DNA from: Paracoccus methylovorus
GTDB lineage: Bacteria; Pseudomonadota; Alphaproteobacteria; Rhodobacterales; Rhodobacteraceae
NCBI RefSeq assembly: GCF_016919705.1
Contig: NZ_CP070372.1
Span: 1 to 64,000, forward strand
DNA: 64,000 nt
Reading direction: 5' to 3'
Shown here: piece by piece, positions 1 to 64,000 of the stretch
How the letters are laid out: each line of letters starts with the position of its first letter
How positions within the stretch are numbered: the first letter of the stretch is position 1
Program-made: the position numbers and the translations under genes
Notes under the pieces: model-generated
Databases searched by the model: none
What the model was told of the DNA's origin: nothing
Seen by the model: only the letters and a program-made list of their open reading frames with translations

Positions 1-2
1 AC

Positions 3-998
3 CATCCGGTTGGGAGCGGTCCCTATCGGTTCGTTTCGGTCACCACCGGATCCGAGATCCGGCTGGAGGCGACCGAAAACCACTGGCGTGACGGCACGCC
101 GCGTTTCAAACGAGTAACGCTGAAGATGATCCCCGAGGAAGCCACCGGCATCGCCATGCTGATGACCGGTGCCGCCGATATTACTACGGTGGGCCGCGAC
201 AAGGTGGATGACATGCGCCAGGCGGGGCTGAAGATTATCCAGAAGACCAATGCGGCGATCATGAATTTCCGCCCGAACATGCAATGGACCTCGCCGGCTT
301 TCTCGGACATCCGATTCCGAAAGGCGTTGAACCTTGCAGTGGACAAGGATTCCGTGATGGCCAATATCTTCGAGGGGGAGGCCCGTCCCACGACGACATG
401 GCCGGGCAGCGTCATCAACGTGCTTGGCGAAGTGCCGGTCCTGACGCCCTATCCCTACGATCCGGACGAGGCGAAATGGCTGCTCAAGGATGCCGGTTTC
501 GAAGACTATAAATTCAAGGTACCTAGCTATCAGCGCCCGCTGGCACCGGAATTCCCGATGCTGGTCGAGGCGGTGGTGGGCTACTGGCAGGCCGTGGGGC
601 TGCAGCCGGTCATCTATAATACGGATTTCACCGTCTTCCAGGCTGATTGGCGGGCCGGGAAGGTTGAGGGAAATATCATGGGCACCGACGGCGTCACCGA
701 TCCCAGCCCCTATGACATCCTTGATGCGATGAAACTCTACATGCACTCCTCGTCGGGGCGGACCATCATCAAGGATCCGAAACTGGATGAGATTTTGGAT
801 AAGGCTTCGTCCAGCCTCGATCAGGCTGAGATCAATGGATTGCTGATCGCGGCCTATCAGAGAATCTACGACCAGTATTATTTCATCCCGCTATGCGAGG
901 TGAACGAAATCATCGCAACCACCCAACGAACTCCAGATTGGACGCCGGGTCAGTTGAGTGAGGAGCACCTGTTTTATGACCTGACCCGACAAGCCTAG
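3..998 (+). CDS. ABC transporter substrate-binding protein, peptide/nickel family 5 (C-terminal part)
   Basis: This is the C-terminal part of a periplasmic solute-binding protein of the SBP_bac_5 family (DppA/OppA type). The reading frame is already open at the left edge and shows the PVGSGPY motif, the family's usual PVGTGPY, at the very start. About 331 residues remain; family members are usually 500-550, so roughly a third lies outside the window. Such proteins capture peptides, opines, glycosides or metal complexes and deliver them to a two-permease, two-ATPase importer. The transporter genes are not downstream, so they either precede this gene or are absent. A perfect 12-bp hairpin follows the stop codon. 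The substrate cannot be named from sequence. Confidence 0.85.
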   Translation, partial: HPVGSGPYRFVSVTTGSEIRLEATENHWRDGTPRFKRVTLKMIPEEATGIAMLMTGAADITTVGRDKVDDMRQAGLKIIQKTNAAIMNFRPNMQWTSPAFSDIRFRKALNLAVDKDSVMANIFEGEARPTTTWPGSVINVLGEVPVLTPYPYDPDEAKWLLKDAGFEDYKFKVPSYQRPLAPEFPMLVEAVVGYWQAVGLQPVIYNTDFTVFQADWRAGKVEGNIMGTDGVTDPSPYDILDAMKLYMHSSSGRTIIKDPKLDEILDKASSSLDQAEINGLLIAAYQRIYDQYYFIPLCEVNEIIATTQRTPDWTPGQLSEEHLFYDLTRQA

Positions 999-1007
999 CT
1001 ACATCGC

Positions 1008-1039
1008 CGTTTCCGGCAGATCTGTAGCTGCCGGAAACG
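1008..1039 (+). terminator. Hairpin after the substrate-binding protein gene
   Basis: A perfect 12-bp inverted repeat (arms 1008-1019 and 1028-1039, loop of 8) starts 9 bases after the stop codon. There is no clear T-run. It is a likely transcript end or 3' stabilising structure. Confidence 0.7.
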
Positions 1040-1164
1040 AGGGGAAGGGCGGCGGAATCGGGTAGCGCGGTGGCGATGTCAGGCCGTCCGCTCGGCATCG
1101 TATGATCGTTGCCTGGCGTGTGATACCGCCGCTCTCGGGTGGCACAACCCAAAACCGGAATGAC

Positions 1165-2418
1165 ATGATGAAAGACAGCGCACAATCCCCCATCGGCCCG
1201 CAGCAAGCCCGGCCGGGGACCTTTAATGCCCTGCGTTACCGGAACTATCGCCTGTACTGGTTGGGAAATTTCGTATCCTTTACTGGTGACTGGCTGGATC
1301 AGATCGCATTGAACTGGCTGGTCATAACAACGACAGGCGATCCGGTGATGTTGGGGCTTGTCAATCTGGGCCGGGGGCTGCCCATCCTTCTATTTGCCAT
1401 TCTGGGTGGTGTGGTGGCTGACCGGATCGATCGGCGGCGTATGCTGATAACGACGCAGGCGGCTGCGATGATGGTGGCTATCGGACTGGCCCTGACTGTA
1501 GCCCTGTACGATTCCGCCATCTGGCTGATCATGATACTGGCCACTTGCCGCGGAACAATTGTGGCCTTCAATCAGCCTGCCCGGCAGTCCCTGATATACC
1601 AGCTTGTCCCGCGAGAGGCGATGACCAGCGCGATCTCGATGAACTCGATCACTATCAATATGGCCAAGATCATCGGCCCGCTGGCGTCGGCGGCGATTAT
1701 CGCCACGCTGGGGATTACCGCCTGCTTCATCGCCAATGCGGTCAGCTTCACCGTTGTGATGGCAACGCTGATGCTGATGGACCTGCCCGCCCAAGGGATC
1801 GTGCGGGAAAAAGAGCCATTTTTGGCCACGCTGACCGGTGGAATTTCCTATCTGCGGCGGGAACCGATCCTGCTCATGTTGGTGGCGGTCGCGCTGGTTC
1901 CGACCTTTTTCTGTCTGCCTTATCTGCAATTCCTTGCGGTCTTTGCAGCGCATGTCTTTGACGTCGGCGCTGCGGGCTTCGGCACGATGACGGCAATTGC
2001 AGCGGCCGGGTCGATCTTCGGGGCGCTGCTTTCCGCCCACCTGCAGCACGATGCGCGTCGGGGTTCTACCATGCTTCTGTTCATGGGGGGATTTGGCGTT
2101 GCCTTGGTGGCCTTTTCCTTGGCCCCCAGTTTCTATGCCGCAGCGCCCATCCTGTTTATAGCGGGGGCAATGCATATTGCCTATAACTCCTCGAACGCCA
2201 CGATCCTTCAGTTGACTGTCGATGACGCATACAGGGGCAGGGTGCTTTCGACGCTGTTCATGTCGCGCGGACTGCGGCCGCTTGGTATGGCCACCATGTC
2301 GTTGCTGTCGGTCTGGATAGGGCCGCGACTCGCAATGGGGCTGATGGCGACCGTCGTGGTGGTATTCGCGGGGGTGGTCTGGATGTTCATGCCGCGACTT
2401 CGTAATCTTACGATCTGA
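1165..2418 (+). CDS. MFS transporter, EntS/MFS_3-like exporter
   Basis: This is an inner-membrane major facilitator protein of about 417 residues with roughly 12 hydrophobic segments. The N-terminal part reads FNALRYRNYRLYWLGNFVS, and the loop between the second and third helices carries GGVVADRIDRRRML, the MFS motif A region. This layout is typical of the MFS_3 group, which contains the enterobactin exporter EntS and macrolide exporters. The open frame extends upstream to 1102, but the first 21 codons are arginine-rich and unlike the family. The paired ATG codons at 1165 and 1168 give the normal N-terminus. The LysR gene downstream might control it, although it lies 139 bases away on the same strand. 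The substrate is unknown. Confidence 0.85.
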   Translation: MMKDSAQSPIGPQQARPGTFNALRYRNYRLYWLGNFVSFTGDWLDQIALNWLVITTTGDPVMLGLVNLGRGLPILLFAILGGVVADRIDRRRMLITTQAAAMMVAIGLALTVALYDSAIWLIMILATCRGTIVAFNQPARQSLIYQLVPREAMTSAISMNSITINMAKIIGPLASAAIIATLGITACFIANAVSFTVVMATLMLMDLPAQGIVREKEPFLATLTGGISYLRREPILLMLVAVALVPTFFCLPYLQFLAVFAAHVFDVGAAGFGTMTAIAAAGSIFGALLSAHLQHDARRGSTMLLFMGGFGVALVAFSLAPSFYAAAPILFIAGAMHIAYNSSNATILQLTVDDAYRGRVLSTLFMSRGLRPLGMATMSLLSVWIGPRLAMGLMATVVVVFAGVVWMFMPRLRNLTI

Positions 2419-2557
2419 GCCTGCGTCGGGAGGCCGCAGCCAATACTCGCTCCGGTGCGGTATATGTTGATTTGCATTATTGAGAACACGTCATTTGCCC
2501 GAGTGAGATCATCAGAATCCGTCGCACTCCGCTTTTCTCGCAAGGGGAGGTTGTACC

Positions 2558-3751
2558 GTGCACTACCCAACAACAGTGAGCCTGCGTAACTTGCGTATCT
2601 TCGCGCATGCTGCCGACCTGCAAAACCTACGCCGTACCGCCGAGGTTCTCTCCATGTCGCAGCCGGCCGTGACGCAGGCCATCACCCGGCTGGAGGAGGA
2701 GTTGGACTGCCAACTGTTCGACCGCAACTCTGCCGGCAGTCTAATGCGACCCGAAGGTCGGGTGCTGGCCCGGCGTACGGAATTGATGTTCCAGCAGATC
2801 GAGGCGGCATTGGGGGAATTCGGCGTTCCGGTCAGGCGCGCCGACACGGCAACCTACCAGATCACCCGGTCGCAGATCCGCGCCCTGACAGAAATCGCGC
2901 GCTCAATATCTTTCGCCGATGCAGCGCGCAAGGCGGGACTTTCGACCGTTGCATTGCACCGCGCTGCGCGTGATCTTGAGCGCAATCTGGGCAAGCAGGT
3001 GTTCGTCGCCGGCCAATCCGGCTTTGTCGCCACACGCAATGCCGAACAACTGGCCCGCCGACTTGCGGTGGCGCTACGCGAGATCGACTGGGCCGTGGAT
3101 GAAATCGCCCAGGTTCGCGGCCATAGGGGTGGCACCTTGCGCCTTGGTGCGATGCCGCTGGCAGGAGGGTTCCTGCTGGGCCGCGCGTTGGACGAGATCA
3201 TGCGGCATTATCCTGCCATGCATGCAGTCGTGCACACGGCGGATGCGCGCGAACTGACGACGCGTTTACGGCGTGGTGATCTGGATATCGTGGTGGGAAT
3301 GAACCGCCCGCAGCTGGAAACCGACGATGTGGTGCAGGAACCGATGGTCTTTTCACCCTTCGTCGTGATCGCACGGCGAGACCATCCGCTGACCCGCAAG
3401 ACAGAGGTGTCGCTTGACGATCTGTCCGAGTTCGACTGGATCGCACCGACTTTTGGTTCAACCCGGCGGGGAGTATTCAACAGCCTGTTCGCGCGGATGT
3501 CGAAGCCGCCGATCCCAAAGGTCGAGACCAATTCTCTGACAACGATCCGCACCCTGATGTCGGTCAGCGACCGGTTGACCATGATAACCCGTTTCGAATT
3601 CGAGTTCGAACATGGTGTAGCTGATTTTCAGATATTGCCGTTCGAGCAGATCACCGAAGGCAATGCAATCGGCGTCATTCAGCGGCGCAACTGGCAACCA
3701 ACCGCATTGCATTTAAAGTTTCTGGACATCCTCCGACAGCAGACGACGTGA
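2558..3751 (+). CDS. LysR-type regulator with two tandem HTH domains
   Basis: This is a LysR-family transcription factor of 397 residues, about 100 longer than usual. A typical winged HTH lies at residues 8-68 (LRIFAHAADLQNLRRTAEVL, then SQPAVTQAITRLEEEL). A second HTH-like segment follows at about 102-165 (RALTEIARSISFADAARKAG, then STVALHRAARDLERNLGKQVF). The effector-binding domain starts near residue 190 with RGGTLRLGAMPLAGG. The second HTH accounts for the extra length. The start is preceded by an AAGGGGAGG ribosome-binding site. It could act on the MFS gene upstream or on the porin downstream; neither link is shown by the sequence. Confidence 0.88.
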   Translation: MHYPTTVSLRNLRIFAHAADLQNLRRTAEVLSMSQPAVTQAITRLEEELDCQLFDRNSAGSLMRPEGRVLARRTELMFQQIEAALGEFGVPVRRADTATYQITRSQIRALTEIARSISFADAARKAGLSTVALHRAARDLERNLGKQVFVAGQSGFVATRNAEQLARRLAVALREIDWAVDEIAQVRGHRGGTLRLGAMPLAGGFLLGRALDEIMRHYPAMHAVVHTADARELTTRLRRGDLDIVVGMNRPQLETDDVVQEPMVFSPFVVIARRDHPLTRKTEVSLDDLSEFDWIAPTFGSTRRGVFNSLFARMSKPPIPKVETNSLTTIRTLMSVSDRLTMITRFEFEFEHGVADFQILPFEQITEGNAIGVIQRRNWQPTALHLKFLDILRQQTT

Positions 3752-4323
3752 TCGGCCGGGATAGGAGGTGCCTGCGATCTGACCGGCCGTCAGTAGTGCC
3801 GGATATTCTGCTCTGCGCCAGCGGTCACTCCCAGAGGGCTTGCAGTTTTCAGCCGCCGCTCGGATAGCGCTGAACAGACACTCGTCATCCCGCCCAGACA
3901 CCTTCACTTTGCATAGGCAGAGATGAATGAGCTTTCCCAAACCATATCGGGTTGGGCAGGTTCTTTAGCAACCAGTCAAGTGCAATATTTAATATCCTGA
4001 ATATTATTTGTGCAAAAAATTCCGAACTGCGTGGCATCACTTCCGGTAAGAATGTCTGAGCACTCGGTGGGGTGTAAAAACTATAAATCATGCCTGCGCG
4101 GACATTAACATGAATTCAACCGACTCCGCTAAGGAGTTATAATCCGATGCAAAAATGCAGGGGAGGTTTATTCTAAACGCGGTTTCTTGAAAGCTGCGAG
4201 ATCCACAAAATAGTCTGCAAGAAAATATAAAGATAATCGTCAAATTCTTCCAGGTGCCAGCGCGAGAAAATATCGGCGCTGAGGGATTTGGCGTGCCTTC
4301 ATGTAGAAAAGAGGAGAGTTCTC
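3752..4323. other. AT-rich intergenic stretch before the porin gene
   Basis: This stretch holds 572 bases with no convincing gene. Its right half is clearly richer in A and T than the rest of the window. A perfect TATAAT lies at 4138-4143, just after a small inverted repeat (ACTCC/GGAGT, 4123-4137), and may be a promoter for the porin, though no good -35 element sits at the right distance. The length suggests a long regulated leader or a small RNA gene, but nothing specific was recognised. Confidence 0.4.
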
Positions 4324-5286
4324 ATGAATAAAAGCGTAATAGCGATGGCTGCGCTTGTGCTTTCAACGGGAGGAGCCGTTGCGGATGTGAAGATATCCGG
4401 CTTTGGCCGCACAGGTCTATTCTACTATGAGAATGGCCATCGTACTGGGGGCGGCAACAGCACGCAAGTATCTTCGCGGCTAAGATTTATTGTCAATGCG
4501 ACGACAATCACGGATAGTGGTGTAAAGTTTGGGGCCCGCTTTCGTTGGCAGTGGGATCAGGGCGATGCTGCAATGTCCAGCGGTAGCCCGCCCTCTATCT
4601 ACGCCGCTTTCGACCATGTTACGGTTTATGTCGGGAACGTGCCAACCGCCTTTGATTCCGCAAATTTGCTAAAGGCATCACAAATGGGGATCTATGATCG
4701 TTCTGAAGGTGGAGATCCGCTGGGAGATTTCTTCTCTTTTGAAAACAAATCCTACAGGGGCCGTGTAAATCGTGTTGGCCTTGCTGTCGAGTACGAGGCC
4801 GGGAGCCTTGTTGCGCGGGCATCCTTTGTAAATCCAGATCAAACTGGAAACAACGAAGATGGCATCGGATTTGAAGAGGAACTTGGCGCGTCACTGGACT
4901 ATGCTTGGGATAACGGCTTGAGTTTATCAACCGCGGCAGTCTTTAATGGATCAGGATATAAGGACAATGATCAATATTTTGTGGGTGCTCAATTCGCAGT
5001 GAATGATAACGCTCGTGTGGGGATGAACTTCATAAACAATGGAAGTATTACCGAGTCCGATGATCTTGGACAAACATTGGTTCTATATGGAAATCTTGCT
5101 TGGAAGTCGGTAAGCTTTGATGCTTATGTTGCGAATAATGATGGCGACTGGAGCGGTAAGACGACCGATCAGGCCTACGGTATTGGCGTGAATTATGACC
5201 TGGGCGGCGCTCGTCTTGCTGCATCCTTACAGCGCGATTATAGTGAGTTGTTAAGCATCGACACAGGCGTCAGGTTTAGTTTTTAA
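4324..5286 (+). CDS. Outer-membrane porin (Rhodobacter/Paracoccus type)
   Basis: This is a predicted 16-stranded general diffusion porin of 320 residues in the outer membrane. It starts with a signal peptide (MNKSVIAMAALVLSTGGAVA) followed by DVKISGFGRTGLFY, and ends in VRFSF with the terminal phenylalanine needed for outer-membrane assembly. Alternating hydrophobic strands rich in glycine and aromatic residues run throughout. The ATG at 4324 is chosen because it follows a GAGGAG ribosome-binding site and begins the signal peptide. The gene has lower GC and different codon use from its neighbours and is bordered on the right by insertion-sequence remnants, which suggests acquisition by transfer. 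Strict pore selectivity cannot be read from sequence. Confidence 0.88.
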   Translation: MNKSVIAMAALVLSTGGAVADVKISGFGRTGLFYYENGHRTGGGNSTQVSSRLRFIVNATTITDSGVKFGARFRWQWDQGDAAMSSGSPPSIYAAFDHVTVYVGNVPTAFDSANLLKASQMGIYDRSEGGDPLGDFFSFENKSYRGRVNRVGLAVEYEAGSLVARASFVNPDQTGNNEDGIGFEEELGASLDYAWDNGLSLSTAAVFNGSGYKDNDQYFVGAQFAVNDNARVGMNFINNGSITESDDLGQTLVLYGNLAWKSVSFDAYVANNDGDWSGKTTDQAYGIGVNYDLGGARLAASLQRDYSELLSIDTGVRFSF

Positions 5287-5349
5287 ATCCAGGGCATGGG
5301 GCGGATAGGTGATGTTGATATCACGCCCCCAAGGTGATCTATGTACCAG

Positions 5350-5520
5350 TGTCAGCTGACTGCCGCACCAAACCCGCGAGCAGAAGTGACCACGAACCCG
5401 TTCTGCACTGGCTTGCCGGGATCGATGCAATGCCACTCGACGCCGTTTCCGTTGGCCCATTGCAGGAAGGCCTTGCTGGTGATCTCGGTCCCGTAGTCGT
5501 CGGGGATAAGCGCTGCAGAG
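5350..5520 (-). mobile_element. IS3-family transposase fragment (rve/DDE domain remnant)
   Basis: On the minus strand a short stretch reads DDYGTEITSKAFLQWANGNG followed by VEWHCIDPGKPVQNGF. This matches the end of the integrase core of IS3-family OrfB proteins, usually DNGTELTS...W...VEWHYIAPGKPMQNGF. The normal SDNGTE has become DDYGTE, and the frame runs into unrelated sequence just after QNGF. Neither OrfA nor terminal inverted repeats were found. It is a dead remnant, about 45 residues long, lying between the porin and an IS21 remnant. Confidence 0.75.
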
Positions 5521-5689
5521 AGGTCATGGCCACGCGCGTAGCCCTCAGATAGCGCAGCGGGTGGCCATGACCGGGTCTTGGGTCTCAACAGTGGTCTTGC
5601 AGAACCACGCCGCTGAAGAGACCGGTTATGATCACCAATCACTTTGCTGCCGCGACCGTGCTGGTCGCCATCCCGCACGGTCGTCTGGC

Positions 5690-6620
5690 CGGAAGCGTCG
5701 CCGATGTCTGGGCCGAGAAGCAGGCTGCGCTGATGCCGGTGCCGCCTGCCTGTGACGGGTTCGTCGAGCAGGGCAAGCGCGTCTCGCCCACCTGCCTGAT
5801 CAGCTTCGAACGCAATCGCTATAGTGTTCCGGCGTCATTCGCCAATCGCCCCGTCAGCCTGCGTGTCTATCCCGAACGGCTGATCATCGCCGCCGAAGGT
5901 CAGGTCCTGTGCGAGCATGCGCGGCGGATCGATCCTCACACCAACTGCCGCGAACGATCTATGACTGGCGGCATTATCTGACTGTGATCCAGCGCAACTC
6001 CGGCACCCTCAGGAATGGCGCACCGTTCGCCGAACTACCAGCAGGCTTCAGGCAACTGCAGGAGCGGATGCTGCGATGACCCGGCGGCGACCGAGAAAGG
6101 GTCGACATCCTTGCTCTGATCTTGCTCTATAACGAGCACGCCGTGCTGACCGCAGTGAGCTGGCTCTTGCCGAAGGCGTCGCGACCAAAACCCATGTGCT
6201 GAACATCCTGCACCGCATAATTGATGGCAAAACCAACGACGGGCCGCTTGTCGACACACCAAAAGTGCTAGATGCTGCACCGCGAGCCCAAGGCCAATGT
6301 CGGCGGCTCACAATGATCTGCGCGTCCGCAACACCAGAGGCCGCCATCCCGCCAGCGGCGCCGTCATCATTATGCTCCGCAGCCTCAAAATGCACGGGAT
6401 GGCCCAGGCTGTGACCGATCTGATCGAGCAAGCCGCGCCCGCATTTGATGCTGCCGTGCCGATCCTGACCCGACTGCTGAAGGCCGAGACGGCTGAACGC
6501 GTAGTCCGCTCCATCGCTTATCATATGAAGGCAGCGGGCTTTCCGGCCTACAAGGATCTGCCCAGATGCGACTTCTCGAACAACGGCCAGAATATAACGG
6601 TGTTCGTGGGCTGCTATCGC
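5690..6620 (+). mobile_element. Decayed IS21-family element (istA C-terminus and istB N-terminus)
   Basis: From about 5690 a frame reads KRVSPTCLISFERNRYSVPA then SFANRPVSLRVYPERL, typical of the C-terminal part of the IS21 transposase IstA. It continues in another frame as YDWRHYLTVIQRNSG and RNGAPFAELPAGFRQLQERM, then breaks up through several stops. At 6372 a second frame starts MLRSLKMHGMAQAVTDLIEQ, the normal N-terminus of the helper ATPase IstB. IstB lacks about 25 residues after FPAYKDLP, resumes at RCDFSNNGQNITVFVG, and stops before the Walker A motif. No terminal repeats were identified. The following bases to 6854 show nothing I recognise. Confidence 0.82.
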
Positions 6621-6854
6621 CTTACGCAGGTCCAGCCCGCCGCGCAGGCCACGCCCCCTTCCGTCCTATTCAGATCGACAATGGCAAGCTTGAGAAAACC
6701 GACCATTCCTTCGATGAGGCGATGGGGCAGTGACAAACGCCCTGAGCCGGCAATTCACGGGTGCGAATATGCCGGGTTGCCGCGCGGTTTATGCGCACGC
6801 CCGGCCCCAGGGATCGACGTTGCTGACCGACAGGTGTATCGGCCAGCATGTCGT

Positions 6855-7535
6855 TCAGTGCGCCAGCATCTCCTTGGCGACCTGTTCTCCGGTCAGATCT
6901 GCCGGATAATAGGTTGGCCAATGGGTCACTTCCTCCAGAAGGACCTGGCGATCATCGCCCCAATAAAGATGATAATGTCCGGACTTCGCGGGTGCGATTA
7001 TGTGGTCGCTGAACTGGATGAACGCCGGCGCCGCCTCGTCGCCAGAGACTTTCCTGAAAACGTAGCGCACCCCACGATTGCCCTTTTCATACGTCAGGAT
7101 CTCGTGGCCGTCTGACTGATATTGCCCTGCCACTGTGCTGTCGGCGTCAGAGAACTCGACCCGGTCGCCCTCGATGACGATACGGTTGGTATCGGTTTTG
7201 TAGCCGGTTTCGTAATAGGCGCGATATTCCTCTGCCGTCTTGTCGCCGTGCTCAGCCTTGTGCGCCATGACACCGTCTAAGGTGCCATCCTGAAGATAAG
7301 GATAGACCGACTGCCAGTTGCCGGCCCAATCACTAAGCTCTCGTGGTTTGACTTGCTCATTCTCGAAGTAGCCCTCGCTGATGGAACCTTTCGCATCATG
7401 ATCGTGTGAATGGCTATGGCTATGGTCATGGCCTTCAGCCGCTGTGGCCCCGGTTTCGTGGGCCGAGACGCCGCTTGCTCCAAGGGCCAGCGCGAACACT
7501 AGGGCCCCCAGCCGCTGCAGTTTGATGTTTTGCAT
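6855..7535 (-). CDS. zinT: ZinT-type periplasmic metal-binding protein
   Basis: This 226-residue exported protein belongs to the ZinT/YodA family, which buffers zinc (or cadmium) in the periplasm and passes it to zinc importers when zinc is scarce. A signal peptide ends near SGVSA. A histidine-rich segment (HDHSHSHSHDHD, about residues 36-47) follows, then the lipocalin-like ZinT domain from ELSDWAGNWQSVYPYL to VTHWPTYYP near the end. The conserved HYHLYWGD motif lies near the C-terminus. The gene stands alone on the minus strand. A Zur-like palindrome lies 92 bases upstream of the ATG, so zinc-starvation induction is likely. A remnant of a COG0523 GTPase lies on the far side of that box. Confidence 0.92.
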   Translation of the reverse strand: MQNIKLQRLGALVFALALGASGVSAHETGATAAEGHDHSHSHSHDHDAKGSISEGYFENEQVKPRELSDWAGNWQSVYPYLQDGTLDGVMAHKAEHGDKTAEEYRAYYETGYKTDTNRIVIEGDRVEFSDADSTVAGQYQSDGHEILTYEKGNRGVRYVFRKVSGDEAAPAFIQFSDHIIAPAKSGHYHLYWGDDRQVLLEEVTHWPTYYPADLTGEQVAKEMLAH

Positions 7536-7626
7536 TCGGTGACTGTCCTTCTTTGATGAGGTGATGAGCGGTGCGATGGCGATTTCGAATCCTCTTGCTT
7601 TCCGCCGCAGCGTTCATCTAGGAATA

Positions 7627-7641
7627 TGTTATGTGATTACA
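7627..7641. promoter_or_regulatory. Candidate Zur box
   Basis: TGTTATGTGATTACA is a 6-3-6 palindrome with one mismatch (TGTTAT facing ATTACA; ATAACA would be perfect). It matches the general TGTTATA/TATAACA pattern of alphaproteobacterial zinc-uptake regulator sites. It lies between zinT and the COG0523 remnant, as expected for a shared zinc-responsive control region. Confidence 0.6.
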
Positions 7642-7675
7642 TCACTAATGCACAAGACATGAACGCCATATTTTT

Positions 7676-7755
7676 GCAAACTGTCCGCCGCCCTCCCGTC
7701 GCGGTGCTGTCCGGTTTTCGGGGCTGGAAAGACAACGCTGCTTAACTATGTCCTG
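7676..7755 (+). pseudogene. Remnant of a COG0523 (CobW/ZNG1-like) GTPase P-loop
   Basis: The DNA encodes PVAVLSGF in one frame and then, after a frame change, FGAGKTTLLNYVLT. Together these are the start of a COG0523 GTPase (PVxVLSGFLGAGKTTLLNxVL), a family that includes zinc-transfer chaperones. Nothing of the remaining 300 or so residues follows. The next bases read TPGEWVLVRPDGYVA and, shifted, ILTGDNKALLDSFLAAAGL. That resembles the C-terminus of an FAD aromatic hydroxylase, but weakly. The stretch 7756-8157 holds no intact gene. Confidence 0.55.
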
Positions 7756-8157
7756 ACAGTGGCCTATGGTCTGACGCCTGGCGAATGGGTGCTGGTCCGT
7801 CCCGACGGCTATGTGGCCCGCGATCCTGACCGGAGACAACAAAGCCCTGCTCGACAGTTTCCTCGCAGCCGCGGGCCTGCCGGGCGACCACGGACTTCGG
7901 ACGTGAATCGCATTACGTCGACCGTGCTGGCAAGGAGGCCTGAAAGGGTAGGGCGACCCGCTTCTACCACCGGACCGCCCATATACAGAAGATCGGACGC
8001 TCTCGAGTAGACCGCTTTCCCTCAGCCGCTTGGCTGCTACAAGAAACATACTGATAGCAAGGCGCGCATGATCTTCCGACGCCATCACGGCGCCAAGATT
8101 GAAATCCGAACGCCGAACTGTCACACCGAGGTTGCCGATTACATGTCTTGGATCGTG

Positions 8158-8643
8158 ATGAACCTTAAGATTGCGACTATCGCACTACTTGCCTGTGGTT
8201 ATGCCAACCTGGCCTTTGCCGAATGTGGTGCGGGATTCAGACGGGCGTTCTCTTGTGAAATACCCGAGTACAATGCCCATATAGAGCTTTGCTGGAATGA
8301 TGAATTCCAGATGGAATATAACTATTACGCGGAGGGCGAATGGGAACTGACGTTTCGTCCGAAAGGCTGGGAGCTGGTCTGGAAGCCTGTCCGCGGGGTT
8401 ACATCATCTGCGACAGGCATGGCGCTGTCCAATAATGGAACCTACTATGTCTTGTTTGTGGATGATCGCCTGTATTGGCCGGAGACCGACGGTCGGTTGA
8501 GCCCGTCGCCGAATCCTGCCGTATTGCAGGTATATTCGAGCCACCAGAGTATGAAAGATCCCGAAAATGACCGTCCCGTTGTGCGTCGGGTGTGCCAGCC
8601 TGATACGATCTCTGTTGCCGATGATTTTGCCCCTGCGCCGTAG
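8158..8643 (+). CDS. Small secreted protein of unknown function
   Basis: This is a predicted exported protein of 161 residues that I do not recognise. It begins with a clear signal peptide (MNLKIATIALLACGYANLAF, then A), and the mature part starts ECGAGFRRAFSCEIP. It carries several cysteines and many aromatic residues, and the C-terminal part is proline-rich. The ATG at 8158 is preferred because it begins the signal peptide; ATGs at 8143 and 8068 are in frame. The following DNA encodes the start of a similar protein (CTPPFATLFECKILERDQRV against CGAGFRRAFSCEIPEYNAHI), so the gene appears to have been duplicated. It lies inside a zone of decayed mobile DNA. Confidence 0.6.
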   Translation: MNLKIATIALLACGYANLAFAECGAGFRRAFSCEIPEYNAHIELCWNDEFQMEYNYYAEGEWELTFRPKGWELVWKPVRGVTSSATGMALSNNGTYYVLFVDDRLYWPETDGRLSPSPNPAVLQVYSSHQSMKDPENDRPVVRRVCQPDTISVADDFAPAP

Positions 8644-8961
8644 GATCGATATATCAAAAAGCGCCCTGCGATCGTGCCTGAGCGTAGGGATAATGGCTGT
8701 GACCTTGGGAGTCGCGTTTGCAAATTGCACACCGCCGTTCGCCACGTTGTTCGAATGCAAGATTCTGGAACGTGATCAGCGAGTAGAATTCTGCTGGAGG
8801 CTACACCGGGCGCGGCTTCGATCTATTATGTTCTGAATGAGCAAATCTCGGAACAGGCGCGGGATGTTCTGGCCATCGCGATCGGGGGTGATAAGGACGA
8901 GAGTTCTTTGCTGGCAGGTGCCGTGGGCGTCATTACCGCCGATTGTGTCGTGATAGCATGA
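8621..8961 (+). pseudogene. Broken paralogue of the upstream secreted protein
   Basis: An ATG at 8621 opens MILPLRRRIDISKSALRSC and continues to a signal-like MAVTLGVAFA, then NCTPPFATLFECKILERDQR and VEFCW. This parallels the upstream gene, which has AFAECGAGFRRAFSCEI and then IELCW. The frame then meets a stop at 8834-8836. A different frame opens near 8791 with LLEATPGAASIYYVLNEQIS and runs to a TGA at 8959-8961. A frameshift near 8790 would join the two. The pair is best read as a tandem duplicate that has lost function; the second half could instead be unrelated. Confidence 0.45.
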
Positions 8962-9043
8962 ATACAGTTCCCGGCGCGTTTTCGCGCCGGGAATGACAGC
9001 ACAGCGTTTCCCGGGGGTGGCCGGGGTTGCCTGCCATGTGCGT

Positions 9044-9439
9044 TCAGCCGCCGTAATCCGCGTCCGAGACCTTTTCCATCCATGTGACGGCCGATCCGTC
9101 GATGGATTCCTGAATGGCGATATGGCTCATGGCGGTGTTTGCAGAGGCGCCATGCCAGTGCTTTTCGCCGGCCGGGAACCAGACCACGTCGCCGTCGTGG
9201 ATTTCTTCGACCGGGCCGCCCTCGCGCTGGACGCGGCCACGGCCGAAGGTCACGATCAGGGTCTGTCCGGCCGGATGCGTGTGCCATGCCGTTCGCGCGC
9301 CGGGTTCAAACGTCACATGGGCGACTTGGGCGCGGCCGGGCGGCTCGGCCGAGGACAGCGGGTCGAGGCGGACAGTGCCGGTGAACCAATCGGATGGTCC
9401 GGCAGTCGAGGGCGCTTGCCCCGAGCGGGTGATCTTCAT
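9044..9439 (-). CDS. Cupin-domain protein (small, single cupin)
   Basis: This is a 131-residue cytosolic single-domain cupin. Motif 1 reads [20 protein letters not shown] with the metal-binding H-x-H and a following glutamine. Motif 2 includes [15 protein letters not shown] with the second histidine site. The overall form resembles the cupins often annotated as carboxymuconolactone-decarboxylase-linked or mandelonitrile-lyase-like. The alcohol dehydrogenase gene lies immediately upstream on the same strand, 25 bases away, so the two form an operon and may act on aldehydes or related carbonyls. The actual reaction is not shown. Confidence 0.8.
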
Positions 9440-9464
9440 CTGTCGATCCTTTCAATCCTGCGGG

Positions 9465-10514
9465 TCAGGCGGCCATCGTCGCGATGTCCATCACGAAGCG
9501 GTATTTCACATCGCCCTTGAGCATCCTTGCATAGGCGGCCTCGATCTCGTCGGCGCGGATCATCTCGATATCGGAGGTGATGCCGTGTTCCGCGCAAAAA
9601 TCCAGCATTTCCTGCGTCTCGGGGATGCCGCCGATCATCGAGCCGGCAAGGCTGCGGCGCCGCAAGATCAGACTGAACACATTGGGCGAAGGATGCGGTG
9701 TCGCCGGCGCGCCGACCAGCGCCATGGTCCCGTCGCGTTTGAGAAGCGACAGGAACGCGTCCAGATCATGCGGGGCGGCCACGGTGTTCAGAATGAAGTC
9801 GAAGCTTTTTGCATGGGCTGCCATCTCGTCAGGATTGCGCGAGATGACCACCTCATCCGCCCCAAGCGCGTGCGCATCCGCGCGCTTGCTGTCCGAGGTC
9901 GTAAAGGCCACCACATGGGCGCCCATCGCATGTGCCAGCTTGACACCCATATGCCCCAAGCCCCCGATGCCGACGATCCCGACCTTTTTACCCGGCCCGG
10001 CACCCCAATGGCGCAGCGGCGACCAGGTGGTGATGCCCGCGCAAAGCAGGGGCGCCACGGCGGCAAGCTGCTCTTCCGGGTGGGTGATTTTCAGCACATA
10101 GCGTTCATGCACGACGATCTGCTGCGAATAGCCGCCCAGCGTGTGACCGGGCACGTCCGCAGTAGGGGCGTTATAGGTGCAGATCATCCCGTCGCAATAA
10201 TTCTCCAGCCCTTCGTCGCATTCGGCGCAATGCTGGCAACTGTCCACGATGCAGCCGACGCCGACCAGATCGCCGACCTTGTGGTTGCCAACATGATCGC
10301 CCACTGCGGCGATACGGCCCACGATCTCGTGCCCGGGCACGCAAGGGTAAAGCGTGCCGGCCCATTCGCTGCGCACCTGATGCAGGTCCGAATGGCAAAT
10401 GCCGCAATAGACAATCTGGATCTGCACGTCATGCGGGCCAGGTGCGCGCCGCGTGATCGACATCCGCGACAGCGGCTGGTCCGCCGCAGAGGCGCCATAG
10501 GCGAGAATGGTCAT
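9465..10514 (-). CDS. Zinc-dependent alcohol dehydrogenase (YahK/cinnamyl-alcohol type)
   Basis: This is a medium-chain zinc alcohol/aldehyde reductase of 349 residues. Visible features in order: YCGICHSDLH with the catalytic zinc cysteine, the GHEIVG motif, four structural-zinc cysteines in CQHCAECDEGLENYC, and the Rossmann motif GIGGLGHMGVKLA. The family (E. coli YahK, plant cinnamyl alcohol dehydrogenase) reduces aldehydes with NADPH. The ATG at 10514 (MTILAYGASAADQPLSRMSI) is chosen over an upstream extension to 10595 because it matches the normal N-terminus and follows an AAAGGAACAGG ribosome-binding site. It is the first gene of a two-gene operon with the cupin. Confidence 0.9.
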   Translation of the reverse strand: MTILAYGASAADQPLSRMSITRRAPGPHDVQIQIVYCGICHSDLHQVRSEWAGTLYPCVPGHEIVGRIAAVGDHVGNHKVGDLVGVGCIVDSCQHCAECDEGLENYCDGMICTYNAPTADVPGHTLGGYSQQIVVHERYVLKITHPEEQLAAVAPLLCAGITTWSPLRHWGAGPGKKVGIVGIGGLGHMGVKLAHAMGAHVVAFTTSDSKRADAHALGADEVVISRNPDEMAAHAKSFDFILNTVAAPHDLDAFLSLLKRDGTMALVGAPATPHPSPNVFSLILRRRSLAGSMIGGIPETQEMLDFCAEHGITSDIEMIRADEIEAAYARMLKGDVKYRFVMDIATMAA

Positions 10515-10749
10515 AGCCTGTTCCTTTGCTCGCTCCACCTTGGGAGTGTAATGATCCGGGACCTTCTGTGCGGACCATGCCCTTGAACGGCACATTCATG
10601 ATCCACGGACTTCATCCTAACCCTATATCGCCGCGGACCGTAACTCCGATCACGGCTGGTCAGCAGGATTTCGCGACCCGCCGTTCGCCAAAGGATCGGC
10701 TGGTCAAGCGCTAAGATCTGTTTGGAGGGAGCCTTCGGCAGTTCAGTTA

Positions 10750-10788
10750 CCCACGACCAGCGGATTATGGTCATCCGCTGGTCGTGGG
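10750..10788 (-). terminator. Strong hairpin terminator
   Basis: Perfect 16-bp arms (10750-10765 and 10773-10788) with a 7-base loop lie 14 bases beyond the stop of the pyruvyl-transferase fusion gene. They separate it from the alcohol dehydrogenase operon. No T-run follows. Confidence 0.75.
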
Positions 10789-10801
10789 CTGAGGATGATT
10801 A

Positions 10802-13081
10802 TCACTGTCCGATAAGGCGCCGAATTCTGTCCAATAAATTGGAGGACTGTTCTGCCGTAGACGACCCGGATGTGGGAAATGATATAACGGTAATATCATC
10901 CTTGCTTTTCGGGATCGCAGATTGCTTGACTTGCCGAGGAGATGCTTGATCCAAACCCCAGATCTGGTCAGGAATGCCTTTCAGAATATTTGGGCGTTGT
11001 TTTTCAAGATAATTTTTCATCACCTGCCGGCGTGCAGGTGTGATCTGCGTGTTTTCCTTGCCCAGCAGGCCACGGTAATAGGAGGCAAGTGATTTTCGCG
11101 CTCGAATTTTCTGGTAATAGCTGGGCTTATCTATGTGACCTTCGAAGAATGAGCTGAAGACCCAGTCCAGGATCTTCATCTGGGCCAATAGATCGACACC
11201 AGAATGCCCTGCACCCGGCATCTTCAAGGGAGTAAGGCTTTCAAACCGCCTGGCGTGCTGTGCATCCAGGCCATAAAGTGGATCGTAAATGACATATCCA
11301 CCAGCGGTTGTTTCTGCGCCGTCGCTGTATTTTCCATTCCAGTCGAATTTAAAGCTGGGCAAAGAGCGTTTTGCGGCAAGATCCCAGTAATTGATCTTTG
11401 GATCTCTGGTCGAAATCGGAGATGCCAAAAGCAGGCGAGAGATATTTAAAGGGCCGGAAAAAGCAGAGACCGCATAGGCACCCATGCTCGTTCCATAACC
11501 AAGACGGTTTGGGAAGTTCGGCAATGCTGCAGATATCTTGTCGAGGGCGTCGATAAAGGTTTGGTCGCGATAGAATTTGTTTTTTCCGCGAACGGAAGCA
11601 AAGCAAAGGCAATTGATATTTTTCCGCCGAAGATAATCAAAAGCCCAAGGCGATTTCATCGCCTGCATGTCATCTTCGGACACAGAGCCGCCGAGATGGG
11701 AGAATGTGATCACCAGCGGCTTGGATATATCGGAAAAGTGGTACTTTCCATAGACGTCGCCAATTCGGATATGATCGTCTTTGCCAATAGAAAATTCGAT
11801 TTTCTCTGAAACGGTCCTGACTGGCTGGGTGATGGTGCCGCCCTGCGCCTTGCTTGGGTTTGGCGCCGGTGCCGTGTCTGGCGACCCCGGAGGCTGCGGG
11901 TGAACCTTGAGCCCATGTCCTGCAAAGAACTCCCGGAACCGTTTGTGCAGCAGGAGATATTTTTCTTTGAATTTCCTTTCGGCGTCGTCACTTAGATGGG
12001 TCTCCAGCGTCTGACGCAAACCCAATCGAGCGAACTCTTTGGTGGACAGAGCCGGCAGATCGAAGAAGCTTGTCAGTTCTGCAACGCGGTTGTCGTGACT
12101 AAGGAAAATCGCCGGAATCCCGCTTTGCAACGCGGCGACTCCACCATGAAAACGATCCCCGATAAACACGTCATGCGCCATGGCTGCTTGACGCCAACCG
12201 CTGGTTTCCATGAAATAGGAATACCTGTCGAAAGGAAGGTTATCGACGCCGTAGCCTTTCAGATAATCCTCTAGCACTGCTTTATCGACCTCGCAGCGAC
12301 CCTCGTTAAAGGCTCTGGGGGTGGTTTGTAGGCCGGAAAAGGTGAAAACCTCGTCCTGCATGACATACGAGGCTTTCAAGCCCTGAAAGGCTTTGACCAG
12401 TTCCCGACCGCGAGGGTGAAGCGTGTTTTCAGTTTGCTTAAGATAGCCCGCAGTCATGATGCGCGCATTTTCAGCCCGGGCCCGTGCTGCGGCGTAATCC
12501 AGACTCATAATTGAATCGGGATAGGCGTAAAGGCTGGGGCATCCAATAATTGTAGCGTTTTCGTAGCCGTGTTTCCGAAGCCACAGCGCCGTTTCCCGTC
12601 CGCGCACCGCAAACACTTCGGCTTGTTCATTGAACATCGCGATCAGATCGAGATTCGACGGAATCATGTTCCTTGGATCCGGGTTTCCTTGCAATCCAGC
12701 GCCCAGAACCATGAATTTTACCCTGCCATTGAGCGCCCTAAGGGGGGCCAGCAGGTGCTGACCATCATGATCGGTGCGAATGAAATTCGCCATGGAGATG
12801 ATGATGAGATCAAAGTTTTCTTCCATCTGATCGGCAAAAGAATCGCCCAGACTGCGCTGCAGCGTGGCTACGTTTCCATAAATCGACTTCTTGACATCAT
12901 GCTCGAACAGCTTTGCGGGTGCCTCGGCGTGAATCATGTTGCCACGATTTCCGGTAAGTTGGTGGCTCAGCTTGAGTTCGGCGAACGTGCTGATCGTCGT
13001 CGACTGTGTGCCAAAAATGGGTTGGATATTGACTTGGGGCTTACTGATCGCCAGCCCGGGGCCGTGAAACAAAATCCGCAT
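10802..13081 (-). CDS. Polysaccharide pyruvyl transferase domain fused to an alpha/beta-hydrolase-like domain
   Basis: This is a 759-residue two-domain protein. Residues 1-395 form a polysaccharide pyruvyl transferase fold: MRILFHGPGLAIS at the start, FMVLGAGLQGNPD, RGRETALWLRKHG, GCPSLY, and the signature FIGDRFHGGVAALQSGIPAI. A proline-rich linker (about 395-430) follows. The C-terminal part carries a nucleophile elbow GYGTSMGAYAV (serine near residue 532) and later GAGHSGVDLL, a plausible catalytic histidine. Pyruvyl transferases add ketal pyruvate to sugars of surface polysaccharides; the second domain might be an esterase or acyltransferase. ATG codons at 13096 and 13081 are possible starts; 13081 fits the domain. 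The gene is clearly lower in GC than its neighbours and stands alone, which suggests transfer. Confidence 0.75.
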   Translation of the reverse strand: MRILFHGPGLAISKPQVNIQPIFGTQSTTISTFAELKLSHQLTGNRGNMIHAEAPAKLFEHDVKKSIYGNVATLQRSLGDSFADQMEENFDLIIISMANFIRTDHDGQHLLAPLRALNGRVKFMVLGAGLQGNPDPRNMIPSNLDLIAMFNEQAEVFAVRGRETALWLRKHGYENATIIGCPSLYAYPDSIMSLDYAAARARAENARIMTAGYLKQTENTLHPRGRELVKAFQGLKASYVMQDEVFTFSGLQTTPRAFNEGRCEVDKAVLEDYLKGYGVDNLPFDRYSYFMETSGWRQAAMAHDVFIGDRFHGGVAALQSGIPAIFLSHDNRVAELTSFFDLPALSTKEFARLGLRQTLETHLSDDAERKFKEKYLLLHKRFREFFAGHGLKVHPQPPGSPDTAPAPNPSKAQGGTITQPVRTVSEKIEFSIGKDDHIRIGDVYGKYHFSDISKPLVITFSHLGGSVSEDDMQAMKSPWAFDYLRRKNINCLCFASVRGKNKFYRDQTFIDALDKISAALPNFPNRLGYGTSMGAYAVSAFSGPLNISRLLLASPISTRDPKINYWDLAAKRSLPSFKFDWNGKYSDGAETTAGGYVIYDPLYGLDAQHARRFESLTPLKMPGAGHSGVDLLAQMKILDWVFSSFFEGHIDKPSYYQKIRARKSLASYYRGLLGKENTQITPARRQVMKNYLEKQRPNILKGIPDQIWGLDQASPRQVKQSAIPKSKDDITVISFPTSGSSTAEQSSNLLDRIRRLIGQ

Positions 13082-13268
13082 CCATTCCTCTTTCAAGCTT
13101 TATGCCGATACATCGCCCGAGATTTGCGTCATCGGTTTTACGTCTTTGAGTGTCCGGACAGCCCCACTATCGTTGCAAGCCCGGCTGCCCGCCATTCCAA
13201 ATTGGGACGCCCAAAGAGCATGAACTTCCCCCATGAGCCCGTGGCGGAGGTTGTCCTTCTCTGTCCCT

Positions 13269-14036
13269 TCAATGCAGCCCGAATTGCGCCATCAACTGCC
13301 GGCGCATATCGACGAAGTCGCGATGACTGCGGTCGCGGGGGCGGGGCAGGTCGTTGCCGATCAGGCGGGGCGGCGTCGCGCGGTCGCGCGACATGACCAG
13401 CACCCGGTCGGCCAGAAAGATGGCCTCTTCCAGATCATGGGTGACCAGCACCATCGTCACGCCCTCTTCCTGCCAGATGCGGGTCAGTTCCTCTTGCATG
13501 GTCAGCTTGGTCATCGCGTCCAGCGCGCCGAATGGCTCGTCCAGCAGCAGGATCTCGGGCTGGATCGCCAGGGCGCGGGCGATCCCCACGCGTTGCGCCA
13601 TGCCACCCGAAAGCTGGCGCGGCCAAGCGTTTTCAAAGCCGCTGAGACCCACCAGACGGATATAGCGCCGCGCACGGCCACGGGCCTCGTCCCGCGACAG
13701 GCCACGCAGGTCCAGCCCGAAGGACACGTTGTCCAGCACCGTCAACCAAGGCAGCAGGCGCGGTTCCTGAAAGATCACGGCGCGCTCGGTGCCCACGCCG
13801 GTCACGGCCTGCCCGTCGATCAGAACCTGCCCGCCATCCGGTGCCTCAAGACCGGCCAGAAGCCGCAACAGCGTGGTCTTGCCGCAGCCCGAGGGGCCGA
13901 CGATCGCCAGCGACTCGCCGCCGCGGATATCCAGATCCAGGTGGCGCAGGACCTGCAGCGACTGGCCGTTGAGGCTGTAGGATTTCGAGAGGTTGCGCAG
14001 GGCAACCTCTCTGCGGACAACGTCGGTCACGGTCAT
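13269..14036 (-). CDS. ABC transporter ATPase, sulfonate/nitrate/taurine type (SsuB-like)
   Basis: This 255-residue cytosolic ATPase powers the import system encoded just upstream. It has Walker A GPSGCGKTT, Q-loop VIFQEPRLLPWLTV, signature QLSGGMAQRVGIARAL, Walker B ILLLDEPFGALDA and H-loop VTHDLEEA. The PFGALDAMT motif and the LLPWLTV Q-loop are typical of SsuB, TauB and NrtD. The gene overlaps the stop of the binding-protein gene by 4 bases. It is the last gene of a four-gene minus-strand operon: monooxygenase, permease, binding protein, ATPase. Confidence 0.9.
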   Translation of the reverse strand: MTVTDVVRREVALRNLSKSYSLNGQSLQVLRHLDLDIRGGESLAIVGPSGCGKTTLLRLLAGLEAPDGGQVLIDGQAVTGVGTERAVIFQEPRLLPWLTVLDNVSFGLDLRGLSRDEARGRARRYIRLVGLSGFENAWPRQLSGGMAQRVGIARALAIQPEILLLDEPFGALDAMTKLTMQEELTRIWQEEGVTMVLVTHDLEEAIFLADRVLVMSRDRATPPRLIGNDLPRPRDRSHRDFVDMRRQLMAQFGLH

Positions 14037-15007
14037 TTTGCGGCGACCTCTTCTTGCGTGATCAGCAGCACGTCGCGCGCTTTCAACTGGCCCTCGGCCA
14101 ACTTGCCTTCACGCACCAGCACGTCGATCCAGAACTGCACGTCGCGTTCGGTGGCCAGCCCGCCCTTGCGCACGCCATAGCCTGCGAAGAAGGCGGCGAC
14201 ATCGGGGTTCTCGCCCCGGTCCTTGAGAACCTTGGCGGTGATCTCGCGGGTTTTCTCGGGGTGTTCGCGCGCATAATCCAGCGCCCGCGCCGAGGTCTCG
14301 ACAAAGATGCGGGCTGCGTCGGGGTGATCCTCGACCCAATCGCGACGCAGCACGGCAAAACCGCCGGCGATGTCGCCCAGCACGTCGGTATCGCCGAACA
14401 CCGCGCGAATGCCGCCCTGCTGGCGCGCGGCGCCTTCGAAGGTGGTCTGCCAATAGCCAAAGGCCGCCACATCGACCTGACCGGAACGCAGCACCTGTTC
14501 AAGCTGCGGTCCCGGCACCGTCACCAGATTGGCGGCGTCCTGTGCCAGACCCTTCTGCTGCAGCGCCTCGCGCACGGTATAGTCCAGATGCGCGCCAAGC
14601 GTGTTTACCGCGATGGTCTTGCCGGCAATATCCTCGATCGAGCGGATCGGGCTGTCCTCCAGCACGTAAAAGATCGACTGGACCTGATCGTTGATGCCCT
14701 GCGTCGGATAGGCGGCGATGAAATCGTTGCCGCCGATGATCGAGTTCAGCACGGCCGCAGTTGCGGCGCTGCCGATCTCGATCGAGCCGCCGGCCAGCGC
14801 CATCAGCGATTCCGGTCCGCCTGCGGCGTAGCCCACGGTTTCGACATCGACGCCGGTTCCGTCGAACCAGCCCAGCTCTTTGGCCAGTTCATGTGCCGCG
14901 ATGCCGCCATGGCTGGCCAGGTAGCGCAGCGTGACATCTTCGGCGTGGGCTGTGCCGGACAGCGTGAGAGCAGTGCCCAAGGCCAGCGAAGACAGGAGGT
15001 GTTTCAT
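14033..15007 (-). CDS. ABC substrate-binding protein, SsuA/NMT1-like (aliphatic sulfonate type)
   Basis: This 324-residue periplasmic binding protein has a signal peptide (MKHLLSSLALGTALTLSGTA, then HA) and an NMT1/SsuA-type fold. Visible features are DVTLRYLASHGGIAAHELAK at the mature start, GSIEIGSAATAAVLNSI, and DIAGKTIAVNTLGAHLDYTV. The family binds sulfonates, taurine, nitrate or thiamine precursors. The neighbouring FMN-dependent monooxygenase points to an organosulfur or similar small organic compound. It lies between the permease (36 bases upstream) and the ATPase (4-base overlap). Confidence 0.87.
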   Translation of the reverse strand: MKHLLSSLALGTALTLSGTAHAEDVTLRYLASHGGIAAHELAKELGWFDGTGVDVETVGYAAGGPESLMALAGGSIEIGSAATAAVLNSIIGGNDFIAAYPTQGINDQVQSIFYVLEDSPIRSIEDIAGKTIAVNTLGAHLDYTVREALQQKGLAQDAANLVTVPGPQLEQVLRSGQVDVAAFGYWQTTFEGAARQQGGIRAVFGDTDVLGDIAGGFAVLRRDWVEDHPDAARIFVETSARALDYAREHPEKTREITAKVLKDRGENPDVAAFFAGYGVRKGGLATERDVQFWIDVLVREGKLAEGQLKARDVLLITQEEVAAK

Positions 15008-15043
15008 CGGAAGGGTATCCTTGATGGGATTCGGGAATAATAG

Positions 15044-15877
15044 TCAGCGGTCTGTAACAGCCCAGCGACACAGGCGGCGTTGCAGCGCGACAAGAACCGC
15101 GTTGGCCGCAAGCCCCAGAAAAGCCAGCAGAAAGATCGCGGCGAACATCAGCGGAATCTGGAAATTGTACTGGGCGTTCATCACCTGGAAGCCCAGCCCC
15201 TTGTTCGCGCCGATCATCTCGGCGGCGATCAGCAGCAACAGTGCGGTCGTGGCTGACAGGCGCAGGCCGACGAAGATCGCGGGAACCGAGGCAGGCAGCA
15301 CCACGCGGCGAAAGATCGCCAGATGCCCGGCGCCATAGCTGCGCGCCATTTCGATCAGCTTGCGGTCCACTTCCTGCACGCCGCCGATGGTGGCCAGAAG
15401 GATCGGAAACAGCGTCGCCCAGAAGATCACGAAGACCTTTGAGGTCTCGCCCAGACCCAGCAGCAGAATGAAGACCGGGTAAAGCGCCAGCGCCGAGGTC
15501 TGCCGGAATAGTTGCAGGATCGGGTCCAGCGCCCGCTCGACCGGGGGCAACTGGCCCATCAGCAACCCAAGCGGGATGCCAAGTGCCACCGCGGCCCCGA
15601 AGGCGATGCCGGCGCGTTGCAGGCTGATGCCGATATCGTCAAGCAGCGCCCCGCTGGACAGCCCCTGCCACAGTGCGGCGAAGATCTTGTCCAGCGGCGG
15701 GAACACCGCCGGGCTGACCCAGCCAAGGGGACCCGACAATTGCCACAGGACCAGAAAGACCGCGACCAACCCATAGCGAGAGGCCAGTCCGGCCAGACGG
15801 CCGCGCCACGCGGGCAGGGCGGAAGGGCCGGGGGCGCCCTTGCGCGGGCGCGGTGTGTCCAATGTCTGAAGGCTCAT
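15044..15877 (-). CDS. ABC transporter permease, SsuC/TauC-like
   Basis: This is an inner-membrane permease of 277 residues with about six membrane segments of the BPD_transp_1 type. The conserved EAA-like loop reads EVDRKLIEMARSYGAGHLAI, followed by RRVVLPASVPAIFVGLRLS. The N-terminal 30 residues are arginine- and proline-rich and cytosolic. It forms the channel of the sulfonate-type importer with the ATPase at 13269-14036. It is separated from the monooxygenase stop by 4 bases, so the two are surely co-transcribed. Confidence 0.9.
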   Translation of the reverse strand: MSLQTLDTPRPRKGAPGPSALPAWRGRLAGLASRYGLVAVFLVLWQLSGPLGWVSPAVFPPLDKIFAALWQGLSSGALLDDIGISLQRAGIAFGAAVALGIPLGLLMGQLPPVERALDPILQLFRQTSALALYPVFILLLGLGETSKVFVIFWATLFPILLATIGGVQEVDRKLIEMARSYGAGHLAIFRRVVLPASVPAIFVGLRLSATTALLLLIAAEMIGANKGLGFQVMNAQYNFQIPLMFAAIFLLAFLGLAANAVLVALQRRLCRWAVTDR

Positions 15878-15881
15878 GGCC

Positions 15882-17234
15882 CTACTCCGCGGCCTGGGCG
15901 GCGGCGCGCGCGGCCGCGTAGCGATTGATGGGGAAGGGCAGGCCCAGATTCTCGCGCAGGGTCCGGCCCTCGTATTCGGTGCGGAACAGGCCGCGGCGCT
16001 GCAATTCCGGGATCACCAGTTCGACGAAATCGTCAAGCCCGGTCGGCAACCATGGCGGCAGGATGTTGAAGCCGTCCGCGCCTTCGTTTTCGAACCACTC
16101 TTGCAGCACATCCGCGATGCGGCTGGCCGAGCCGACGATGGTGTAATGACCGCGTGCCGTGGCGACCCATTGGAAAAGCTGGCGGATGGTGAAGTCGTTT
16201 TCATCCGCGATCTGGCGGATCAGCGCCTGACGGGACTTCATCCCCTCGGTCGGGGGGGCGGGGGGAAGTGGCGCATCCAGATCATAGCCGGTCAGGTCCA
16301 GCGTGCCGCCGGTCAACCCGTTCAGCAGCGAGACGCCGTCCTCGTCGCGGATCAGCCCGGTCAGCGCGGCGTATTTTTCCTGCGCTTCCTCGTCCGTGCG
16401 GCCAACGAAGGGCGCGACGCCGGGCATGATCAGGACATGATCCGGGTTGCGGCCCAGATTACGCGCGCGACGCTTGATATCGCGATAGAATTCCTGTGCC
16501 GTGGACAGGTGTTGATGCGCGGTGAAGATCACTTCGGCCGTGGCGGCGGCCAGGGCGCGGCCATCCTCGGACTGGCCGGCCTGCACGATTACCGGATGGC
16601 CCTGCGGTGAACGCGGCACGTTCAGCGGGCCCTGCACTTTGAAATGCTCGCCCTTGTGGTCGGCCGCATGCAGTTTGTCGCGGTCGAAGAAATCGCCGCT
16701 GGCCTTGTCGCGGATGAAGATGTCGTCCTCGAAACTGTCCCAAAGCTTCCTGACCACCTCGACATGCTCGGCCGCGCGTTTGTAGCGGAAGGCATGCGGG
16801 AACTGCTGGTCGAGGTTGAAGTTCCGCGCCGCCGCCTCGGTCGCGGTCGTCACCACGTTCCAGCCCGCGCGCCCTTGCGATATCAGGTCGAGCGAGGCGA
16901 ATTTGCGGGCGGTGTTATAGGGTTCTTCATACGTGGTCGAGGCGGTGGCGATGAAGCCCAGATGGGTGGTCAGCGGCGCGAGCGCGGCGAACAGCGTCAC
17001 CGGCTCGAACCCCGCGACACGGGCAGGACCCCCTTCAGACGTGCCGCCGACCGAGGCCGCCAGACCGTCGGCCAGAAAATAGGCGTCGAACAAGCCGCGC
17101 TCGGCGGTTTGCGCAAGCTGCTTGTGAAATTCGAAGCTGACGGCACCGTCGGCCGGCTGATCGGGATGGCGCCACGAGGCGATATGCTGTCCGCCGCCGG
17201 GCAGAAAGGCGCCGAGTCTGATCTTGCGGGTCAT
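15882..17234 (-). CDS. FMN-dependent monooxygenase, NtaA/SnaA/DszA/SoxA family
   Basis: This 450-residue flavin-dependent monooxygenase of the bacterial luciferase superfamily uses FMNH2 supplied by a separate reductase. The start MTRKIRLGAFLPGGGQHIAS is followed by WRHP; AGWNVVTTATEAAARNFN and HYTIVGSASRIADVLQEW are family hallmarks. Members desulfurise dibenzothiophene sulfone or oxidise nitrilotriacetate and other small substrates. Its operon with an Ssu-type importer suggests release of sulfite from an imported organosulfur compound. The ATG at 17234 follows GAAAGGAGAG; an open extension to 17393 does not look coding. The FMN reductase gene at 41930-42493 could be a distant partner, but this is speculative. 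Confidence 0.87.
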   Translation of the reverse strand: MTRKIRLGAFLPGGGQHIASWRHPDQPADGAVSFEFHKQLAQTAERGLFDAYFLADGLAASVGGTSEGGPARVAGFEPVTLFAALAPLTTHLGFIATASTTYEEPYNTARKFASLDLISQGRAGWNVVTTATEAAARNFNLDQQFPHAFRYKRAAEHVEVVRKLWDSFEDDIFIRDKASGDFFDRDKLHAADHKGEHFKVQGPLNVPRSPQGHPVIVQAGQSEDGRALAAATAEVIFTAHQHLSTAQEFYRDIKRRARNLGRNPDHVLIMPGVAPFVGRTDEEAQEKYAALTGLIRDEDGVSLLNGLTGGTLDLTGYDLDAPLPPAPPTEGMKSRQALIRQIADENDFTIRQLFQWVATARGHYTIVGSASRIADVLQEWFENEGADGFNILPPWLPTGLDDFVELVIPELQRRGLFRTEYEGRTLRENLGLPFPINRYAAARAAAQAAE

Positions 17235-17316
17235 GTTGCTCTCCTTTCGGGATATGCGCGTTCGGTCCCGCCAGCGGGTTCGTTGGGTGATCAGGCGGGT
17301 CGGTCGTGGGTAAGGG

Positions 17317-17481
17317 TCAGGCGGCGCGGCCGCGATAAGACGCAGGACAGGGATCGGGATGCCGAAGATCGGCCAAACCGCCGATGACGTCATGGCTGCG
17401 GGTCGTGGTCATTACGCCCCGCGCCCGGCATGCCGAGGTTGCGCTGTGGCTGCCCGTCAGTCCTGCGATGCGATAGGTCAT
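17317..17481 (-). CDS. Possible 54-residue leader ORF ahead of the organosulfur operon
   Basis: An ATG at 17481, preceded by AAGGGG, opens a 54-codon frame. It begins MTYRIAGLTGSHSATSACRA and ends PCPASYRGRAA, with no domain, signal peptide or membrane segment. It lies 82 bases upstream of the monooxygenase start, on the same strand. The position and the single SACRARG segment suggest a regulatory leader peptide, but a chance frame in GC-rich DNA is almost as likely. The surrounding region 17482-17953 otherwise contains only promoter DNA for the two diverging operons. Confidence 0.3.
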   Translation of the reverse strand: MTYRIAGLTGSHSATSACRARGVMTTTRSHDVIGGLADLRHPDPCPASYRGRAA

Positions 17482-17863
17482 GAGATGCCCCTTATCACGA
17501 GTTAATATGTCGTGTTTGTAGCGGCCGGCGGCCTTTGTGGCGATTCCAAATAGCGGCGGCGGTTTGGGATGCTGTTGTTGTTTGGGTGCGCGCAAAAAGA
17601 GAATTATTTCTCTCGCCCGGTTGGGTGACTGAAAGTCCGAATCGGTGGCCTTAATTTAAATAGCTGAATATACGTAATAATTCATGGGATAAGACAGACG
17701 CCAGCCGCGAATGGCAATCGCCACCTTCGTCTTCGGGGTGGATTTTTCTCCGACCGGCCACGTTGCCATGAAAAAACGCAACCGATCGGTTGTCTTTAAG
17801 CGGAAGCGGCTGCGGCAATTCGTCGAGGATTGAAGACCACCCGTCCGGGCAAGTTCATCTCAG

Positions 17864-17892
17864 TGTCACGCGCTGGTGCCTTTACTGTCACA
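17864..17892 (+). promoter_or_regulatory. Candidate PhoB (Pho) box
   Basis: Three 7-base repeats start at 17864 (TGTCACG), 17875 (GGTGCCT, degenerate) and 17886 (TGTCACA), at exact 11-base spacing. This is the period of PhoB sites (CTGTCAT-type repeats). The box ends 61 bases before the alkaline phosphatase start, so phosphate-starvation control is likely. Confidence 0.6.
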
Positions 17893-17953
17893 CAAGGGGG
17901 TTAGACGGCGTGCCGAGAGCTTGGCGCTCTGCACGAAATCCAACGAGGCTTCC

Positions 17954-19708
17954 ATGCGCACCATCTTTGCCGCCCTTGCGGCCAGCACCATGCTTACCGG
18001 CGTCGCCGGCGCCGCTGAAATCTATCCGCTCGACCGGGCCACGATCCTTGCGAACTCGCCCTTTGACTTCAAGATCGAGCTGGACGCCGTTTACGGCGAA
18101 GGCGACGTGTCGGTTCTGGTGAACGGCAAGCCCTATGCCGAGGTGTTCGGCAAGCCGGCGGAATTCCAGGCCGAGGAAAAGGGCGACAACGACGAGACGC
18201 TCGGCTCGGCGCTGATCCTGCGCGATCTGGCGCTGGCCGAGCCCGGCAGCTACAGCGTCGAGGTCAAGGCCGGCGACGAGACGAAATCGGTCACCTGGGA
18301 GGTCTATACGACTGCCGAGGCGCCCACGGCCAAGAATGTCATCTTCATCATCGGCGACGGCCTGTCGGTCGCGCACCGCACCTCGGCCCGGATCATGTCC
18401 AAGGGCATGGCGGACGGTAAGGCGAACGGGCGTCTTGCCATGGACGATCTGGACTATATGGCCTTTATCGGCACGTCCTCGACCCATTCCATCGCCACCG
18501 ACTCGGCCAACACCGCATCGGCCTATATGACGGGGCACAAAAGCCGGGTGAACGCGCTTGGCGTTTACGCCGACCGCACGCCCGACAGCTTTGACGATCC
18601 GAAGGTGGAAACCATCGCCGAGGCGCTGCGTCGCACCACGAACAAGGCGATCGGCGTCGTCTCGACCTCGGAACTGCAAGACGCCACCCCGGCTGCGGTC
18701 GTGTCCCATACCCGCAAGCGCGGCGACAAGGCCGAGATCGTCGGCATGTTCCACGACGTGCTGCCCGAGGTGATGCTGGGCGGTGGCTCGGCCTATTTCC
18801 TCAAGTCGGACATTCCCGGCTCCAAACGTAAGGACGACAAGGATTATATCCAGCTTTTCCGTGACGCGGGATATGCCCTCGCCACCACCGGGGAAGAGCT
18901 TGCGCAAGCGGCGGGAACCAACAACGACAGGCTGTTGGGCTTGTTCCACACCGGCAATATGGACACCTGGCTTGACCGCAATCAGTTGAAAAAGGGCACG
19001 GTCGAGAAGTTCCCCGACCAACCGGGCCTTGTGGACATGACCACGGCGGCGCTGAACCAGCTTTCCAAGAACCCCGACGGCTTTTTCCTGATGGTCGAGG
19101 CGGCCTCGGTCGACAAGATGTCCCACCCGATGGACTGGGAACGTGCGGTTCTGGAAACCATCGAGCTTGACCATGTGGTAGCAGTCGCACGCGACTTTGC
19201 GGCCAAGAACCCCGACACGCTGGTCGTGCTGACGGGCGACCACACGCATGGCGTTTCGCTGATCGGCACCATCGACACCCAGAAAGAGGGTGACGACATG
19301 CGCGAGAAGGTCGGCGTCTATGACGATGCGGGCTTTCCCGATTATGTCGATGCCGATGGCGACGGCTTTCCCGACAGCGTGGACGTGAAGCGTCCGCTGG
19401 CGATCTTTGCCTCGAACTTCCCGGATTACTACGAGACCTGGGGTCCCAAGCTGGATGCCCCCTTCTTCCCGGCGATTCAGGATGCGGACGGCAATTACGT
19501 CGCGAACGAGGCCTATAAGGACGTCCCCGGCGCGGTCCTGCGCGTGGGCAACATCCCGCGGGAAAACGACACTGCGGTGCATGCCGTGGACGACATCGTG
19601 CTGCAAGCCAGCGGCCCCGGCGCCGAGGCGTTCAAGGGCTATATGGAGCAATCGGACGTCTACAAGGTTCTGGCCGATGTCTTCGCCCTTGGTGCGCAAC
19701 AGAAGTAA
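17954..19708 (+). CDS. Alkaline phosphatase (PhoA superfamily, exported)
   Basis: This is a 584-residue periplasmic phosphomonoesterase. It has a signal peptide (MRTIFAALAASTMLTGVAGA) and an extra all-beta domain of about 100 residues. The catalytic domain starts at NVIFIIGDGLSVAHR, where the aspartate binds metal. The nucleophile serine is in HSIATDSANTASAYMTG (near residue 184), and late metal ligands are in LTGDHTHGVS. A loop DADGDGFPDSVDV resembles a calcium site. The N-terminal beta domain makes it longer than classical PhoA (about 470). The ATG at 17954 is chosen for the signal peptide. A Pho-like box lies upstream. A putative zinc-handling ABC operon follows 58 bases downstream, which fits the enzyme's need for zinc. 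Confidence 0.92.
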   Translation: MRTIFAALAASTMLTGVAGAAEIYPLDRATILANSPFDFKIELDAVYGEGDVSVLVNGKPYAEVFGKPAEFQAEEKGDNDETLGSALILRDLALAEPGSYSVEVKAGDETKSVTWEVYTTAEAPTAKNVIFIIGDGLSVAHRTSARIMSKGMADGKANGRLAMDDLDYMAFIGTSSTHSIATDSANTASAYMTGHKSRVNALGVYADRTPDSFDDPKVETIAEALRRTTNKAIGVVSTSELQDATPAAVVSHTRKRGDKAEIVGMFHDVLPEVMLGGGSAYFLKSDIPGSKRKDDKDYIQLFRDAGYALATTGEELAQAAGTNNDRLLGLFHTGNMDTWLDRNQLKKGTVEKFPDQPGLVDMTTAALNQLSKNPDGFFLMVEAASVDKMSHPMDWERAVLETIELDHVVAVARDFAAKNPDTLVVLTGDHTHGVSLIGTIDTQKEGDDMREKVGVYDDAGFPDYVDADGDGFPDSVDVKRPLAIFASNFPDYYETWGPKLDAPFFPAIQDADGNYVANEAYKDVPGAVLRVGNIPRENDTAVHAVDDIVLQASGPGAEAFKGYMEQSDVYKVLADVFALGAQQK

Positions 19709-19718
19709 GCACATCCTG

Positions 19719-19744
19719 GACCTGCCCGGTTTTCCGGGCGGGTC
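19719..19744 (+). terminator. Intercistronic hairpin after alkaline phosphatase gene
   Basis: Arms 19719-19729 and 19734-19744 form an 11-bp stem (one G-T pair) around a TTTT loop, 10 bases after the stop. It could reduce read-through into the ABC operon or stabilise the phosphatase message. Confidence 0.6.
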
Positions 19745-19766
19745 CGCCACCGATCAAGAGGTCAGC

Positions 19767-20225
19767 ATGACGCGAAACATCATCACCCGCAGGCATTGTC
19801 TGGCCGGCCTTGCCGCCGGATTTTCGCTTTCAACCTTGCAGCCAGCGTGGGCGGCCTCGTCCGAACTGTCCTTTGATGAGCTTTACAGTTCGTTTAGCGC
19901 GCTGGGGCTGGAGTTCTCGGACAAGGTCAAGCAGATGACCGGGCAAAAGATCGGCATTCAGGGTTTTATGGCCCCGCCGCTGAAGGCCGAGGCGCAGTTT
20001 TTCGTCCTGACCCAGATCCCCATGGCGCTTTGCCCGTTCTGCTCGACCGACGCGGACTGGCCCGACAATATCATGGTCGTCTATCTGGACCGCAAGCAGA
20101 CCTTCACCGATCCCAACCAGCGGATCGAGGCGCGCGGCGTGCTGGAGCGTGGGTCGTGGACCGATCCCGAAACCGGCTTTGTCAGCCAGCTTCGCCTGCG
20201 CGAGGCGCGTTTCTCTACCGTCTGA
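19767..20225 (+). CDS. Exported DUF3299-like protein of a putative zinc ABC system
   Basis: This is a 152-residue exported protein. The N-terminus MTRNIITRRHCLAGLAAGFS has a twin arginine and a hydrophobic stretch ending at AWA, so Tat export is possible. The mature part contains KIGIQGFMAPPLKAEAQFFV followed by MALCPFCSTDADWPDN. This resembles DUF3299 proteins, which usually have a GACIHxPPP motif at the position of the CPFC pair. DUF3299 proteins occur with DUF2796, ATPase and FtsX-type genes in zinc-regulated systems such as zrg of Vibrio cholerae. Two genes downstream, at short spacing, encode the ATPase and permease. The role is inferred from this context; I assign the family only moderately. 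Confidence 0.6.
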   Translation: MTRNIITRRHCLAGLAAGFSLSTLQPAWAASSELSFDELYSSFSALGLEFSDKVKQMTGQKIGIQGFMAPPLKAEAQFFVLTQIPMALCPFCSTDADWPDNIMVVYLDRKQTFTDPNQRIEARGVLERGSWTDPETGFVSQLRLREARFSTV

Positions 20226-20236
20226 CTGGAATTGCG

Positions 20237-20920
20237 ATGCTTGCCCTGCAGCTTTCCGGTGTCGAGGTCCGGTTTCCCGGTCTTGATGCCCCCGCCCTGC
20301 ATATCCCCGATCTGACCCTGCCTGCTGGGGGGCGCATGTCCGTGGCGGGCCCTTCGGGGTCGGGGAAATCCACGCTGGTCAACGTGATCACTGGGCTGGA
20401 GCGTCCGACGACCGGTCGCGTCCTTTGGAACGGCACCGATATCGCGGCGCTGCCCGAGGCCGCCCGCGACCGCTGGCGCGGCATGAATGTCGGGCTGATC
20501 ATGCAGGATTTCCACTTGTTCCCCGGGCTTTCGGCGCTGGAGAACGTGCTTTTGCCCGCCCGTCTCGCGCGGGTGGCGGATCGGGCGATGACGGCGCGCG
20601 CAGCGGGGCTGCTGGCCGAGGTCGGTCTTTCCCGCCCCGACCAGAGCGTCGAAACCATGTCGCGGGGCGAGATGCAGCGCGTGGCCGTCGCCCGCGCCCT
20701 GTTGCGCCGGCCCGGCGTCATCGTGGCGGATGAACCGACGGCCAGCCTTGATCCGGCCAATGGTGTGGCCATCGGATCGCTGCTGATAGGGCTGGCGGAA
20801 CAGACGGGGGCGACGCTGATCGTCGTGTCGCACGATCCCGGCCTGATCGCCCGGTTGCCCCGCCGCCTTATGCTGGCCGGCGGCACGCTTATGCATGACG
20901 ACATGACGGAAGCCGCCTGA
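20237..20920 (+). CDS. ABC transporter ATPase, LolD/MacB type
   Basis: This 227-residue ATPase is of the LolD/MacB/FtsE group. It shows Walker A GPSGSGKST, Q-loop LIMQDFHLFPGLSALENV, Walker B VIVADEPTASLDP and H-loop VVSHDP. The ABC signature is unusual: MSRGEMQRVAVARAL in place of LSGGQ-QRVAIARAL. The start at 20237 lies 11 bases after the previous stop. The stop overlaps the permease ATG by one base (TGATG), so the two products are made together. The system is predicted to act with the FtsX-like permease in metal handling rather than lipoprotein release. Confidence 0.85.
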   Translation: MLALQLSGVEVRFPGLDAPALHIPDLTLPAGGRMSVAGPSGSGKSTLVNVITGLERPTTGRVLWNGTDIAALPEAARDRWRGMNVGLIMQDFHLFPGLSALENVLLPARLARVADRAMTARAAGLLAEVGLSRPDQSVETMSRGEMQRVAVARALLRRPGVIVADEPTASLDPANGVAIGSLLIGLAEQTGATLIVVSHDPGLIARLPRRLMLAGGTLMHDDMTEAA

Positions 20921-22188
20921 TGTTGCGTTTCATCCTTGCCGATCTCGGCCGTCTCAAGGCGGGCTCTTTCGTTATCGTGATGCTGATCGCGCTGGCGGTC
21001 GCGCTTGGCATCGGCGTGACCTTGCAGGAACGCGCCTTGCGGCTTGGCAGCGCGCGGGCCGCCGACAAGTTCGATCTGGTGATCGGCGCACCGGGCAGCG
21101 AGACGCAGCTTGTCCTTTCGACCGTATTCCTGCAACCGGCCGCGCTGCCGCTGGTGTCTGGCGATGTTCTGGCCGATTTGCAGAACGATCCCCGGGTCTC
21201 ATGGGCGGCGCCGGTTGGCTTTGGCGATTTCTACCGCGCCTATCCGGTGATCGGCACCACGACGCGGTTGATCGCCGAAACCGCGCCGGACCTTGCCGAA
21301 GGCGTGATTTTTGCCGCCGAGGGCGAGGCGGTGGTCGGCTCGATGGTCGATCTGGAGGTAGGGGCCGAGATTACCCCCACGCATGGCGACATCGCGCAAG
21401 GCGGGCATGGTCACGACGATGTTCATTACCGCGTCACCGGCAAGTTAAGCCCGACTGGCACCCCATGGGACCGCGCCATTCTGGTGCCGATTCAGGCGGT
21501 CTGGCAGGTGCATGGCATGGCGGCCGACCACGACCACGCCGAGGGTGAGGAAGGCGAGCCCCATGCGGACGGCGAACATGCCCACGATCACGACCACGCC
21601 GGCTTCGATCCCCACGCTCCGCTTGCCGAGGACTGGCACTTGGGCGAAACTCCTGGCGTGCCGGCTATTCTGGTCAAGCCGGCCAGCATCGCCGACGCCT
21701 ATAAACTGCGTCAGGATTACCGCGCGAACGAGGGGACCGTGGCGGTTTTCCCGGCCGAGGTCCTGACCAGTCTTTACGGCACCTTGGGCGATGCCCGGCA
21801 GGTTTTGGCCGCTGTTGCCGCTGCGGCGCAGGGTCTGGTGGCGGTGGCGCTGCTGCTGGTCACGATGACGCATATCGGCCAGCGCAAGCGTCAGATCGGC
21901 GCGTTGCGGGCACTTGGCGCCCCCCGCAGCTCGATCTTTGCGCTGGTCTGGACCGAGCTGTTCGCGCTGATAGCCTGTGGCGTCGCGCTGGGTCTTGCCG
22001 GCGGTTATCTGGCAGCGAAGCTTTTGTCCCGCGCGATCGCGCAGCGTCAGGGGTTCGAGCTTCCGATCGAGTTTTCCGCCAGCGATTTTACGGGTCTGGC
22101 GATGCTGCTGGGGGTTGCGGCCCTGCTTGCGGGTTTGCCTGCATGGACGGCCTTTCGGCAATCTCCGGTCGCCAGCCTGCGCAGTTGA
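20920..22188 (+). CDS. FtsX/MacB-like ABC permease with histidine-rich periplasmic loop
   Basis: This inner-membrane protein of 422 residues has one N-terminal membrane segment (about 15-35), a large periplasmic domain, and three C-terminal segments (about 303-325, 345-372, 385-405) with the FtsX core GQRKRQIGALRALGAPRSSI. The periplasmic domain has two histidine-rich stretches: THGDIAQGGHGHDDVH (about 154-169) and a D/E/H-rich stretch at about 203-232 that includes HAHDHDHAGFDPH. Such stretches usually bind zinc or other transition metals. The gene follows the ATPase with a one-base overlap. Zinc uptake or transfer is the best guess. Confidence 0.83.
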   Translation: MLRFILADLGRLKAGSFVIVMLIALAVALGIGVTLQERALRLGSARAADKFDLVIGAPGSETQLVLSTVFLQPAALPLVSGDVLADLQNDPRVSWAAPVGFGDFYRAYPVIGTTTRLIAETAPDLAEGVIFAAEGEAVVGSMVDLEVGAEITPTHGDIAQGGHGHDDVHYRVTGKLSPTGTPWDRAILVPIQAVWQVHGMAADHDHAEGEEGEPHADGEHAHDHDHAGFDPHAPLAEDWHLGETPGVPAILVKPASIADAYKLRQDYRANEGTVAVFPAEVLTSLYGTLGDARQVLAAVAAAAQGLVAVALLLVTMTHIGQRKRQIGALRALGAPRSSIFALVWTELFALIACGVALGLAGGYLAAKLLSRAIAQRQGFELPIEFSASDFTGLAMLLGVAALLAGLPAWTAFRQSPVASLRS

Positions 22189-22307
22189 CGCCCAGCGAAC
22201 GACGCGTGCCGTCGCCGCGCGCGTCGGGTTCTGCACGGTTGCCGGTTTGACATGGGCGAATGTTTCGTGCCCTCAATCGTCGATGTGACGATGAACCGGA
22301 GACGTCG

Positions 22308-23240
22308 ATGATCCGCGATCTGCAGGCCCTGCGCACCTTGGTCGCCATTGCGGCGGGGGGCAGCTTTGCCGCTGCTGCGGCCAGCCTTCGGATGTCGCGC
22401 GCCATGGCCAGCAAGCATGTCTTGGATCTGGAGGCCGAGTTGGGCGTCAAGCTGATCAGCCGCACCACCCGCCGGTTAAGCCTTACCGAAGCGGGCTAGC
22501 AACTGACCGCCGCTTCGCAAACCATGCTGGAGATGCTGGAAACGGCCGAGCAGGAGATCCGTTCGTCCAAGGGAACCCCTCGCGGGACGCTTCGCATCAA
22601 TGCGCCGACATCTTTCGGCATCCGGCATCTTGGCGTGATCGTCAGCGAGTTTCTGACGTTATATCCCGATGTCGAGGTGGAGTTGACCCTTGATGACCGC
22701 GTCGTCGACATTGTCGATCAAGGCTTTGATCTGGCAATCCGTATCCGGCAGTTGGAGGATTCGTCGCTGACCGCCCGCTATCTGGCGCCGGCGCATATCG
22801 TATTATGCGCATCCCCGGATTACCTGCGCCGGCACGGCGCACCGTCGCATCCGTGCGAGCTGGCCAGCCATTCCTGCCTCGTCTACGATTACATGGCCCG
22901 GCATGGGACCTGGAGCCTGGAACGCGAAGGTCAGCGAGAGGACGTCCGGGTCCATGGCAGGATGCGCGGCAATAATGGCGATGTGCTGATGCATGCCGCG
23001 ATAGCGGGGCACGGATTGACGCTCGCGCCGACATTCATTGTGCATGAGGCGATCAGGAACGGGACGCTGGTTCCGCTTTTGCGTGACTGGCACGTTATCG
23101 GGGGGTCATTTTACGCCGTAATGCCGCCCGGACGGGTCGATGTGCTGAAGGTCCGGGTTTTTCTGGACCATCTGGCCGCTTCCTTGGGAAGGATTCCAAG
23201 TTGGGACCGGGATCTTCAAGGCGCCCCTGCCGACGATTAA
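22308..23240 (+). pseudogene. LysR-family regulator interrupted by an in-frame TAG codon
   Basis: The DNA encodes a normal LysR regulator of about 310 residues: HTH at MIRDLQALRTLVAIAAGGSF and MSRAMASKHVLDLEAELGVK, then LISRTTRRLSLTEAG. It continues in the same frame as QLTAASQTMLEMLETAEQEI and TLRINAPTSFGIRHLGV to the C-terminus. A single TAG at 22497-22499 breaks it after codon 63, where relatives have an ordinary residue (LTEAGxxL). No frameshift is present. Either the gene has just died, the base is a sequencing error, or translation restarts at the ATG at 22524, which would give a protein without the DNA-binding domain. Confidence 0.8.
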
Positions 23241-23278
23241 GAAACGTCGCGACCTATTGCAGGTCTGCCGGTCATGAG

Positions 23279-23307
23279 AAAGATGCCGCGCAGACCGCGA
23301 CATCTTT
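23279..23307. terminator. Bidirectional hairpin terminator
   Basis: Arms 23279-23290 and 23296-23307 pair over 12 bases with one mismatch around a 5-base loop. An AAAG start and a CTTT end provide short A and T tracts. It lies between the LysR pseudogene and the oppositely oriented small secreted protein gene, so it can end both transcripts. Confidence 0.7.
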
Positions 23308-23319
23308 CGCAAGAGAGCG

Positions 23320-23577
23320 TCAGCTCCGGCTGGGACCATCGACCGCGCCGGTCGACGGGAAATGCGTAACGCTGACGCTGTCAGAGGCCGACAGGTTTTC
23401 GCTGTTCAGTTCCTTGGGGCTGAGGATCGTGCCGGCCGGAACTTCGATAGTAGCATGGACCCCGCCCGCAAAGACCGGACCATTGTGATTGTCGGTCATC
23501 GAATCCAGATAAGTTTCTGCCTGTGCAGCGCCAGCAGCGATTCCCAATGCGGCCAGAGCGAGTGCGAACGTCTTCAT
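23320..23577 (-). CDS. Small exported protein of unknown function
   Basis: This is an 85-residue exported protein with a clear signal peptide (MKTFALALAALGIAAGAAQA, then E). The mature part of about 64 residues reads TYLDSMTDNHNGPVFAGGVH then ATIEVPAGTILSPKELNSEN, with no cysteine, so disulfides are impossible. It is polar and probably periplasmic. The start at 23577 is chosen for the signal peptide and the upstream AAGGGAAT. I do not recognise the family. The gene diverges from the XRE-cupin regulator, with 235 bases of AT-rich promoter DNA between them. Confidence 0.65.
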   Translation of the reverse strand: MKTFALALAALGIAAGAAQAETYLDSMTDNHNGPVFAGGVHATIEVPAGTILSPKELNSENLSASDSVSVTHFPSTGAVDGPSRS

Positions 23578-23760
23578 GGTATTCCCTTTCATCTGCAAGC
23601 GCGGTTACCGCGTCTTGTGAAAGAGATCTAAGTCCGCCCAGACTGTTTGATTAGGCGGCGTTCGTTGCGGAGTTTATTCGCTAACATAAAATAATCTATA
23701 TCGTTATCGTGGGGCAGAATAGCGAAGAAGCACACTCCTTTCGAAGGTTGCACATCGCCG

Positions 23761-23784
23761 TTTCGTGCGACATAACGAACGAAA
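23761..23784. promoter_or_regulatory. Inverted repeat upstream of the XRE regulator
   Basis: TTTCGT (23761-23766) and ACGAAA (23779-23784) face each other across 12 bases, 28 bases before the regulator start. It may be an autoregulatory operator; the short arms make this tentative. Confidence 0.35.
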
Positions 23785-23812
23785 CTAGGATTAATCGAAC
23801 GGCCTTTGCGGA

Positions 23813-24367
23813 ATGACCGTCTCGCCCAACAACCTCATTGCCCGGGCCATCAGCCGCGAACGCGAGGCGGCGGGGCTAAGCCTTTCGGCCTTGGCGGCGC
23901 GCGCCGGGCTGGCGAAATCGACGCTTTCGCAACTGGAAGCGGGCAAGGGCAATCCGAATGTCGAGACGCTCTGGGCTATAGCCACCGCGCTGGAGATTCC
24001 GTTCAGCGCACTTTTCGAAACCGCGTCCGAGACACGCGCACTGGTCCGCGCCACCGAGGGCACCGCGCTTTCTTCCGACAGTGCCGGGTTCAGCGCCGTG
24101 CTGCTTGACAAGTCCTCACCCGACCGTCGGCGCGATCTTTACCGGCTGCGGCTTCAGCCCGGGGCGGTCCGCCATGCGGCGGCGCATCCACGGGGCACGG
24201 TCGAACATGCGCTGGTGATTACCGGACGGGTCCGGCTTGGGCCCGAGGGCGCGCTGGAGGATCTGGGTCCCGGCGATTACTACCGTTTCATGGGCGACCT
24301 GCCCCATTCTTACATGGCGCTCGATGCCCCCGCGCTTGTGGCCTTGGTCATGGATGTGCCGCGGTGA
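23813..24367 (+). CDS. XRE-family regulator with cupin sensor domain
   Basis: This 184-residue transcription factor has an N-terminal HTH_3 domain (AISREREAAGLSLSALAARA then GLAKSTLSQLEAGKGNPNVE, about residues 10-58) and a C-terminal cupin fold (about 100-180, with HPRGTVEHALVITGRVRLGP). It resembles small-molecule-sensing XRE-cupin regulators that control amino-acid export or catabolism. Its stop overlaps the start of azlC by 4 bases (GTGA), so regulator and exporter are one operon. It likely controls azlCD and itself. Confidence 0.88.
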   Translation: MTVSPNNLIARAISREREAAGLSLSALAARAGLAKSTLSQLEAGKGNPNVETLWAIATALEIPFSALFETASETRALVRATEGTALSSDSAGFSAVLLDKSSPDRRRDLYRLRLQPGAVRHAAAHPRGTVEHALVITGRVRLGPEGALEDLGPGDYYRFMGDLPHSYMALDAPALVALVMDVPR

Positions 24368-25080
24368 CCAAGCCCTGTATGACCACCCCGATCCCCTCCA
24401 GCCCCTTGCGTGACGGGTTGGTGGCCGCGATTCCGCTGATGCTGGGTTATTTCCCGATCGCATTTTCCTTTGGCATCGCCGCCACCCGCGCGGGGCTGAG
24501 CGCGGTCGAGGCGGTGATGTTCTCGGTGGTGATCTTTGCCGGCGCGGCGCAGTTTCTGGCGCTCGCGCTGGTGACGAGCGGCGCGCCGCTGGCCGTCTCG
24601 GCGCTGACGCTGGCGGCGATGAACCTGCGCCATGTGATGTATGGCCCGGCCTTGCTGGAGAAAGCCGGCGAGAACGCCCGCACCCGATATTCCTGGGCTT
24701 GGGGCTGGTGCCTGACTGACGAGGTGTTTGGGGCCACGCTGGGGGCGATGGCCCGGGGGATGCCGTTTTCCGAAGGTTTTATCGGCACCGTCGGCCTTGG
24801 CGCCTATGCGGCATGGATCGCGGGGACCGCCCTTGGTGCGGTGGCGGGCGGTGATGCGTTGAAGGCCTTTCCTGTGATAGATGCGGGTCTTGGCTTCATG
24901 CTGCCGGCACTGTTTCTGGCGCTGCTGCTTTCGATTCTGGAACGGCGGCAGGTGCCGGCCGTGATGGCGGCGGCGCTCGCAACGGGCTTGGGCACGCTTA
25001 TCCTTTCCCCTACGCTGGGTATCCTTGCCGGGATCACCGTCGGCGCGGCTGCCGGCATGTTGAAACGGAGGCCCGCTTGA
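24364..25080 (+). CDS. azlC: AzlC-family branched-chain amino acid exporter, large subunit
   Basis: This 238-residue inner-membrane protein has about seven hydrophobic segments. AzlC family features include GYFPIAFSFGIAATRAGLS, VIFAGAAQFLALAL and AAMNLRHVMYGPALL. With the small AzlD subunit it exports branched-chain amino acids or analogues such as azaleucine. The GTG start at 24364 overlaps the regulator stop. An ATG at 24379 is the alternative. The TTG start of azlD overlaps the stop of this gene. Confidence 0.9.
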   Translation: MTKPCMTTPIPSSPLRDGLVAAIPLMLGYFPIAFSFGIAATRAGLSAVEAVMFSVVIFAGAAQFLALALVTSGAPLAVSALTLAAMNLRHVMYGPALLEKAGENARTRYSWAWGWCLTDEVFGATLGAMARGMPFSEGFIGTVGLGAYAAWIAGTALGAVAGGDALKAFPVIDAGLGFMLPALFLALLLSILERRQVPAVMAAALATGLGTLILSPTLGILAGITVGAAAGMLKRRPA

Positions 25081-25394
25081 AACCTGAGCTTCTCTTTCTC
25101 GTGGCCGCGGTCGGACTTGCCACTTGGCTTTTTCGGTTCCTGCCGACGAAACTTCGCCTGAAGCGGGGCGAGGATGAGGGGCCGCTGCGCGGCTTTATCG
25201 CCGCCACCGGACCGGCTGCCATCGCCACCCTTTTCACCGCCTCGATCCTGCCTCTGCTTACCGCCGCAGAGGGGGCGCAGGTCGCGCTGGTGCTTGGCGT
25301 GGCTGCGGTGCTGGCCGTTTATGCCTGGCGCCGCTCGGTCGTTATGGCGACCCTTGCCGGTGCTTTCGCCTATGGTCTTGGGTCGCTGGTCTGA
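25077..25394 (+). CDS. azlD: AzlD-family branched-chain amino acid exporter, small subunit
   Basis: This is a 105-residue membrane protein with three to four hydrophobic segments. The pattern LATWLFRFLPTKLRLKRGED, then LRGFIAATGPAAIATLFTAS, is the normal AzlD layout (R-x-LP near the start, then a hydrophobic half). The start is a TTG at 25077 that overlaps the azlC stop, giving translational coupling. It ends the three-gene operon, with a hairpin terminator 64 bases downstream. Confidence 0.87.
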   Translation: MKPELLFLVAAVGLATWLFRFLPTKLRLKRGEDEGPLRGFIAATGPAAIATLFTASILPLLTAAEGAQVALVLGVAAVLAVYAWRRSVVMATLAGAFAYGLGSLV

Positions 25395-25458
25395 GCGACC
25401 CCAGGAAGTTGCGGAGAAGCTGACAGCAAGACGTGCCATGCATTCATGGCCGTGCCGT

Positions 25459-25483
25459 GCCCGGGCTGACCAGTAGCCCGGGC
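25459..25483 (+). terminator. Rho-independent terminator of the azl operon
   Basis: Perfect 9-bp GC-rich arms (25459-25467 and 25475-25483), a 7-base loop, then CTTTGT. Confidence 0.75.
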
Positions 25484-25613
25484 CTTTGTCGGACGGCGCA
25501 GTTCTTTCCATCAGTGTCGTATGCAACGCCGGTTGCTTCGGGCTTTTTCGTGGCCGTGCCTGACCATCGTCTGGCGCACAAACGCTTTTACCATCGGGGA
25601 ACACAAAAACGTA

Positions 25614-25646
25614 TTGACAGAATCATTGTATCCCTTGTTGTATACA
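25614..25646 (+). promoter_or_regulatory. Promoter with overlapping palindrome for the amino-acid importer operon
   Basis: A perfect TTGACA lies at 25614-25619, and TTGTAT or TATACA (25638-25646) provides a possible -10. TTGTAT occurs at 25626 and again at 25638, and the second copy forms the palindrome TGTATACA. The GntR regulator at 30001-30690 is a candidate to bind here. Confidence 0.45.
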
Positions 25647-25669
25647 TTAATATCAACGGGGAGAATACA

Positions 25670-26443
25670 ATGCAGATGTATAGATTGGCTTGGACGTGTG
25701 CTCTTGGCCTGTGCATGACCACCGCCGCTGTCGCGCAGGACACGCTTCGCGTCGGGACCTCGCTCAACCAGATGCCTTGGGGTTTTTACGATCAGGATCA
25801 GAAGCCCACCGGCGTCGACGTGGCGTTGTGTGGTGCGCTGGCCGAAAGGCTTGGGAAAACGGGCGAGTTTATCAACCTTGACTTCAAGGGGCTTATTCCC
25901 GCCCTTCAGGCCAGCCGCTTTGATATCGCCTGCGCGGCGATGTACATCACGCCCGAGCGGCAGGACGCCATCCTGATGGTTCCCTATATCCAGGCAAGCC
26001 AGACCGTGATTACGCATGAGGATGCGCAGATCGACGGCCTGACCGGGCTTTGCGGACATTCGGTCAGCGTCCTGCAAGGATCGGGGTCGCTGAAGGTGCT
26101 GGAAGAGGCAAGTGCCGAATGCACCAATGACGGCAGCAACGCCATTTCCATCCAATCGTTCGATTCCCAGCCGGTTGCGATGCGGGCACTGGAAAATCGC
26201 AGCGTGGACGCGTTCATCGCGACGGATTCCCTTGTCTCTTATTACATGAAGCAACGGCCCGGCTTGAAGAAGATCGCCACCGGCATCAAGCCCACGACCC
26301 TTGGCATTGGCGTCAGCAAGAATGGCGAAGAACTTGCCGGCCAGTTGCGCGAAGGGCTTGAAGCGATGATGGCTGACGGAACCTATGCCGCCATTCTCAA
26401 GCAATGGGACATCGAAAGCGCGGCCATCGAGAGCTTTGAATAA
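25670..26443 (+). CDS. ABC substrate-binding protein, polar amino acid family 3
   Basis: This 257-residue periplasmic binding protein has a signal peptide (MQMYRLAWTCALGLCMTTAA, cleaved near VAQ) and an SBP_bac_3 domain. The start DTLRVGTSLNQMPWGFYDQD is the family's substrate-side segment, followed by ALCGALAERLGKTGEFINLD and FDIACAAMYITPERQDAILM. The two cysteines in TGLCGHSVSVLQGSG and ASAECTND could pair. It likely binds an amino acid or a cyclic relative such as proline or hydroxyproline, given the downstream enzymes. It leads an operon with a DapA-family enzyme, permease, ATPase and ProC-family enzyme. Confidence 0.88.
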   Translation: MQMYRLAWTCALGLCMTTAAVAQDTLRVGTSLNQMPWGFYDQDQKPTGVDVALCGALAERLGKTGEFINLDFKGLIPALQASRFDIACAAMYITPERQDAILMVPYIQASQTVITHEDAQIDGLTGLCGHSVSVLQGSGSLKVLEEASAECTNDGSNAISIQSFDSQPVAMRALENRSVDAFIATDSLVSYYMKQRPGLKKIATGIKPTTLGIGVSKNGEELAGQLREGLEAMMADGTYAAILKQWDIESAAIESFE

Positions 26444-26512
26444 GCGCCGGGTCGGCGACACATCGCTCGCCATGCGCCTGCGTCACAAACAGAACCAATC
26501 GAAGGCGGCCAT

Positions 26513-26543
26513 AGCTGCCCGCAGGCCAGGCCCTGCGGGAGCT
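26513..26543 (+). terminator. Hairpin between the binding-protein gene and the rest of the operon
   Basis: Arms 26518-26525 and 26532-26539 (8 perfect pairs), extended by AGCT on each side past one bulged G. No T-run follows. It probably limits read-through so that more binding protein than transporter is made. Confidence 0.6.
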
Positions 26544-26580
26544 TCCGGACCGGCCACATATGCGGGAAAGGCAGACTGTC

Positions 26581-27483
26581 ATGAAATCTGAACTGAAGGG
26601 TATTCTTAGCGCGATCCTTACGCCATTCGATCCGGGCAATGGCGAACTGGATGAGGCCGCCTATGCAAGGCTGATACGTTCGCAGGTGAAGGCGGGGATC
26701 CACGGCATCGTCGTCAGCGGCTCGACCGGCGAACATCCCTCTCTGACCGTTTCGGAACGTCAAAGGATCTATCAGATTGCCGCCGAGGCCGTTGCAGGCG
26801 AATGTGATTTGATCGCGCATGTCGGCTCCAACAACGTGCGCGATGCGCTGGAATTGACCCGCGCCGCCCGCGATCAGGGTGTCGACCAGATGTTGGTGGT
26901 GACCCCCTATTTCGATCGCCTGAAATTCCACGAGGTCCAGAGATTTCTGGAAAAGGTCGTTTCAATCGCCGGTGGGCCAATCATCTATTATGACACGCCG
27001 GGCATCACAGGGCTGGATATCACAGAAGAGCAGATGGTGACGCTGAAGCGGGATGGGCTGGTGTCGCATATCAAGGACAGCCCCGCGAACTACACCCGCA
27101 CCATGCGCATGCTGTCCAACCCGGATGCCCCGACTGTGCTGGCGGGCTCTGATCCGGCCTTGCTTGCGGTGCTGGCGCATGGTGCGCCGGGCTCTATCAT
27201 CGGCGCCTCGACCTTCGTGCCGGAGCTCTGCGTCGAGCTTTATCAGGCGGTGTCGGTCGACAAGGACCTGCCGCGCGGCCTGGAGGTATGGGACAGGCTG
27301 TGGCCCATCCTGAATTTCATGCTGCTGAACGGCTATGTCGCGCTGGCCAAGGCCGGTTCTGCGTCCCGCGGCCTGTCTCTGGGAGAGCCGCGTGAGCCTA
27401 TCACGCCTGCCTCGGCGGAATTGCGTCAACGGTTCGAAGACATCCTTGGCCGGGCCGGCGTCGGTCCGCTTGCCCTGAACTGA
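26581..27483 (+). CDS. DapA-family aldolase/deaminase (dihydrodipicolinate synthase superfamily)
   Basis: This is a 300-residue class I aldolase-superfamily enzyme. Visible motifs: VVSGSTGEHPSLTVSER (the GSTGE phosphate/carboxylate loop), PIIYYDTPGITG (catalytic tyrosine) and LVSHIKDSPANYT (Schiff-base lysine). The family includes dihydrodipicolinate synthase, sialate lyase, keto-deoxy-sugar aldolases and the hydroxyproline-pathway deaminase (HPC deaminase). Placement inside an amino-acid importer operon with ProC-like and racemase-like genes makes a catabolic role likely, not lysine synthesis. The ATG at 26581 gives the normal N-terminus. Confidence 0.85.
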   Translation: MKSELKGILSAILTPFDPGNGELDEAAYARLIRSQVKAGIHGIVVSGSTGEHPSLTVSERQRIYQIAAEAVAGECDLIAHVGSNNVRDALELTRAARDQGVDQMLVVTPYFDRLKFHEVQRFLEKVVSIAGGPIIYYDTPGITGLDITEEQMVTLKRDGLVSHIKDSPANYTRTMRMLSNPDAPTVLAGSDPALLAVLAHGAPGSIIGASTFVPELCVELYQAVSVDKDLPRGLEVWDRLWPILNFMLLNGYVALAKAGSASRGLSLGEPREPITPASAELRQRFEDILGRAGVGPLALN

Positions 27484-27497
27484 GCGGGGGAGGGAAC

Positions 27498-28202
27498 ATG
27501 CCCGTCTGGGATTGGTCCGTATTCTTTCACAACCTTGTCCATCCATCGATTGTGGCGGGGTTGTGGACGACGGTCTGGCTGACGCTTGTGACCTTGCTGC
27601 TGGCAATCGTGCTGGGCACGATTGTCGCACTTGTCGGGCGGATCGACAGCCTTGCGACACGATGGTTCTATCAGGGCTATGTCGCATTCTTTCGCGCAAC
27701 GCCGCTGCTGGTGCAGTTGGTCTTTCTGTACAGTGCGCTGCCGCAAATGGGCATTCATCTGTCGGTAATCGAGGCGGCGATCATCGGCCTCATGCTGTCC
27801 GAAAGCCCCTATGTGGCCGAGATCGTGCGTTCGTCCATCTCGGCGATCCCTGTTGCGCAATGGGAGGCATCGAAAGCCATCGGCATGCGTCCCGTCCCGA
27901 TCATGAGAAGGATCATCGCGCCCCAAGCCTTGCGCATTGCGGTGCCGCCGTTGGGCAATGAATTCGTGCGCCAACTGAAGAACACGTCGCTGGTGTCGGT
28001 GATTTCGATGACGGAACTGTTCCGTGCGACCGACAACCTGATGCAGACCAACTTTCGGGTGCTGGAGGCCCTGACGGTCGCTACGATCTACTATCTCGCA
28101 CTGACTGCGATCTGGACGATTCTGCAATCGGCGTTCGAACGGCGCAACTCAAGATGGTCCGTCGACACCGGCAAAACGGTCAAGGCAGGAGCAGCGTCAT
28201 GA
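27498..28202 (+). CDS. ABC transporter permease, HisM/GlnP amino acid type
   Basis: This 234-residue inner-membrane permease has about five membrane segments. FFRATPLLVQLVFLYSALPQ and EAALRSSISAIP-like EIVRSSISAIPVAQWEASKA (the EAA loop) identify the polar amino-acid permease family. It starts with DWSVFFHNLVHPSIVAGLWT. It lies 14 bases after the DapA-family gene and overlaps the ATPase start by 4 bases. A single permease gene implies a homodimeric channel. Confidence 0.9.
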   Translation: MPVWDWSVFFHNLVHPSIVAGLWTTVWLTLVTLLLAIVLGTIVALVGRIDSLATRWFYQGYVAFFRATPLLVQLVFLYSALPQMGIHLSVIEAAIIGLMLSESPYVAEIVRSSISAIPVAQWEASKAIGMRPVPIMRRIIAPQALRIAVPPLGNEFVRQLKNTSLVSVISMTELFRATDNLMQTNFRVLEALTVATIYYLALTAIWTILQSAFERRNSRWSVDTGKTVKAGAAS

Positions 28203-28984
28203 GCAGGCAACAGACCAGCTTCATCGAGGTCGATCAGGTCGTGAAGGTTTACGGGTCCTACGCTGCCCTGAAAACTGTGTCCATCAACGTAGACAAGGGG
28301 CAGGCCGTGGCGCTGATCGGGCCCAGCGGTTCGGGCAAAAGCACGTTGCTGCGCTGCATAAACGCGCTGGAAACCATTTCGTCCGGCTCTATCCGGGTAG
28401 AGGGAGAGGACATTGGCTATGCGCCCAACTCGGCAGGAAAAATTCGCCTGCGCGAGACGCGGATCGCGCGGCAGCGCGAGGACATCGGCATGGTGTTCCA
28501 AAGCTTCAATCTGTTTCCGCACATGACGGCGGTTGAAAACGTCGCGGCCGGTCCCCGGCTTGTGCGGGGTATATCGGCGGCTGCGGCGACGCAAAAGGCC
28601 ATGGAACTGCTGCATCGGGTGGGTCTTGCCGAAAAGGCGCAGAACTATCCCCGCCAATTGTCAGGGGGGCAGCAGCAGCGGGTTGCGATTGCGCGCGCAT
28701 TGGCGATGGACCCCAAGGTCATGTTGTTCGACGAACCCACCTCGGCCCTGGATCCCGAGACCGTCCAGGAGGTGCTGAACGTCATCAGAGAGGTGCGTGA
28801 ATCCGGCATGACCATGCTGATCGCCACGCATGAGATGGATTTCGCGCGCCATGTGTCGGACCAGACCGTGTTCATGGAGGCCGGGCAGATCGTGGAGCAC
28901 GGGCCATCCGCGAAGGTATTATTCGAGCCCGAGACCGACCGTTGTCGGCGTTTCCTGTCGGGCCTGACAGGCGAGCACCATTGA
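28199..28984 (+). CDS. ABC transporter ATPase, GlnQ/HisP amino acid type
   Basis: This 261-residue ATPase has Walker A GPSGSGKST, Q-loop GMVFQSFNLFPHMTAVENV, signature LSGGQQQRVAIARAL, Walker B VMLFDEPTSALDPE and H-loop IATHEMDFARHV. These features and the end FMEAGQIVEHG are typical of GlnQ/HisP proteins. The start is the ATG at 28199, overlapping the permease stop. It completes the importer with the genes at 25670 and 27498. A hairpin (28989-29015) follows before the ProC-like gene. Confidence 0.93.
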   Translation: MSRQQTSFIEVDQVVKVYGSYAALKTVSINVDKGQAVALIGPSGSGKSTLLRCINALETISSGSIRVEGEDIGYAPNSAGKIRLRETRIARQREDIGMVFQSFNLFPHMTAVENVAAGPRLVRGISAAAATQKAMELLHRVGLAEKAQNYPRQLSGGQQQRVAIARALAMDPKVMLFDEPTSALDPETVQEVLNVIREVRESGMTMLIATHEMDFARHVSDQTVFMEAGQIVEHGPSAKVLFEPETDRCRRFLSGLTGEHH

Positions 28985-29080
28985 ACAGGCAAGGCCGCGC
29001 CAACGGGGCCTTTGCCAGAAAGCCGGCACCTGCTGTCAGGTGGGTCCGGAAACCATCCATCCTCTTTGGGACTAAAAAAT

Positions 29081-29881
29081 ATGACAATTGAAGCACGTAT
29101 CGGAATTGTCGGCGGCAACGGCTGGCTTGGGAATGCGATTGCAAGTGCCGCGGTGTCCAGCGGCACCATCGACGGCAAGAACCTGATCCTGTCCGGCCGC
29201 AGCGGCAAGCGTGGCGCGCTTGACGTTCCGGGGGCCGTTCATACCCGCGACAACGCCGAGCTGGCAGAAAAGTCGGATATCATCGTTCTGTCCGTGCGGC
29301 CTGACGACTTTGCGGGTTTGAATATCGACGCCTCGGGCAAGCTGGTGATTTCTGTCATGGCCGGGATCGCCGCGGATGATATCGCGGCGCGGACCGGAGC
29401 GCGACGGATCGTTCGCTCTATCCCCAACGCGGCGGCGGCGATCCGGCGATCGTTCACCCCCTGGTTTGCCACCCCCGATGTTCTGGATTCCGACAAGCGG
29501 ATCGTGCAGGCGTTGTTTGACGCTTGCGGCGAAGGTGCCGAGGTGCCGCAAGAGGCGCATATCGACTATTGCGTGGGTTTGACCGGCTCGGGTGCCGCCT
29601 TTCCCGCGCTGCTGGCCGAAGCCATGATCGCACATGCCCTATCGCAGGGTTTGCCCCCCGATTTTGCCGCTCGTGCGGCCAAAGGCGTCGTGGCGGGGGC
29701 CAGTCAGTTGTTCGAAGATCGCGACAGCGATACCTCGGCAATCGTGCAGGAAATGATTGATTATCGCGGGACGACGGCTGCGGCGCTGCAGACCATGCTG
29801 GATAACGGCATCAAGCACACGGTTGCGCTTGGACTTGAAGCTGCCGCGGCAAAGGCCGCCGCATTGGGAAAGCCGGCCTGA
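29081..29881 (+). CDS. Pyrroline-5-carboxylate reductase-family protein (ProC-like)
   Basis: This 266-residue NAD(P)-dependent reductase has an N-terminal Rossmann motif (RIGIVGGNGWLGNAIASAAV). Next come IIVLSVRPDDFAGL and VISVMAGIAADDIAARTGAR, and the dimerisation domain carries the ProC signature region GLTGSGAAFPALLAEAMIAH. In biosynthesis ProC reduces pyrroline-5-carboxylate to proline. Here, beside an amino-acid importer, it may reduce another cyclic imine, for example one made during proline-analogue breakdown. Its spacing of 96 bases from the ATPase gene includes a hairpin. Confidence 0.82.
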   Translation: MTIEARIGIVGGNGWLGNAIASAAVSSGTIDGKNLILSGRSGKRGALDVPGAVHTRDNAELAEKSDIIVLSVRPDDFAGLNIDASGKLVISVMAGIAADDIAARTGARRIVRSIPNAAAAIRRSFTPWFATPDVLDSDKRIVQALFDACGEGAEVPQEAHIDYCVGLTGSGAAFPALLAEAMIAHALSQGLPPDFAARAAKGVVAGASQLFEDRDSDTSAIVQEMIDYRGTTAAALQTMLDNGIKHTVALGLEAAAAKAAALGKPA

Positions 29882-30000
29882 TCGGGGCGGCGCCGTCCCG
29901 TCCGAAAAAAACGGCTGTCGGCAAGCCCGTTTCCCGTCGGATGGTGGTCGCAAGAGCCTTCGACGGGTGATATTCTTTTATGCCGTAGCAGGAGTTGTTC

Positions 30001-30690
30001 ATGAGAACCGGAAAAACCGCACTCTACGAGGATCTGAAACACCAGATCCTGACGCTGGAGCGGGCACCCGACGAGGCGCTTGACGAGGTCGGGTTGGGAG
30101 AGAGATATGGCATCTCCCGCACGCCGGTTCGCGATGTCCTGCGCCAATTGGCGGGTGAGGGCTATATCGAGCACCGGGAAAACCGCGGCGCGCGGGTGAT
30201 CCCCATGAACCATGCGACGATGCGGGACTTCTTTTCCGTAGCCCCCGTGATCTACGAGGCGGTGGCCCGGCTGGCGGTGCAGAACTTCCGGCCCGAGCAA
30301 CTCGTGGCATTGCAGGCCTGTCAGGCCCGGTTCCGCACCGCCGTCGGGGCGCGCGACCACGTCCAGATGGTGGTGGAGAACACGCTGTTCCATTCGCTCA
30401 TCGGGGAAATGTCGGGAAGCATGTTCCTGAGCCCGAGTTACAGCAAACTGCTGATCGATCATGCCCGGATCGGGCACACCTTCTTTCGGCCCACGACCCC
30501 GCAGATGGAACAGGAACTGCATGAATCCTGCGATCAGCACGACCAGATGATCGAGGCAATCAGGGTCGGAGACGAGGCAGGGATGGTGGCGCTGATCTAC
30601 CAGCACTGGGGTCTGTGCCGCAGCAACATGGAAATGTTCATTGCCCCCCGAGAGCTGCCCTCGACCGCGCTGAAAAAGGCCGCAGTCTGA
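30001..30690 (+). CDS. GntR-family regulator, FCD subfamily
   Basis: This 229-residue transcription factor has an N-terminal winged HTH (LYEDLKHQILTLERAPDEAL then DEVGLGERYGISRTPVRDVL) and an all-helical FCD effector domain. FCD histidines appear in ENTLFHSLIGEMSGS and ELHESCDQHDQMIEAIRVGD. The start at 30001 follows AGGAG. It lies downstream of the amino-acid importer operon and before the convergent racemase operon, and probably controls one or both. A hairpin (30733-30758) ends it. Confidence 0.87.
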   Translation: MRTGKTALYEDLKHQILTLERAPDEALDEVGLGERYGISRTPVRDVLRQLAGEGYIEHRENRGARVIPMNHATMRDFFSVAPVIYEAVARLAVQNFRPEQLVALQACQARFRTAVGARDHVQMVVENTLFHSLIGEMSGSMFLSPSYSKLLIDHARIGHTFFRPTTPQMEQELHESCDQHDQMIEAIRVGDEAGMVALIYQHWGLCRSNMEMFIAPRELPSTALKKAAV

Positions 30691-30732
30691 CGACCGAACC
30701 CAGGTTCTGCGATCCGGGATTTGCGTTTCAGG

Positions 30733-30758
30733 TTTCAGGCGTTGCCAGTCGCCTGAAA
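30733..30758. terminator. Hairpin between convergent GntR and racemase operons
   Basis: Perfect 9-bp arms (30733-30741 and 30750-30758) with AAA/TTT ends and an 8-base loop. The symmetric arms can serve both strands. Confidence 0.65.
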
Positions 30759-30826
30759 ACGCCTGTTTCCGACATGGGGGCGATGCCTGCTGCCGGGATT
30801 GCGGCGGCTGACGACGCCCCCTTGGG

Positions 30827-31822
30827 TCAGGTGATCTGGAATCCGCGATACAATGGATCATGCTCATCAATGAAGATCGTATTGTAGCCGGTCACCCGGG
30901 CCCATGCGCCAAGACTGGGCCGGATACCGGCATAGGGGCCGATCTGGGCCGCTTCCTCAAGCTTTCCGTCGAAGACCGTTCCGATCAGGCTTTCATTGCG
31001 GAAATTATCGCCGATGTTCAGGCGGCCGCGGCCATAAAGCTGGGCAAGGCGCGCCGAGGTTCCGGTGCCGCCGGGCGAGCGGTCGATGGCCTTGTCGCCA
31101 TAAAAGACCGCGCTGCGCCCATCGGCCATGCCCTTTGGCGCGTCGTCGCACCAGATCGCATGATGGACACCGCGAATGCGGTCGTCCTGGGGGTGGACGG
31201 GGTCGATTGCCGCTGACACCGCGCGGCGAAGGCGCTGGCTGAGCAAGACGATCTCGCTGGCGGGCATATCCAGACCCGCCCAGTTCTTTTGCGGCTCGAT
31301 CACCGCATAAAAATTCCCGCCATAGGCGATATCGACGGTAAGGGGCCCCAGCCCCTCGACTTCGACCGTCACATCCTTGGAGTGAAGAAAGCTCGGGACG
31401 TTGAAAAGGCGGACCGAGGTTATCCGGCCGCCCTCGATCTCATAACTCACGTCGACGCGGCCGGCAGGGGTTTCCAACGAGAGGATGCCGGGAACGCGGG
31501 GCGTCACGAGCCCCTCTTCCAGCAAAACCGTCGAAAGGCCGATAGTTCCCGCGCCGCACATCGGCAGGCAGCCCGAGACTTCGATGAAGACGACGGCAAC
31601 ATCGCAATCGTCGCGGAAGGGTGCGTAAAAGATCGCGCCCGACATGATGTCGTGGCCGCGTGGCTCGAACATCAGGGCGGTGCGGATCCAGTCGTGATCG
31701 CGTTGAAAGATCGCCCGACGCTCGGCAATCGGCAGGTGCGGCAACAGCGGGCCGCCGCCAGCCACGACGCGCACCGGATTGCCGCAGGCATGCGAGTCGA
31801 TACAGAAGACGGTCTTCTTCAT
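30827..31822 (-). CDS. Proline racemase-family protein with a Cys-to-Gly change at the second catalytic site
   Basis: This 331-residue enzyme belongs to the proline racemase / 4-hydroxyproline epimerase / trans-3-hydroxyproline dehydratase family. The first catalytic site reads GCLPMCGAGTIGLST (Cys 89; relatives have MCGHGTIG). The second site reads KAIDRSPGGTGTSARLAQLY, where relatives have DRSPCGTGTSA or, in dehydratases, DRSPTGTG; residue 251 here is Gly. With one catalytic cysteine it is unlikely to racemise and may instead dehydrate. The ATG at 31822 overlaps the upstream permease stop by 4 bases, so it is the last gene of a betaine-type importer operon. Confidence 0.85.
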   Translation of the reverse strand: MKKTVFCIDSHACGNPVRVVAGGGPLLPHLPIAERRAIFQRDHDWIRTALMFEPRGHDIMSGAIFYAPFRDDCDVAVVFIEVSGCLPMCGAGTIGLSTVLLEEGLVTPRVPGILSLETPAGRVDVSYEIEGGRITSVRLFNVPSFLHSKDVTVEVEGLGPLTVDIAYGGNFYAVIEPQKNWAGLDMPASEIVLLSQRLRRAVSAAIDPVHPQDDRIRGVHHAIWCDDAPKGMADGRSAVFYGDKAIDRSPGGTGTSARLAQLYGRGRLNIGDNFRNESLIGTVFDGKLEEAAQIGPYAGIRPSLGAWARVTGYNTIFIDEHDPLYRGFQIT

Positions 31823-32673
31823 TCTGTTTTCCTTTTCGGTGCGCGCGAAAGCGCGGCTTTGGATATGCGGTCCAGCACCATCGCCACGGCGACGATGGCA
31901 AGGCCCGCGCGCAGGCCCAGGCCCATCTCCATCCGGGTCAGGCCGCGCGTGACTTCGGCACCAAGACCGCCTGCGCCGACAAGTCCGGCCAGCACGACCA
32001 TCGCCAGCGACAGCAGGATGCATTGGTTCAGGCCAACCAGCAGGGTCGGCCGCGCTGCGGGAAATTCGATCTTGAACAGGATCGCCCAAGGCGAGGCACC
32101 GATTGCCGCGCCGAGTTCCTGAAGGTCTTTCGGAACATGCTTGAAAGCCAGCGTCGTCAGCCGCAGCATCGGCGGGATGCCATAGATGATCGTCGCCATG
32201 ATCGCGGGAACCCGACCCAGGCTGAAGATCATCACGGCCGGAATCAGGTAGACCCATGGCGGCACGGTCTGCATGACGTCAAGGACGGGGCGCAGCGTGG
32301 CTTCGACCCGGGGGCGGCGCGCGGCCAGGATGCCAAGCGGCAGGGCGACCAGCACGGAAACCGCGACGGCGACCGTTACCAGCGCAACGGTCTGCATCGT
32401 CGCCTGCCACAGCCCGACGCCGAGGCAAAAGCCGAAAGCCAACAGCACCAGCAGCGCCAATCGCCAGCCAAGGGTAAGAAAGACGATCGCCGAAACCGCC
32501 GGGATCATCGCCAGCGGGGGCAGCGTCAGGAGGGCCGTTTCGATACCGCCCAGAACGGTTTCGACCACGCGGCTGATGGTATCGAAAAAGCCGTGGAAAC
32601 TGGTGTTCAACCAATCGACGGCAGGGGCCAGCACTGCGCCGGGCGAGAAATGAAGCTTGGACAGGTCCATCAT
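31819..32673 (-). CDS. Glycine betaine/proline-type ABC permease (second ProW-like)
   Basis: This 284-residue inner-membrane permease is of the ProW/OpuAB type. It has six or so membrane segments and the conserved LDVMQTVPPWVYLIPAVMIF and FKHVPKDLQELGAAIGASPW (EAA loop). The N-terminus is a soluble plus amphipathic region of about 45 residues. It overlaps the first permease by 4 bases upstream and the racemase-family gene by 4 bases downstream. It is similar but not identical to the first permease, so the channel is probably a heterodimer. Confidence 0.9.
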   Translation of the reverse strand: MMDLSKLHFSPGAVLAPAVDWLNTSFHGFFDTISRVVETVLGGIETALLTLPPLAMIPAVSAIVFLTLGWRLALLVLLAFGFCLGVGLWQATMQTVALVTVAVAVSVLVALPLGILAARRPRVEATLRPVLDVMQTVPPWVYLIPAVMIFSLGRVPAIMATIIYGIPPMLRLTTLAFKHVPKDLQELGAAIGASPWAILFKIEFPAARPTLLVGLNQCILLSLAMVVLAGLVGAGGLGAEVTRGLTRMEMGLGLRAGLAIVAVAMVLDRISKAALSRAPKRKTE

Positions 32674-33509
32674 TTCGCCTCGTGCGTTTTTGGGGCGAGC
32701 CCTTGGGTGATGCGGTCCAAAACCATGGTCAGGATGACGATGGCGATGGCTCCGTTGATCGAAAGCGCGATGTCGAGCGTTCGGATCGCGTCGTAGATCG
32801 TTTGGCCCAGCCCGCCCGATCCGACGATTCCCGCGATGACGACCATGCCAAAGGCCATCATCAGGCCCTGGTTTATTCCCGCCATGATCGAGGGCATGGC
32901 AAAAGGCAGGCGGATCTTCCAGAACATCTGGCTTTTGGTCAGGCCGTTCGCCTCGCCAAGCTCTTGAAACTCCAGGGGGGTGCGGCGGATGCCAAGTGCC
33001 GTCAGCCGGATCACCGGAGGCACGGCGACGATGATCGTCGCGACCAGCGCGGTGGCGGAACCATAGCCCAAAAGCGCAATCGCGGGCAGCAGATAGATAT
33101 AGGGCGGCAGGGTCTGGATCAGGTCCAGTGCCGGTTCGATCAGCTTGTCGAGCCGGGTCATATAGCCCGCCAGGATGCCAAGCGGCAAAGCGATCACCAA
33201 AGCGATAATCGTGGCACTGAGAACGAGGGCGAGCGTCTGCATCGTCTGAAGCCAAAGGCCCATCAGCGAACATAGCGCCAGCCCGACCAGCGCGCCGGCA
33301 CCGACGCCGCGACCCGCGATGCGCCAGCCGATCAGCGCCACGATGATCGTAACCACCCAGAAAGGCGTCAGCGTGACCGCGCCAAGGATAAGGGCGTAAA
33401 ACCCGTCAAGCCCGTCCCGGATCGCGTCGAAGAGAAAGGCGGCGTGGTCGCCCAGCCAGAAAAGCGCGTTGTCGACGGCCTGATCGAAAGCGGCGATAAA
33501 GTCGTCCAT
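32670..33509 (-). CDS. Glycine betaine/proline-type ABC permease (first ProW-like)
   Basis: This 279-residue inner-membrane permease of the ProW family has segments such as LDLIQTLPPYIYLLPAIALL, LGIRRTPLEFQELGEANGLT (EAA loop) and FGMVVIAGIVGSGGLGQTIY. It follows the ATPase gene directly: the ATPase ancestral stop (33511-33513) lies 1 base before this ATG at 33509. Together with the second permease it forms the membrane part of a quaternary-amine importer. Confidence 0.9.
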   Translation of the reverse strand: MDDFIAAFDQAVDNALFWLGDHAAFLFDAIRDGLDGFYALILGAVTLTPFWVVTIIVALIGWRIAGRGVGAGALVGLALCSLMGLWLQTMQTLALVLSATIIALVIALPLGILAGYMTRLDKLIEPALDLIQTLPPYIYLLPAIALLGYGSATALVATIIVAVPPVIRLTALGIRRTPLEFQELGEANGLTKSQMFWKIRLPFAMPSIMAGINQGLMMAFGMVVIAGIVGSGGLGQTIYDAIRTLDIALSINGAIAIVILTMVLDRITQGLAPKTHEAK

Positions 33510-33510
33510 G

Positions 33511-34594
33511 CTAGGCCGCCTCCGCTTTCGCAGGCGTGTCCTTTACGCTCAGCAGCAGGTTGCGGATCGTGATCACACCCAACCGGCTGGCCGTCGTCCA
33601 CCACGACAACCGCATCCTGGTCAGAGTGGGTGATCGTCTCGATCAGCATGTCGATATCGGCATCTGGGACAGTCTGCGGCAGGCTCTTCAGATTGGCACC
33701 GGGCGCGAGCCGCAGATAATCCACCACAGGGATCATCACCGAATGCGCCTTGACCAGATGCAGCCGAGACATTCCGGCGACGAAATCGGCGACGTATTGA
33801 TCTGCGGGGTTCAGCACGATTTCCTCGGCGGTTCCGGTCTGGATAATCGCACCATCCTTCATGATGGCGATGCGGTCGCCGATACGGATCGCCTCGTCCA
33901 GATCATGGGTGATGAAGACCGCGGATTTGCCGAGTTCCTTGGTCAGTTGGCGGAATTCGTCCTGCAACTGGCGCCGGATCAATGGGTCGAGTGCGCTGAA
34001 GGGTTCGTCCATCAGAATGATTTCCGGGTCCGAAGTCAGCGCACGGGCAAGACCCACCCGCTGCTGCATCCCGCCGGAAAGCTCTGATGGAAAACGGTCG
34101 ATCCACTCCGACAGCCCGACCTTGGCCAAGGACGCCTTCGCGGCGGCTTCGCGTTCCGCTTTCGGAAGGCGCTGGACCTCCAGCCCGAAGGCCGCGTTCT
34201 CAAGAACGGTGCGATTGGGCAGCAGGGCGACGGATTGGAAGACCATCCCGATCTCGCGCGCCCGCAGGCTGCGCAATTCGGCCGCATTCAGTTTCGCGAT
34301 GTCCCGGCCCTTGACCAGCACCTTGCCAAGGCTTGGGTCTATCAGCCGGTTCAGCATTCGGATCAGCGTGGATTTCCCCGAACCGGACAGGCCCATGATG
34401 CAGAAGATCTCACCGCGTTTGAGTTGCAGCGAAGAGCCCGCGACACCGACGACGCAGTTGAACTTCTGAAGCACCTCGGCCTTGGTCAGCCCCTGTTCCG
34501 AGACGGCGCGGATCGCCTGATCCGTATGATTTCCAAAGATCTTCCACAGTGACTGACAGTCCAGCAGGACTTCGGCGTTGCTTTGTTCATTCAT
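33511..34594 (-). CDS. proV: Glycine betaine/proline-type ABC ATPase (ProV-like), C-terminus frameshifted
   Basis: This ATPase of the ProV/OpuAA type has Walker A GLSGSGKST, signature LSGGMQQRVGLARAL, Walker B IILMDEPFSALDP, H-loop ITHDLDEA, then a CBS-like region (VVVVDDGQPVG near the end). After GQPVG the frame is wrong: it reads CDHDPQPAAERKGHACESGG and runs on to 33368 through the permease gene. Removing one G from the GGG at 33578-33580 restores VITIRNLLLSVKDTPAKAEA and a TAG at 33511-33513 just before the permease ATG. The intact protein would have 360 residues. It is either a recent mutation, a sequencing error, or a variable tract; the ATPase core is intact. Confidence 0.8.
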
Positions 34595-34621
34595 GGCTGA
34601 TGATCCCTGTTGACGAGGAAA

Positions 34622-34645
34622 CCCCGTCCGACGGATCGGACGGGG
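34622..34645 (-). terminator. Hairpin between proX-like and proV-like genes
   Basis: Perfect 10-bp arms (34622-34631 and 34636-34645) around CGGA lie 9 bases after the binding-protein stop. Expected effect: less transporter than binding protein. Confidence 0.7.
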
Positions 34646-34654
34646 AAAGGGCGC

Positions 34655-35506
34655 TCAGTCCGTCTTGTTGTTTTCCCAGCGCGAGATCAGGTCCTCGTGC
34701 GCCGCGATCCAGTCGGCAACGGCCTGATCCATGGTCTTGCCATCGCTGACTTCGGCGTTGATCGCCGTGATGTCGGCAAGGGGCACATAGACGCTGGCGA
34801 TGGTTTCGCGCGCGCCGGGATTTTCCGCCGAAAAACCGGCCTGGCCGATCCAGTAATAGCTCTGGGGCGGCGGGAAGACGCCCTTCGGGTCCTCAAGAAA
34901 ACGCACGTCGAATTTTTGCATCATCCAGGACGGTTCCCAAATGGTGACGGCGATCGGCTCTTGACGGTCGGTGGCGGACTTCAACGCGGCGGTCATCGCG
35001 GCCGAGCTGCCCTCGACCAGTTGCAGCTTCAGCCCGTATTCGCTGACGGCATTCGAAGTGTCGCGCATCAGGCCCGATCCCGGCTCGATCCCGACGATCT
35101 TTCCACCGAACTGCTCCGCATTGTCGTTGAGCTGCTCGATCGAGGTTATGTCGACATATTTGGGAACCGCGATCCCTTGATAGAGCCCGTGCGAGACCGG
35201 AGAGATCTTCTCCAGCCGGTTCTTATTCCGCTGCCAATAATCCTGTGCGACGTAGTCGACCTGCGAGACCATGACCTGCACGTCACCCTTGGCAAGCGCC
35301 GCATAAGCGATGCCCCATTCCGAGAACGAGGTGACCTCGACCGTGTAGCCCTTGTCCTCGAGCACCTTCTTGGTGATGCCGGTGATGGGGGTCAGATCCT
35401 CCCACGACATCGTCCCCATCTTGATCGTCTTGTCCTGCGCCATGCCGGGCAGTGCGGTCATCCCGACCATCACGGCGGCACAGAGTGCTTTCCATACGGC
35501 TTTCAT
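34655..35506 (-). CDS. proX: Glycine betaine/proline-type substrate-binding protein (ProX/OpuAC-like)
   Basis: This 283-residue periplasmic binding protein has a signal peptide (MKAVWKALCAAVMVGMTALP, cleaved near GMAQ) and an OpuAC domain: KTIKMGTMSWEDLTPITGIT, SEWGIAYAALAKGDVQVMVS, IVGIEPGSGLMRDTSNAVSE. Tryptophans and tyrosines (AVTIWEPSWMMQKFD, QSYYWIGQAGF) are the kind of residues that form the aromatic cage for quaternary amines. It heads the operon proX-proV-two permeases-racemase on the minus strand. A TCATAAG-type inverted repeat lies about 100 bases upstream. The likely substrate is a betaine or proline-like compound. Confidence 0.9.
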   Translation of the reverse strand: MKAVWKALCAAVMVGMTALPGMAQDKTIKMGTMSWEDLTPITGITKKVLEDKGYTVEVTSFSEWGIAYAALAKGDVQVMVSQVDYVAQDYWQRNKNRLEKISPVSHGLYQGIAVPKYVDITSIEQLNDNAEQFGGKIVGIEPGSGLMRDTSNAVSEYGLKLQLVEGSSAAMTAALKSATDRQEPIAVTIWEPSWMMQKFDVRFLEDPKGVFPPPQSYYWIGQAGFSAENPGARETIASVYVPLADITAINAEVSDGKTMDQAVADWIAAHEDLISRWENNKTD

Positions 35507-35599
35507 GCTGCAAATTCCCTGTCAGTTGCCATTGCTTGTCGCTGCGTGCGGCTGACAGGAAGGGTGTTCGACTGAAAAGGCATGCGCGTCTCTGGTAGG

Positions 35600-35629
35600 T
35601 CATAAGATAAGTAAAAACTTTTCTCATGA
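35600..35629. promoter_or_regulatory. Imperfect inverted repeat upstream of proX
   Basis: TCATAAGATAAGT (35600-35612) faces ACTTTTCTCATGA (35617-35629), pairing 11 of 13 positions. The same TCATAAG half-site recurs at 35870, so one regulator may bind both. It lies 94 bases before the proX start. Confidence 0.45.
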
Positions 35630-35793
35630 CATGCGGAAACGATTGATCCTTCTTGCCGGAGTTCGCCCGATTCGGGTTTCCAGCTTTCCTCCGATACCCA
35701 AATTGGCCGTTGATCTGCCTGTCTGCAGCACGTGGGGACCGACAATAACGCTTATTTCTACGATGTAATGGGATAAGTGCGACGGTGATACAT

Positions 35794-35823
35794 AATTATG
35801 GCGTCAAAAACACCAATTATGGC
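35794..35823. promoter_or_regulatory. Direct repeat AATTATGGC spaced by two helical turns
   Basis: AATTATGGC occurs at 35794-35802 and 35815-35823, 21 bases apart. ATAATT (35793) and AATTAT (35815) also form an inverted repeat across the site. The 11-mer CACCAATTATG at 35811 recurs reversed at 40934-40944, ahead of the aldo/keto reductase. The LysR regulator at 39895 is a candidate. Confidence 0.4.
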
Positions 35824-35869
35824 TTAAGGCGACCCCAAACAGGTCTTTCCCGCGCAAACAGTGAATCAC

Positions 35870-35889
35870 TCATAAGAAATTACTTATGA
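35870..35889. promoter_or_regulatory. Palindrome TCATAAG-N6-CTTATGA
   Basis: Perfect 7-bp arms (35870-35876 and 35883-35889) lie in the 553-base divergent promoter region between proX and the second DapA-family gene. The half-site matches the repeat at 35600. It is likely an operator shared by the two diverging operons; otherwise this intergenic region holds no gene. Confidence 0.5.
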
Positions 35890-36059
35890 TAGGTCAATGT
35901 AAATTGTCGTTTGCACAAGCTGGGGCTTCATCCTGATACTTCCCGAAATTGACCGCAGCGTGCTTTCCGACGCTTGCGGGCCGACGGACACGCCGCCTGG
36001 TTGTCGGGGCCTTCCGATAAGCGGCCGGATCACCACGGACCAACGCAAATGGTATGGGC

Positions 36060-36980
36060 ATGATGACATCCAGACTGACGCTTGAAGGAATCTACACGCC
36101 GCTTGTCACGCCATTGACGGATGAGGGGGAGTTCGACTTTGACCGCCTTTCCGATCTGGTCGAACATCTGATCGAGCGTGGCGTGCATGGCCTGATCTCG
36201 GGCGGTTCGACCGGGGAAAACTACGCGCAGACGGTCGAGGAACGCCTGATACTTGCGAAATTCGTGGTCGAGCGCAGCAAGGGCCGCTTGCCGGTCGTCG
36301 TGGGAACCGGTGCGATGCGCACGCCAGACAGCATTGCGCTGGCCAGCGGCGCGCGCGAGATGGGCGCCGATGCGATCCTGCTGGGAACGCCGCCCTATTC
36401 GGTGCCGACCGAGCAGGAAAACGCCCTGAACGCGCTGGCGATCGACCGCGCCGCTGATCTGCCCGTCATCCTTTACAACTACCCGGGCCGCATGGGTGTC
36501 GAGATGGGCGAGGACTTCCTGAACCGCGTCGGGCGATCACGCAATGTCATAGGGATCAAGGAAAGCTCGGGCGATATCAATCGCGTGCATCTGCTCGCGC
36601 GGGATTATCCGCATATCCAGATGTCTTGCGGCATGGATGATCAGGCGTTGGAGTTCTTTGCCTGGGGTGCGCGCAGTTGGATCTGCGCGGGGTCCAACTT
36701 TCTGCCCGACGAGCATATCTATCTTTATGAGACCTGCGTCCTGAACGGCGATTTCGTCAAGGGCCGGCGGATCATGTCGGCGATGCTGCCGCTGATGCGC
36801 GTGCTGGAGCAAGGGGGCAAGTTCATCCAGAACGTGAAGCATGGGACGACGCTGGCGGGCATTCCCGCCGGGCCGATGCGACCACCGCTGAGGGGGCTGA
36901 ACAAGGACGAAAAGCGCGAACTGGAACAGGTGATTTCTGTTCTGAAAACAACGATTGCAGATATCAAGGCGGGGAACTGA
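36060..36980 (+). CDS. DapA-family enzyme (second copy, dihydrodipicolinate synthase superfamily)
   Basis: This roughly 306-residue class I aldolase-type enzyme shows GLISGGSTGENYAQTVEERL, VILYNYPGRMGVEMG (catalytic tyrosine), and VIGIKESSGDINRVHLL (Schiff-base lysine). It is a canonical superfamily member, only distantly similar to the copy at 26581. In the 4-hydroxyproline route a DapA-family enzyme deaminates HPC to alpha-ketoglutarate semialdehyde, which the adjacent aldehyde dehydrogenase would oxidise; this fits the gene order here. Alternative in-frame ATG starts are 36054 and 36063. The gene lies 3 bases before the dehydrogenase gene. Confidence 0.85.
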   Translation: MMTSRLTLEGIYTPLVTPLTDEGEFDFDRLSDLVEHLIERGVHGLISGGSTGENYAQTVEERLILAKFVVERSKGRLPVVVGTGAMRTPDSIALASGAREMGADAILLGTPPYSVPTEQENALNALAIDRAADLPVILYNYPGRMGVEMGEDFLNRVGRSRNVIGIKESSGDINRVHLLARDYPHIQMSCGMDDQALEFFAWGARSWICAGSNFLPDEHIYLYETCVLNGDFVKGRRIMSAMLPLMRVLEQGGKFIQNVKHGTTLAGIPAGPMRPPLRGLNKDEKRELEQVISVLKTTIADIKAGN

Positions 36981-36983
36981 GCC

Positions 36984-38492
36984 ATGACCGACCTTCTGAC
37001 CCAAGGCGAATATGAGGCGCTGGCCAAGTCGATCACCTTGCCTGCAAATGCTTTCATCGACGGCAAGTTTCGCCCTGCCGCGTCTGGCAAGACCTTTTCG
37101 ACCGTGAACCCCGCGACCGGTGCGCCCCTGACCGAAGTCGCGGCCTGCGGCGCCGAGGATGTCGATTTCGCCGTCGGCAAAGCACGTGATGCCTTTGAGG
37201 ACGGGCGCTGGTCCCGCATCCATCCGACCGACCGCAAGGAAGTGTTGCTGCGTCTTGCCAAGCTGATCGAACGCAACCGGCATGAGCTTGCGGTGATGGA
37301 AAGCCTGGACAGCGGCAAGCCGATCTATGATTGCGAGACGGTCGATATTCCCGAAACCGTTCATACGCTGAAATGGCATGCCGAACTGATCGATAAGATA
37401 TACGATCAGGTCGCACCCGCTTCGGACAACCATATCGCAATGATCGTGCGCGAGCCGGTCGGCGTCGTCGGTCTGGTGCTGCCGTGGAATTTTCCGCTGT
37501 TGATGCTGGCGTGGAAGATTGGTCCGGCGTTGGCCTCTGGCTGTTCGGTGGTCGTGAAACCTGCGGCGGAAACCTCGCTGACGACCCTGCGGGTGGCCGA
37601 ACTGGCCATGGAGGCAGGGCTGCCCGCCGGCGTGCTGAACGTCATAACCGGATCGGGCGCCGAGGTCGGCGAGCCGCTTGGCCGCCACGCGGACGTGGAT
37701 ATGGTGTCGTTTACCGGCTCGACCGCGACGGGTCGCCGTTTCCTGCATTACTCGGCCGACTCGAACCTCAAAGAGGTCGTGCTGGAGATGGGCGGCAAAA
37801 ACCCCTGCATCGTGCTTGATGACGCAGAGGACCTGGATACGGTTGCCGCCCATGTCGTTCAGGGCGCATTCTGGAACATGGGCGAAAACTGCTCGGCAGC
37901 ATCGCGGTTGATCGTGCAAAAAGGTGTCCGGGACGCGCTGCTCGACAAGGTTCAGGCCCATGCGCGGGAATGGAACGTCGGCAACCCGCTGGACCCTTCG
38001 GTTCGGATCGGCGCCTTGGTATCCAAGGCGCATTTCGACAAGGTTTCTTCATATCTGGAAACGGCCAAGGATGCGAAGGTAGTGATGGGCGGCAAGACCC
38101 ATGACGGCACCCATGTCGAGCCGACCATCATCAGCGTCTCGGGCAATGACCACAAGCTTGCGCGCGAGGAAATTTTCGGGCCCATCCTGACGGTGATCGA
38201 GGTCGATAGCTTTGAGGCCGCGATCAGCGTCGCCAATGATACCGATTACGGCCTGGCTGCGTCGATCTTTACCGCCAATGCAAAGCGGGCGTTGCGCGGC
38301 GCGCGGATGCTGCGGGCGGGCACTGTCACCGTCAACAGCTTTGGCGAGGGCGACATCTCGACCCCCTTCGGCGGCTATAAGCAGTCGGGCTTTGGCGGGC
38401 GGGACAACTCTGTCCACGCGCATGACCAGTATACGCAGTTGAAGACGATCTGGCTGGACCTGAACGACACCGCGGGCGACGCCATCGACTGA
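36984..38492 (+). CDS. Aldehyde dehydrogenase (PuuC-like / semialdehyde dehydrogenase)
   Basis: This 502-residue NAD(P)-dependent aldehyde dehydrogenase has all the expected landmarks: VGLVLPWNFPLLMLAWK, FTGSTATGRRFL, EVVLEMGGKNPCIV (general-base glutamate) and FWNMGENCSAASRL (catalytic cysteine). It ends SGFGGRDNSVHAHDQYTQLK. It is most like gamma-glutamyl-aminobutyraldehyde or other omega-semialdehyde dehydrogenases. Between a DapA-family enzyme and an FAD amine oxidase it likely oxidises the aldehyde formed by one of them. Confidence 0.9.
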   Translation: MTDLLTQGEYEALAKSITLPANAFIDGKFRPAASGKTFSTVNPATGAPLTEVAACGAEDVDFAVGKARDAFEDGRWSRIHPTDRKEVLLRLAKLIERNRHELAVMESLDSGKPIYDCETVDIPETVHTLKWHAELIDKIYDQVAPASDNHIAMIVREPVGVVGLVLPWNFPLLMLAWKIGPALASGCSVVVKPAAETSLTTLRVAELAMEAGLPAGVLNVITGSGAEVGEPLGRHADVDMVSFTGSTATGRRFLHYSADSNLKEVVLEMGGKNPCIVLDDAEDLDTVAAHVVQGAFWNMGENCSAASRLIVQKGVRDALLDKVQAHAREWNVGNPLDPSVRIGALVSKAHFDKVSSYLETAKDAKVVMGGKTHDGTHVEPTIISVSGNDHKLAREEIFGPILTVIEVDSFEAAISVANDTDYGLAASIFTANAKRALRGARMLRAGTVTVNSFGEGDISTPFGGYKQSGFGGRDNSVHAHDQYTQLKTIWLDLNDTAGDAID

Positions 38493-38498
38493 CGTCTG

Positions 38499-38520
38499 GC
38501 AGAGGCGGTTGCGCCTCTGC
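38499..38520 (+). terminator. Hairpin after the aldehyde dehydrogenase gene
   Basis: Perfect 9-bp GC-rich arms (38499-38507 and 38512-38520) with a 4-base loop, 6 bases after the stop. It lies inside the operon, so it may attenuate the oxidase gene that starts at 38543. Confidence 0.6.
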
Positions 38521-38542
38521 GCCATTCCTTTCGGATTTCACC

Positions 38543-39889
38543 ATGTCGCAAGATTACACCGCCCGGCGGCTTCCCCTGCACAGGGGACCGGCGGCCTGGG
38601 ACTCCATTCTTGGCCCGCGTGCACCCTTTGCAGCGATTGATGGCCGCGTTGGGGCCGATTTCGCCATCGTCGGGGGTGGATTTGCCGGGCTTGCCGCCGC
38701 GCGCCGATTGCATCAACTGGCCCCTGATGCGCGCATCGTCCTGCTTGATGCGGGTCAGATCGCGCAGGGGGCGGCGGGGCGCAATTCCGGCTTCATGATC
38801 GACCTGCCGCATGAACTGACCTCTGAGGATTATGCGGGGACCAGTGCCCAGAGCGATCTGGACCTGATCAGACTGAACCGTCATGTTATCGCCTTCTCGG
38901 CGGATGCGGTCGAGGAATACGGCGTCCCTGCAGGCTATTTCCGCCGCGACGGCAAGGTGAACGGAGCGGCAAGCGAGCATGCGCACCAGCAAAACCTGTC
39001 CTATGGCCAACACCTGACATCGCTTGGCGAGGCGAATGAGATGCTGGATGCGCGGGCCATGCACGAGTTGACCGGGTCGCGGCATTATCGTTCGGGGCTT
39101 TTCACGCCGGGAACGGTGATGATCCAGCCCGCCGGCTATATCCGGGGCATGGCGCGGGGGCTTTCGGCCTATGTCGCTTTGTTTGAAAACTCACCCGTGA
39201 CCGGGTTGATCCGGCGTGAACATGGCTGGACGCTGACCTCGCCCAATGGCCATGTCGATGCGGGGGCGGTCATTCTGGCGAATAACGGTCATCTGGAAAG
39301 CTTTGGGTTTGCGCGGGATCGCCTGATGCATATCTTTCTTTTCGCGACGATGACCGGGGAGTTGTCGCCCGACGCGATCACCCGCCTTGGGGGGGCCGAG
39401 TGTTGGGGGATTACCCCCTCGGACCCGATGGGCACGACGATGCGCAAGATCGGCGCAGGGCAGGGCGGCAACCGGATCATTACCCGCACCATGGCAAAGT
39501 TCCGCCCGGATATGGTCGCAACCCGGGCCGATCTTGCCAAAGCTGCCCGGATAATGCGCGGCAAATTCGATCAGCGGTTCCCACAGCTCAGCGGGATGCG
39601 GATGGAATATGCCTGGGCCGGGCATTTGTGCCTGTCGCGTAACGATGTCTCGATTGCGTACAAGCTTGACCATGATCTTTTTGCCGCCTGCGTCGACAAT
39701 GGACTTGGCACGACCCGAAGCCAACTGGCCGGAATCGCGGCGGCGGAAACCGCACTGGGACAGGAAAGCGATGTGACGCGTTTCTTTGCCGCGCAAGGCA
39801 CGCCGCAGCGCTTGCCGCCAGCGCCTCTTGCGAAAATCGGGGCAAACCTGTTCATTCGTTGGAAGGAGTGGCGCGCACATAACGAATAA
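38543..39889 (+). CDS. FAD-dependent amine/amino-acid oxidoreductase (DAO family)
   Basis: This 448-residue flavoprotein has a dinucleotide-binding motif DFAIVGGGFAGLAAARRLHQ at about residues 38-57 and GAAGRNSGFMID, which is typical of PuuB/gamma-glutamylputrescine oxidase and related DAO-family enzymes. MRMEYAWAGHLCLSRNDVSI and DNGLGTTRSQLAG mark the C-terminal FAD site. It would oxidise an imported amine or N-methyl amino acid, or a cyclic amine such as hydroxyproline. The LysR gene starts 5 bases after its stop. No membrane segment or signal is present. Confidence 0.85.
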   Translation: MSQDYTARRLPLHRGPAAWDSILGPRAPFAAIDGRVGADFAIVGGGFAGLAAARRLHQLAPDARIVLLDAGQIAQGAAGRNSGFMIDLPHELTSEDYAGTSAQSDLDLIRLNRHVIAFSADAVEEYGVPAGYFRRDGKVNGAASEHAHQQNLSYGQHLTSLGEANEMLDARAMHELTGSRHYRSGLFTPGTVMIQPAGYIRGMARGLSAYVALFENSPVTGLIRREHGWTLTSPNGHVDAGAVILANNGHLESFGFARDRLMHIFLFATMTGELSPDAITRLGGAECWGITPSDPMGTTMRKIGAGQGGNRIITRTMAKFRPDMVATRADLAKAARIMRGKFDQRFPQLSGMRMEYAWAGHLCLSRNDVSIAYKLDHDLFAACVDNGLGTTRSQLAGIAAAETALGQESDVTRFFAAQGTPQRLPPAPLAKIGANLFIRWKEWRAHNE

Positions 39890-39894
39890 GGCCG

Positions 39895-40893
39895 ATGACG
39901 GAAACAGACGGATCCTTTCTGAAGGCCGACACGGCTTCGCGCCGCCCGCCCAAGCGCCGCCACCTGCCGTCGCTTGGCTCATTTGCGACCTTCGAGGTCG
40001 CCGCGAAGCATCGCAGTTTCACGCTTGCCGCCGAAGAGTTGCATGTGACCCAGGCCGCGATCAGCCAGCAGATCCGCGGATTGGAAAAGGCGATCGACTG
40101 CCAGCTGTTCACCCGCAAGCACAACAGCATGGAGTTGACGGTCGAGGGGCAGGCGCTGCTGGAAGGCGTGACGCATGGGCTGGACCGGCTAAGCGATGCT
40201 ATCGAAAGAATCAGCCAGAACGCTGACCGCAAGATGATTACCATCGCCAGCACCTATGCGGCGATATCCCAATATATCAAACCTTTGACCGATGATTATC
40301 GCAGCATTGTACCCGAAGCGCGCTTTACCCTGCTTGCCTCGGACGAAAACGACCGGGTGCAGGACTTTGATGAGGTCGATCTGGCGATGATCTGCGGCAA
40401 CGAACGCTCGCAGATCGGCGACAACCTGATTCACCTGTTTCCCGAGGTGGTCGATCCCGTGTGCGCGCCCGGTTATCTGGCGGCAATGGGCCCTTTTGAC
40501 GGACCGGAGGATCTGCTTCGCGCCGATCTTATGGAACTGCATCGCATGCATTGGAGCTCGCAGGCGATTTCCTGGTATCCGCTGCGCTGGAGCGATTGGT
40601 TCCGCCACCATGCGCCCGAAATCCATGAGCCCGCGCCGCAGTTTGTCACGAACAGCTATACGACGCTGGTGGACGCGGCGCTGGCCGGAGAGGGTGTGAT
40701 CCTGGGTTGGCGGCATCTGGTCTTTCAAGATGCCGCGCAGGGGCGGCTTGTCAGGCTGTTCGATCTGCCGCTGAACGCCGGGCGGTCCTATTACCTCAAG
40801 CTGAACCGGACTGCGCGGGAACGCCAGTTGGTCAAGGATTTCGTGGACTTCTTCCGGGCAGAAGTCGCCAAAGCCGGTGCCTTTGCCACATGA
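39895..40893 (+). CDS. LysR-family regulator, GcvA-like
   Basis: This 332-residue LysR regulator has an HTH (LPSLGSFATFEVAAKHRSFT then LAAEELHVTQAAISQQIRGL, about residues 23-62) and a normal effector domain. The LHVTQAAISQQIR helix is characteristic of GcvA-like LysR proteins. It sits at the 3' end of the DapA-ALDH-oxidase operon and probably controls it. The CACCAATTATG motif shared between 35811 and 40934 is a candidate binding site for it. Confidence 0.88.
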   Translation: MTETDGSFLKADTASRRPPKRRHLPSLGSFATFEVAAKHRSFTLAAEELHVTQAAISQQIRGLEKAIDCQLFTRKHNSMELTVEGQALLEGVTHGLDRLSDAIERISQNADRKMITIASTYAAISQYIKPLTDDYRSIVPEARFTLLASDENDRVQDFDEVDLAMICGNERSQIGDNLIHLFPEVVDPVCAPGYLAAMGPFDGPEDLLRADLMELHRMHWSSQAISWYPLRWSDWFRHHAPEIHEPAPQFVTNSYTTLVDAALAGEGVILGWRHLVFQDAAQGRLVRLFDLPLNAGRSYYLKLNRTARERQLVKDFVDFFRAEVAKAGAFAT

Positions 40894-40933
40894 GGCGCGA
40901 ACGCCGATTGGAAGCGGCCAATGGTGCGCTTAA

Positions 40934-40944
40934 CATAATTGGTG
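40934..40944. promoter_or_regulatory. Copy of the CACCAATTATG motif
   Basis: CATAATTGGTG here is the exact reverse complement of the 11-mer at 35811-35821. It lies 79 bases before the aldo/keto reductase start. The match may reflect shared control, or chance. Confidence 0.35.
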
Positions 40945-41022
40945 ATGAGACACGGGCGCCGCCGTTATAAGCGGTGTCGCTGACGCGGGGGCAAGGCCAC
41001 CTGCGTCCGAAGGAGGCATTCA

Positions 41023-41877
41023 ATGACCAACCCTGCATCGGCCGCCGGCCGTTTTACCTTTCCCGGCACCAGCCTGTCCGTGAACCGCATGGGCTATGGC
41101 GCCATGCAACTGGCCGGTCCCCATGTCTTTGGTCCGCCGAAGAACCCCGATGAAGCCCGCGCCGTCCTGCAAGAGGCGATCAGGCTGGGCATCGACCATA
41201 TAGATACCAGCGATTTCTATGGTCCCTACGTCACGAACGACCTGATCCGAGAGGCGCTGTCGCCTTATCCGCAGGACCTTGTTTTAGTGACAAAGATCGG
41301 CGCATGGCGTGACGATCTGGGGGGCTGGAACCTGCAACGCGACGGCGACTTCCTGCGCCGGTCCGTCGAGGACAACCTGAACCGTCTTGGCCTTGACCAG
41401 ATGGCGATCGTCAACCTGCGCATGGGCGGCCCAGAGGATGATATCGCCACGCCGATGCAGACGATGCGGGCCATGCAGGAAGAAGGTTTGATCGGCCATA
41501 TAGGTATCAGCACCGTGACGGTGGAACAGGTCGCCACCGCGCGCGACATCGCCCCTGTGGTTTGCGTTCAAAACCACTACAACCTCGCTCATCGAGACGA
41601 CGATGCGCTGATCGATGCCTTGGCCAAGGATGAGATCGCCTATGTGCCCTATTTCCCGTTGGGCGGCTTCTCTCCCCTGCAATCGGCTGGGCTTGAGACG
41701 GTGGCGGCCGAGTTGGGAACAAGCGCGCAAAAGGTGGCGCTGGCCTGGTTGCTGCTGCGCAGCCCGAACATTCTGGTGATCCCGGGCACCTCCTCTCGTG
41801 CGCATCTGCGCGAGAACGTGGAGGCAGCGGGATTGTCCTTTACGGACGAACAAAAGGCACGGCTGGACGCTTTGTAA
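41023..41877 (+). CDS. Aldo/keto reductase
   Basis: This 284-residue cytosolic NADPH-dependent oxidoreductase of the AKR superfamily has a TIM-barrel layout. Visible features are NRMGYGAMQLAGPHVFGPPK, IDHIDTSDFYGPYVTNDLIR (catalytic Asp and Tyr), DLVLVTKIGAW (Lys) and LLLRSPNILVIPGTSSRAHL near the cofactor site. A GAAGGAGG ribosome-binding site precedes it. The substrate is unknown; it lies after the LysR gene on the same strand and may share its control. Confidence 0.9.
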   Translation: MTNPASAAGRFTFPGTSLSVNRMGYGAMQLAGPHVFGPPKNPDEARAVLQEAIRLGIDHIDTSDFYGPYVTNDLIREALSPYPQDLVLVTKIGAWRDDLGGWNLQRDGDFLRRSVEDNLNRLGLDQMAIVNLRMGGPEDDIATPMQTMRAMQEEGLIGHIGISTVTVEQVATARDIAPVVCVQNHYNLAHRDDDALIDALAKDEIAYVPYFPLGGFSPLQSAGLETVAAELGTSAQKVALAWLLLRSPNILVIPGTSSRAHLRENVEAAGLSFTDEQKARLDAL

Positions 41878-41929
41878 GCGTCGCTGGACCTGCTGCTGCA
41901 GCTATCGGGATCGCGGCGTCGCGACAGAG

Positions 41930-42493
41930 TCAGCCCACGGCGCTGAAACGCTCGGCTTCAACGGCGGGAAGGTAAGCGGCGAATTGGGATACGGCGCGAT
42001 CCAGCCGCTTTGATGCCGTCTCGGAACTTAGCGTTTCACCGGTGAAATCCGAGCGCGAGACATAAAGCCCGGTCGCCAGCGTATGTGCCTCGAAAAAGCC
42101 GAAGACCGGGCGCAGCTGATGTTCGATTACCAGCGCATGCCGGTCGCCGCCGCCGCTTGCGGCCAGCAACACAGGCTTTCCGACCAGTGCTGCAGGATCC
42201 AGCAGGTCGATGAAATGCTTGAACAGACCAGTATAGCTGCCCTTGTAGACCGGGCTGGCCACGATCAGCGCATCCGCCTGCAGGAACGCCTCCAGATGGG
42301 TGCGATAGGGGCCGTCGCCGGGCGTGCGCATCGTCCCGAAATCCGGCCCCAGATCGCCGATGTCAAAGACATGCGCCTGACCGCCGAACAGCGCGACTGC
42401 ACGCCGCGCGGCCTCGGTCACCAGCAAGCGAGTTGTGGAAGGCTGGCTCCATGAGCCGGAGAAGGCGACGAAACGGGGTCCTGACACGGGCAT
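41930..42493 (-). CDS. NADPH-dependent FMN reductase (SsuE/MsuE-like)
   Basis: This 187-residue flavodoxin-fold reductase begins MPVSGPRFVAFSGSWSQPST and has ALIVASPVYKGSYTGLFKHF, typical of SsuE-type FMN reductases. The family supplies FMNH2 to two-component monooxygenases. The monooxygenase at 15882-17234 is a possible partner, though 24 kb away. The start at 42493 is chosen for the flavodoxin fold; an upstream extension to 42559 is weaker. It is a single gene. Confidence 0.85.
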   Translation of the reverse strand: MPVSGPRFVAFSGSWSQPSTTRLLVTEAARRAVALFGGQAHVFDIGDLGPDFGTMRTPGDGPYRTHLEAFLQADALIVASPVYKGSYTGLFKHFIDLLDPAALVGKPVLLAASGGGDRHALVIEHQLRPVFGFFEAHTLATGLYVSRSDFTGETLSSETASKRLDRAVSQFAAYLPAVEAERFSAVG

Positions 42494-42703
42494 TATTCCT
42501 GAAAGATGGAAAGTTGATGATGGAAACATAGGCGTGCGGACCGTGTCAGGCCATGCCAAAGGCGGGCGGCTGGTTAGAGAATACTCCTCCTGCGGGCGGG
42601 TCGATGTAGAAAAATGATCCCGATCCGGCTTTGCATGATCCGATTACTCTTGCCACCCCATCGGCTGCCAGCCGTGGGCATTTTGATGGGGTTATAGGCT
42701 TTT

Positions 42704-43111
42704 CTATTCCCCGCGGGGCACCGGGCAAGTGGTATCGCCTTCCTCGCAGTGCAGATATTGTTCAAATGCCGCGATGCGCTGTTTCGTCAGGTTGTTCAGG
42801 CAGATGTCATGCACCATGGGCCAGATGCTGCCGCCTTTGCTGGTTGCGGCTGCAAAGCTGCATTCCGCGTCGCGGAACGCAATCCATGCGCGTTGCGTGT
42901 CACGAAACAGACCCAATGCCTTGGGGTCGTCCGCAAGGCGCTGTCTGATCTGCTGGAAAAGCTTGTTCAGGGTGGCATCGGATGACTGCAAATCCGCTGC
43001 CGCACATTGGGTCATCTGGATCTGATCCTTTGCCGTATCCATGCAATTCTCTGCATGAGCGGTCGAGATCATGCCTGCGCCAAGTATCATTGCCAGAGTG
43101 ATGCGCCTCAT
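42704..43111 (-). CDS. DUF1311 (LprI-type) exported protein
   Basis: This 135-residue exported protein has a signal peptide (MRRITLAMILGAGMISTAHA). The LprI/DUF1311 domain follows with ENCMDTAKDQIQMTQCAAAD (paired cysteines), then DTQRAWIAFRDAECSFAAAT and HDICLNNLTKQRIAAFEQYL. Members include lysozyme inhibitors, but most are of unknown role. The start at 43111 begins the signal peptide. Confidence 0.82.
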   Translation of the reverse strand: MRRITLAMILGAGMISTAHAENCMDTAKDQIQMTQCAAADLQSSDATLNKLFQQIRQRLADDPKALGLFRDTQRAWIAFRDAECSFAAATSKGGSIWPMVHDICLNNLTKQRIAAFEQYLHCEEGDTTCPVPRGE

Positions 43112-43180
43112 TCGCGGTCTTCCTTTTTCAGGTTTCGGTGACGGGTTGGTCTTGCCGGCCGGCACCCCCGCACAAGGCGG

Positions 43181-43888
43181 CTATTCCGGCCTGCCGAACC
43201 AATGCGTGAAATCCTCGAGCTTCGCGAAAGTGGCGGGCGCGCGGTGGTTCCATTTTGAGCTGTCGGCGACAAGATAGGCGTGGTCGGCTTGCAGCAAGGC
43301 GGCGCGCTTGATGGCGACCTCGTGCAGGTGGTGGCTGCTGACGGCGTCTGGCTGGACGCCGGCCGCCGAGAAGAAGGCCTTTGAAATCCGGATCTGGCGC
43401 AACTGTTCCAGCGCGGCCTCGGATACGAAGCTGCCCGTCATCGGGTAATAGCTGCCCCCCAGAAGGATCAGGTTGCAGTCGGGATTAAGCGACAGGATCT
43501 CGGCGCAATTCAGCGCGTTCGTTACCACCGTCAGCCGCATCCCGTGGGGCAGGCGCGAGGCCAGATGCGGTGTCGTCGTGCCGCAGTCGATGAAGATGGT
43601 GTCGCCCGGCGCAAGCATCCGCACGGCTGCCTCGGCTGCCTTGATCTTGGCAGGTTCCTCGCGCGAGGCGGCCTGTGCCAGCGAATAGCCATCCGAGCCC
43701 TGAACCGCAGGCATCACGTAACCCCCCAGACAAATCAGCCCGGTCTGCCGGTCGCGCAGGTCACGGCGGATCGTCACCTCGGTGATGCCAAGGCGTAGCG
43801 CAGCATCAGAGATGCGGATAATCGCTCCGTCTGAGCAAAATTTCCTAAGATTTTCAATTCTTTGTTGTTTAAGCGACGGCCTGGCCAC
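43181..43888 (-). CDS. DeoR-family transcriptional regulator
   Basis: This 235-residue regulator has an N-terminal DeoR HTH (RIENLRKFCSDGAIIRISDA then ALRLGITEVTIRRDLRD) and a sugar-phosphate effector domain with DTIFIDCGTTTPHLASRL and VVTNALNCAEILS. It diverges from the sugar importer operon, with 183 bases of AT-rich promoter DNA between. It probably represses the deoxyribose-type operon and responds to a sugar phosphate. The GTG at 43888 (MARPSLKQQRIENL) follows GGAG at the right distance; a TTG at 43900 is the alternative. Confidence 0.85.
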   Translation of the reverse strand: MARPSLKQQRIENLRKFCSDGAIIRISDAALRLGITEVTIRRDLRDRQTGLICLGGYVMPAVQGSDGYSLAQAASREEPAKIKAAEAAVRMLAPGDTIFIDCGTTTPHLASRLPHGMRLTVVTNALNCAEILSLNPDCNLILLGGSYYPMTGSFVSEAALEQLRQIRISKAFFSAAGVQPDAVSSHHLHEVAIKRAALLQADHAYLVADSSKWNHRAPATFAKLEDFTHWFGRPE

Positions 43889-44071
43889 ACAAGTCTCCAA
43901 TAGGGGGTGGGCGGATGTTCATGACAGCTTGTGACAGTAAACCTTCTGCTTGACCTTAGCAAAGTTATGATAGAATAGTAACATAATGATCGGCATCTAT
44001 CGTTAAAAGTAATGCCGCATCAGCCTAGGACAACAGGTCGCGGGAGGCGACCGTTCAAAGGGAGATCTGGC

Positions 44072-45115
44072 ATGAAGTCACTTATCGCCTCGGCGGCGCT
44101 GGCCCTTTCGGTGCTGGCAAGCCCGGTTATGGCGCAGGTCGTCGACGTTTCGAACGTCAACCAGGACCTGATCGCGACCAAGGACGACAAGAAATATACC
44201 ATCGCAACCGTGGTCAAGGTTGACGGTATCGCATGGTTCGACCGGATGCGCGACGGCGTCGACCAGTTCAAGGCCGACACCGGCCACGACGTCTGGATGA
44301 TCGGCCCATCGCAGGCCGATGCCGCAGCGCAGGTCCAGATCATCGAGAACCTGATCGCGCAGGGCGTCGATGCGATCACCGTGGTTCCCTTTTCGGTCGA
44401 AGCCCTTGAGCCGGTGCTGAAAAAGGCCCGCGAGCGCGGTATCGTCGTGATCTCGCACGAGGCCTCGAACCTGCAAAATACCGATTTCGACCTCGAAGCG
44501 TTCGACAACAAAGCTTATGGCGCCGAACTGATGAAACACCTTGGCGAATCCATGGGCGGTCAGGGCAAATATGTCGCGACGGTCGGCTCGCTGACCTCGA
44601 AAAGCCAGATGGAATGGATCGACGGCGGTGTCGAATACCAGAAAGAGCATTTCCCCGACATGGAAATGGTCGGCGACCGTCTGGAAACCTATGATGACGC
44701 GGGCCAGGACTATACCAAGCTGAAAGAGGCGATGACCGCCTATCCCGATATCACGGGCATTCTTGGCGCGCCGATGCCGACCTCGGCCGGGGCGGGCCGT
44801 CTGATTGCGGAAGGCGGCCTGAAGGACAAGGTGTTCTTTGCCGGCACGGGGCTTCCCTCGGTCGCGGGTGAATATCTGGCCAATGGCGACATCCAGTATA
44901 TCCAGTTCTGGGATCCCGCCGTTGCCGGCTATGCCATGAACATGCTGGCCATCGCCGCGCTTGAAGGCAAGAAGGACGAGATCAAGGCCGGTCTGAACCT
45001 TGGCCTTGGCGGCTATGAAGACCTGCAATCGCCCGAGGCGGACAAGGCCAACCTGCTGTATGGTCAAGGCTGGGTCGGTGTCACCGCCGAGAACATGGAC
45101 CAGTACGACTTCTGA
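44072..45115 (+). CDS. Sugar ABC substrate-binding protein (RhaS/LsrB/RbsB-like)
   Basis: This 347-residue periplasmic binding protein has a signal peptide (MKSLIASAALALSVLASPVM, then AQ) and a Peripla_BP_4 domain. KKYTIATVVKVDGIAWFDRM, NLIAQGVDAITVVPFSVEAL and GIVVISHEASNLQNTD are typical of pentose and autoinducer-2 binders. It heads the operon of importer, mutarotase, kinase, DeoC and ALDH16, so the substrate is probably deoxyribose, ribose or a deoxynucleoside sugar. The ATG at 44072 begins the signal peptide. Confidence 0.9.
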   Translation: MKSLIASAALALSVLASPVMAQVVDVSNVNQDLIATKDDKKYTIATVVKVDGIAWFDRMRDGVDQFKADTGHDVWMIGPSQADAAAQVQIIENLIAQGVDAITVVPFSVEALEPVLKKARERGIVVISHEASNLQNTDFDLEAFDNKAYGAELMKHLGESMGGQGKYVATVGSLTSKSQMEWIDGGVEYQKEHFPDMEMVGDRLETYDDAGQDYTKLKEAMTAYPDITGILGAPMPTSAGAGRLIAEGGLKDKVFFAGTGLPSVAGEYLANGDIQYIQFWDPAVAGYAMNMLAIAALEGKKDEIKAGLNLGLGGYEDLQSPEADKANLLYGQGWVGVTAENMDQYDF

Positions 45116-45128
45116 TCCACGCGGCCTT

Positions 45129-45148
45129 CGCGCCCCGGCTGGGGCGCG
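45129..45148 (+). terminator. Hairpin between the sugar-binding protein and ATPase genes
   Basis: Perfect 8-bp arms (45129-45136 and 45141-45148) around GGCT, 13 bases after the stop, no T-run. Confidence 0.65.
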
Positions 45149-45197
45149 GACCCATGCCCGCCCCTTTGCCGTCAGGCCCTGATTTCCGGGAGAGTGC

Positions 45198-46694
45198 ATG
45201 TCTTCGGATTACCTCATTGAACTGCGCAATATCGGCAAGCGTTTCGGCGGCGTGCAGGCGCTGGACGATGTCTCGCTTGCGATCCGGCCGGGCGAGATCC
45301 ACTGCCTTGCCGGGGAAAACGGTTCGGGCAAATCGACGATCATCAAGGTCATCTCGGGTGTCTATACGCCTGAGCAGGGTGAAATCCTGATCGATGGCAA
45401 ACCGGTTTCGAAGCTTGATCCGATCAAGGCCGTGCAAAGCGGCATCCAGGTAATCTATCAGGATTTCTCGTTGTTCGGGAACCTGACGGTCGCCGAAAAC
45501 CTGGCAATGAACACCTTTGTCCTTGAAGGGCGCAAGGTGATGAAATGGGCCGAATGCCGCAAGATCGCGCAGGCGGCGCTGGATCAGATCGGCGTCAGCA
45601 TGGACCTGAACGCCGAGGTCGGGACCCTGCCCACCGCCAACAAGCAGATCGTGGCCATCGCCCGCGCTGTGATTGCCAACGCCCGTCTTATCATCATGGA
45701 CGAACCGACGACCGCGCTGACCCGGCACGAAGTTGACGCGCTGTTCAAGATCGTTCGCGACCTGCAGGCGCAGGGCATCGCCATCCTGTTCGTCAGCCAC
45801 AAGATGCGCGAGATGCTGGAGATCTCTGAAAGCCTGACCGTATTTCGCAACGGTCGCAAAGTCGCCGAAGGCGATATGAAGGATTACGACGAGGTAGCGA
45901 TCACTCTGGCGATGACCGGCTCGGCAATCGAGACGCCGCCCTATGTCTATGATGCCTCGGATGCCGAAACCGTGCTGGAGGTGCAGGACCTGACCGTGCC
46001 CGACGCGGTCGAGGGCGCCTCACTGACCCTGAAGCGGGGCGAGATCGTGGGGATTTCGGGGCTCATCGGCTCGGGGCGGACCGAATTTGCGAAAGCCCTG
46101 TTCGGGATGGAGCCGCAGTTCACGGGCCAGATGCGGGTGAACGGCAAACCCGTCCATCCCGTGTCCGTGCAAGAGGCCATCGGGCTCGGCATCGCCTATG
46201 TCCCCGAAGATCGCCTGACCGAGGGCCTGTTCCTGTCGCAGTCGATTCAACGCAACATGGTCGTGTCGATCCTGGACACGCTGAAAAAGGGCCTGTTTCT
46301 GGATCGCAACGCGACACATGCGAAAACGGCGGGGATGTTCAAGGCGATGCAGATCGCGGCCCCGGACGACCAGCTTCCCGCCGGCAACCTGTCAGGCGGC
46401 AACGCGCAGCGCGTCATGTTGGGGCGGTGGCTGTTGACGGGCGCAAAGGTCCTGATCCTGAACGGCCCGACGGTTGGTGTCGATGTCGGCTCGAAGGCGA
46501 CGATCCACCGCATTATCCGCAATCTTGCGCAAGAGCAGGGGCTGGCGGTCATCATGATCTCGGACGATGTGCCGGAACTGGTGACGAACTGCTCGCGCAT
46601 CCTTGTCATGCATCGTGGGCGATTTGTGCAGGAGCTCTCGGGCACGGGCACGACCGAAGATGCCGTCAACGACTGCCTGAAGCAGCTGAACTGA
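45198..46694 (+). CDS. Sugar ABC ATPase, RbsA/MglA type (two nucleotide-binding domains)
   Basis: This 498-residue ATPase has two fused ABC domains. The first has GENGSGKSTIIKVISGVYTP and ARLIIMDEPTTALTRHEVDA. The second is degenerate in Walker A (GEIVGISGLIGSGRTEFAKA) and has LSGGNAQRVMLGRWLLTGAK and VLILNGPTVGVDVGSK. In Walker B of the second domain relatives have LILDEPTxGVDVG; here NGP replaces DEP, so that half is probably inactive. It drives the sugar importer with the two downstream permeases. Confidence 0.92.
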   Translation: MSSDYLIELRNIGKRFGGVQALDDVSLAIRPGEIHCLAGENGSGKSTIIKVISGVYTPEQGEILIDGKPVSKLDPIKAVQSGIQVIYQDFSLFGNLTVAENLAMNTFVLEGRKVMKWAECRKIAQAALDQIGVSMDLNAEVGTLPTANKQIVAIARAVIANARLIIMDEPTTALTRHEVDALFKIVRDLQAQGIAILFVSHKMREMLEISESLTVFRNGRKVAEGDMKDYDEVAITLAMTGSAIETPPYVYDASDAETVLEVQDLTVPDAVEGASLTLKRGEIVGISGLIGSGRTEFAKALFGMEPQFTGQMRVNGKPVHPVSVQEAIGLGIAYVPEDRLTEGLFLSQSIQRNMVVSILDTLKKGLFLDRNATHAKTAGMFKAMQIAAPDDQLPAGNLSGGNAQRVMLGRWLLTGAKVLILNGPTVGVDVGSKATIHRIIRNLAQEQGLAVIMISDDVPELVTNCSRILVMHRGRFVQELSGTGTTEDAVNDCLKQLN

Positions 46695-46703
46695 GGGGCG
46701 GAC

Positions 46704-47681
46704 ATGAGAATCTTCCACTCCACCGAATTCGTGATCGCCTGTGTCCTGATCGTCGCGATGGTCGTGATCGGGCTGATCAACCCGGCGTTCTGGAGCATGA
46801 ACAACCTGTTCAGCCTTGCGAAATCGAACGTCATCATCGGAATTCTGGCGCTTGGCGTCTTGCTGGTGATGATCTCGGGCGGGATCGACGTCAGTTTTGC
46901 CGCCATTGCGATTGCCGCTATGTATCTGACCGTGCGCGGCATGGTCTGGCTGGGTGTCGATCAGGTGTTTCTGCCCTTCGTTATTGCCTGCGGCATCGGA
47001 TTGATCTGCGGCGGGCTGAACGCCTTTATTATCGACCGGTTCAAGATGATCCCCCTGATCGTGACGCTTGGCACGGCCTCGATCATCCGCGGTCTGGTGC
47101 TGGGACTGGTCGGGACCTCAATCGTCAACATCAACAAGATGCCGAAAGAGCTGATCGCCTTTGGCAAGACCGAACTGATCACCGTAACCGCTGCGAACGG
47201 CGCGACTTTCGGCCTGACCGCGATGGTGGTCGTCTATCTGGGGATTGCGCTTATCATCCATCTGGTCCTGCGCCATACGATGATCGGGCGGTCGATCTAT
47301 GCCTATGGAGGCGATGCGGAATCGGCCAAGCGGGCAGGGTTCAACACCCACAAGACCATCTGGTTCGTTTACTGCACGGCCGGGCTGCTGGCGGGGTTTG
47401 CGGGCTTGCTGCAGGCTTCGATGATCTGGCAGGCCAACCCGCGCGACTTTGGCGGGATCGAGCTTGACGTGATCGCGGCGGTCGTTCTGGGCGGCGCCTC
47501 GATCTATGGCGGGCGCGGATCGGTGATCGGGACGTTGATCGGGGTGTTCATGCTGGTCATGGTCAAGAACTCGCTGATCCTGATGAAGGTGGACACGACC
47601 TGGCAACGTGTCGTCGTGGGCCTGATCATCATTGTCGCGACGGCCGTTACCGCGCTTCGCGACCGCAAGAAGCTGGCGTAA
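46704..47681 (+). CDS. Sugar ABC permease, RbsC type (first)
   Basis: This 325-residue inner-membrane permease has eight to ten segments. LGVLLVMISGGIDVSFAAIA and GGASIYGGRGSVIGTLIGVF are hallmarks of the RbsC/BPD_transp_2 family. It begins 9 bases after the ATPase stop. Two different permeases follow each other, so the channel is probably a heterodimer, as in autoinducer-2 and rhamnose importers. Confidence 0.92.
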   Translation: MRIFHSTEFVIACVLIVAMVVIGLINPAFWSMNNLFSLAKSNVIIGILALGVLLVMISGGIDVSFAAIAIAAMYLTVRGMVWLGVDQVFLPFVIACGIGLICGGLNAFIIDRFKMIPLIVTLGTASIIRGLVLGLVGTSIVNINKMPKELIAFGKTELITVTAANGATFGLTAMVVVYLGIALIIHLVLRHTMIGRSIYAYGGDAESAKRAGFNTHKTIWFVYCTAGLLAGFAGLLQASMIWQANPRDFGGIELDVIAAVVLGGASIYGGRGSVIGTLIGVFMLVMVKNSLILMKVDTTWQRVVVGLIIIVATAVTALRDRKKLA

Positions 47682-47693
47682 GGGAGGTTGCAG

Positions 47694-48707
47694 ATGGCCC
47701 CACAAACCGACACCCGCAAGCCCTTCCTGAAACGCATCCTTGGCGAGGATGCAGCCATTGCCCAGCTGATCGTCATCACGATCCTGATCTTTCTGGCGAT
47801 GACCGCGCTGAGCCCCGACAAGTTCCTGCGCTATTACAACTTTGAATCCATCACCTACATCATGCCAGAGCTTGGCATCCTGTCGATTGCCATGATGATC
47901 GCGATGCTGACCGGCGGGATCGACCTTTCGGTGGTGGGGATTGCGAACCTGGCCGCCATCTGCGCCGGGCTATACTTCAAGAACCCTGCGGTCGCCGAGG
48001 CGATTGCCGCAGGTGGCCCGATGGTCCTTGTCCATACAGGCATTGCCGCACTGATCGCGCTGGTGATCGGAGTGGGGGCAGGGGCGGCCAACGGGCTGCT
48101 GATCTCACGGCTGAAGATCATCCCGATCCTTGCGACGCTGGGCACCGGGCAGGTGTTTGCGGGCCTTGCGCTGGTCCTGACCGGCGGCACCGCCATCGTC
48201 GGCTTCCCCGAGACATGGAGTTGGCTGGGCAACGGCAAGATACTGGGGATCGCGACGCCCTTCTGGGTGCTGATCGTGGTCGCGGTTTGTGTCTCGATCC
48301 TGCTGTCTCGGACCTCGCTTGGCGTCAAGCTGATGCTGATCGGAACGAATCCGAAGGCGGCGATCTTTGCAGGTATCCGCAGCGATCGGATGGTGCTTTA
48401 CAGCTATATGCTGACCGGGGGGCTGGCGTCGATCGCAGGCATCCTGCTGTCAGGCCGCACCAATGCGGCGAAGGCCGATTTTGGCGGCTCGTATCTGCTT
48501 CAGGCCGTGCTGATCGCCGTGCTTGGCGGAACCAACCCGGCGGGTGGCAGGGGCAGCGTTCTTGGCGTGCTTTTGGCCCTGACCGCGCTGATGCTGCTGT
48601 CCTCGGGGTTCCAGATGGTCCGGGTGTCGAACCACATGATCGACTTCGTGTGGGGCGCCTTCCTGGTGATCGTGATCGCGATCAACTACCTCCGCCGCCA
48701 GAAATGA
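47694..48707 (+). CDS. Sugar ABC permease, RbsC type (second)
   Basis: This 337-residue inner-membrane permease carries LSIAMMIAMLTGGIDLSVVG, LKIIPILATLGTGQVFAGLA and LGGTNPAGGRGSVLGVLLA, the same family as the first. The ATG at 47694 follows GGGAGG; a TTG two codons upstream (47688) is possible. It lies 12 bases after the first permease and 9 bases before the mutarotase-like gene. Confidence 0.92.
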   Translation: MAPQTDTRKPFLKRILGEDAAIAQLIVITILIFLAMTALSPDKFLRYYNFESITYIMPELGILSIAMMIAMLTGGIDLSVVGIANLAAICAGLYFKNPAVAEAIAAGGPMVLVHTGIAALIALVIGVGAGAANGLLISRLKIIPILATLGTGQVFAGLALVLTGGTAIVGFPETWSWLGNGKILGIATPFWVLIVVAVCVSILLSRTSLGVKLMLIGTNPKAAIFAGIRSDRMVLYSYMLTGGLASIAGILLSGRTNAAKADFGGSYLLQAVLIAVLGGTNPAGGRGSVLGVLLALTALMLLSSGFQMVRVSNHMIDFVWGAFLVIVIAINYLRRQK

Positions 48708-48716
48708 GGCCGTGTC

Positions 48717-49808
48717 ATGACTGATGTCACCATGCCGCTGAAACGCAAGGATTTTACCGAAGCCGAGCGTCTGCTGGCCGAAACCGACGGCCTGCGCGTC
48801 ATAGCCTTTGCCTACCCTTCGGGGGTCGAGGCACTGAGGATCGAAAATGCGCGTGGCCAGATCACCGTGCTGCCCTTTCTTGGCCAGATGGTCTGGGACG
48901 CGGTTTTCGATGGGCGACGGCTGACGATGGGGAACGTGTTTCCTTATCCGCGCCGGGGGCCCTCGATCCTCGACACCTATGGCGCCTTTGCCTATCACGC
49001 CGGGCTGCTGCGCAACGGAACGCCGGGTCCGACCGACACCCACCCGCTGCATGGCGAGTTTCCGGTCGCAGAGATGGATCGTGCTTGCGTCGTGATCGGC
49101 ACCGACGCGCAGGGGTCGTTCGTCGAGATCCGGGGCGAGGCCGAATATGTCATGGGCTTCGGCCCGCATTACATGGCACGTCCCCGCATTCGGCTGCACG
49201 CAGGCGCCGCCCTGTTCGAGATCGAGATGCAGGTCGAGAACCTTTCGGCCCACCCGATGGAACTGATGTATATGCTGCACGCAAACTTTGACTTTGTCGC
49301 GGATGGCGAGATTTACCAGCCCGCGCCATGGACGCCCGCGGCGACCAAGGTGCGCAAGGCGATACCGGGCCATGTGACCCCATCACCCGACTTTCTGGCG
49401 CTGCTGGATGATCTGGCCACCAATCCCGCCCGGATGCAAAAGCTGACCGAGCCGGAGCTGTATTCGCCCGAGCAGGTTTTTTATGTCACGGGACTGGGCA
49501 CGGACAACACGGGCCGCACCCGGCAGGTGATGGCGCTGCCAGATGGCGACGGCTTTTCCATCAGCTACCGCCCCGCCGATTTCCCCCATTGCGTGCGCTG
49601 GATCCTCAACGACGGGGATGCGCAGGTTGCGGCCTTTGCGCTGCCCTCGACCTGCGAACCCGAGGGCTATGCCGCCGAAAAGGCCAAGGGCCATGTCCGC
49701 ATGCTGAAACCCGGCGAGGTGCTGAGCTTCCCGGTAAAACTTGGTTATCTGGCCGCCGGCGATTTGCCCGCTGCGCTGGATGAAGTCACGGCGCTGGCCC
49801 GGACATAA
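48717..49808 (+). CDS. Galactose-mutarotase-like protein, DUF4432 family
   Basis: This 363-residue protein has the beta-sandwich of aldose epimerases. GQITVLPFLGQMVWDAVFDG, HPLHGEFPVAEMDRACVVIG and YMLHANFDFVADGEIYQ resemble DUF4432 proteins; His in LHGEF and LHANF sit where mutarotases have catalytic histidines. In this operon it probably interconverts anomers of the imported sugar before phosphorylation. It lies 10 bases before the kinase gene (stop 49808, ATG 49819). Confidence 0.8.
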   Translation: MTDVTMPLKRKDFTEAERLLAETDGLRVIAFAYPSGVEALRIENARGQITVLPFLGQMVWDAVFDGRRLTMGNVFPYPRRGPSILDTYGAFAYHAGLLRNGTPGPTDTHPLHGEFPVAEMDRACVVIGTDAQGSFVEIRGEAEYVMGFGPHYMARPRIRLHAGAALFEIEMQVENLSAHPMELMYMLHANFDFVADGEIYQPAPWTPAATKVRKAIPGHVTPSPDFLALLDDLATNPARMQKLTEPELYSPEQVFYVTGLGTDNTGRTRQVMALPDGDGFSISYRPADFPHCVRWILNDGDAQVAAFALPSTCEPEGYAAEKAKGHVRMLKPGEVLSFPVKLGYLAAGDLPAALDEVTALART

Positions 49809-49818
49809 GGAAACACGG

Positions 49819-50757
49819 ATGACACAGGCAAAGATCGCGGTCGTCGGGTCGAACATGGTCGATCTGATTACCTATACCAGCCGTATGCCCGGCCCCGGCG
49901 AGACGCTGGAGGCTCCCAGCTTTGAGTTGGGCTGCGGCGGCAAGGGCGCCAATCAGGCGGTGGCTGCCGCTAAACTTGGCGCGGATGTGGTCATGGTCAC
50001 AAAGGTTGGCGACGATATCTTTGGCAAGAACACCATGCATAACCTTGAAAGCTTTGGCATCGACACGACCCATGTGACGCAGGTTCAGGGCACGTCCTCG
50101 GGCGTTGCGCCGATCTTTGTCGAGCCCTCGGGTGAAAACTCGATCCTCATCATCAAGGGCGCGAACGCGACGCTGTCGCCGGCCGACGTGGATGCGGCCG
50201 AGGACAAGCTGCGACAGGCCGCCCTGATCCTGATGCAGATGGAGGTGCCGCTTGAGACGGTTTACCACACGATCCGCCGTGCCTCGGAATGGGGCGTCCG
50301 TACGATCCTGAATCCCGCGCCAGCCGCCCCCGATCTGGACGTGACGCGGCTGCGCGGCCTTGATTACCTGATCCCGAACGAGACCGAGCTTGCGATCCTG
50401 TCCGGCCGTGAAACCGGGGACGAAGCGGGCATTGTGGACGCGGCCCGCGCGCTGATGGCGCAAGGCATCGGGCATGTCATCGTGACGCTGGGCGGTCGCG
50501 GGGTCCGGCTGGTCACGGCAGATCAGGTGCAGGCGATCCCCGCCGTGCAGGTCAAGGCCGTCGATACGACAGGGGCCGGCGACGCCTTCATCGGTTCCTT
50601 CGCGCATTTCCTGACGCAGATGGGCGAGCCCGTCGCTGCGCTGCATCAGGCCGTGCGCTTTGCCGCGCATTCCGTCACTGGTCGCGGCACCCAGAAATCC
50701 TACGCGACTGCGGCCGAATTCGCTGACTTCTGCCGCGCATTGGAGACTTCGGTATGA
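49819..50757 (+). CDS. rbsK: Ribokinase-family sugar kinase (ribo- or deoxyribokinase)
   Basis: This 312-residue PfkB-family kinase has KIAVVGSNMVDLITYTSRMP, GGKGANQAVAAAKLGADVVM (first signature) and VDTTGAGDAFIGSFAHFLTQ (second signature with catalytic Asp). It most resembles ribokinase. With DeoC downstream, deoxyribose phosphorylation is more likely than ribose. The 4-base overlap with DeoC couples translation of the two. Confidence 0.88.
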   Translation: MTQAKIAVVGSNMVDLITYTSRMPGPGETLEAPSFELGCGGKGANQAVAAAKLGADVVMVTKVGDDIFGKNTMHNLESFGIDTTHVTQVQGTSSGVAPIFVEPSGENSILIIKGANATLSPADVDAAEDKLRQAALILMQMEVPLETVYHTIRRASEWGVRTILNPAPAAPDLDVTRLRGLDYLIPNETELAILSGRETGDEAGIVDAARALMAQGIGHVIVTLGGRGVRLVTADQVQAIPAVQVKAVDTTGAGDAFIGSFAHFLTQMGEPVAALHQAVRFAAHSVTGRGTQKSYATAAEFADFCRALETSV

Positions 50758-51722
50758 GCGCCGATCAAGAACACCATCTGCGAAACCCCGGCACCCCACT
50801 TCTTCCCGCGATGTTCGAGGGGATCGAGGTCAACCGCTCGGCTGCGGAACGGCGCGCGTCGGGGATTGCTGCCAGCCGCTCGGTCAAGAAGGACCATCAG
50901 GCGGCCTATCTGCTGCGCGCGATCCAGTGTATCGACCTGACGACGCTGGCCGGCGACGACACGCCCGGCAAGGTCGCGCGGCTTTGCGCCAAGGCGCGCC
51001 AACCCCTGCGGCCCGACCTGATCGCAGCATTGGGGATCGGGGACCTGAACCTGACCACCGGCGCCGTCTGCGTCTATCCGACCATGGTCCCTCATGCCGT
51101 GAAGGCGCTGGAGGGTTCGGGCATTCCGGTCGCCTCGGTCGCGACCGGCTTTCCGGCGGGGTTGACCCCACTGCCTCTGCGGCTGGCCGAGATCACCTAT
51201 GCGGTCGAGCAGGGCGCGCGGGAAATCGACATCGTCATCACTCGCGAACACGTTCTGCTGGGCAACTGGCAGGCGCTGTACGATGAAATCGCCGCCATGC
51301 GCGAAGCCTGTGGCGAGGCGCATATGAAAGCGATCCTTGCGACCGGCGATCTTGGGCCGCTGACCAATGTCTATCGCGCCTCGATGGTGGCGATGCAGGC
51401 GGGGTCGGATTTCATCAAGACCTCGACCGGGAAAGAGGGCGTGAACGCGACGCTGCCCGTGTCCCTGACCATGTTGCGCGCGCTGCGCGATTACGGCGAC
51501 CAGACGGGCTACAAGATCGGGTTCAAGCCCGCGGGGGGCCTCAAGACCGCCAAGGATGCGATGAACTGGCTGTTCCTGATGAAAGAGGAACTGGGCGGGC
51601 CCTGGCTGAAGCCTGACCTGTTCCGCATCGGCGCGTCCTCGCTGCTTGGAGATATCGAGCGTCAATTGGAACATCATGTGACGGGTCGCTATGCCAGCGC
51701 CGACCGTCACGCAATGAGCTGA
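50754..51722 (+). CDS. deoC: Deoxyribose-phosphate aldolase
   Basis: This 322-residue class I aldolase splits 2-deoxyribose-5-phosphate to glyceraldehyde-3-phosphate and acetaldehyde. The Schiff-base lysine is in GSDFIKTSTGKEGVNATL, the proton-relay lysine in GYKIGFKPAGGLKTAKDAM. An N-terminal extension of about 50 residues, compared with E. coli DeoC (259), makes it like the longer, eukaryote-type form. It overlaps the kinase stop by 4 bases and precedes the ALDH16 gene by 11 bases. Confidence 0.92.
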   Translation: MSADQEHHLRNPGTPLLPAMFEGIEVNRSAAERRASGIAASRSVKKDHQAAYLLRAIQCIDLTTLAGDDTPGKVARLCAKARQPLRPDLIAALGIGDLNLTTGAVCVYPTMVPHAVKALEGSGIPVASVATGFPAGLTPLPLRLAEITYAVEQGAREIDIVITREHVLLGNWQALYDEIAAMREACGEAHMKAILATGDLGPLTNVYRASMVAMQAGSDFIKTSTGKEGVNATLPVSLTMLRALRDYGDQTGYKIGFKPAGGLKTAKDAMNWLFLMKEELGGPWLKPDLFRIGASSLLGDIERQLEHHVTGRYASADRHAMS

Positions 51723-51733
51723 AGGCCAAGGCG

Positions 51734-54106
51734 ATGAGCATCAAGGATATCATGGAAAACCTGGATTACGGCACGGCCCCGGAATCGGCCGCCGACGTGC
51801 TGGCCTGGCTGGAGGCGCGTGGACGCAAGTTCGGGCATTACATCAACGGCGCATTCGTCGCGGGCAAAGGCCCGGCGATCACCGTGGAGAACCCCGCGAC
51901 CGGGAAACCGTTGGCCGAGATCAACGCCGCAACCCAGCCCGAAGTCGATGCGGCGGTCGGTGCCGCCAAGGCCGCTTTCGCCAAATGGTCGGGCCTGCCG
52001 GGATACGAACGGGCGCGCTTTCTTTACGCCATCGCCCGCACGATCCAGAAGCGCGAGCGGTTCTTTTCGGTGTTGGAAAGCCTCGACAATGGCAAGCCGA
52101 TCCGGGAAAGCCGCACTGCGGATATTCCGCTGGTCGTGCGGCATTTCTATCATCATGCCGGATGGGCCTCGGCGCTGACGACCGAGTTTCCGGGTCAGGT
52201 GGCGCTTGGCGTCTGCGGCCAGATCATCCCGTGGAACTTTCCGCTGCTGATGCTGGCATGGAAGATCGCGCCCGCGCTGGCGGCCGGGAATACGGTTGTG
52301 CTGAAACCCGCCGACCTGACCCCGCTGACCGCCGTGGCCTTCGCCGAGATCCTGTCCGAAATCGGCCTGCCCAAGGGTGTCGTCAACATCGTTCAGGGCG
52401 GAGCCGAGACCGGCGGCTTTATCACCGCGCACAAGGATCTCGCCAAGATCGCCTTTACCGGCTCGACCGCAGTCGGCCGCGAGATCCGCCGTGCCACGGC
52501 GGGATCGGGCAAGAAACTGTCGCTTGAACTGGGCGGCAAGTCGCCCTTTATCATCTGCGCCGATGCCGACCTTGATGCGGCCGTCGAAGGTGTGGTCGAT
52601 GGCATCTGGTTCAATCAGGGCGAGGTCTGCTGCGCCGGGTCGCGTCTTCTGATCCAAGAGGGCGTCGCACCAAAGTTCCTGGCCAAGCTGGATGCGCGCA
52701 TGGCCAAGATCCGCGTCGGCGATCCCTTGGAGAAATCGACCGATATGGGGGCGCTGGTCTCGGCCCGGCAGAAGGCCCGCGTCGAAGGGCTGGTGGCCGA
52801 GGGTGTCGCGCAGGGCGGCGCGCTGGTGCAGGCGCCCGGCAAGGTGCCCGCTTCGGGTCATTTTGTGTCCCCGGCCTATTTCCGGGATGCAGAAAGCGCG
52901 AATGTGGTTTCCCAGCAAGAGATCTTTGGCCCCATTGCGGTGACGCAGACCTTCCGCACGCCCGACGAGGCGGTCGAGCTTGCGAACAACACCGCCTATG
53001 GGCTGTCGGCCTCGATCTGGTCAGAGAATATAAACGTCGCGACCGATATTGCCGCGCGGGTCAAGGCGGGGGTCATCTGGATCAACGCGACCAATGTTTT
53101 TGACGCCAATGCGCCCTTCGGCGGCATGAAGGAAAGCGGCTATGGCCGTGAAGGTGCGCGGGAAGGGATGCGCGAGTATCTGCGCCCGGCGGGCACCAAG
53201 GGTAAGGCCGCAAAACCCATGGTTGTTCAAGTCGTGCCTTTGCCCGTTGTGGGTGCCGATGTGGATGCCACGGTCATTGACCGCACCATCAAGAACTACA
53301 TCGGCGGTGCGCAGGCGCGGCCCGATGGCGGGGCCAGCTATATGATCCACGGGCCAAAGGGCGCGGCGCTTGGGCTTGCCCCCGTCTCGGGGCGCAAGGA
53401 TGTGCGCAATGCTGTCGAGGCGGCGTCGAAGGCGGGCGGTTGGGCCGCGAATGCCCATAATCGCGCGCAGGTGCTGTATTTCCTTGCCGAGAACCTCTCC
53501 CTGCGTGCGGATGAATTCGCGACGGCCTTGCAAGAGGCGACAGGCGTGTCGGCCAAGGTGGCCAGCGCCCAGGTGCAGGCCACGTTGGAGCGCGTGTTCT
53601 ATTATGCCGGCATGGCCGACAAGGACGACGGGCGCACCCACGCGACGAAGCCGCGTCACCTGACGGTTTCGTTGCACGAACCATTCGGCATCGTGGGCGT
53701 CGTGGCCCCGGATGAAGCGCCGCTGCTGTCACTGATGTCGCTGATCCTGCCCTTGATCGCGATGGGGAACCGTGTCGTTGCGGTGCCCTCGGTCGCGCAT
53801 CCGCAGATCGCCGGGTTGCTGTATCAGGTCTTTGACACCTCGGACCTGCCGGGCGGTGTGGTGAACCTTGTGATCGGGCCACGCGACGCCGTGGTGCCCA
53901 CCTTGGCCGAGCATGACGCCGTGGCCGCGTTATGGCACTTCGCCGACGCCGATGGCGCTGCGCAGGCCGAGGCTTTGTCGGCCGGGAACCTGAAGCCCGT
54001 CTGGTCGGCCGAGGGACGCAGTCTGGACTGGGCCGCAGCGCAGGGCGATGAGTTCCTGCGCCGGGCAACGCAGGTCAAGACCATCTGGGTGCCATACGGC
54101 GCATAA
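51734..54106 (+). CDS. Two-domain aldehyde dehydrogenase, ALDH16 type
   Basis: This 790-residue protein has two ALDH domains. The first (about 30-490) is complete: CGQIIPWNFPLLMLAWKIAP, FTGSTAVGREIRR, SLELGGKSPFIICADADLDA (general-base Glu) and FNQGEVCCAGSRLLIQEG (catalytic Cys near 299). The second (about 520-790) keeps the fold (FGIVGVVAPDEAPLLSLMSL) but lacks the cysteine motif. This matches ALDH16, known from bacteria of this group and from animals. Right after DeoC it probably oxidises acetaldehyde to acetate. A hairpin terminator follows. Confidence 0.9.
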   Translation: MSIKDIMENLDYGTAPESAADVLAWLEARGRKFGHYINGAFVAGKGPAITVENPATGKPLAEINAATQPEVDAAVGAAKAAFAKWSGLPGYERARFLYAIARTIQKRERFFSVLESLDNGKPIRESRTADIPLVVRHFYHHAGWASALTTEFPGQVALGVCGQIIPWNFPLLMLAWKIAPALAAGNTVVLKPADLTPLTAVAFAEILSEIGLPKGVVNIVQGGAETGGFITAHKDLAKIAFTGSTAVGREIRRATAGSGKKLSLELGGKSPFIICADADLDAAVEGVVDGIWFNQGEVCCAGSRLLIQEGVAPKFLAKLDARMAKIRVGDPLEKSTDMGALVSARQKARVEGLVAEGVAQGGALVQAPGKVPASGHFVSPAYFRDAESANVVSQQEIFGPIAVTQTFRTPDEAVELANNTAYGLSASIWSENINVATDIAARVKAGVIWINATNVFDANAPFGGMKESGYGREGAREGMREYLRPAGTKGKAAKPMVVQVVPLPVVGADVDATVIDRTIKNYIGGAQARPDGGASYMIHGPKGAALGLAPVSGRKDVRNAVEAASKAGGWAANAHNRAQVLYFLAENLSLRADEFATALQEATGVSAKVASAQVQATLERVFYYAGMADKDDGRTHATKPRHLTVSLHEPFGIVGVVAPDEAPLLSLMSLILPLIAMGNRVVAVPSVAHPQIAGLLYQVFDTSDLPGGVVNLVIGPRDAVVPTLAEHDAVAALWHFADADGAAQAEALSAGNLKPVWSAEGRSLDWAAAQGDEFLRRATQVKTIWVPYGA

Positions 54107-54118
54107 GCAAAAAGAAGG

Positions 54119-54146
54119 AATAAGCCGGGGCCTCTCTTGGCTTATT
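54119..54146 (+). terminator. Terminator of the deoxyribose-type operon
   Basis: Arms AATAAGCC (54119-54126) and GGCTTATT (54139-54146) with a 12-base loop, then a short T-rich tail. Confidence 0.65.
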
Positions 54147-54373
54147 TCATCTCTGCCGCTTGGTTCAGCCGCAAAGCCCTTGCGTCAACCGACGACTGCT
54201 TATTTTCCACGCCCACGATCCAGCAAGTGAAATAATCAGTTCACTTGCAGGTTGTGCTGACGTATCTTTGCACTGGCTTTCGCAATCCAGCCGGCCAGCT
54301 TGGGCGCGGGTTCACGGCCGCCACCGCGAAGACGCACGGCGCATTGCACAAGATACCAAAAAGGGATGGGGAC

Positions 54374-55762
54374 ATGGGTTTTCGGGGCGTCTTTTCCGTG
54401 CGGGTCTGCGGGCTGACGGCGATGCTTTGGGCGATTGCCGGGGCAGCGTCTGCACAGGATCCCTTGGCTTCGAATAACGGGCTTTATCCCGGGGCCAGCG
54501 AATGGGACGGCCGGTTTTTGGCCGCGAACCTTGACTACCCGATGCCCGCTTCCAACGACATCGTCCTTGCCTCCAACAGTTGGTCGCCCGCACGCAATCG
54601 CGAGCCGCTGAACGTCGACAGCGCCGCCGAATATGCCGACAGGTTGCGGGTCCACCTGTCCCGGACGCTGCGCACCCTGATTGACAAGCCGGAGGAATGG
54701 GATCCTGTCCGCGCCGGGTGGTACGATCTTGTCTGGAGCGGCGAGGGAAGCCAGACCGGGGACGGGATCGACCCGACTTCGGGCCGCGAGGCGCTGATGA
54801 ATACCTATTCGGGCCAGATCGTCCCGCCAGAAACATTTTCCGAACCATACCGGCCCACCGCGCCGGTGCAAAACCACGCCGTGATCTATTACAACCACGT
54901 TGCCGCGGGGATGCTGGGGCGGCTGTGGTCGAATATCTATACCCCCAACCTGAGTCAGGCAGAGTTTCCGACCGGCTCGATCGTGGTCAAGGTCGAGGCC
55001 GTCACCAACACCGAAAGCAACTGGAATGCGGTTGCCAACAGCGGTCTTTGGCATGTCTTTCGCCCGACGACCGAGGATCAGGCACGCAACGAACCGGATC
55101 TGGTGCCGCAGGTGATCCCGGTCCGGCCGTTCCAGATTGCCGTCAGGGTAAAGGACCCCGTGGCGGCGCCGGAAACGGGCTGGGTCTTTGCTATCTATGT
55201 CCATGACGCCAATGCAGAGGGCGACACGCCCTGGGACCGGTTTGTGCCGGTTGGGCTGCAGTGGGGCAACGACCCGGAACATGCCGAAAACTTTCTGGAC
55301 CTGAAGGGGACGGAGCCCCTGCAGCAAAGCTGGATAAACCCGGCAGCGCCTGCCTTTGCCCGGGACACTTTGGGCTGGGGCGGACGTCTGGCCGGCCCGA
55401 TGGACGTAGCGACCCGGCATAATGTGATCACGGTGTCGGGCAAGCGCTATACCGGCGATACGAGCCTGTCCGCCTCGTCCTGCCAAAGCTGTCATGGCGC
55501 TGCCGAATTCCCCTTTACGGCCAATCTTTATCCTTCGCCCAACCGCATTCTTCCGCGCGATGGACGACCTTTCCTGATGTATGATCCCGGCTCGGCCGAC
55601 TGGGCGCGGTGGTTCCAGAATCGCCCCGGTACCGAGGCGATGTCGGCGAATATCGGCGGGAAGGGGCTGGACTACGACCTGGCGCTGATGAATGCGCTGT
55701 CGACGCATGCGCAGGCTATGGGCATCCAGGCTTTTGTGCGAGGGTCGTTGCATGTGCACTGA
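54374..55762 (+). CDS. Exported protein with one c-type haem motif (CxxCH)
   Basis: This 462-residue exported protein has a signal peptide of about 27 residues (hydrophobic to AGAASA, then QDP). A large unassigned domain fills residues 30-360, with LRVHLSRTLRTLIDKPEEWD and WYDLVWSGEG. A single CQSCH motif follows at 370-374 (SASSCQSCHGAAEFPF), and the end is HVH. A haem would attach covalently in the periplasm; a sixth ligand cannot be named. I do not recognise the family. Its stop is 42 bases before the nucleotidyl cyclase gene, which overlaps a Crp-family gene, so the three look like one operon. It could be a periplasmic redox or gas sensor for the cyclase, but it has no membrane segment to pass the signal. 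Confidence 0.75.
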   Translation: MGFRGVFSVRVCGLTAMLWAIAGAASAQDPLASNNGLYPGASEWDGRFLAANLDYPMPASNDIVLASNSWSPARNREPLNVDSAAEYADRLRVHLSRTLRTLIDKPEEWDPVRAGWYDLVWSGEGSQTGDGIDPTSGREALMNTYSGQIVPPETFSEPYRPTAPVQNHAVIYYNHVAAGMLGRLWSNIYTPNLSQAEFPTGSIVVKVEAVTNTESNWNAVANSGLWHVFRPTTEDQARNEPDLVPQVIPVRPFQIAVRVKDPVAAPETGWVFAIYVHDANAEGDTPWDRFVPVGLQWGNDPEHAENFLDLKGTEPLQQSWINPAAPAFARDTLGWGGRLAGPMDVATRHNVITVSGKRYTGDTSLSASSCQSCHGAAEFPFTANLYPSPNRILPRDGRPFLMYDPGSADWARWFQNRPGTEAMSANIGGKGLDYDLALMNALSTHAQAMGIQAFVRGSLHVH

Positions 55763-55804
55763 ACCGATCCCGCCGATTGCGAAGATGCAAAAAAAGCCGA
55801 CGGC

Positions 55805-58762
55805 ATGACGACGGCATGGTCGGAATATCGCCCCGTCTCGGCCCTGTTCGTCGATCTTGAGAACTCGGTGGGGCAGGTGGCGACCTTGGGCCCCGAGGCC
55901 TATGATCTTGCCTTGCAGGGCTTTCATGCCTTGGTTCAGCGGCAGGTAAGCAACTTTGGCGGCGAAGTCGCGCAATTTATGGGAGATGGGGTGATGTGCC
56001 TGTTCCACTCTCCCTTCGCCAGATTGTCGCGGGCCGAGGCGGCGGTAAGCGCGGCGCAGGAAATCGTTGCCGCGATGAAGGCGCCGGATGCGCCGTTCAG
56101 TGCCGATGTCCGGGTCGGCATCGCCTCGGGCCTGGCGCTTTTCAGTCAGGATGGGCAGGCCGCGGCCAAGCGCATGATCGGCAATTGCATCAATCTGGCC
56201 GCCCGGCTGCAAGCTGCGGCACATCCTGGCGAAACCCTTGTGTGTGACGAAACCAAAGGCGATGCCGAGGCAAGGTTTACCTTTGCCGCAGTGACGGGTC
56301 GGCCGCTCAAGGGGTTTTCCGGGGAAACGCTGTTGTGGTTGGCCTCTGCACCGCGTCCTCAGCCGGTCGAGGAATTACCCCGTCTTGTTCCGGCGCATCT
56401 GACGGACGTTCCCCTGATCGGCCGCGATGCGGAACTGGCACGGCTTGAGGCTACCCTGTCCGAAACCATTGCCGGTCATGGCCATTCTATCGCGGTTGTC
56501 GGCGAGGCGGGAATGGGCAAATCCCGACTGGTGCAAGAGTTTCTGCAGGGGCTGCTTGCGACAAGCTGCGCCCGCATGATTGTAAGTTGCAGCCGCGAAG
56601 GTGCGGGCAGCGATTATCACCCGATCAAGGATTACCTGCAGTGGCAAGCCGGGATAGCGCCCGCACATCAAGGCGATACCCGGGTCGCAAAGCTGGAACG
56701 GCTGTTTCGTCAGGACTGGGGCCTGACCCAGACGCAGGTTTCGGACCTGCTGCTGCTTCTGGATGCGCATTCGGATCAGCAGGCGTCGCTTAGTCAGGAT
56801 CCGATCATTTTGCGGGCATGGCTTTCGCAACTGATTATTCACCGGATCATTCTGGCGCGCGGGACGCAACCGGCATTGGTCATCGTCATCGAGGATGCAC
56901 ATTGGCTGGACCACAGCTCGCGGGAATTGCTTGCAAATCTGCATGCAATCCTGTCCGGACAGCCGATCCTGCTGGTCTTTACCCAACGGCTTGCGGGGGA
57001 AATCGCCACGCCCTGTCTGCCTGCCGATCAGGTCCTGCGGCTCAGACCACTGGGCGAGGCGAATGCGATGAAGATGATCCTTAGCTGTCTGGCCGACCGG
57101 CAGAAGGATGCGGGGATAGTCGAATGGGTCAAGGACAAGTCGAAAGGCGTGCCGCTGTTTCTGTCCGCCTTTGCCGATTTCGTGCGCAAGCGCGACATTC
57201 CCGATCTGGGTCAGCAAAAACTGCCGATGGACCTTTTGGATCTGTGCGAACAAAGCCTGATCAATCTGCCCATCGCCACCCGGCGCTTTGCACAGGCGGC
57301 GGCCGTCATGGGCTCGACCTTTGATCCCGAACTTGTCGCTGCGCTGATGGGCGATACCAAGGCGCAGATGGACAGCCATATCCAACGGCTTTCACAGGAA
57401 AATCTGGCCGCCAGACGATCCGGTCGCGGCGGGCTGGACTTTGCGCATGATCTGGTTCGCGAGGCGATCTATGGCAATCTAAGCCAGCAGTTGCGCCAAA
57501 GGCTGCATGGCGAACTTGCCGATCTGATGCGGAAAACCCGGCCCGATGCGCCATCCCATCTGCTTGCCCTGCATTACGAGCGCGCCGAACGGAACGCCGA
57601 TGCCATTGCCCAACTGGTGAATGCCAGCGTTGCGGCGGTGCGCGTCGGTGCCTTGCGCGAAGCCCGCGATCATCTGGCCAAGGCCTTTGAATTGCTGGAA
57701 CGCCTGCAGCCCGGCCTCGACAAGCTGCATCAGGAGCTGCTTTTGCGCAGTGTCGAGGGGCCGCTTCACATGATCCTTGGCGGGCCGGGCAATCTGGCCT
57801 TCGGCACCGCGCAGCACCGCTCGATGGAGTTGATGCATCAGCTTGGGATTACCGGCGGGCGGACCCATGTTCTTTATAACTCCGGGCTGCATGACTGGGC
57901 ATGTGCCCGATTGGACGCCGCAGACGAGATCAGCCACGATATCCTGTCGATGCCGGGCGAGGATGAAGAAGCCTTGCTAAGCGGTCACACGCTTGCGGGA
58001 CTGGTGGCATGGCACAAAGGAGATATTGCCGCGGCCAGAGCACAAATGGGCCATGTCATCGCACTTTACCAACCCGACAGACACGCGGCCCTGTTTCCGA
58101 AATATCTCAAGGATTTCGGGGTCTTCAGCCTGTTCTATTCAGCGCTTGCCGCGGCCATTGCAGGCGACCCGGACACCGCCCGCAACTTTGCCGTCCGCGC
58201 CGAGGACCTCAGCGAACGGCTGGGGATCGCGCATGCCAAGGGCTTTGGCAAACTGGCGCGCTTCCTGACCGAGATGTTCTGCGGCGATCCGGACGCCACC
58301 GCCCGGCACGCGACAAGCGGGTTGGAGCTTGCCCGGACCCACCGCTTCCCCGAATTCGAGGCGATGGCGATCTTTGCGCAAGGATGGGCGATGACCCGCA
58401 GCCCATCAACCCATGCCGAGGGGCTGGAAAAGATGATCGCGGGCTTCCAGAACTGGTGCGATACGGAATTCATCGCATGGCAATCCCTGTTCGAAGCCAT
58501 GATCGTTGAAGAGCTGGTTGTTGCCGATCGCCGGGCAGAGGCGGTCGTCCACCTGCGCCAACTCAAGACCCGGCTGGACTGGACCGGAGAGAAGCAGTTC
58601 CTGCCACTGGCTTTGAACGCCGAGGCACGTCTTCTGGCTGCCGATGGGCAACGGATCCCTGCCAGTGCCTGTGCCCAACGCGCGGTCGATCTGGCCAGAA
58701 AAAACGGCATGGCGCTGTGGCTGGCGCGGGCCGAGGACACCTTGTCCGGTCTCGACAGATGA
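55805..58762 (+). CDS. Class III nucleotidyl cyclase fused to AAA-type ATPase and helical repeats
   Basis: This 985-residue cytosolic protein has an N-terminal class III cyclase domain (1-180). Both metal-binding aspartates are present ([11 protein letters not shown]17; [11 protein letters not shown]61), as is the transition-state arginine ([14 protein letters not shown]134), so it should be active. [20 protein letters not shown], Walker A GEAGMGKS (233-240) and Walker [18 protein letters not shown] form a STAND-type ATPase. The rest (about 560-985) is rich in TPR-like helices. Such proteins are signal-integrating ATPase-cyclases. It is followed, with a 4-base overlap, by a Crp-family regulator able to bind a cyclic nucleotide. 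ATP or GTP as substrate is undecided; K169 of GRPLKGF may matter. Confidence 0.87.
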
Positions 58763-59517
58763 GCCCGCCTGCCATGCGCGACGTCGATCGCTTCACACTG
58801 CTGGCCCAGCTTGAACCGGATATCAAACAGCGGGCTGCGGCTGCATTGCGATGGCGCAATTATAGCGCCGGCGAGATCATCATGGGGCCGGACGAAGACA
58901 GCGGCGACGTGTTCTTTCTGGGCTCCGGTCAGATATTCGCCGTGCATTGGACGGAAGACGGCCGCGAGATCATCTTTTCCGCGATCCCCGAGACCGGATA
59001 TTTCGGCGAGCTGATGGCAATCGATGGCGTGCGCCGCTCGTTGTCGGTCTATGCGCGCACGACCGCCAGTCTGGCCATCCTGCCCGGAAGCGTCTTTCAG
59101 GAACTGATGGACATCAGCCCGGCTTTCCGCCGCGCCGTCCTGATCGATCTGGCCAAGAAGGTCCGCGACCTGACCGAGCGGAACTATCAGTTGACGACCT
59201 ATTCTGTCATCGACCGGGTCAAGGCGTTCATCCTGCGCTTCGCGGCCGAAGCCAGCCGTTTGCAGCCCGGCGATCTGTTGCCGGATTTGCCCACCCACGC
59301 CGAAATCGCCGCTCATATCGGGGCGACCCGAGAGGCCGTGAGTCGCGCCTTTTCGACACTGAGACGCAAGAAAATCATCACCGGCAGCCGCCGCGGCCTT
59401 CAGATCAGTGACCCCGAGGCGCTGATGACGCCCTTCGGCACCGACGAGGACGAGGCGTTTTCCGGGTGCCGGCATCCCACCCGGCCGCAGCAGGCCGATA
59501 AAAGAAATACTCATTAA
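58759..59517 (+). CDS. Crp/Fnr-family regulator with intact cyclic-nucleotide pocket
   Basis: This 252-residue regulator has a cNMP-binding domain (20-125) and a C-terminal HTH_Crp (about 150-225). The phosphate-binding cassette reads [20 protein letters not shown] (80-99), with the FGEL glutamate and an arginine-serine pair as in true cAMP receptors. The HTH reads [20 protein letters not shown] then STLRRKKII. No Fnr cysteine cluster is present. The ATG at 58759 overlaps the cyclase stop by 4 bases, so the two are made together; an in-frame ATG at 58774 is possible. It probably responds to the nucleotide made by the neighbouring cyclase. Confidence 0.88.
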
Positions 59518-59554
59518 TCGAGGCATCGGCCCCGGCACCATCTGTGGTCCACCT

Positions 59555-59725
59555 TCACGCCGCGTCCAGCGCCATGCCCTGACAGGCCGCTTGCTGGTGA
59601 AGCCTCTCGTACACGGGGCGATAGCGCGAGTTGTGCATATAGACGCTGAGGGCCGACAGGATCAGATTCAGATCCTCATCCGACAGCAAAGGTTGGAACT
59701 GCGTATCCGATTTTTGGTACGGCAT
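59555..59725 (-). CDS. Small protein of 56 residues, unknown function
   Basis: This is a 56-residue minus-strand gene, preceded by GGGAGAAAG at the proper distance. The protein begins MPYQKSDTQFQPLLSDEDLN, continues LILSALSVYMHNSRYRPVYE and ends CQGMALDAA. The even mix of charged and hydrophobic residues suggests a short helical soluble protein. The coding frame has the GC bias of a real gene. It is convergent with the Crp gene. I do not recognise it. Confidence 0.55.
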   Translation of the reverse strand: MPYQKSDTQFQPLLSDEDLNLILSALSVYMHNSRYRPVYERLHQQAACQGMALDAA

Positions 59726-60069
59726 GAACTTTCTCCCATTGGATAATAGCCATTTCCTCCGTGGCCTGCAGGAATGAATTTACCGGCACGGATCGCCGGG
59801 CGATGTGCGCAAGATCACAAACTGCGAAAGAATTTCATCCAGAAGGCGAGATGGCGACAGCCGCCACAGCCTGTTTGCCCGCGACGATCCGGACGTTTAT
59901 CTGGGGCTTTGCTGATCGGGAAAAATCGGCTCAAAGGGAATAGCTGAAGTTGCGGCCAGTTAACGGGCCGTTGACGACCCTGATCGGTTCACTCACGCCG
60001 GCCAGCATGACCTGCCCGGCGGGTTCGATCCTTATTTGGTCGTGCGTGTCGCATCCGCGTGATCTTGTA
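59726..60069. other. Intergenic stretch with no recognised gene
   Basis: 344 bases. A 60-codon plus-strand frame at 59761-59943 lacks a good ribosome-binding site and has no family resemblance. A promoter for the gene at 59555-59725 is expected near its left edge. Confidence 0.4.
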
Positions 60070-60246
60070 TCATGCGCCCTCTTGAGCCCGGCGCAGGTTC
60101 ACGACGGATTTTATCGCCATGCGCTTCGCCTCCTCGGGCGCGACGCCCATGGCGTCGCAGTTATGGAGGATGGCTTGCATGACCCGCAATTCATGGTCAT
60201 TGGCCACCGACTGATCCCGAGGTGGCTGGGGGCCTTGCGCCGTCAT
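60070..60246 (-). CDS. Small protein of 58 residues, unknown function
   Basis: The 58-residue protein begins MTAQGPQPPRDQSVANDHEL and continues RVMQAILHNCDAMGVAPEEA then KRMAIKSVVNLRR. The second part looks like a short helical domain. Its ATG overlaps the stop of the 42-codon gene upstream by 4 bases (ATGA), which supports both frames as real. Function unknown. Confidence 0.55.
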   Translation of the reverse strand: MTAQGPQPPRDQSVANDHELRVMQAILHNCDAMGVAPEEAKRMAIKSVVNLRRAQEGA

Positions 60247-60371
60247 CTGCCTTTCCTTGCCACGACGCTTGCCACCACATCCTTGGTGCTGGGCGCGGCA
60301 GCGATCACCTTGGCCTTTTCCTTCTTGGGCTTCTTTTCGTCGCGTTTTCGTTTGTTCATGCCCTTGGCCAT
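60243..60371 (-). CDS. Very basic 42-residue protein
   Basis: The protein reads MAKGMNKRKRDEKKPKKEKA and then a less charged half ending VARKGR. With about 15 lysine or arginine residues of 42 it may bind nucleic acid or the ribosome. GAGGAG lies 6 bases before the ATG at 60371. Its stop overlaps the next small gene (60246). Too short for family assignment. Confidence 0.5.
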   Translation of the reverse strand: MAKGMNKRKRDEKKPKKEKAKVIAAAPSTKDVVASVVARKGR

Positions 60372-60541
60372 CTTCTGGCTCCTCTGGTTGCCGTCGACAG
60401 TCGACGGAATGTGCAGCGTAGACCTTTGTACGGGGATAGATAGACAATTCGCTGCGACTGTGACCTGGGCCTGCACCCGGCGCATGTCGCGACCGGTTGC
60501 CTATGTCCACAATCCGCAGCGACACTCTTGAATGTAAAGAA

Positions 60542-60571
60542 ATACCATCCATATACCATCCAAACGGATGG
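60542..60571. promoter_or_regulatory. Operator-like repeat upstream of the ribbon-helix-helix regulator
   Basis: ATACCATCC occurs at 60542-60550 and 60553-60561, 11 bases apart, and CCATCC (60556-60561) faces GGATGG (60566-60571) across AAAC. This direct-plus-inverted design ends 16 bases before the regulator ATG and is what a self-regulating RHH protein would bind. Confidence 0.55.
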
Positions 60572-60587
60572 AAAAAAGGTGCCGACG

Positions 60588-60995
60588 ATGCGTCAGTTAC
60601 GAGAGAGGACGCCGGAAAGCGAGAAGATCACGCTGAATCTGGGCTTTGTCGATCTGGGCCGGATCGATCTTCTGGTGCAGGAAGGCTTTTATTCGAACCG
60701 AAGCGATTTCATCCGCACGGCGATCCGCAACCAGTTGGACAGTCATGGAGAGGTCGTCACCCGCTCGATCCAGCGCAACACGATGGAGCTGGGTTTGCGC
60801 GATTACAGCCGTGCGGAACTGGAAGCCCTCCGCGATGCCGGAGAGGTGCTGCACGTCAAGGTCGTGGGGCTGGCGCGTATTGCCGCCGATGTGACGCCGG
60901 AGCTGGCCACCGCCGTCATCGGTTCGATCACTGTCCTTGGCGCGCTGCAAGCCGGGGCAGACGTCCGGCGAGCGCTTGCCGACCGTATTCACTAA
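60588..60995 (+). CDS. CopG-type ribbon-helix-helix regulator
   Basis: This 135-residue protein starts with a ribbon-helix-helix DNA-binding fold: EKITLNLGFVDLGRIDLLVQ (strand and helix 1) and EGFYSNRSDFIRTAIRNQLD (helix 2). The rest (about 60-135) may be a ligand or dimerisation domain and does not show the NikR nickel motif. A repeat-rich operator candidate lies directly upstream. It is followed after 25 bases by the esterase gene on the same strand, a common pairing, so it likely controls it. Confidence 0.8.
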   Translation: MRQLRERTPESEKITLNLGFVDLGRIDLLVQEGFYSNRSDFIRTAIRNQLDSHGEVVTRSIQRNTMELGLRDYSRAELEALRDAGEVLHVKVVGLARIAADVTPELATAVIGSITVLGALQAGADVRRALADRIH

Positions 60996-61020
60996 TCACC
61001 CCTATCCAAGGATCACCAGC

Positions 61021-62076
61021 ATGAAACCTTTTGATATCGGCGCTCTGCGTCGGGCGATTGCCGGTGCGCGCCCCGGCGCCGCCAGCGATCTGGTGCGCCG
61101 CACCTTGGCGCAGCATGGATTAGTGGGGAAGGCCGAGAACACCGACGCCCAAAATCCTCTGTCCGCCATGACTGATCTGTTGAACCGGAACGTCCGCCCC
61201 GCTCCAGCCGTGCTGGTGCCCGGCGCCAGCTTGACGACCAATCATTTTACCTGTGAGGCAGGTGCCCGCGAGTATCTGACCTATGTTCCCTCAAGCGCGC
61301 TCAAGGGCATCACCGGGTTGATCGTCATGCTGCATGGCTGCACGCAGACCCATGCCGACTTTGCGGCGGGGACCGGGATGAACACCTTGGCGGAACAGCA
61401 TGGCTTCGTCGTCGCTTATCCACAGCAGTCGCGCGGAGATAACGCTCAATCCTGCTGGAACTGGTTCAGTCCCGGCGACCAGCGGCGCGACCGGGGAGAG
61501 CCTGCGATCCTTGCCGGTATAGCTGCGCATGTCGCTAAGCTGCACGGTATCCAAGCCTCGGAAACCTTCGTGGCCGGACTGTCGGCGGGGGCAGCGATGG
61601 CGGTGATTATGGGCCAGACCTACCCCGACATCTTCGCGGGGGTGGGGGTCCATTCCGGCCTGCCTTTCGGTGCCGCCCAGGATGTTCCGTCGGCCTTTGC
61701 CACGATGGCGGGAACCGTAGGGGCTAGCCCGCCGCGGCCCGGGGACCGCCGGGCGACCCCTACCATAATCTTTCAGGGAACCACCGATCACACCGTCAAT
61801 CCCGCCAATGCGGATCGGATTGCCCAGGACGTTCTTGCGGCGGGTCCTGAACTGACCCTGTTCGACAAGACCTCCAGCGAGTCGAACGGCCGCAGATATG
61901 TCCGGGAAACCACGACGACAAGCGACGGGGTGGCGCTGCTGGAATATTGGAAGATCGACGGATTGGGTCACGCTTGGTCAGGCGGAAATCCTGCCGGCTC
62001 TTATACTGATCCGGCCGGGCCGGATGCCAGTGCCGAAATGGTCAGATTTTTCCTGCAGCTTGCACGGAAAATCTAG
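61021..62076 (+). CDS. PHB depolymerase-family esterase
   Basis: This 351-residue alpha/beta hydrolase belongs to the Esterase_PHB family. LTGLIVMLHGCTQT-like GLIVMLHGCTQTHADFAAGT provides the oxyanion region, VAGLSAGAAMAVIMGQTYPD the nucleophile serine (G-L-S-A-G), QGTTDHTVNP the aspartate and GHAWSGG the histidine. An N-terminal stretch of about 60 residues precedes the catalytic domain and is not a typical signal peptide, so an intracellular enzyme acting on PHB-like or feruloyl-type esters is likely. Confidence 0.88.
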   Translation: MKPFDIGALRRAIAGARPGAASDLVRRTLAQHGLVGKAENTDAQNPLSAMTDLLNRNVRPAPAVLVPGASLTTNHFTCEAGAREYLTYVPSSALKGITGLIVMLHGCTQTHADFAAGTGMNTLAEQHGFVVAYPQQSRGDNAQSCWNWFSPGDQRRDRGEPAILAGIAAHVAKLHGIQASETFVAGLSAGAAMAVIMGQTYPDIFAGVGVHSGLPFGAAQDVPSAFATMAGTVGASPPRPGDRRATPTIIFQGTTDHTVNPANADRIAQDVLAAGPELTLFDKTSSESNGRRYVRETTTTSDGVALLEYWKIDGLGHAWSGGNPAGSYTDPAGPDASAEMVRFFLQLARKI

Positions 62077-62235
62077 TGAGAAAATATCCAGGTCATACAG
62101 CGTGGTTTCTTAAACCAACGGGCAGTCGTTACATGATTTAGCGGTGCGCGCGCTTTATTTCTATTTGGGTCGATATACATAAAACTCTATCAGCGCAATT
62201 TCTGTCCTGCGCTGGTCCTATTTATGATGCTTATC

Positions 62236-63342
62236 CTATTGGCGGCGATAGGAAAGACCGCTCCAAATTCGGCCTTCATCGCGATGGATCCCGCCCCGAA
62301 CCGCTCCGATATAAGCTGCGGCGGCGGCGACAAGGGCGGAGGCCGCCAGAAGGAAGGCGCTGAGGATGCCCGTAACGCGCGCTTCCTCGGCTATTTTGGC
62401 GGCTTGATCCTTTGCTTCCTGGATCTTTTGCTCGGCTTCGGCTTTGAGTTGCTCTGCCTGCGCCTTCGCTTCTTCCAGTTTCTGCTCGGCCTCCGCGCGG
62501 ATTTCTTTGGCGCGATCGACGGCCTGCGTTACGCGGGCATCGACCTCGGCCGGCGAAAGCCCGGTGCGTGCCGCAACGGTTTCGCGCAGAAAGTTCTGAT
62601 CCTCCTCTGAAATCTCGCCTGTCGTGACGACGTTGACAAGGACGCCGGAAACATCGCTTGCAGAGGCATCGGAATTATCCGCAGCTGGCATGCCCGGAGC
62701 CGTCGCCGGCTGATTGGTATTTGCGCGCAGCAGCGCATTGCTGATATAGTCGATCGGGTTCGATTGCAGCCCATGCGGCATCATGTCGGACAGCGTCGGC
62801 GCGACTGCCTGACCCGCCCCTTGTGCGACGCCGCCGACCAGTTGACCCGCGCCCGATACCAGTCCTCCGGCCACTTGGCCTGCCCCCTCGGTGCCGCCGA
62901 CAACCGATCCCGTGGCTTCTGCTACCGAACCGGCCGCGCCGCCAACAGCTTTGACACCACCCGTGACCGCGCCAGCCGCCAAAAGGCCACTGAGAACGAT
63001 CCCCAGACCCCAGACGACCAAGCCGTGGATGCCGTCGCGGGCGGTTGTTTCATCCGTCGCACCGTCATCGCTGCGTCGGCGCATCCGGCCGGCAATATAT
63101 CCGCCCAGCATATAGGCCGCGACCAGTGAAACTACCGACACGAGGCCGGTCAGGATCAGCATGAAAACACTGATTCCGCCATTTTCGTCGAAGGAAAAGC
63201 TTCCCAGCCCCAATCCAACCGAAAAGGTTGCAAGAACTACGGTAATTCCCGCCGCGACGATTGCCCCGGCAAATATGGCTGGAATATCAACGTAGCCGCG
63301 ACCGTTACCCAGACCCGGCGCTGTCTGTTCCTGAATGGCCAT
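62236..63342 (-). CDS. Membrane protein with glycine/alanine-rich repeats and a coiled coil (PhnA-like annotation)
   Basis: This 368-residue protein is predicted to have three N-terminal membrane segments (about 23-50, 58-82 and 107-128) and a C-terminal one (about 330-352). Between them lies a glycine-rich repeat zone (AGSVAEATGSVVGGTEGAGQ then VAGGLVSGAGQLVGGVAQGA) and a long Ala/Glu/Lys helix that can form a coiled coil (about 268-325). Similar proteins in alphaproteobacteria are loosely called PhnA-like; the function is unknown. Its ATG overlaps the stop of a 24-codon gene upstream. Confidence 0.75.
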   Translation of the reverse strand: MAIQEQTAPGLGNGRGYVDIPAIFAGAIVAAGITVVLATFSVGLGLGSFSFDENGGISVFMLILTGLVSVVSLVAAYMLGGYIAGRMRRRSDDGATDETTARDGIHGLVVWGLGIVLSGLLAAGAVTGGVKAVGGAAGSVAEATGSVVGGTEGAGQVAGGLVSGAGQLVGGVAQGAGQAVAPTLSDMMPHGLQSNPIDYISNALLRANTNQPATAPGMPAADNSDASASDVSGVLVNVVTTGEISEEDQNFLRETVAARTGLSPAEVDARVTQAVDRAKEIRAEAEQKLEEAKAQAEQLKAEAEQKIQEAKDQAAKIAEEARVTGILSAFLLAASALVAAAAAYIGAVRGGIHRDEGRIWSGLSYRRQ

Positions 63343-63416
63343 TACCGTAATCCCAGCATGGAAAGTATGAAAAGAACCACGACCACAAGGCCGACAAGAT
63401 AGATGATTGAGTTCAA
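63342..63416 (-). CDS. 24-residue membrane peptide (TTG start)
   Basis: A TTG at 63416 opens MNSIIYLVGLVVVVLFILSM and then LGLR, a single hydrophobic helix with a charged C-terminus. GGGAGGA sits at the right distance. Its TAA overlaps the ATG of the membrane/coiled-coil gene by one base (TAATG). Peptides of this size and pattern occur in front of related genes in alphaproteobacteria. It is below the usual gene-calling size and would be missed. Confidence 0.6.
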   Translation of the reverse strand: MNSIIYLVGLVVVVLFILSMLGLR

Positions 63417-63627
63417 AGCCGTTCCTCCCGGATAAAGCACGAATGCTGCAGGATGTTTATTCGCTGGGGATAACGTGGGGCATATGCACAAGTTCCGGAC
63501 CGTTAGACTTTGTTAATCAGTCTATCAGGGCAATTTTCGAAATATTTCTGGCTTGGGAACATATTGCGTTATCAATTGTTACTCGCGCCCCCGGTATTAT
63601 ACCGGACCATTTTGGTAGGAGGCCGAA

Positions 63628-64000
63628 ATGAAAATCTACATGGGATTACTGGCCGCTTGTGCCGCCGGTGCGTTAACTGCTTCGGCAGCGCAGGCCGACT
63701 GTGCTGCTGAACTTGCCGCACTCGAAAGTGGCGCAACATCAACGCCAAGCGCCGAGGGCATATCCAAAGATGGATCGCTGGCACCCCTTCAAAGCGCGAC
63801 TGAACAGGAAGCTGTTCCCGGACAAGATCCACCGGCAGAGCCAGACAGCGCGCCCGCTGCTATGGCAGAGGCACCATCCGACGCGACGGCGGGAACCGAT
63901 GATGGGGCTACATCCGACGCTGAAGGGGTGGCCAAGGACGGCTCGCAGGCCCCCTTGGAAACCGATGCCAACCAAGCGATGTCTGGACAGGATGCACAGG
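63628..64000 (+). CDS. Exported protein with internal repeats (cut by window edge)
   Basis: This is the first 124 residues of a protein that runs out of the window. A signal peptide (MKIYMGLLAACAAGALTASA, then AQA) is followed by DCAAELAALESG. Two copies of a unit then appear: AEGISKDGSLAPLQ at about 42-55 and AEGVAKDGSQAPLE at about 98-111, each followed by an acidic, Pro/Ala-rich spacer ending GQD. Family unknown. The GTAGGAGGCC ribosome-binding site supports the ATG at 63628. Confidence 0.65.
   Translation, partial: MKIYMGLLAACAAGALTASAAQADCAAELAALESGATSTPSAEGISKDGSLAPLQSATEQEAVPGQDPPAEPDSAPAAMAEAPSDATAGTDDGATSDAEGVAKDGSQAPLETDANQAMSGQDAQ

Follow-up and report, generated by a model that had tools for sequence, protein, structure and literature searches.

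A conserved gene set around a probably exported P460-like haem protein points to a dedicated circuit for sensing or control in Paracoccus methylovorus

We analysed a 64,000-nucleotide stretch of the P. methylovorus genome (contig NZ_CP070372.1, positions 1 to 64,000; here called the window), which carries three consecutive genes on the plus strand. Gene 1 (54374..55762) encodes a probably exported, mono-haem c protein of 462 residues that resembles cytochromes P460 and c'-beta. Gene 2 (55805..58762) encodes a 985-residue protein with a class III nucleotidyl cyclase domain, an AAA_16 (STAND-type) ATPase domain, and a long C-terminal region, and gene 3 (58759..59517) encodes a Crp-family regulator of 252 residues. 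The ORF coordinates leave 42 bases between genes 1 and 2 and overlap genes 2 and 3 by 4 bases, in agreement with an earlier description of the locus made from the letters alone (the sequence-only reading). Homologues in other genomes are read in the same frames as these three ORFs, so we do not regard the long antisense ORFs at the module as genes. Upstream (44012-54106) lies a cluster encoding a sugar ABC transporter, ribokinase, deoC, and aldehyde dehydrogenase, probably for (deoxy)ribose or nucleoside use. Immediately past the Crp gene is a 56-residue ORF on the minus strand (59555-59725), and a PHB-depolymerase-type esterase is encoded farther downstream. Neither the upstream cluster nor the esterase appears related to the module.

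The gene 1 product starts with a probable signal peptide, at about residues 1-27 as judged by eye, and has a single CxxCH motif, the predicted c-type haem attachment site CQSCH at residues 370-374 (55481..55495, plus strand), just where the sequence-only reading had put it. For comparison, we scanned a genome collection with a haem-protein profile, blind to neighbouring genes, and kept 79 loci from the best 80 of 215 relatives, which were chosen by two sequence patterns. The motif is invariant in all 78 haem-protein rows from these best 80 of 215 relatives, near the C terminus and after the sheet, as in the P460/c'-beta superfamily. One of the loci has its haem gene split over two overlapping frames (L022:9911-11349), which suggests a frameshift or an assembly error.

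The sequence-only reading had recognised no family for this protein. That view has to be revised, as a weak Pfam score and fold comparison place it, remotely, in a recognisable P460/c'-beta-like superfamily. The Pfam model PF16694 scores 19.3 bits against the window protein, below the cut-off of 27. It matches 19 of the 34 members of homologue set A1 at E 0.01 (best 1.2e-5), and a precomputed PF16694 assignment is present on 3 of 120 homologues among the matches listed. Structure comparison points to a beta-rich fold common to the gene 1 product and the superfamily (Foldseek best E 2.2e-3); the A1 profile, run against PDB chains, found none by sequence. We call the kinship remote because no Foldseek E-value fell below 0.001, the VIA Z scores stayed below 8, a range where, according to the tool, only a common arrangement may be meant, and the Pfam score is below its cut-off.

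Two pocket positions, located from PDB entries for the K106L and A131E/Q mutants of Nitrosomonas sp. AL212 P460, were assigned in the window protein by motif and by region-limited alignment to P460. Lys206 (codon 54989..54991, plus strand) aligns to the haem-crosslinking lysine of cytochrome P460 (K106 of the AL212 protein), and Ala256 (55139..55141, plus strand) to the position of the proton-accepting carboxylate (Glu96/Asp102; Ala131 in the inactive AL212 protein). A profile-profile alignment of P460 with the whole haem family broke down across the insertions (probability 16.6); when limited to the pocket region, it set Lys on Lys and Asp on Asp (probability 36, E 0.00038). In pairwise alignments to two P460 sequences, Lys206 fell on the P460 lysine in 73/78 and 71/78 rows, and position 256 on the P460 aspartate in 71/78 and 75/78. 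One HMM alignment moves the second strand by two residues, and our preference for the VKD anchor is an alignment judgement. Among the best 80 of 215 relatives, all 78 rows have lysine at the Lys206 position, where a haem crosslink is predicted, and residue 256 is Asp in 60 rows, Ala in 13, and Ser in 5. P460 proteins with Glu96 or Asp102 oxidise NH2OH, and the AL212 protein, with the lysine but Ala at the carboxylate position, does not, according to Table 2 of PMC11928373. By alignment, the window protein would lack the distal carboxylate of a catalytic P460.

Gene 2 has its catalytic domain at 55817..56359 (plus strand; D17, Q57, D61, R123, N130, R134) and its ATPase domain at 56411..56977 (plus strand; Walker A GEAGMGKS, Walker B VIEDAHW), matched by the Pfam models Guanylate_cyc (2.7e-8) and AAA_16 (4.1e-19). 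The C-terminal region is TPR-like by architecture, no TPR model having matched the window protein, and no export or membrane feature was seen by eye. The metal aspartates and transition-state arginine claimed by the sequence-only reading are indeed in place (D17, D61, R134) and, with N130, complete the class III cyclase set. Both aspartates and the arginine are kept in all 26 cyclases compared; the asparagine is kept in 20 of them, the window's included, and replaced by His in 5 and Ser in 1. Gene 2 probably makes a cyclic nucleotide, as judged from these residues. Positions 57 and 123, which we take to be the substrate-specifying sites and which are canonically Lys and Asp, read Q57/R123 rather than the Lys plus Asp/Thr pair of adenylate cyclases. 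The product cannot be named, because the specificity lysine is kept in 1 of the 26 cyclases and replaced in the other 25 (Gln 12, Arg 5, Glu 4, Asn 4).

Gene 3 belongs to the Crp family, with cNMP_binding (1.4e-12) and HTH_Crp_2 (3.9e-14) both above the Pfam cut-off. Its pocket has FGEL at residues 82-85 and the pair R93-S94, as had been claimed, and G83, E84, R93, and S94 are invariant in all five Crp proteins of the module, which are predicted to bind nucleotide. An operator-like palindrome, core GCAAGTGAA-N8-TTCACTTGC (54220..54251, no strand assigned), sits 122 bp 5' of the gene 1 start, and the evidence for it as an operator is weak. The perfect copy occurs once in the genome. With two mismatches allowed there are 3 places per strand, the same count as for the reversed control, and with three the window count is 1 against 0.87 expected by chance. 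The palindrome was not found upstream in any of the four other genomes with the three-gene order (L158, L159, L160, L162). Its half-site spacing is 10, and Crp half-sites have a spacing of 6. On the genome count, the absence from relatives, and the spacing, we rest no claim of regulation on it.

A gene for a class III cyclase/AAA_16 protein adjoins the haem gene in 24 of the 79 loci (L004-L024, L032, L033, L055), which is every one of the 24 close-homologue loci among the best 80 of 215 relatives. It lies downstream in the same direction in 20 of the 24 and is convergent in four (L015, L016, L017, L055). Eight further loci, from methanotrophs, Marinomonas, and Campylobacterota (L025-L031, L082), have a giant signalling gene instead. 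By Pfam, five of the giants (L025, L027, L030, L031, L082) are kinase-AAA_16-GAF-GGDEF proteins and that of L026 is AAA_16-GAF-HisKA-HATPase with two REC domains; two are cut by the contig, leaving kinase-AAA_16 in L028 and GAF-GGDEF alone visible in L029. In L072 (Polyangiaceae) the neighbour is a kinase-AAA_16 protein. No such signalling gene was found in the remaining 46 loci, 9 of which have less than 2 kb on one side, and where the AAA profile may miss diverged ATPases. The L026 locus, from an Arcobacteraceae bin, also encodes, next to the haem gene, another hybrid kinase that contains two SBP_bac_3 stretches (L026:6502-9999), besides the giant ATPase/histidine kinase.

Crp is a less constant member. 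A Crp homologue adjoins the pair in 1 of the 24 cyclase loci among the best 80 of 215 relatives (L005, which shares its genome with L160), with 6 of the 24 contigs ending within 1.2 kb of the cyclase match. In four loci the gene after the pair, at the position held by Crp in the window, encodes a family of about 340 residues (L006:14348-15391; L009:13599-13940, cut by the contig; L022:14384-15406; L024:14421-15494), and the three copies scanned (L006, L022, L024) had no Pfam match. Clustering of neighbours revealed no other family common to more than five loci, besides the haem, cyclase, broad sensor-kinase, ABC, and antisense clusters. The three-gene module proposed by the sequence-only reading holds in part: the haem-cyclase pair recurs in all 24 close-homologue loci and the full order in four other genomes, but the constant part is the haem protein with an AAA_16-type protein, not the cyclase with Crp.

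The haem tree places the cyclase-linked rows in one group and the giant-linked rows in another. It was made by a quick method and midpoint-rooted, L072 is a long branch, and five duplicate, weak, or partial rows (L001, L003, L021, L022, L033) were left out; L002 and L007 (P. aestuariivivens record) are one genome, and both are counted in the 78 rows and the 26 cyclases. The two partnered groups are not sisters, so the AAA_16 link is either old and was lost or arose more than once, and the tree does not decide between these. All 18 Ala/Ser-256 rows, the window's included, lie in one cyclase-partnered branch (SH-aLRT 97), and the loss of Asp needs one change on the tree. Among the best 80 of 215 relatives, the 60 Asp rows comprise all 46 for which no partner was found, the 8 giant-linked rows, L072, and 5 of the cyclase-linked rows. 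Since the carboxylate is kept in 5/23 cyclase-linked and 8/8 giant-linked rows, its loss is not needed for having a signalling partner. The unpartnered rows make up a wide branch within this large P460-like family, with members in Massilia (L039, L047, L061), Chitinophaga (L035, L052), and Nitrosomonas (L043), for example. All 46 keep both lysine and carboxylate, and this branch may hold uncharacterised P460-type enzymes.

Closer to the window, the haem protein occurs at 38% identity or more in 3/394 family genomes (its own, G803, and G221, where the match is cut by the contig end). Cyclase matches of any kind occur in 170/394, and the top foreign one (343 bits; next 226) is the gene 76 bp downstream of the haem gene in G803. 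Within the genus, a full-length haem gene occurs in five of 125 genomes, and two others gave a match that is partial or weak. The cyclase gene adjoins in all five, and the Crp gene in four (the window, L158, L159, L160; absent in L161). With G803 (L162), where a 27% identical Crp is encoded at the same place, the complete order is found in the window and four other genomes. The sequence-only reading had staked itself on haem-protein homologues co-occurring with cyclase/Crp pairs, and on this count it stands. In a class-wide sample of 385 genomes, with at most four candidates scored in each, the haem family was found only in the window's own genome. The distribution of the module is sporadic, as expected of an accessory cassette. 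We also considered a link to NirS denitrification and found no association in the 125 genus genomes: PF02239 (cytochrome cd1 family) is strong (E < 1e-90) in the window's genome and in G882 and G015, the partial or weak carriers, and in none of the four other full-length carriers, where it is weak only (G837, G844, G876, G009).

The conserved adjacency makes functional coupling of genes 1 and 2 well supported. We prefer gene 1 as input and genes 2 and 3 as transducer since it is within the partnered group that the catalytic acid disappeared, and we give an even chance to an accessory signalling module in which the haem protein is the input, the STAND cyclase the transducer, and Crp the reader. 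The gene 1 product would be a haem c protein in the periplasm, built on an enlarged version of the cytochrome P460/c'-beta fold. Its pocket keeps a crosslinkable lysine and has lost the catalytic carboxylate, from which we infer that it may bind a small ligand without turnover, unlike what its ancestor may have done. By analogy to P460 and c'-beta, the first candidates would be NO, hydroxylamine, or another nitrogen oxide, for which the cytochrome cd1 survey of the 125 genus genomes gave no support. The redox- or gas-responsive pathway proposed by the sequence-only reading is likewise a candidate. Gene 2 would be the dedicated cytoplasmic partner, a STAND-type AAA_16 switch with a class III nucleotidyl cyclase as output, and gene 3 would read the cyclic nucleotide and control a small, probably local, set of targets. 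A diffusible ligand or product would be the simplest route from the periplasmic haem state to the cytoplasmic cyclase; the sequence gives no explanation, and we know of no route by which an exported protein acts on a soluble cyclase. This physical gap, between a probably exported gene 1 product and a gene 2 product that looks soluble by eye, is common to both directions of signalling.

In the reverse direction, the STAND cyclase would sense a cytoplasmic signal, and its cyclic nucleotide would act through Crp on gene 1, whose exported product, the regulated output, would serve in redox reactions or detoxification. This is a serious rival, quite possible if short of probable. Control of nearby genes is common among STAND regulators, MalT being one example, and gene 1 stands first in an operon-like order. 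The palindrome upstream of gene 1 would fit as well, but it is absent from the nearest relative and equals the control in the genome at two mismatches, and Crp adjoins only 1 of the 24 cyclase loci among the best 80 of 215 relatives. The 46 distant unpartnered homologues in the same set, with lysine and carboxylate both kept, are as expected of a stand-alone enzyme; in the derived branch with cyclase partners the catalytic acid has gone, which argues against an enzyme as the output there.

An ordinary cytochrome P460-type hydroxylamine oxidase, adjacent to the cyclase gene only through shared regulation by nitrogen oxides, is improbable. The P460-like fold, the conserved lysine, and a carboxylate kept in 60/78 rows (best 80 of 215 relatives) would suit it, but the window and 17 other rows have Ala or Ser at the carboxylate position, and NH2OH is not oxidised by the natural P460 that combines the lysine with Ala there (PMC11928373, Table 2). 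Least probable by far is an anti-phage module of the Pycsar type. In PADLOC, the cyclase domain is hit by PycC models (best E 7.7e-11) and the nucleotide-binding domain of Crp by PycTIR (5.8e-8), but these matches span generic cyclase and CNB domains only, and the haem protein has no PADLOC match. Gene 2 has no TIR or membrane effector as a neighbour in the module, gene 3 being a DNA-binding Crp protein with only the CNB match, and we reject this assignment.

The conserved gene set points to a circuit devoted to sensing or control, with a P460-like haem fold as its basis. The functions of P460s with non-polar pockets are described as yet to be resolved in a 2025 review of the P460/c'-beta superfamily (PMC11928373), and the word "cyclase" is absent from the text of that review that was searched. 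In the open-licence literature, we found no paper joining cytochrome P460 with adenylate cyclase, and P460 with diguanylate cyclase gave nothing judged related. The module gives a P460-type protein with a non-polar pocket a genetically fixed partner, which opens its function to testing, namely whether it signals a ligand to the second-messenger enzyme. The natural series of carboxylate without a found partner, kept with a partner, and lost with a partner bears on how a haem enzyme becomes a sensor, and one haem protein family is linked to three different signalling outputs. More broadly, and tentatively, P460-fold proteins may be the exported half of a two-protein signalling family whose STAND ATPase half can carry one or another output (class III cyclase, diguanylate cyclase, histidine kinase); in the cyclase branch, the loss of a single catalytic acid would have left an ancestral P460-type enzyme with a receptor role only.

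Each protein of the module can be compared with known systems. Like members of the cytochrome P460/c'-beta superfamily (PF16694), the gene 1 product has the predicted fold, the order Lys - VKD strand - CxxCH, a lysine at the crosslink position, one CxxCH, and likely export. It differs in its 462 residues with large insertions (solved P460/c'-beta chains have about 160-200), in a Pfam score under the cut-off, in Ala where catalytic P460s have the carboxylate, and in a family whose genes adjoin a signalling-protein gene in two clades. Gene 2 has the domain order of class III cyclase-AAA-TPR proteins such as mycobacterial Rv0386 and the TOMM kinase/cyclase fusion TIGR03903, to which it scores 252 bits against a cut-off of 706. 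Rv0386 likewise has Gln at the position of the substrate-specificity lysine. Unlike that type, gene 2 has no matched HTH or kinase domain, and a haem-protein gene adjoins it. Gene 3 shares with E. coli CRP (1hw5/1i5z) the GEL, the Arg-Ser pocket, and an HTH with an R-E-x3-R motif, but it is encoded next to a presumed cyclase. The equivalents of T127/S128, which we take to be E. coli CRP numbering, read Leu-Thr by alignment. As a whole, the module resembles H-NOX with diguanylate cyclase and soluble guanylate cyclase in tying a haem protein to a second-messenger enzyme, but with another haem fold, with haem c, with a haem protein that is probably exported rather than cytoplasmic, and with separate polypeptides and a STAND-type ATPase in between.
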